Shown here: positions 1 through 19,896 of the stretch, piece by piece
Layout: each line of letters opens with the position of its first letter
How positions within the stretch are numbered: position 1 is the first letter of the stretch
NCBI GenBank assembly: GCA_016840185.1
Contig: JAEOSV010000294.1
Location: 1-19,896 of the forward strand
Direction of reading: 5' to 3'
Length of the DNA stretch: 19,896 nt
Source of the DNA: Candidatus Hermodarchaeota archaeon
GTDB lineage: Archaea > Asgardarchaeota > Hermodarchaeia > Hermodarchaeales > Hermodarchaeaceae
Translations under genes and position numbers: made by a program
Notes under the pieces: generated by a model
Databases searched by the model: none
What the model was told of the DNA's origin: nothing
What the model saw: only the letters and a program-made list of their open reading frames with translations

Positions 1-1265
1 ACCCCCAGTGCTGTAGAGGTGCCAAGCATATTGGGATTGTGGGACCAGAGGTGAAGGGTGCCGCCATACTTTCCATCAAACTGTGCGAGGACTTTGTCGG
101 TTAGTGAGAATTTCCAGTGAACGGTGAAAGGGTCAATGTCTCCGCTTAACGGATCAAAGGTTATGAAATCATCACGGATGGATGCGTTGACCACGAGTTC
201 TTGTCGAAACATCCAGTTACCCATTCCACCACCATAGTCTTCCCAATAGTAGGATTCATTGAAGTAGAAGACAAAGGCGTCAGCAACATCTGTCGTCGCG
301 TTATAGTAGAAACCAAGTTTCGGATAAATCCAAGTTTCCCATTCGCTCCAAGTTGTATCAGGATTACTGTAATCATCGGGATAAGACATGTTTGTTCGGA
401 TGACGTATTCGTTGGCAAATGAAACGTCACCAATGAAGAAAGCGGCAAAGCCAATCTCTTCGGTCATATTCATCTCAAAGATGAGTGGGTCACCAGCTTC
501 CGCGTATCGGATGGGGAGCATGCTTGTGGCGTTCAACAGCCGCATATCATACTCAGCAGGTGGCATATGACTGTGGTGAAAGTCTAAGGTACTTTCCAAA
601 GCAATAGGTGGCATTGGCATTTGTCCACTATACCCGAGATTGAACCAACTGGGATATAGGAAATTGCTCGCATTGTCCATCGCATGGGCATAGGTATTGT
701 ATACCCCGATAGGTGCTGATGTGTTGAAGAACCCGGTGAATGTAACATTGAGGTTCGAACTGTCCTGTGTGATTAGACCGCCGGTAAAATCGAAGAATCC
801 TTGGGGATCCATCGGTGGGTTCATCATATCATGGATGGCACTGTGAACATACCAATCATTTTCTGGTGCCCAGTAATCTAACCAGACACCACCGGACATG
901 GTTTCATTGCAGAAATCGACGCCAACTGTTGCACATTCTAGTTCAGTGTTTCCTTGTTCAAAGAAATTATTGGGAACCATGAGAGTGAACTTGAGGAGAT
1001 CACCCCGATTGACTTCATACTTTTTCAGGGCAATATCCGTATCATTCTCATCCGTAATCACTAGTTGTAGTGTTTCGCCAAAAAGCCACTCTGTATTCGC
1101 ACTATCCCATGAATCCACGTCAGACATCTGATTACGATGCCAATCCACGTGAATCACAGGATCCGTGGAAGGAAGGTCTTCTTGGGCCAGAGTCAAAGAA
1201 GGAATTAACGCAAAACTTGTAGCTACAAGTAGGCAAATAGCAAGAGCACTCCAAATTCGTTTCAT
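1..1265 (-). CDS. Exported, probably N-glycosylated surface protein of unknown function (3' end beyond window)
   Basis: A single frame stays open from an ATG at 1265 to the window edge (421 codons, no stop), so the C-terminus is missing. The N-terminus is a clear signal peptide: MKR, then a hydrophobic stretch from about residue 4 to 25, then a TLA-QE cleavage site near residue 29-30. The mature part is acidic and rich in aromatic residues, Asn and Thr. It carries about eleven N-x-S/T sequons (for example NET, NVT, NTS, NMT, NMS, NES), as expected of an S-layer-like or secreted archaeal protein. I recognise no catalytic motif or family. An upstream GGGGATTCGAG element lies 8-13 bases before the ATG and may serve as the ribosome-binding site. 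The gene diverges from the vWA protein, with about 0.2 kb of shared promoter space. The coding call is strong because of the long open frame plus signal peptide; the function is unknown. Confidence 0.85.
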   Translation of the reverse strand, partial: MKRIWSALAICLLVATSFALIPSLTLAQEDLPSTDPVIHVDWHRNQMSDVDSWDSANTEWLFGETLQLVITDENDTDIALKKYEVNRGDLLKFTLMVPNNFFEQGNTELECATVGVDFCNETMSGGVWLDYWAPENDWYVHSAIHDMMNPPMDPQGFFDFTGGLITQDSSNLNVTFTGFFNTSAPIGVYNTYAHAMDNASNFLYPSWFNLGYSGQMPMPPIALESTLDFHHSHMPPAEYDMRLLNATSMLPIRYAEAGDPLIFEMNMTEEIGFAAFFIGDVSFANEYVIRTNMSYPDDYSNPDTTWSEWETWIYPKLGFYYNATTDVADAFVFYFNESYYWEDYGGGMGNWMFRQELVVNASIRDDFITFDPLSGDIDPFTVHWKFSLTDKVLAQFDGKYGGTLHLWSHNPNMLGTSTALG

Positions 1266-1481
1266 AGCTCGAATCCCCGCTAAAGGATGTGTTGCTTGCC
1301 TAGAACAACGAAAACGCGAATAAAAAGCTTAGTTAGCGTAAAACAGAGCTTTTCCGTTACTTGAAGATATCGCAAGGGATTCTCAGAATATTTTTTCAGT
1401 ATTTGATAAAGGATGGCGACAAGCTTTTGTACCTTAATTTGTATCAGCGTAGACCAATAACCTTACGGGGATTTGAGTCAA

Positions 1482-3086
1482 ATGTTTAAAACAAGTTCAG
1501 AATATTTTCCTAAAGATGAAAAGGTCCTCAAAGACATGCCCTGGGTAGGACGTGTCGCTTTTGCGGACATGAAAGAAAAAGTCAAAGAAATCTCAACTCG
1601 CCCCATCATGTGTAGCAACTGTGGTGGAGCACTAACTAATCCCGATCTTATCCAAACATCTCCCACGAAAGGAAAGACCTTTCAATGCGAATTTTGTGGC
1701 ACTGTCAACGTCATTCCAAAGGAATTGATGCCGGGGACTGATCTCTCCGAATTTGTTTTGGGGCAACTCGCCCATGCTAAGCCCATTACCGAAGATACAC
1801 TACTAGCCGTAATTGATATTTCAGGTTCCATGGGTGGTGGGAAACTTGCAGCGGTCAAAGAGTCGCTGATTCGCACGGTGACTGATTTAAGTGTTAATGC
1901 TCCTGAAACCACCTTCGGCCTTCTTGCCTTCCACAGCGATGTCTACTGTTATGATGAGAACATGAAGAAAATCTTCACACTCGAAGGGGATATGCGGTAT
2001 AGTGTGGATGAAATCATCAAAGCAGTAGAGAAGAAAAAGAAAGACGTGGAATTAAAACCCCTGAAGAAGACGAAGAAAAAATGGGTTTCCAACATCCAAA
2101 AACTCCGCGATATCGACATGACGGCCTTGGGTCCTGCTATGGTCGCGGGATATGTCATTATGAAAGATCGAGGAGGACGGATTATACTCCTTACTGATGG
2201 TCTAGCAAATGAAGGCGTGGGAGCTCTTGAAGGGTCATCCACAACCGGAGCTCAACTGTATGAGGACCTGGCCATCAAAGCTGCGAATTCGAGCATCATC
2301 ATCGATGTGGTGGGTATCAAAGATCCCTCCGCTTTTATGGCCTTAGAAGCACTAGCTGTAATGCCCATGCAAACCGGCGGAACCATGTACTATGCACAAG
2401 CCTCCGAAATTGCTGACGCTATGAGCTCCTCAACCGGTGGTAAAATCGTCGCCCGCGGCGTGAAAATGCGTGTTATCGCCCCCGAAGACGTGGAACTCGT
2501 AGAAGTAAGTGGACTAGGTGGTGCAGAAGCCGATTCTCTCAGGAAGGGAATCCGCATTGGCTCAGTCACTGAAGACCGCGAAGTCTACGTTCGTCTCAGC
2601 CCTTCAGCCAAGGTGAAAGAGAAAGAGGTTCCTATCCAAGTGCAAGTCTCCTATATGGATGAGGAAGGCAATCAACGCATGCGCGTGATGACCAAACGTG
2701 TGAAAGTCACCGATGATGTCAAATCCATCATCGAAACCCTTGATACAGAACTTCCTGCCACTTATGCAGTACAACGAGCAGGTGAAGAGCAATACCGTGG
2801 CGAAGTAGCCAAAAGTAAGAAGATCCTCGAAAATACTCAAAATGCCTACAGAGCTGTACAGAACGTCGCACCAGCATCCAAAGCTAAAGCCTTTAAAAAA
2901 GTGGACAAGGTCCTTGACGAGGAAATCGCGGAAGCAGATCAGGTTGCTGAGCGACAAAAGGAAGAGATGAGCAAACGCTCAGTTGTTGGAGTAGCCCAAG
3001 CTGCACCGATTGCTGATGAAGATGCGGCAATGAGCATGCAACGAGCACGGAAGTCTAGCAAGGAGCTTTTCGAAGACGAAGAGTAA
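1482..3086 (+). CDS. Zinc-finger/vWA protein with Sec23/Sec24-like architecture
   Basis: This cytosolic protein of 534 residues has no signal peptide. Numbering here is from the TTG at 1473; subtract 3 for the ATG. Domains in order: a zinc finger C47-x2-C50 / C72-x2-C75; a vWA domain at about 108-325 with an intact MIDAS (D115-x-S117-x-S119, T217, D242) and a TGG-x-YY segment near 301-307; a beta-sandwich-like stretch at 386-412 with the pattern VSY...GNQRMRV.T; and a helical, charged C-terminus at 413-537. This order, and motifs such as L-x-NP between the cysteine pairs and FC-x3-N-x2-P after them, match the Sec23/Sec24 COPII coat family. Unlike eukaryotic members it keeps a metal-binding MIDAS and lacks a gelsolin domain. 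Sec23/24-family proteins have been reported from Thorarchaeota. The alternative is a generic zinc-ribbon vWA protein. I prefer the ATG at 1482: GGGGAT at 1467-1472 abuts the TTG but is well spaced for the ATG. Confidence 0.88.
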   Translation: MFKTSSEYFPKDEKVLKDMPWVGRVAFADMKEKVKEISTRPIMCSNCGGALTNPDLIQTSPTKGKTFQCEFCGTVNVIPKELMPGTDLSEFVLGQLAHAKPITEDTLLAVIDISGSMGGGKLAAVKESLIRTVTDLSVNAPETTFGLLAFHSDVYCYDENMKKIFTLEGDMRYSVDEIIKAVEKKKKDVELKPLKKTKKKWVSNIQKLRDIDMTALGPAMVAGYVIMKDRGGRIILLTDGLANEGVGALEGSSTTGAQLYEDLAIKAANSSIIIDVVGIKDPSAFMALEALAVMPMQTGGTMYYAQASEIADAMSSSTGGKIVARGVKMRVIAPEDVELVEVSGLGGAEADSLRKGIRIGSVTEDREVYVRLSPSAKVKEKEVPIQVQVSYMDEEGNQRMRVMTKRVKVTDDVKSIIETLDTELPATYAVQRAGEEQYRGEVAKSKKILENTQNAYRAVQNVAPASKAKAFKKVDKVLDEEIAEADQVAERQKEEMSKRSVVGVAQAAPIADEDAAMSMQRARKSSKELFEDEE

Positions 3087-3107
3087 CCTAACCTGGGGTT
3101 TCACCAC

Positions 3108-3126
3108 TGGGGAGGTTAAGTCCCCA
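3108..3126 (+). terminator. Hairpin after the vWA gene
   Basis: TGGGGA and TCCCCA form a perfect 6-bp stem around a 7-base loop, 22 bases after the stop codon of the Sec23/24-like gene. No strong T-run follows, so termination activity is uncertain. Confidence 0.4.
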
Positions 3127-3267
3127 CATTTGGACATATCCTGCAATAATGTCAATCACTCCCGAGCGGGGAAAGTGTTGTTCGAAAATCTGAGTAGCTT
3201 CCCAGTTTCAAACATGCAAACTATTTTAGGCAAGATTACCTCATGAATTCTCGTTCAGGTGTCTAGT

Positions 3268-3918
3268 GTGTGGAGAAAAAAAGAAGAAGCAGCAATTAGT
3301 GAATTACTCAACGAATATACACAGACCATTTTAGAAACTGTCAGAACTCTGAGCCTTTACCTTGACACAATTTTGAAGAAGAAGCCAAAGAAACGTTTAG
3401 AAGAGGAAGAAAAAGAACTGGCAGAACGCGTACTCAAGCTTGAATCTAAGGCCGATAGGATTGAAATGGAAATCGATGAGAAATTGCGGACAACGGCTTT
3501 GCCCGTGACGAGTAGTGAGCGATATTCACTGGTTGAGAAAATGGACAGCATTGCCGATCGGAGTGAGATTGTTGCCCGGAAACTCCGAATTATTGATGAG
3601 CCCATTAAACTGGAAATCAAGGAAAAACTAAGTGAAATGGGTCATAATTGCTTAGAGGCAACAGAAGCTGTTGCGAATAGTATTCAATTTCTCGGTTCGG
3701 ATTTTGACAAAGCTAGGGAAAAGGCACAAAAGGTGCGACCAATTCGTAAGAAGAATCGACATGTTGAGTTTGAAACGCTAAGAGTATTGGTAAAGCATAA
3801 AATGAAAACTTCAACGTTTGTGATATTGCATGATGTGGTGAAGCTCCTTGGAAGAATTGGAGATCTCACCAATGAAATTGCCCACGCAATAATTTCTCTG
3901 ATAATCAAATACCGATGA
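3268..3918 (+). CDS. DUF47 / PhoU-like phosphate-regulation protein
   Basis: This is an all-helical, highly charged protein of 216 residues with the features of the DUF47 (TIGR00153, PhoU-like) family. An N-terminal helix (WRKKEEAAISELL) leads into long amphipathic coiled-coil segments, with a central DSIADRSEIVARKL region and a hydrophobic C-terminal helix. PhoU-like proteins dimerise and regulate phosphate uptake, often next to a PiT-type transporter, but no transporter is present here. The length is normal for the family (about 210-220). The longest frame starts at GTG 3259, but that GTG lies inside AGGTG (3257-3261). The next GTG, at 3268, follows this Shine-Dalgarno after six bases, so I take 3268 as the start. 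The gene stands alone, followed by a hairpin, and converges on the acyl-CoA dehydrogenase. The family call is good; the precise partner is unknown. Confidence 0.85.
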   Translation: MWRKKEEAAISELLNEYTQTILETVRTLSLYLDTILKKKPKKRLEEEEKELAERVLKLESKADRIEMEIDEKLRTTALPVTSSERYSLVEKMDSIADRSEIVARKLRIIDEPIKLEIKEKLSEMGHNCLEATEAVANSIQFLGSDFDKAREKAQKVRPIRKKNRHVEFETLRVLVKHKMKTSTFVILHDVVKLLGRIGDLTNEIAHAIISLIIKYR

Positions 3919-3927
3919 GAATTTCAA

Positions 3928-3952
3928 AAATCGTCGTTGAATCGACTGATTT
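3928..3952 (+). terminator. Hairpin between convergent genes
   Basis: AAATC-GTCG pairs with CGAC-(T)-GATTT, a 9-bp stem with one bulged T and a 6-base loop, nine bases after the DUF47 stop. For the opposing gene, a T-rich tract on the minus strand (CTCTTTTTCTCTC, about 4020-4032) directly follows the acyl-CoA dehydrogenase stop and probably ends that transcript. Confidence 0.45.
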
Positions 3953-4033
3953 GTTGAGGTGCGAATCATTGTGCGGTAATTCAGATTAGGGGACCCATCG
4001 GTTTAATCAGTGAGTGAAGAGAGAAAAAGAGTG

Positions 4034-5209
4034 TTAGAAGTTCTTTAGGATAGGTTCGTATTCTTTGAACAGGTACCGCGATATGACATATCGTTGGATC
4101 TGGCTAGTACCTTCATAGATCTGGTAGAGCTTCGCGTCTCGGAAGAGTTTCTGAATCGGATATTGTTCTAGATACCCTTTACCTCCGTAAATTTGAAGAG
4201 CATCGGTTACAATTTTCATAGCATCTTCGGCACCGACGAGTTTGGCGCAGCTGGAGGCGACATTGGTAATGTTGCCATCGGTCTTTTGGTCAACCATCCA
4301 AGCCGCTTTCCAAGTCAGAAGACGAATGGCTTCGATGCGTGCGTACATGTCAGCAGCCATATCTTGGATGGCTTGGAAGCTGCTGATACGCTTCCCAAAG
4401 GCATCACGTTGTTTGGCGTAGTTAATGGCATACTCCATAGCGGAACGAGCTAGTCCAGTCGCCATAGCTCCAATGGCAGGTCGCGTTTTGACAAATGTCA
4501 TCATTGCGAGTAAGAATCCCATGCCTTCAGTTCCCAGAAGGTTTTCAGCAGGGACTTCGGCATTTCGTAAAATTACCGTTGCAGTATCTGATGCGCGATG
4601 ACCCAGTTTCTTCAATGGCTTGCCAGTTTTGAGCCCTTTGGTGTCTGCGGGAACGATGAATGCAGATAATCCTTGGTGGCGTTCTGTCCCCTTTTGTCGA
4701 GCAAATATGACGAAGATATCGGCGTAGTTGCCGTTGGTAATCCAGAATTTATTTCCGTTCAGGATGAAGGTGTCGCCTTTACGTTCGTAACTGGTTTGGA
4801 TACCAGCGACGTCGGAGCCCATGCCAGGTTCACTAGTGGCAAAAGAGGCGAATCGTAAATCCTTCGAGAAGGGAGTAAGCCACTCCTTTTTTTGGGCTTC
4901 ACTTCCCCCAAGGATAATTGGTGTCGTGCCAAGATCATTAACGTAGATGGATGTAGTCATGCCTGCACATGCGGCTGAGAATTCCTCGACGACAAGAACA
5001 GAGTCCAAGGACCCATAACCAGGACCACCAAAGGTCTTAGGGATGCCCAGATTCATGAGCCCTGTTTTGTGGGCTTTGGCGATGACATCACGAGGAAATT
5101 CACCAGTTTGATCATAGTGTTGAGAAACCGGGAGGACTTCTTTGAGGGCAAATTCTCTGGCTTTGTTTCGAAGCGCCAATTCCTCACTTGAGAGTTGAAA
5201 GTTTACCAT
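4034..5209 (-). CDS. Acyl-CoA dehydrogenase
   Basis: This FAD-dependent acyl-CoA dehydrogenase (391 residues, typical length) introduces the alpha-beta double bond of acyl-CoA thioesters. It passes electrons to an electron-transfer flavoprotein in the cytoplasm. The N-terminal helical domain begins LSSEELALRNKAREFA. The middle beta domain carries the FAD-binding signatures ATSEPGMGSDVAG and FWITNG. The C-terminal helical domain ends with IYEGTSQIQR, in which E366 occupies the catalytic-base position of short/medium-chain enzymes. Chain-length preference cannot be read from the sequence; a short-chain or branched-chain role is likely by resemblance. No ETF, thiolase or hydratase gene lies in the window. 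The start is ATG 5209, with GAGGT about ten bases upstream. It diverges from the C_GCAxxG redox gene. Confidence 0.95.
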   Translation of the reverse strand: MVNFQLSSEELALRNKAREFALKEVLPVSQHYDQTGEFPRDVIAKAHKTGLMNLGIPKTFGGPGYGSLDSVLVVEEFSAACAGMTTSIYVNDLGTTPIILGGSEAQKKEWLTPFSKDLRFASFATSEPGMGSDVAGIQTSYERKGDTFILNGNKFWITNGNYADIFVIFARQKGTERHQGLSAFIVPADTKGLKTGKPLKKLGHRASDTATVILRNAEVPAENLLGTEGMGFLLAMMTFVKTRPAIGAMATGLARSAMEYAINYAKQRDAFGKRISSFQAIQDMAADMYARIEAIRLLTWKAAWMVDQKTDGNITNVASSCAKLVGAEDAMKIVTDALQIYGGKGYLEQYPIQKLFRDAKLYQIYEGTSQIQRYVISRYLFKEYEPILKNF

Positions 5210-5341
5210 TGCGACCCAAACCTCGAGTTTTCCAGAAGGCGATTGTAGTATTTGAGTGGAACTGTCTTGCTATTCTCTTGTCATCTGATTCCAAAAACTA
5301 ATTGTAGGAAAACCGACCTTTGTCGTTTCACGGTGGCTATA

Positions 5342-5815
5342 TTGCTGTCCAAAAGCGAAGTTGTAAATCAAGCTCAGACTAACACCGAGAAAGGGTTCCT
5401 TTGTTCGGAATCTGTTCTCAAAGCCTTGAGTAAAGCTTTGAACATAGAGAGTGAAATTATTCCTCGAATCGCCACGGGCTTTGGAGCAGGAATTGGTCGT
5501 CATGGTGAAATCTGTGGAGCTTTGTCCGGAGCCATCATGGGACTTAGTTTACATTTTGGGAGAGACCTTCCTTCTGAAACTCCTGAAGAAACATCTCCGT
5601 ACGAGTTTAGCCAAACCATGATGAACTTGTTCGTCGCCCGATTTGGTCATATCCGATGTAGTGATTTGTTAGGACTCGATATTTCGTCTGAAGAAGGGTT
5701 GCAAGTATATCGAAAACAGAACTGCTGGGAGACCAAATGTCGTGATTTTGTTCGAGAAGCAACTGGGCTTGCCTACGACCTGCTCGTGGCAAGAAGTCCC
5801 GACTCAAATCCGTAA
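5342..5815 (+). CDS. C_GCAxxG_C_C-family redox-active protein
   Basis: This is a small cysteine-rich protein (about 157 residues from TTG 5342) of the C_GCAxxG_C_C family, thought to be redox-active and often found near oxidoreductases. In this numbering the conserved cysteines are C21 (CSES), C58 (in EICGALSGAI), C106 (IRCSDLLG), C128 and C133 (NCWETKC), with the glycine-rich GFGAGIGRHG just before C58. The reading frame is open back to TTG 5252, but those extra 30 residues do not resemble the family and would fill the divergent promoter space. TTG 5342 is preceded by GGTGG (5332-5336) with five bases of spacing, so I prefer it; an in-frame GTG at 5333 is part of that ribosome-binding site. 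The family is clear; the exact substrate is not known. Confidence 0.85.
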   Translation: MLSKSEVVNQAQTNTEKGFLCSESVLKALSKALNIESEIIPRIATGFGAGIGRHGEICGALSGAIMGLSLHFGRDLPSETPEETSPYEFSQTMMNLFVARFGHIRCSDLLGLDISSEEGLQVYRKQNCWETKCRDFVREATGLAYDLLVARSPDSNP

Positions 5816-5914
5816 TCAAGCCCTCTTGTTCTTATCTCATTTTATTCTAAGTCATTCGAAGTGAAACGGAATAGTAAAAAACGATTGTTGTAATGATAGA
5901 ACGGGATATCGGGC

Positions 5915-6322
5915 TTGTCTACTAACGAAGCGGCCAAGCAATCGTGTAAAGAGGCATTAATATCACTCTTGGCAGGAGTGGAGCCTCTCATTCAAGGGGA
6001 CACCATTTTTCTCGGTGACCTGGAAATAGAAATCACTGCTTCGGGTTACGCAAATATCACGGTTGAACGCCCATGGAATGCTGACTTCTTCACCAAACTA
6101 TTCGTACGATGGGACTATTATGTCGATGGCACCGAAGCAAGCATCACCGTCAAGCCCAGTGAAAACATCTTCTTTTATGGTGATGACGGTATCCAAGATG
6201 TCGCCTTTGGTCCCGAGTTTGACCGCGACCTGCTCTACACTGTTTTCTTGTACATTGATCGCCACTTTCCAGGGAAATATCCTGTCATGCGGCGATGGAT
6301 GGATCTTCATACCCAAAACTAG
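5915..6322 (+). CDS. Hypothetical protein, 135 residues
   Basis: I do not recognise this family. The protein is soluble and acidic, with no signal peptide or membrane segment. It looks like a small alpha/beta fold: an N-terminal helix (EAAKQSCKEALISLLAG), strands around residues 28-50, aromatic-rich segments (FVRWDYYV, FFYGDDG) and a C-terminal helix ending MRRWMDLHTQN. The only usable start is TTG 5915, which lacks the GGTG ribosome-binding site seen at neighbouring genes, so the start is uncertain. It lies about 100 bases after the C_GCAxxG gene on the same strand and could be co-transcribed. It converges on proS with about 30 bases between the stops, where a TTTTT tract (6346-6350) could end its transcript. 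Confidence 0.7.
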   Translation: MSTNEAAKQSCKEALISLLAGVEPLIQGDTIFLGDLEIEITASGYANITVERPWNADFFTKLFVRWDYYVDGTEASITVKPSENIFFYGDDGIQDVAFGPEFDRDLLYTVFLYIDRHFPGKYPVMRRWMDLHTQN

Positions 6323-6354
6323 TTGACCCTGAAAGGATTGGTCTGCGTTTTTCA

Positions 6355-7860
6355 CTAGTATTGTTTACCAACGTATGCAACCACAGTTGATGGTTTACCG
6401 CACATCGGGCAGGGGCCCCATGGTTTTTCATCTTCGTCTAGTTTTACACCACGGATATCTGCACCAGTGGCATCTTTGACTTTTTCAGCACAGGAAAGAC
6501 CACTCATTTCCAAAGTGCAGAAACTTATTCGGGCCGCCTTGTGTTGGTCGATGATTTCACAGATTTCTTCGAAGGTATTTGCATCTTGGAATGACTTGTC
6601 AAAATGTTCTTTCGCCCGTCCCCAGAGCTCTTTGGTGACTGCATCACCTGCTTGTTGAACGGTCTTCACAAGCGTATCTATAGCGATCGTTTCACGAGTT
6701 CGTACATCTCGGCGAAAAATCGTGGCAGTCTTGGCTTGGACCTCGCGGTTTCCAATCTCTAACCGTAACGGGACTCCACGCATTTCCCAATGATAATATT
6801 TGTCACCTGGTCGTTTCTCAGTGTTATCAAACTGCACACGGAACCCAGCTTTACGTAGGGTTGCTTCAAGTTCACGACACCGTTTTTGCACTGCTTCTTT
6901 GGCACCTTTCTTTGGAATCGGAACGATGACAACCTGGACTGGGGCTAGTTCAAAGGGAAGAATCAGACCATCATCGTCACCATGCATGATGATCAAGGCA
7001 CCATACATGCGACTGATTCCTGGACCAAAGCAGGTCTGCTGGGCGAATTGCTCTTCCTCGTTTTCATCTACATATTTGACGCCGTAAGCACGTGAGAAGT
7101 TATCGCCAAGCATGTGACTGGTCGAGTTCTGGATGAAACGTCCATCCGGTAAGACTGATTCCCCTGCAACCGTATAGACAGCCCCGGGGAATTTGTCCCA
7201 TTGCGGACGCTTCATGATAATCGTCGGAATGGCCAGATGCCCTTCCACGAAACGTTTCGTGATCGACAAATCCTCAAGTACTTGATCTTCGGCTTCCTTT
7301 GCGGTGGCGAACACATCATGGGCTTCAATCCAGTAGAATTCTCGACCGCGTAAGAAAGGTCGGGTCATTTTCGTATCATATCGCCAAATGGCTACGCTCT
7401 GGTACCGTTTGAAGGGTAGATCCCGCCAGCTCCGAATCCACAGTGAATACATAGGATACATGGCTGATTCACTCGTTGGACGAAGGGCAAGTGGCTCTTC
7501 GAAAATCGTATCAGCTCCTGATCGAGTACACCAGAACACTTCTGGAGCGAATCCTTCGACATGTTCGGCTTCTTTGATGAGATTTGATTCGGGGACAAGG
7601 GCAGGGAAAATGACGGGGAGATGTCCGTGGCGTTCTAAATCTTCTTCGAGCAACCGGTACATAATTTTCAGGGTCACGGTTGTCCAGGCACGGAACACAA
7701 CGAGACCTTTGACGCCATAGCGCTGGTCGGAGAGTTCAGCGCGTTTGTTGATTTCGGTAAACCAGTTGGAAAAATCTTTGACCTTATCGTAGTGGAAGGT
7801 CACAATTTCTTCCTGGTCAGCTGTTTCTTTCTTAGTTTGTTTCTTTGTCTTCTTTGTCAT
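6355..7860 (-). CDS. proS: Prolyl-tRNA synthetase, archaeal/eukaryal type
   Basis: This class II aminoacyl-tRNA synthetase charges tRNA-Pro with proline in the cytosol. At 501 residues it has the compact archaeal/eukaryal form without the bacterial editing insertion. Visible motifs: motif 1 region FPALVPESNLIKEAEH (about 85-100), the TSE loop LRPTSESAMYP (126-136), motif 2 with WRYDTKMTRPFLRGREF (159-175), and a motif 3 region GLILPFELAPVQV. These are followed by the anticodon-binding domain and a C-terminal zinc domain with C448, C457, C484 and C487. The protein ends GKQY, with the C-terminal tyrosine usual for this type. The N-terminus has a Lys-rich extension. AGGTG lies five bases before the ATG and a TATA-like box about 40 bases upstream. 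This is a single-copy housekeeping gene and a good marker for placing the lineage. Confidence 0.98.
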   Translation of the reverse strand: MTKKTKKQTKKETADQEEIVTFHYDKVKDFSNWFTEINKRAELSDQRYGVKGLVVFRAWTTVTLKIMYRLLEEDLERHGHLPVIFPALVPESNLIKEAEHVEGFAPEVFWCTRSGADTIFEEPLALRPTSESAMYPMYSLWIRSWRDLPFKRYQSVAIWRYDTKMTRPFLRGREFYWIEAHDVFATAKEAEDQVLEDLSITKRFVEGHLAIPTIIMKRPQWDKFPGAVYTVAGESVLPDGRFIQNSTSHMLGDNFSRAYGVKYVDENEEEQFAQQTCFGPGISRMYGALIIMHGDDDGLILPFELAPVQVVIVPIPKKGAKEAVQKRCRELEATLRKAGFRVQFDNTEKRPGDKYYHWEMRGVPLRLEIGNREVQAKTATIFRRDVRTRETIAIDTLVKTVQQAGDAVTKELWGRAKEHFDKSFQDANTFEEICEIIDQHKAARISFCTLEMSGLSCAEKVKDATGADIRGVKLDEDEKPWGPCPMCGKPSTVVAYVGKQY

Positions 7861-7896
7861 TTCAGCACCTGCCTTCGAGCGTTCTCACTCATGTGG

Positions 7897-7906
7897 TATT
7901 TTAATA
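7897..7906 (-). promoter_or_regulatory. TATA-like box of proS
   Basis: On the minus strand the sequence TATTAAAATA lies about 40 bases before the proS ATG. Initiation 25-27 bases downstream would give a short leader of about 15 bases containing the AGGTG ribosome-binding site. A second TATA-like element (TTTTTATAAG, about 8027-8036) lies further upstream. The rest of 7861-8090 shows no convincing gene. Confidence 0.4.
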
Positions 7907-8090
7907 CTGAACATAGGAGATGTTGAGTGGTAAAAATTGAGCGGATAGTCTTAGTCAATTGGTTGGTAGTTAGGAAAATGAACACCTGTCATCTGCTCAC
8001 ATCTCTAAGGCATTGACCATGATAGGCTTATAAAAACCCTTCTTTTCATCACGCACATCAATCACTGAATTGGAACCAAAAAGGAAGACC

Positions 8091-8111
8091 AAGGACCCAC
8101 TCAAGGTCCTT
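8091..8111 (-). terminator. Hairpin terminator of the DUF362 gene
   Basis: AAGGACC / GGTCCTT form a perfect 7-bp stem with a 7-base loop, starting 15 bases after the DUF362 stop. On the minus strand it is followed by CCTTTTT, the arrangement of a hairpin-plus-T-run terminator. Confidence 0.65.
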
Positions 8112-8125
8112 AGAAAGCTGGGGAT

Positions 8126-9325
8126 TTAATAGAAAGAGGGAGCGCGTTCGAATTGCTGCTTGGGAGGCTTCATTTTCATCGTTTTCTTTGGGGACAAGAC
8201 TTCAACTAAGTTGTACTCTCGCTGACCCAAGCCCAACTGCTCCCCATGCTTTGTCAGATCATAGGGATTCTTGTACGGACCCCACAACCGCTGAAATGGA
8301 TGTAAATCGGCTTTGGGATCTAAGTTGGCATGCTTGAAATAGGGTGGAATTTCGCTCTCAATTAATCCTTTTTCAGCAACCATATCGAGGGTGGCTTGTT
8401 CCACTGCAATGATGTCTCGGCTCGCGAAAATTCCGATATGGGGCACTACGGCTGGTTGGATGATGCCCATACAATCACAGTGAGGCGTAATATCGATGGC
8501 GACGTTGATGTAGAACCGTTTCTTCTCATCAAAAGTATCAATTATGTGTTTAGCAGCAATGGCCATCATTTCTTGAAAGGCTTCGAATTGGTCGGGCTGG
8601 AGGTTAAGGCAGTCAACACCTTCATCTGCTTTGATACATTCGACACAATTACCGTAATGACACTGGAAACGCATGATGTTGAGCTTGTGTTTCTCTTTAT
8701 CGTATGAGAGGGCATGGTAGGGGCAGGCTTCAACGAGTTTCTGGGCATGTTCGGGGGAGCATTTCTTGGAATCCCACCAGGGAAAGGTGTTTTCGACACC
8801 GTGAATTCGTTCCCATCGTGAAGGACCAGAGTATCCTCCTAAGGCGATGTTTTTCACAGCACCACCATAGCCACAATTGGCATGGCCTTTAGCGTGGGTG
8901 AGATCGATGAGGGCTTCGGCGTCGTGAAGGACACCACCCATTTCGATTTCTTTGACGTTTTTGAAATTTATCTTCACGGGTTTGGTGTACCCGTCTTTGA
9001 CTCCTGCTACTGGGATGAGGGGACAACCACAGGTTTCTTGGGTATATCCTCGTTCAGCTGCATTGTATACGGCAGTAGGATTGTCGGTGACAAAAGGCCA
9101 GCCACCTGCTTCTTTAACAGCTTTGACAATGCGTCGAACGAAAAACACGGGTACAGTTTGATAGCCATCAGCGAAGCCGAGGTGCATTTTAATCGCGACT
9201 TTGTCGTTTTTCTCGATAGTGGAAAAATCGAGGTGTTCTAGGAGTTTGTCAAGTTTAGCGCCAAGGGATGCAAATCTAGCGTCTCGACCTTGTTGAATTG
9301 ATCCAAAATAAACTTTAGACGGCAC
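8126..9325 (-). CDS. DUF362 family, cysteine-rich ferredoxin-like protein
   Basis: This is a cytoplasmic protein of about 399 residues of the DUF362 family, a putative iron-sulfur protein of unknown reaction. Recognisable segments, numbered from GTG 9334, are KVYFGS (7-12), a conserved KMHLGFADGYQTVPV block (49-63), VTDNPTAVY (82-90) and DLTHAKGHANCGYGGAVKN (144-162). A ferredoxin-like cysteine cluster follows: C192, C204-P, C225-x4-C230-x2-C233 and C242. The CP and CxxxxCxxC spacing resembles, but does not exactly match, a standard 4Fe-4S motif. The longest frame starts at GTG 9334, but that GTG belongs to AGGTG. The GTG at 9325 lies six bases after that Shine-Dalgarno and is the better start. 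A hairpin terminator follows the stop, so this appears to be a monocistronic unit. The family is confident; the cofactor and substrate are inferred. Confidence 0.9.
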   Translation of the reverse strand: MPSKVYFGSIQQGRDARFASLGAKLDKLLEHLDFSTIEKNDKVAIKMHLGFADGYQTVPVFFVRRIVKAVKEAGGWPFVTDNPTAVYNAAERGYTQETCGCPLIPVAGVKDGYTKPVKINFKNVKEIEMGGVLHDAEALIDLTHAKGHANCGYGGAVKNIALGGYSGPSRWERIHGVENTFPWWDSKKCSPEHAQKLVEACPYHALSYDKEKHKLNIMRFQCHYGNCVECIKADEGVDCLNLQPDQFEAFQEMMAIAAKHIIDTFDEKKRFYINVAIDITPHCDCMGIIQPAVVPHIGIFASRDIIAVEQATLDMVAEKGLIESEIPPYFKHANLDPKADLHPFQRLWGPYKNPYDLTKHGEQLGLGQREYNLVEVLSPKKTMKMKPPKQQFERAPSFY

Positions 9326-9382
9326 GTTGTTCACCTGTTAATTTGTCTGTGGGTGAGTGTTTTCAATAGGTTTTCTAATGCT

Positions 9383-9400
9383 ATGAGAATACTGTCTCAT
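9383..9400 (-). repeat. Inverted repeat upstream of the DUF362 gene
   Basis: ATGAGA and TCTCAT form 6-bp arms around a 6-base spacer, 58-75 bases upstream of the chosen DUF362 start. The position suits a regulator-binding site, but it could also occur by chance. Confidence 0.3.
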
Positions 9401-9458
9401 GTTGTGTAAAAACCTTTCCCTTTTTTCAGACTAAAAGGGTTGTAGAGAAAAAGAAATG

Positions 9459-9490
9459 GGGGGCTGACCACCAGTTGTGGTCGATCCCCA
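9459..9490 (-). terminator. Strong hairpin terminator of the 48-codon gene
   Basis: A perfect 6-bp inner stem (GACCAC / GTGGTC, 5-base loop) is extended by an outer GGGG/CCCC clamp with a small internal loop. On the minus strand it is followed by ATTTCTTTTTC. It lies about 25 bases after the stop of the small ORF at 9516-9662, which supports that ORF being expressed. Confidence 0.65.
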
Positions 9491-9515
9491 AACGGAAAGA
9501 ATTATACCGGTTTGT

Positions 9516-9662
9516 TTATCGTCGCTGAAAGAGGAGCGATTTATCGAAGGGCCCTTTATAGAGTGCCTTGGGATTGTGACATTCTGCGAGACCTGCTGGT
9601 TCTTTAGCTCGCTTGTCTTCAGAGACGGATACTTTACATTTGTTTAATTCGTATCGGACCAT
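9516..9662 (-). CDS. Small protein, 48 residues, unknown
   Basis: This short frame runs from ATG 9662 to TAA 9516. Signals on both sides support it: GGGGTGA ends five bases before the ATG and matches the GGTGA ribosome-binding sites of this genome, and a strong hairpin with T-run follows the stop. The product begins MVRYELNKCKVSV and ends SLLFQRR. It is basic and soluble, with two cysteines (C9 and C29) and a central segment GLAECHNPKALYKG. I do not recognise the family. A C-x-NP element is shared with the 45-codon ORF at 11521-11658. It diverges from the flavoprotein-SCP2 gene, and the 229-base spacer carries several inverted repeats. Confidence 0.6.
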   Translation of the reverse strand: MVRYELNKCKVSVSEDKRAKEPAGLAECHNPKALYKGPFDKSLLFQRR

Positions 9663-9734
9663 AACTATCACCCCTTATTTGTTGGTTAGTCAGCGTTGTC
9701 AGCTGTTTCTGGGTTTGTAAGGTCGTAGTAAACA

Positions 9735-9767
9735 CTTGAAAAAATCAAGGAGTTAACACTGTTAAGT
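9735..9767. repeat. Two small inverted repeats in the divergent promoter
   Basis: CTTGA-AAAAA-TCAAG (9735-9749) is followed at once by AGTTAACA-C-TGTTAAGT (9751-9767, one mismatch). They lie between the 48-codon gene and the flavoprotein-SCP2 gene and could be regulatory. Evidence is positional only. Confidence 0.3.
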
Positions 9768-9837
9768 CATGGTGGTTTAAATGCCTTCCCCATTTCTCAG
9801 CTACCGAACCAACCAGATTGAATTTATTACGAAAATA

Positions 9838-9868
9838 AAGGTTATAACCTTGCGAGAATGACAAGGTT
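9838..9868 (+). promoter_or_regulatory. TATA box embedded in overlapping palindromes (operator candidate)
   Basis: AAGGTTATAACCTT (9838-9851) is a perfect 14-bp palindrome centred on a TATA-like TTATAA. Its right arm also pairs with CAAGGTT at 9862-9868 (AACCTTG / CAAGGTT, 7-bp arms, 9-base spacer). Three AAGGTT half-sites therefore cover the TATA box and the expected start of transcription near 9870. An A-rich stretch just upstream could be the BRE. The ATG at 9892 and GAGGGTG ribosome-binding site follow. This is the geometry of an archaeal repressor operator. Confidence 0.6.
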
Positions 9869-9891
9869 CGAAAACACGAGGGTGCCTCTCA

Positions 9892-10965
9892 ATGAAAATT
9901 CTAGCAATCTTAGGAAGCCCTCACGGACTAAAAGGAGCCACAAACGAAGTTCTTTCCAAAGTTCTAGCAGCTTGTAAAGAGCAAGGAGCAAAGATTGAAA
10001 CAATTGTACTCAGCAAGAAGAAGGTGCGATATTGCGTCGGATGTGCTAATTGCCTGTTTCACGGTGACTGTTCAATTAAGGATGACGTACCTGGCATTCA
10101 CAAGAAGATATTCGAAGCCGATGGAATCATCTTTGCATCTCCTGTTTACCTTGGAACCGTTAGCGGACAAATGAAGACATTTCTTGATCGATGCCTTCCC
10201 CTTGGCCATCGTCCCCAATTAATGGGCAAGTACGGTCTTGCCATTGCCGCCTCGGCAGGAATCCAAGATGTCGAGACCCGTGACTATCTCCAGAATGCAT
10301 TAATGTCATTTGGCGTGTCTGTTGTGGGAGGCATCTGTGGCATCGCCGTAGGTCCCGGATTTCTCGAAGACGAAGAGATTGTTACCGAACATGCTACTCG
10401 ACTTGGTCACCAACTCGTTACTGCCATTCGTGAGAAGCACAAATATCCCGAAACAGGAGAGCTGCGCCGTGCACGAGCCTTCTTCCGAGACCTTATAATA
10501 CGCTACCAAGGTCTTTTCCAAAAAGACTACGAATATTGGAAAGAGAAAGGCTGGTTGACGCTTCCTAGAGATATAACAGCCGAAGGAGATAGCACAGAGG
10601 ACATGGAAACAATAGATTTAGATGATGCTGCAGCAATGGCCAAATGCCGAGAGATGTTTGAACTAATGCCCACCGCGTTTAATCCTGAAGAGGCAAAGAA
10701 CATGAACGCCACATATCAATTTGAAATCACTTCAGGATCAGACACTTTGGTTTGGCATTTGATAATCAAGAACAAAACATGTGTTTGCGGCGAAGGCAGT
10801 GTGAAAAAACCCTCATCGATTGTGAAGTGTTCAGCGTCAGATTGGATTGCCCTGACAGAAGGACGACTCGGAGGCATGAAGGCTTTCATCAGCGGACGCC
10901 TTAAGACAACAGGAAATTGGCGACTGCTGACGAAGTTTGAGAACCTATTCACTACCTCAGCTTAA
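9892..10965 (+). CDS. Iron-sulfur flavoprotein (NADPH-dependent FMN reductase fold) fused to an SCP2 lipid-binding domain
   Basis: This cytosolic protein has 357 residues. Residues 1-180 form a flavodoxin-like domain with the FMN phosphate loop GSPHGLKGATNEV (8-20) and SPVYLGTVSGQMKTFLDR (83-100). The compact cluster C48-x2-C51-x2-C54-x5-C60 matches the 4Fe-4S motif of archaeal iron-sulfur flavoproteins. After a linker, residues about 246-352 resemble a sterol carrier protein 2 domain: TYQFEI (274-279), a W-x-L-x-IKN-x-TC strand, DW-x-AL-x-EG, and SGRLK-x-TGNW near 334-343. SCP2 domains form hydrophobic tunnels for lipids or acyl chains. The fusion suggests redox chemistry on, or electron transfer to, a bound lipid or quinone; that is inference. 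The start ATG follows GAGGGTG. The gene is alone in its unit, with a palindromic operator candidate upstream and a hairpin downstream. Confidence 0.92.
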   Translation: MKILAILGSPHGLKGATNEVLSKVLAACKEQGAKIETIVLSKKKVRYCVGCANCLFHGDCSIKDDVPGIHKKIFEADGIIFASPVYLGTVSGQMKTFLDRCLPLGHRPQLMGKYGLAIAASAGIQDVETRDYLQNALMSFGVSVVGGICGIAVGPGFLEDEEIVTEHATRLGHQLVTAIREKHKYPETGELRRARAFFRDLIIRYQGLFQKDYEYWKEKGWLTLPRDITAEGDSTEDMETIDLDDAAAMAKCREMFELMPTAFNPEEAKNMNATYQFEITSGSDTLVWHLIIKNKTCVCGEGSVKKPSSIVKCSASDWIALTEGRLGGMKAFISGRLKTTGNWRLLTKFENLFTTSA

Positions 10966-11004
10966 GCCGATAATTATTGAAATGGATGCCAAAACCCACT
11001 CGAT

Positions 11005-11035
11005 GCCCAAAAGGGCGAAGGAAGAGCCTATTTTT
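11005..11035 (+). terminator. Hairpin and T-run after the flavoprotein-SCP2 gene
   Basis: GCCC-AAAA-GGGC forms a tight 4-bp hairpin (11005-11016) followed 15 bases later by TTTTT (11031-11035), 40 bases after the stop. It is plausible but weak. Confidence 0.4.
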
Positions 11036-11215
11036 ACGGTGGTAAACTCAAATTCACCTTTGGATGGAGTGGACAACGATGAGTGAGTTTTAGCATCCAG
11101 TGCCATAATGAAACTAATTTCGCAAGCGATAAGTGCATCAGACTTGTGTCGGGTTTCTTCACTTTGATCTCCACATTATTGCTGTACGGAATTGAATTGA
11201 AAAAGAAGAAGTAAT

Positions 11216-11336
11216 GGGTCTTCCTGTGAACACTGGCCAAGAGGCAGGAAGGGGGACTGGCTACGAGCACGAGTGAGGCTTGTGGACCTACAGAGTGGAC
11301 AACGGACGTGTGTAGCGTATGTGTTCCGGAAGACCC
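11216..11336 (-). ncRNA. Candidate structured RNA, about 120 bases
   Basis: The ends pair in a long helix: GGGTCTTCC (11216-11224) with GGAAGACCC (11328-11336). After a 3-versus-1 base internal loop, GAACAC (11228-11233) pairs with GTGTTC (11321-11326). Inside, GCTAC (11260-11264) pairs with GTAGC (11312-11316), and CACGAG pairs with CTTGTG in a small hairpin around 11268-11284. On the minus strand the outer helix is followed by ATTACTTCTTCTTTTTC, like a terminator, so I favour that strand. It does not show the conserved cores of RNase P RNA or SRP RNA. A MITE-like element is possible, but I see no target-site duplication. Confidence 0.35.
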
Positions 11337-11401
11337 GAGTTCGTGACATCATCGTGATGGATTGCCCCTAGCCAGTTCGTTACCTTCATGTGATCGCTAT
11401 T

Positions 11402-11485
11402 TTACCGACGAGTAAGGATTAAAGAGTAAACGAAGGTATTTTTACTGGAGCCGTTCTTCTTGGTATTTCGTTTTTTGAGTGCCAT
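11402..11485 (-). CDS. Possible 27-residue basic peptide
   Basis: ATG 11485 is preceded by GGTGA with four bases of spacing, matching the local ribosome-binding pattern. The frame encodes a very basic peptide (MALKKRNTKKNG..., ending ILTRR) and ends at TAA 11402. It lies 35 bases downstream of the 45-codon ORF, in the same direction. The length alone gives no support, so the case rests on the ribosome-binding site and position. Confidence 0.3.
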   Translation of the reverse strand: MALKKRNTKKNGSSKNTFVYSLILTRR

Positions 11486-11520
11486 ATTATCACCAACCTT
11501 TCAAATTCTGTGTTCGACTT

Positions 11521-11658
11521 CTACCATTTTGAACCTCGGCGTGAGGTCATGATTTTATAGGCTCGCTTGAAGCTCGGTGTTGAGTGTGGATTGCGACACC
11601 CGAGAGCTGCTCGCTCACCGACTCCGATGCGAGCGAAGTTGATTTTTTTCTTTGACAT
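11521..11658 (-). CDS. Possible 45-residue basic small protein
   Basis: ATG 11658 follows GGTGG (nine bases of spacing) and the frame ends at TAG 11521. The product is strongly basic (MSKKKINFARIGVGE..., ending RRGSKW), with one cysteine in GCRNPHSTPSF. The pattern E-x-A-x-L-x-C-x-NP recalls E-x-A-x-L-x2-C-x-NP in the 48-residue protein at 9516-9662; the similarity is short. An AT-rich TATA-like region (11719-11732) lies at a suitable distance upstream. The family is not recognised, and the coding status is plausible rather than proven. Confidence 0.4.
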   Translation of the reverse strand: MSKKKINFARIGVGERAALGCRNPHSTPSFKRAYKIMTSRRGSKW

Positions 11659-11718
11659 TATTTTTTACCACCGTGTGTCCCGATGTTCTTACGGGATGAG
11701 AATACTATCTACTACTAT

Positions 11719-11732
11719 GATATAAATATATC
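11719..11732 (-). promoter_or_regulatory. TATA-like element upstream of the small ORFs
   Basis: GATATAAATATATC is an imperfect palindrome whose minus-strand reading contains TTTATATC. Initiation about 25 bases downstream would leave a leader of about 40 bases before ATG 11658. Because it is nearly symmetric it could also act on the plus strand. Confidence 0.35.
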
Positions 11733-11846
11733 GGTCTTGGAGATGGTAACTATCATATAACGAGAAAATAATACCGTCACATGGTACTCTAACCGCAAAA
11801 ACACCTGTTTTTTTGCTCCACACAGGTTCTTGCCACATACCAGAAG

Positions 11847-11854
11847 CATATAAG
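11847..11854 (+). promoter_or_regulatory. TATA box of the serine hydrolase gene
   Basis: CATATAAG lies about 50 bases upstream of ATG 11902. Archaeal initiation 22-27 bases downstream would fall near 11875. That is downstream of the alternative TTG start at 11863, so it supports ATG 11902. Confidence 0.45.
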
Positions 11855-11901
11855 AAGAAACTTTGGATGGAGAGAGCAGCAGTAACCAACGGTCGGTAAT
11901 C

Positions 11902-13191
11902 ATGGCTCCTCGAAAAACCCTTTGGCTCACCAGTGCACTGGTTCTTTTCTTATTGGTAATTGCCCCACCCATATGGAATGATCCTCAGCCGATGCGTAAC
12001 GTATCTGCTACACCCGATTACTGGCCCACAGAGGGTTGGCGTTCAACCAGCCCCGAAGCCCAGGGCATGAGTTCTTTGCAGTTACAGGCAATGGAAGGGT
12101 ATATTCAGCAACTGACTTGGGGACACCTGATTCGATCTGTATTAATTATCCGAAACGGGTACATTGTCTGGGAATCCTATTACAACCCCAACTACGGGGA
12201 AGCCGACCAAGTTAATGTGTTCTCGTGCACGAAAAGCGTGACATCAGCACTCGTGGGGATAGCCCTTGATGAAGGACACATAGCCGGCGTAAATGAAACT
12301 CTAGTGAGCTTTTTCCCTGATCGCACCATCGCGAACTTGACCACTGAAAAAGAAGCTATCACATTGCAACAGATGCTGACCATGACCTCAGGTCTAGCCT
12401 GGTTTGAATGGCCGTATGGTCCAACGAGTAGTTTCACCTATATGAAGGATAGCGCAGACTGGGTCCAGTACACCTTGGATAAGCCCATGCGATATGATGC
12501 CGGAGAGGTTTGGGACTATAACTCAGGAGGATCCCATCTTCTTTCCATGGTGGTGAATCAAACCGTTGGCACCACCACACTCTCGTATGCGGACAGCCAT
12601 CTCTTTTCGCCCTTGGGGATTACTGATTATCAGTGGGACACAGATCCTCAAGATGTGGTGTTTGGAGGTTCAGACCTGCATCTGAAGCCACGGGACATGG
12701 CAAAATTCGGTTATTTGTACCTCAATAATGGTTCTTGGGAGAATAATCAAGTCATATCCACGTCTTGGATTAATGACTCGACCGCTGACCATGTGACGCC
12801 ATATAATGACACTGATACCACCGGGTATGGCTACCAGTGGTGGATAAATCGTCCAATAGATACCTATCTGGCGATTGGGTATAATGGTCAGCAAATCAAT
12901 GTTGTACCCGAACACAATCTTGTCGTCGTGTTCACTGCATGGTTCGAGTACGCCTCTTTTTCCACCATTATGGAAGAATACATCATCCCTGCCGTGGGTT
13001 ACCAACCACCCGTGGGTCCAAGTTTTCCACTGACCTTTGAGCAAATCATCAATATCGGATTTGTGATTATGAGCGTTGTTGTCGCAATTCCACTCTGTCT
13101 TGAAGCCTTCATTCAAATCCGTAACCGACGTCGGTCCACTGACTCTGAAGAGCAGTCTGAAGAAGATGAAGCACCAGCCCAAAATGAGTAG
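11902..13191 (+). CDS. Membrane-anchored beta-lactamase-fold serine hydrolase (class C / PBP4-esterase family)
   Basis: This 429-residue protein acts outside the membrane. The N-terminus (MAPRKTLW then about 18 hydrophobic residues) is a signal peptide or anchor. The core is the beta-lactamase-related serine hydrolase fold with SxxK as SCTK (S108-K111), the YxN-type tyrosine motif as YNS (206-208), and GYNGQ (326-330) in place of the KTG/HTG box. A transmembrane helix near residues 380-405 is followed by a basic stop-transfer RNRRR and an acidic cytoplasmic tail. Several N-x-S/T sequons fit an extracellular location. Members hydrolyse esters, peptides or amides; a role in antibiotic resistance cannot be assumed. 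The longest frame starts at TTG 11863, but the TATA position favours ATG 11902. It converges on the winged-helix regulator with eight bases between the stops. Confidence 0.92.
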   Translation: MAPRKTLWLTSALVLFLLVIAPPIWNDPQPMRNVSATPDYWPTEGWRSTSPEAQGMSSLQLQAMEGYIQQLTWGHLIRSVLIIRNGYIVWESYYNPNYGEADQVNVFSCTKSVTSALVGIALDEGHIAGVNETLVSFFPDRTIANLTTEKEAITLQQMLTMTSGLAWFEWPYGPTSSFTYMKDSADWVQYTLDKPMRYDAGEVWDYNSGGSHLLSMVVNQTVGTTTLSYADSHLFSPLGITDYQWDTDPQDVVFGGSDLHLKPRDMAKFGYLYLNNGSWENNQVISTSWINDSTADHVTPYNDTDTTGYGYQWWINRPIDTYLAIGYNGQQINVVPEHNLVVVFTAWFEYASFSTIMEEYIIPAVGYQPPVGPSFPLTFEQIINIGFVIMSVVVAIPLCLEAFIQIRNRRRSTDSEEQSEEDEAPAQNE

Positions 13192-13199
13192 ATGTTCGC

Positions 13200-13844
13200 C
13201 TACTTGAAACAAGGTTGGAGCTTTTCAAAAATTTTCGGATTCTTAAGACCGATTGCGAGAAAACTGACCAGATTGAGCACCTTGGATTTGTACTTCCAAT
13301 CAAGTCCAGTGAATAAATCAATCATATCATCATCGGCGTCTTCTAAGAGACTGATGATGTATTTGTTACCGACAGCTTCAAACTCATTCATGAATTTGAC
13401 GATACAATTTTCGTCAGTCTTTTCAGCGCCGACGATTTTGCTGAGCATTTGTGACATTACACCAGCTAATTCTTTACCGTCGTCACAGTTCCAATATTCC
13501 TGTTCGCTTTGTCCTGTAACGAAGGCTTCTGCTGTTCGTGAAAAAAGGGTTTCAGTGGCAGTTTTGCCAATAACTACACGTTGGCCTGCAGGAACAACCA
13601 AATCGGCTTTTTCTAACACTTTCAAATACCGGTAAATGGTTTTATCAGATTTTGCTTCGATTTCATCTGATTTTTTCGCTTCATCTGCATAGGCTTCTTC
13701 GATTTCCCGAACTGTCATAGGACCTTTCCGGAGAACCAGGATAATTGGTATATGATTTGGATCTAATAATACTTCATTTATTTTCGAATCATATATAATT
13801 TTAATGCGTTCGGGTGTGAAGGTTAATACATCTTGATGGGCCAT
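13200..13844 (-). CDS. Winged-helix transcriptional regulator
   Basis: This is a cytosolic DNA-binding protein of 214 residues. An N-terminal winged helix-turn-helix (about residues 30-90) follows the ArsR/TrmB-like pattern. It runs from IPIILVLRKGPMTVREIEEAY through a charged segment to the recognition region KTIYRYLKVLEKADLVVP and the wing GQRVVIGKTATETLF. The C-terminal half is helical and acidic with no recognisable effector domain; its CDDG and EDADDD stretches are notable but unassigned. The frame opens at GTG 13853, but that GTG is part of AGGTG. ATG 13844 lies six bases after it and is the better start. The promoter contains a perfect 15-bp inverted repeat, suggesting autoregulation. 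The neighbouring methylase or serine hydrolase could also be targets; this is inference. Confidence 0.85.
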   Translation of the reverse strand: MAHQDVLTFTPERIKIIYDSKINEVLLDPNHIPIILVLRKGPMTVREIEEAYADEAKKSDEIEAKSDKTIYRYLKVLEKADLVVPAGQRVVIGKTATETLFSRTAEAFVTGQSEQEYWNCDDGKELAGVMSQMLSKIVGAEKTDENCIVKFMNEFEAVGNKYIISLLEDADDDMIDLFTGLDWKYKSKVLNLVSFLAIGLKNPKIFEKLQPCFK

Positions 13845-13903
13845 GTTCGTCACCTGATTATTCTCAAAGAGAGATAGTACGGTTTTTGTTATTAATCTTT
13901 TTA

Positions 13904-13926
13904 TCTCACGTCGTGAGAATATTATA
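13904..13926 (-). promoter_or_regulatory. Perfect inverted repeat next to a TATA box (operator of the winged-helix gene)
   Basis: TCTCACG-T-CGTGAGA (13904-13918) is a perfect 7-1-7 inverted repeat. On the minus strand it directly follows a TATA-like TATAATA (13920-13926), so a bound dimer would cover the space between TATA and the transcription start. A second possible TATA (TTAATAAC, about 13888-13895) lies on the other side. The site is 60-74 bases upstream of the ATG of the winged-helix gene. Confidence 0.55.
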
Positions 13927-13961
13927 TCTTGAAGAATTTTGTACGTTAATACCTTTTAAAT

Positions 13962-15617
13962 CTATTCTTCTAGCAAAGAAACCTCACCAAAGCTCAACCC
14001 ATAGAGGTTATTGACCACTTCATCGATTTCTTGGTCAAGCCCTTTAGTCAGATACTTTGGATTTTGGACAACCAGCTTCGAGAGATCAGCGATTTGCGCT
14101 TCTTGATGCTGTGTTGGAGTTGCTAAGGGGATTTGTTGGAGGTAGGTAGCATTGTAACGGATGTAGCCACTGCGAAGATGAGTGGCAACAAAAAGGAGAG
14201 AGAAATAGGCATTGATTAGGCAGGAGTTGAGGAGACCTAACATGAAGTAGGGATCATAGGGGGTTCGAGTCTGAGTGATGTAATATACACGACCCAGAGC
14301 ATGCCCGGATTGGTCGAGGGCAACACGGAGTTGTTTAGCCATTCCAGCAATGACTAGTTTGGGTTCTTCAAAGTCACGCCATTGATCAGGTGAAACGAGG
14401 GTCGGCGTATACGAGAGGAATTTCTTCCGTCGAAGACTGTACCTTCGGACATCACCAGCATTGAGAAAGGGGAGTGTGGAGCGTTGGAGCTTCTTGCTGA
14501 GATTTTTGAACGCTGAGATGGAGATGAGTTGTTTAGTGAAACCTGTTTTTGCGATGCCACATCGAATATTGCAGGCTTGACCCAAGGGGATGGTGTTGTG
14601 AAGAAGTTTTCTAATTACAGAGAATTTCTCTTCAGTAAGGGCTGGAGCAAGGATGGAGTTGGGGAGCGTCGTGTAGTAATGTTGAGGAACATGGTTGAGT
14701 GTTAGGTTTTCTGATACAAGATCATCTGACGATGTGGGAGGTGATGGGACACGCACTTTGTTCTGTCGTACTTCTCCAGGAGTGCGTGGTTTTCGGATTA
14801 TGATGATGTGGGGATAGGTAGCGGCATCTTCGAATACGTTGAGATGAGAGAGGTCGACCATTTGTTCGATGACATAATTGTTAGCAATGGTGCTTCGAAG
14901 GACTCGACCATAATCGGCGGCGAGGATCTTATTACTGATGACGAAGCCCAGTCGCCCCCCGGTTCGAAGCAGAGATAATCCTAATTCGATGAAGGGGACG
15001 AGAATATCGAATTGTTGGTGGACGGTTCGATATCGGTTTCGAATGTATTCTTTCATGTCGAGTTCCATGGCTTTAATGCCAAGAAAGGGCGGATTACCTA
15101 CGATGGCGTCAAATCCTCCATCGCGCATCACCCAGGGATAGACCCGGTGCCAATCGACAGGATGTTGTTTCTTGATTTTCTTTCCAAAGATGCGTTGGGC
15201 GTTTTCATCCGTTTGGATAAGGCTGTTACCAAGTAGAACGCGTTGAGAAAAGTCGGAGGGAGAACCCAGAAGTTTCTTACTTGCCTGTTCGAGGTGCTGT
15301 TGACATTGTTTGAGGGCTTTTTTGTCCACATCAATACCATGAATGCTGTCGACAATGCTGCGAAGGAGTAACCGTTGATTGGTTGACGGAAACGTTTTGA
15401 CTTTCTCCGAAAGGAATCGAAGGGCTCCGAGAAGGAAAGCTCCATCCCCACAGGATGGATCGAGGACCGTGAATTCACCGAGGAGCCTGTCAGGATCTTC
15501 GTTGAGCGCAGGTCCCAGTGTGTGTCGAATGATGTAATCGACAGCCCATTTAGGCGTATAGAATTGCCCTAATCGTTTTCGCCGAACTCGCCCACTCTTC
15601 CGCCCTTTTGCTGCCAT
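13962..15617 (-). CDS. N6-adenine DNA methyltransferase, Eco57I/TaqI type
   Basis: This enzyme (551 residues) transfers a methyl group from S-adenosylmethionine to adenine in DNA. The N-terminal motif X region GQFYTP (17-22) is followed by motif I VLDPSCGDG (51-59), an acidic motif II region GIDVDKK (94-100) and motif IV NPPF (175-178). After these comes a Rossmann-fold end (GRLGFVISNKIL). The C-terminal half (about 300-551) looks like a TaqI-type target-recognition domain, with PFLNAGDVRRYSLRRKK and RSGYIRYNATYLQQIPL. The recognition sequence cannot be read from it. No endonuclease gene is adjacent, and the protein lacks an obvious N-terminal nuclease extension, so it appears to be an orphan methylase. 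The start ATG follows GGAGG and AAGGG. It lies 68 bases after the stop of the MFS-like gene and may share its transcript. Confidence 0.92.
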   Translation of the reverse strand: MAAKGRKSGRVRRKRLGQFYTPKWAVDYIIRHTLGPALNEDPDRLLGEFTVLDPSCGDGAFLLGALRFLSEKVKTFPSTNQRLLLRSIVDSIHGIDVDKKALKQCQQHLEQASKKLLGSPSDFSQRVLLGNSLIQTDENAQRIFGKKIKKQHPVDWHRVYPWVMRDGGFDAIVGNPPFLGIKAMELDMKEYIRNRYRTVHQQFDILVPFIELGLSLLRTGGRLGFVISNKILAADYGRVLRSTIANNYVIEQMVDLSHLNVFEDAATYPHIIIIRKPRTPGEVRQNKVRVPSPPTSSDDLVSENLTLNHVPQHYYTTLPNSILAPALTEEKFSVIRKLLHNTIPLGQACNIRCGIAKTGFTKQLISISAFKNLSKKLQRSTLPFLNAGDVRRYSLRRKKFLSYTPTLVSPDQWRDFEEPKLVIAGMAKQLRVALDQSGHALGRVYYITQTRTPYDPYFMLGLLNSCLINAYFSLLFVATHLRSGYIRYNATYLQQIPLATPTQHQEAQIADLSKLVVQNPKYLTKGLDQEIDEVVNNLYGLSFGEVSLLEE

Positions 15618-15685
15618 AAACCCTTGTTGCCTCCATGAAATTATGGTCTCTGCTTTGTTCCCTTATTCATTCCTCTGAGCTTTTA

Positions 15686-17140
15686 TTACTTAGTTTTTCT
15701 CTTTGTTGAGGATTTTGATTTAGACCTTTTGACCGATTTGGCATTCTTAATGATTTGTTCAGCATTAACAGGAGAAATGTTGAGAATCTGGGCAAGAGAG
15801 TTTGCATTTGCCCGGGCGACAAGTTCAGGAGTTTCATAGCCTGCATCGCGTAATTCTTTCGCTTGCTTTTTCGTTATACCCTTAATCTTAGTGAGCTGGG
15901 CGATTTCAGTCTCGATTTGCCCTTCAATACTCTTCAGGGACGTATCCACTTCTAAATCTCGAATCGCTCGGCTTACTTGACGACTGTCAACGCTAACATC
16001 AATATCTTCGACTTTGCGTTCATTCCAGACGACTTCCCGAGCATTTGTGAGAGGAAAGATACTAATCAACACAAGTGAGGCAGCAATCGGATAAATAAGT
16101 AAAGAAACAGTCGAAAAGGATGATAAAACGAAGATGCCCCAAAGTACTGCCCCAAGTAGTCCCACTAGAATCCAGCCAAATGCGGAACGCCGCCCCTTCA
16201 TTCGAACTGATCCAACTTCAGCCCAAACGAGCCAAGCCCCCACACCAATTATGAAGGCAATAACAAAAGCCTCCAAGACAGAAAGTAGAATCGAAACCTG
16301 AAAACCAATTACAAGATCCAATTTAGCTCCGCCGAAAATACAAAGCATTCCGAGAAGAAGAGTTCCAATATTGAAGACCATCTTTCGCCCCAATTTATCA
16401 GGAAGAAAAGTGAAGACAAATATAGTCCCTCCAAGGCCAATCAGAACTAGTTCAGCTGGAACGGGACCTATTGAGTTCAGACTATTAAACAAATATCGAA
16501 GGTGAATAGGTGTTGCCCACACATAGAGACCAAAAGCAGCAAGGTAAATTGCCCACCAAATTGCGTAAGGGAGAATTGACCCTGGAACCATATATGTTTG
16601 TAATTCTCCCTTCCAAGGTTGCACAATGAAGGCAATGAGAAGGAAAAGGAGCATCAATCCAGCTGTGATTGCAGGTGCAAACGTTGTTGGGATTGGAAAG
16701 CCCCAGAAGAACGATATGAGCCCCGCGATAAACAGGATGACTGCTGTTACGATACCCACTACATGACCGCGATGTATACTCGAGATTAGTTGATTGAGAA
16801 ACACCGTAAAGATGACAAGTGTGCACCCAAAAAGAAAAACGATGAAGCCAATGATAAACAGTCCAAAAAGACTGAACCAGAAATCAATGGGGAAAAGCCA
16901 TTGGATAATCCCAATGACCAAGATGACTGTTTCTAGAGCTACTAAGATGATGGTTCGTCCTCGTAATTTGTCAGCGATAAAGCCACCTGTAAGTAGCCCA
17001 AAGAGTAATCCGACAATTGGTGAAAGAATGAACAAGGGCTCTAATAGAATAAGTGGGCGCATAAATAGAAGGAACGCAATTACCCATGCAATTGGGAGAG
17101 CGAGGATTGCTGCTGTAGCCCAGTTTTTATCAATATTCAT
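15686..17140 (-). CDS. MFS-type multi-spanning membrane protein with C-terminal helix-hairpin-helix domain
   Basis: This 484-residue protein has about twelve hydrophobic helices up to residue ~365. It carries two MFS motif-A-like loops: GGFIADKLRGR after helix 2 and LPDKLGRK after helix 8. This fits a major facilitator-like transporter in the cytoplasmic membrane; the substrate is unknown. A charged linker (about 365-410) leads to a tandem helix-hairpin-helix unit (about 416-470: TKIKGITKKQAKELRDAGY, then LAQILNISPVNAEQIIKNA). The tail is very basic (KRSKSKSSTKRKTK). Such HhH units normally bind DNA backbone or mediate protein contacts and are unusual on a transporter. The start is ATG 17140, with GGGAG nine bases upstream and a TATA-like box (17194-17201) further up. 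It diverges from the longin-roadblock gene. Confidence 0.85.
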   Translation of the reverse strand: MNIDKNWATAAILALPIAWVIAFLLFMRPLILLEPLFILSPIVGLLFGLLTGGFIADKLRGRTIILVALETVILVIGIIQWLFPIDFWFSLFGLFIIGFIVFLFGCTLVIFTVFLNQLISSIHRGHVVGIVTAVILFIAGLISFFWGFPIPTTFAPAITAGLMLLFLLIAFIVQPWKGELQTYMVPGSILPYAIWWAIYLAAFGLYVWATPIHLRYLFNSLNSIGPVPAELVLIGLGGTIFVFTFLPDKLGRKMVFNIGTLLLGMLCIFGGAKLDLVIGFQVSILLSVLEAFVIAFIIGVGAWLVWAEVGSVRMKGRRSAFGWILVGLLGAVLWGIFVLSSFSTVSLLIYPIAASLVLISIFPLTNAREVVWNERKVEDIDVSVDSRQVSRAIRDLEVDTSLKSIEGQIETEIAQLTKIKGITKKQAKELRDAGYETPELVARANANSLAQILNISPVNAEQIIKNAKSVKRSKSKSSTKRKTK

Positions 17141-17193
17141 TAGGTGCTTCTCCCTTAATGCCGCGATATTCCGTCAGAACAATAGAATGAAGA

Positions 17194-17201
17194 TATTATA
17201 A
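17194..17201 (-). promoter_or_regulatory. TATA box of the MFS-HhH gene
   Basis: On the minus strand TTATAATA lies 54-61 bases upstream of ATG 17140, which would give a leader of about 30 bases. The same AT block read on the plus strand (GATATTATAAG) could serve the divergent longin-roadblock gene. Confidence 0.45.
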
Positions 17202-17285
17202 GCGTTTCAATGCGGATGCAGCTTTCATAACACAAAGGTTAATCAATACGCGGTTTTACTACTGGTCAGAATTTGGTGACTCTAC

Positions 17286-18554
17286 TTGCCTGTAAAAGAA
17301 ATTATCGTCCTCCGAAAAGGGGGTATGCCCTTGTTTAACTTCGCACCAGATGGAGCCCCGAAGCTTGATGCTCTCGTTGCCGGATTTCTCTCAGCTCAAG
17401 CGGGGTTTGCAGAGGAGATTGGAGAAGGCCAGATTCAGGTCGTCACCTTTGCCGAGAATAAATTTGTTTACGAGAGCCGGGCAGATATGCTGTTCATTAT
17501 TGTGATTGGGCAAGAAGATGATGAAAACATCTACCGTGTGATTATCAAAGAGATTGCCCAGGCTTTTGAACAGCAATATCGTGAGATTTTGAAAAAAGCA
17601 GTGGTCTCGTCTCATTTGTTTGTTGGGTTTCGCGAATATGTCATGGAAATCCTTGGAAAATACGATAAGATTCCTGAAATCCAGCAGCGATATCCCAGTG
17701 CAATTCTGCCTCCGGAAATCTTTCAGAAAATCGAAGAGCTTCTCAACATTATTGAGGGAAAGCAAGGAATTGTACGAACCGCTCTTCTTACGAGTGATGG
17801 CTTTGTAATTTCTTCCAAGTTACAGCAGCATGAGCTAGAGGTCGGATCAGGCCAAATTCGCCAATCGCGGAATATGGAGCTTCCGAGCTATTTTGCAGTG
17901 GCTCAAACCACATTAGAGGAAGGCACTAAACTCTTCGTGCATCAGGTTAAATCCGATTTAGTTCTTCTTGTTATCATCCGAGAAGATATGAAGGTTGGTC
18001 GTTGCGCGGAAGTGATTTCACCCCTCATCTATGGATTGGGGAATGTTGACTATTCCAGCATGGTCAAAGTCCAACCGAAAACAAAAGGAGCAGAGACATT
18101 CTCTGAGTTCGATGTTTTTACCTCTAATCCCGCGATGGAAAGCACACTGTTTGCTGAAAGTACGGGACAAGCGCGGGAATTTGAGAACCTCTTTGGAAAT
18201 GCCGGTCGAGAGGTTCTCCAAGCCATTGATGGTATCTCAACTGTTGAGGAAATCCGAACCCGAACCGGTGTCCATGGCAGACAGCTCTCTGAGATTCTGA
18301 GCTATCTTTCCAGCCGAGGATATATCCGTCGTGTTCAATTTTATCCGAAGCTAGTTGCTAGCGACCGAAGGTTTCTCGCTTATCTTGAAACCGTTGGACT
18401 TCCTCGAGACGAATACAAGATCCTAGAGGATGCCAAATCTTACTGTGATGGTAATAATTCCACCACGGATATCTCTCAGCGGATTGGGGTTGACGAAGAA
18501 AAGCTCATTGTGGTATTGCGGAAATTAGGCGAAAACGTTGAATGGTTGACCTAA
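17286..18554 (+). CDS. Longin-like / roadblock-like / winged-helix multidomain protein
   Basis: This soluble protein (422 residues) appears to have four parts. Residues 1-100 look like a longin-type domain: strand EIIVLRKGGMPLFNF, helix ALVAGFLSAQAGFAEEIG, strands QVVTFAENKFVYESR and MLFIIVIG, then a helix. Residues about 143-252 resemble a roadblock/LC7 domain, with helix PPEIFQKIEELLNIIEG, strand VRTALLTSDGFVISS and strand LVLLVIIREDMKVG. Residues about 298-353 form a winged helix (REVLQAIDGISTVEEI...LSSRGYIRRV), and 376-422 a second, degenerate one. Longin and roadblock domains regulate small GTPases in eukaryotes and are abundant in Asgard archaea; roadblock proteins also partner P-loop NTPases in bacteria. 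The next gene encodes a MinD-like ATPase, a likely partner. TTG 17286 is supported by GGTGA (17275-17279), six bases away. The domain calls rest on pattern recognition, not a profile search. Confidence 0.85.
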   Translation: MPVKEIIVLRKGGMPLFNFAPDGAPKLDALVAGFLSAQAGFAEEIGEGQIQVVTFAENKFVYESRADMLFIIVIGQEDDENIYRVIIKEIAQAFEQQYREILKKAVVSSHLFVGFREYVMEILGKYDKIPEIQQRYPSAILPPEIFQKIEELLNIIEGKQGIVRTALLTSDGFVISSKLQQHELEVGSGQIRQSRNMELPSYFAVAQTTLEEGTKLFVHQVKSDLVLLVIIREDMKVGRCAEVISPLIYGLGNVDYSSMVKVQPKTKGAETFSEFDVFTSNPAMESTLFAESTGQAREFENLFGNAGREVLQAIDGISTVEEIRTRTGVHGRQLSEILSYLSSRGYIRRVQFYPKLVASDRRFLAYLETVGLPRDEYKILEDAKSYCDGNNSTTDISQRIGVDEEKLIVVLRKLGENVEWLT

Positions 18555-18652
18555 ACCAATGCCTTAATAACGCGAAATTCTAACCTCGAATCTAGAGCCA
18601 AAATTCCAAGATCTATTCTTGAAGTGTTGTAATTCCTAAGGTGGAAAACCCG

Positions 18653-19426
18653 ATGGGCAAAATTGTCACAATCCACAGCTTTCGCGGAGGTACAGGCAAA
18701 AGCAACATAACAGCCAACCTTGCCATGTACACTGCCATGAAAGGACGAAACGTCGGGGTTATCGACACTGACATTCAAAGTCCAGGATTACACGTGCTCT
18801 TCGGTCTTGCTGGAAAACGGTTCAAATATACACTGAATGATTATCTCCGAAAGAAATGCACTATCGAAAAAGCCGCCATCGACCATACGAAGGCTATGAA
18901 CCTCAAGACCGGCAGTTTGAATGTTATTCCTGCCAGTTTGAACGCGGATGACATTTCCACCATTATTCGGGAAGGGTACGAAGTAGCAGATCTTCGCCGC
19001 GGTTTTAAACGCATCATGCAAGCAAAAGACCTGGATTACCTGTTTATTGACACACACCCAGGTTTGGACCAAGAAACGTTGCTCTCCATGGCAACCACCG
19101 ATTTGCTCTTTGTGATTATGCGACTAGACCAACAGGACTTTCTCGGCACAGCCATCACGCTAGCCCTCTCAAAGAAGCTTGGCGTTCCCAAGACCTACAT
19201 TGTGTGCAATAAATGCCCGGGAATTTATGACTTTGACAAAGTCAAAAAGGATATCGAGCAAGAATACGGTTTTGAAGTAGCCACAGTAGTTCCACTTTTC
19301 ACAAGGCTCATTGAAATGGGGAGCCGACAAATCCTCGTGCAAGTAAGCCCCAGTCACCTGTTTGCTCAGAATATTGACCAATTGTTCAAGCGTTGCGAAG
19401 CGACCCTCAATAACCAGAAAATCTAA
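18653..19426 (+). CDS. MinD/ParA-like P-loop ATPase
   Basis: This SIMIBI-class ATPase (258 residues) belongs to the MinD/ParA superfamily, which positions proteins, DNA or complexes on surfaces by ATP-dependent dimerisation. The Walker A region is SFRGGTGKSN (9-18 from ATG 18653). Arg stands where the deviant motif usually has its signature Lys (KGGxGKT). Switch I region DTDIQSPG and Walker B LFIDTHPG follow, and the family core VCNKCPG is near the C-terminal third. There is no clear amphipathic membrane-targeting helix at the C-terminus. The longest frame begins at GTG 18641, but this lies in AAGGTG, a ribosome-binding site, so ATG 18653 is preferred. The gene follows the longin-roadblock gene by about 100 bases on the same strand and is probably co-transcribed. 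A strong hairpin terminator ends the unit. Confidence 0.92.
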   Translation: MGKIVTIHSFRGGTGKSNITANLAMYTAMKGRNVGVIDTDIQSPGLHVLFGLAGKRFKYTLNDYLRKKCTIEKAAIDHTKAMNLKTGSLNVIPASLNADDISTIIREGYEVADLRRGFKRIMQAKDLDYLFIDTHPGLDQETLLSMATTDLLFVIMRLDQQDFLGTAITLALSKKLGVPKTYIVCNKCPGIYDFDKVKKDIEQEYGFEVATVVPLFTRLIEMGSRQILVQVSPSHLFAQNIDQLFKRCEATLNNQKI

Positions 19427-19437
19427 GAAAAGGTGGC

Positions 19438-19457
19438 GGACGCCCACTTTGGCGTCC
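19438..19457. terminator. Bidirectional hairpin terminator
   Basis: GGACGCC / GGCGTCC form a perfect 7-bp GC-rich stem with a 6-base loop. It is followed on the plus strand by ATTTTT and on the minus strand by CCTTTTCTT. It sits between the convergent stops of the ATPase gene and the surface protein gene. Confidence 0.75.
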
Positions 19458-19471
19458 ATATCATAATTTTT

Positions 19472-19896
19472 CTAGCGTTGACGTCGACGGTAGATTACAC
19501 CAAGACTGACAGCAAGTATTGCTCCGATGGCAATGGCTTCGATTGGAAATCCCGGAATTCCTGGAATTGGTGGAGTGATACCTTGGGAATCCACTGTGAC
19601 TTGGTCGGAGGACGTTCGACCAGACCAGTCGTATACAGTCACCGAAAGGACGTGATTCCCTGCACCGAGTCCACTGATGAGGGTAGACATACTTGGTCCT
19701 TGTACAGTAGTGTACAAAATTCCGTCAATGTGCACCTCGGAATAATGGTATCCAGTTTGCCCATCTGATGCCATCCAAGTTAGTGTGAACGTCGATGGAA
19801 CACTATCACCACTAGTGTGAGATGTAATACTGGCGGTTGGATCAGTGAGATCGACATGGATTGTGATCCAATCACTCTGAGCGTTCATGTAGAGGT
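19472..19896 (-). CDS. Surface protein with Ig-like domain and C-terminal PGF-type anchor (5' end beyond window)
   Basis: The frame is open to the window edge (codons for Leu and Tyr precede the first visible Met), so this is the C-terminal 141 residues of a larger exported protein. The visible part contains one Ig/fibronectin-like beta-sandwich repeat (DPTASITSHTSGDSVPSTF ... GNHVLSVTVYDWSG), common in archaeal cell-surface proteins. It is followed by a proline-glycine linker PPIPGIPGFP, a hydrophobic helix of about 18 residues (IEAIAIGAILAVSLGVIY) and a terminal RRRQR. This tripartite end matches PGF-CTERM-like sorting signals processed by archaeosortases. The function of the whole protein is unknown. 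It ends at TAG 19472, next to the bidirectional terminator. Confidence 0.85.
   Translation of the reverse strand, partial: LYMNAQSDWITIHVDLTDPTASITSHTSGDSVPSTFTLTWMASDGQTGYHYSEVHIDGILYTTVQGPSMSTLISGLGAGNHVLSVTVYDWSGRTSSDQVTVDSQGITPPIPGIPGFPIEAIAIGAILAVSLGVIYRRRQR

Follow-up and report, generated by a model that had tools for sequence, protein, structure and literature searches.

The COPII vesicle coat is built on a heterodimer of Sec23 and Sec24, and Sec23 is the GAP of Sar1. The origin of such eukaryotic vesicle coats is an open question, and it is touched by a family of proteins in the Asgard archaea, whose COPII homologues were reportedly first described by Zaremba-Niedzwiedzka and colleagues in 2017. 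These homologues are treated as an earlier finding in PMC10307638; Sec23/Sec24 families are described in Thorarchaeota (PMC7997004), and Sec23/24 homologues in both the TACK and the Asgard archaea (PMC7613921). In Sulfolobus, the phospho-regulated motility regulator ArnB has the same fold; it has a core in common with Sec23/24, and a split beta-sandwich has been described for it (PMC12852372). In eukaryotes, a cpRAS-VWA family (“circularly permutated Ras protein 1”) and stand-alone members without the cpRAS domain have been described (PMC2430557).

Among the papers listed in a literature search that lacked bioRxiv and most subscription journals, none links Asgard proteins to CPRas/VWA or describes the MIDAS metal site of the Asgard proteins, and none is a functional paper on the CPRas/VWA proteins, most of the matches in this last case having used these letters otherwise. 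In other words, Asgard homologues of Sec23/24 are already known, and their link to the CPRas/VWA family would be new. Here we describe a member of the Asgard family from Candidatus Hermodarchaeota, encoded in a window of 19,896 nucleotides (the whole stretch of DNA that was analysed).

Gene and domain layout

A single open frame occupies the locus, running on the + strand from the ATG at 1482 to a stop codon that ends at 3086 and encoding 534 residues. Its features are as follows:

1482..3086, + strand: coding sequence of the MIDAS-intact Sec23/24-like protein, 534 amino acids plus stop
1467..1471, + strand: possible ribosome-binding site GGGGA, 10 bases 5' of the ATG, suggested by the sequence
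1482..1559, + strand: N-terminal strands, residues 1-26 (model strands 2-4, 8-10 and 21-26)
1611..1697, + strand: zinc finger C44-x2-C47 ... C69-x2-C72, its four Cys invariant in 27/27 aligned members (zf-Sec23_Sec24, 17.9 bits)
1788..2450, + strand: vWA / Sec23 trunk, about residues 103-323 (PF04811 at residues 110-306; the model range is common to vWA chains)
1815..1829, + strand: MIDAS motif 1, DISGS (D112, S114, S116)
2121..2123, + strand: MIDAS Thr T214, in the family motif TALGPA
2196..2198, + strand: MIDAS Asp D239, in LLTDGLAN
2451..2711, + strand: beta-sandwich with GNQRMRVMT, about residues 324-410 (PF08033, 26.7 bits; model strands)
2718..3083, + strand: helical region and C-terminal tail, about residues 413-534 (helices of the predicted model)

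In a Pfam search of the protein, the zinc finger, trunk and beta-sandwich models match in the expected order. The match to Sec23_trunk (PF04811) reaches 44.4 bits, above the cut-off of 27, whereas those to Sec23_BS (PF08033, 26.7 bits) and zf-Sec23_Sec24 (17.9 bits) lie below the curated cut-offs of 33.5 and 25, and the Pfam helical-domain model has no match in the 534-residue chain. The original prediction had called the protein Sec23/Sec24-like. The predicted model aligns with the Sec23/24 fold end to end, including the beta-sandwich, and its top fold matches are Sec24 and Sec23, ahead of generic vWA proteins. The four finger cysteines (C44, C47, C69 and C72) align with the zinc fingers of six COPII chains. 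By analogy with ArnB, the N-terminal strands should be part of a split beta-sandwich. The helices of the model (413-418, 423-438, 442-460, 465-501 and 508-522) make up a short helical region, and its C-terminus aligns with residue 622-623 of Sec23A. The motifs named in the original prediction are all present, the Sec23/Sec24-core homology is borne out by both profile and fold matches, and a C-terminal half of beta-sandwich plus helices is seen in the predicted fold. The absence of a gelsolin domain, also claimed there, agrees with the lack of a gelsolin-like Pfam match in the chain and with the point of Sec23A at which the chain ends.

The protein might instead be a generic vWA chain that carries a zinc ribbon and resembles Sec23/24 through the common vWA fold only. 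The generic Pfam VWA model does match the protein at 35.4 bits, the trunk is the only Sec23/24 model to pass its cut-off, and no NCBIfam name was found for the protein. We nevertheless regard this reading as very improbable and rejected it: the fold and profile matches point to Sec24/Sec23, which come out best in the fold search, and the outcome that was to speak against the original prediction, matches to generic vWA and zinc-ribbon families only, did not occur.

The Asgard family and its metal site

At least 84 homologues were found among 7994 candidates sharing most words that were scored; 7997 were scored by shared words in the eukaryotic search, and both families are larger than listed. 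The homologues carry the source names Promethearchaeota, Odinarchaeota, Thorarchaeota, Lokiarchaeota, Freyarchaeota, Jordarchaeum and Asgard group, and two members, for which mis-binning is possible, stand under the bacterial MAG names Armatimonadetes (P0078) and Eremiobacterota (P0079). One member (P0027) is named “SEC24 family transport protein [Candidatus Thorarchaeota archaeon SMTZ1-45]”. The family profile matches 99 of the 227 Asgard genomes (the GTDB phylum of a Hermodarchaeum genome) at E 1e-5; by hand count, 78/227 have a long match with E 1e-118 or better, the rest being partial vWA matches or fragments, and 149/227, some of which may be incomplete, have no long match. Each of three Hermodarchaeia genomes (G001-G003) has one family match at E 0.001, a threshold that a strongly diverged second copy could escape. 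It should be mentioned that PF04811, used as a presence test, detected the gene in one of three genomes holding it and in none of 14 controls, so that surveys with this family model may miss the gene.

The proteins at three loci of named Hermodarchaeia relatives (L001-L003) are 90-93% identical to the window protein, and the other full-length Asgard homologues are mostly 32-41% identical to it. The window protein has the family's features throughout: full-length similarity, the zinc finger, TALGPA, LLTDGLAN and the MIDAS.

The original prediction had also claimed a complete MIDAS in this protein and a degenerate one in eukaryotic Sec23/24, and both statements hold. All five residues are present and conserved across the family: on the common profile they are intact in 83/83 prokaryotic proteins spanning the site (89 examined, 6 of them fragments), and in the family frame they are intact at 31/31 and 24/24 loci of two overlapping sets. 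D112, S114, S116, T214 and D239, together with the four finger cysteines, are invariant in a 27-sequence alignment. On the family profile, the COPII rows are not aligned in the region of the site, and their state was read from the tree alignment: D112 is retained in 6/6 COPII chains, D239 is replaced by T, S or G in 6/6, and the remaining three positions vary among the six.

Sec24A reads SALGPAL...LPTLGVGAL where the window protein reads TALGPAM...LANEGVGAL, and Sec24B also has SALGPAL at the position of the family's TALGPAM. In sequence, Sec24A looks like a protein carrying a remnant, or “scar”, of the intact metal-site motif, and the SALGPAL and GVGAL remnants in Sec24 suggest that the coat subunits descend from a protein of the TALGPA type. 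In ArnB, the equivalent site holds sodium (PMC12852372).

Eukaryotic relatives, profiles and trees

A second, little-known family of this kind, with an intact MIDAS and partly joined to Ras-like switches, persists in eukaryotes. Judged by sequence, these CPRas/VWA proteins, and not Sec23/24, are the nearest eukaryotic relatives: 69 of the 70 scored reach 143-239 bits with the Asgard profile, and the MIDAS is intact in 80/80 eukaryotic relatives spanning the site (84 examined, 4 of them fragments). By a hand count of Pfam matches, Ras-type GTPase domains are present in 17/84 eukaryotic rows and actin domains in 5/84. The fusions of the 2008 cpRAS paper are circularly permuted (PMC2430557). In Planoprotostelium fungivorum (P0122) and in P0108 and P0126, a GTPase of canonical motif order is fused to the MIDAS-intact Sec23/24-like core, and the N-terminal GTPase domain of P0122 is nearest to Rab-1A (E 1.9e-78). 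The actin-domain members by Pfam are P0143, P0150, P0165, P0166 and P0168; the domain stands in front in P0143 (actin 11, Pelomyxa schiedti) and in P0150. A further group of full-length relatives consists of P0169-P0173, one of which lies on a 2.26 Mb contig.

With the Asgard HMM, four Sec24 chains score 53-66 bits, two Sec23 chains 29-32 bits and the ArnB-like and other vWA-sandwich Asgard paralogues 47-60 bits, so that Sec24/Sec23 are no nearer by raw score. Profile-profile comparison over the vWA and sandwich regions gives a different picture from the coat side. The Sec24 profile matches the Asgard family at E 8.6e-19, Sec23 at 1.6e-14, CPRas/VWA at 3.1e-12 and the ArnB-like paralogues at 2e-4; the Sec23 profile matches Sec24 best (E 1.6e-14), then the Asgard family (6.3e-11), CPRas/VWA (3.6e-7) and the ArnB-like paralogues (0.066). 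From the Asgard side, the family profile matches the Asgard paralogues (E 3.6e-29) better than it matches Sec24.

A tree of 70 rows comprised 27 prokaryotic, 37 CPRas/VWA, 4 Sec24 and 2 Sec23 sequences. By shared words, the prokaryotic set had been thinned to 27 and the eukaryotic set to 70, from which 7 partial rows were dropped and every second row plus chosen ones kept, making 37. The COPII sampling is thin (six chains, human and yeast); of 2867 proteins, all 120 that were listed look like vertebrate Sec23A. In this tree, a branch with support 99/97 sets the 27 prokaryotic rows apart from all others. The 37 CPRas/VWA rows (100/99) and the six COPII rows, Sec23 plus Sec24 (100/100), each have their own side of a branch, with the window protein outside both, and Sec24 (4 rows) and Sec23 (2 rows) are likewise each on one side of a strongly supported branch. 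The Asgard, CPRas/VWA and COPII groups meet at a three-way node; the program warned that the COPII branches are long and the letter make-up uneven.

A second tree, of rows picked by hand (16, 17, 6 and 6), included six ArnB-like or vWA-sandwich Asgard proteins as outgroups. The Asgard family, CPRas/VWA and COPII come together with support 96/95. The best tree places COPII beside the Asgard family with support of only 82/76, and the alternative orders of the three groups are not rejected (AU p 0.27 and 0.23). At six loci (L035-L040), ArnB-like and other Asgard proteins look like vWA-sandwich-helical proteins without an N-terminal zinc finger, and the vWA protein of L040 has a C-terminal zinc ribbon.

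The window protein could also be an ArnB-like, phospho-regulated signalling scaffold that controls motility or gene expression and whose fused zinc finger takes over from ArnA. This is unlikely in our judgement: the chain has no Pfam match to an FHA domain, and separate ArnB-like Asgard paralogues, identified by length and score (L037 and L038), branch apart at 96/95.

The original prediction had further called the protein a plausible ancestral form of a vesicle-coat protein. Its ancestral part gains from the Sec23 and Sec24 profiles, which match the Asgard family better than they match the CPRas/VWA or ArnB-like profiles. Its coat part loses ground, since the closest eukaryotic relatives by sequence are the MIDAS-intact CPRas/VWA proteins, one copy was found in each of the three Hermodarchaeia genomes, two members bear bacterial MAG names and ArnB is a motility regulator.

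Gene neighbourhood and small GTPases

The neighbours of the gene in the window, which include a PhoU-like gene, an acyl-CoA dehydrogenase and a C_GCAxxG protein, hold nothing that points to trafficking, and several flanking genes are also present in L001 and L002; these and the 90-93% identical proteins of L001-L003 place the window with Hermodarchaeia. Elsewhere in the window, a 422-residue protein (17286-18554, + strand) resembles by eye longin/Roadblock domains plus a winged helix, its only Pfam match being TrmB, below cut-off; adjoining it is the gene of a ParA/MinD-like ATPase (18641-19426, + strand). An Eco57I-type DNA methylase with a TaqI-like specificity domain is encoded at 13962-15617 (- strand). 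The N-terminal part of a large secreted-looking protein (3-1265, - strand) runs off the window edge; by eye it is similar to a large gene (cluster C20) that lies upstream of the family gene, in the same orientation, in L001, L002 and L054.

One Asgard clade, going by the tree, has the gene order Roadblock, family gene, Roadblock, Roadblock, MglA/Arf-like GTPase. The first gene, adjoining the family gene, is a divergent Roadblock/LAMTOR5-like gene; the two after the family gene match Robl_LC7, the second of them also the LAMTOR3 model. By tblastn, the first Roadblock gene is found at 25 of the 31 best-scoring loci, a set in which this clade is over-represented, and at 6/20 wider, hand-picked loci; it is absent from the window, L001-L003, L026 and L030. 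Relatives of the second Roadblock gene occur in 204/227 Asgard genomes and of the GTPase in 190/227, far above the family gene. Because the neighbourhood is confined to one clade and its partners are widespread, it is a lead from one lineage and not proof; as functional proof, the gene cluster is weakened by the commonness of Roadblock and GTPase relatives with or without the family gene.

A LAMTOR3-like Roadblock gene and an MglA/Arf-like GTPase gene are also adjacent at G008:C23:6019-7068, G001:C22:85787-86842 and G196:C55:45642-46864, and in G001 and G008 no Sec23/24-like gene is near. The two genes look like a core pair of GTPase and regulator in Asgards. In MK-D1, Asgard GTPase and Roadblock genes do not generally share operons, according to a paper devoted to these two protein groups, in whose main text Sec23 is not mentioned (PMC10933270). 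A Ras-like GTPase gene adjoins the family gene or lies within about 5 kb of it in L051, L064 and L065, which we roughly estimate to be what chance would give, with 20-30 such genes per genome. The three Hermodarchaeia genomes have 22, 29 and 26 Arf-family and 23, 30 and 27 Ras-family matches; these models are not specific, since 8 and 11 of the 14 controls have matches as well.

We see about an even chance that the window protein is a cytosolic protein of the Sec23/Sec24 superfamily, with its metal-site residues kept, and acts as a GTPase-coupled scaffold, and that COPII derived from such a protein. Its architecture is a zinc finger, a vWA domain with a complete MIDAS, a predicted split beta-sandwich and a short helical region, with no gelsolin domain. 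The MIDAS would bind an ion and use it to hold a partner's acidic or phosphorylated residue, and the soluble scaffold would be coupled to a small GTPase. This coupling would be what it has in common with Sec23, the eukaryotic Ras-type fusions and the Roadblock/MglA-like neighbourhood of one Asgard clade. COPII would then have emerged in the eukaryotic stem, after such a protein had been duplicated, had lost its metal site and had gained the gelsolin domain. More tentatively, and somewhat short of an even chance, the Asgard family may be the nearest living relative of a stem protein that was duplicated into CPRas/VWA and COPII; its ancestral job would have been GTPase-linked, metal-dependent ligand binding and not coating, and the coat would have been made by killing the metal site and adding the gelsolin domain.

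The protein could also be a working pre-COPII coat subunit that is recruited by an Arf/Sar1-like GTPase, polymerises on the membrane and buds vesicles. The predicted Sec23/24 fold over the whole protein and the many, if unspecific, Arf/Ras-type matches in the three Hermodarchaeia genomes would fit such a subunit, and Asgard COPII homologues have been called vesicle-trafficking proteins (PMC10307638, PMC7997004). We think it quite unlikely all the same: a single copy was found per Hermodarchaeia genome against the COPII heterodimer, the gelsolin domain is absent, two members have bacterial names, and the intact MIDAS suggests a ligand-binding role, lost in COPII.

If the reading as a GTPase-coupled scaffold is true, COPII grew from a metal-dependent, GTPase-linked binding protein that still exists in many protists as well as in Asgard archaea. 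How a binding protein turned into a coat would then be testable, in part through the function of the neglected CPRas/VWA proteins.

Comparison with known systems

The window protein has the domains and the MIDAS of the other Asgard Sec23/24-like proteins, with nothing fundamentally different, and is the Hermodarchaeia version of the family. ArnB/ArnE (VWA2) of Sulfolobus (PDB 8s05, 5a8j) has the fold in common with it; there the zinc finger belongs to ArnA, a separate protein that has an FHA domain, whereas here it is in the same chain. The bacterial vWA-sandwich protein 4fx5 of Catenulispora acidiphila, a chain of 426 residues, matches with a lower Z.

The protein is kin to both the CPRas/VWA proteins and COPII Sec23/24. 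With the former it shares the zinc finger, the Sec23-trunk vWA domain, the intact MIDAS, the TALGPA and TDG motifs, the sandwich and the helices. They differ from it by an insert after the first MIDAS motif and, in some cases, by N-terminal cpRAS, Rab-like or actin domains; with 43 residues before the first finger Cys, the window protein has no N-terminus of the cpRAS type. Direct membership of COPII was rejected on the gelsolin domain, the metal site, copy number and tree position. Compared with COPII Sec23/24, the window protein has an intact MIDAS, no gelsolin domain and a shorter helical part, and whereas COPII uses a heterodimeric pair of Sec23 and Sec24, one copy was found in each of the Hermodarchaeia genomes.
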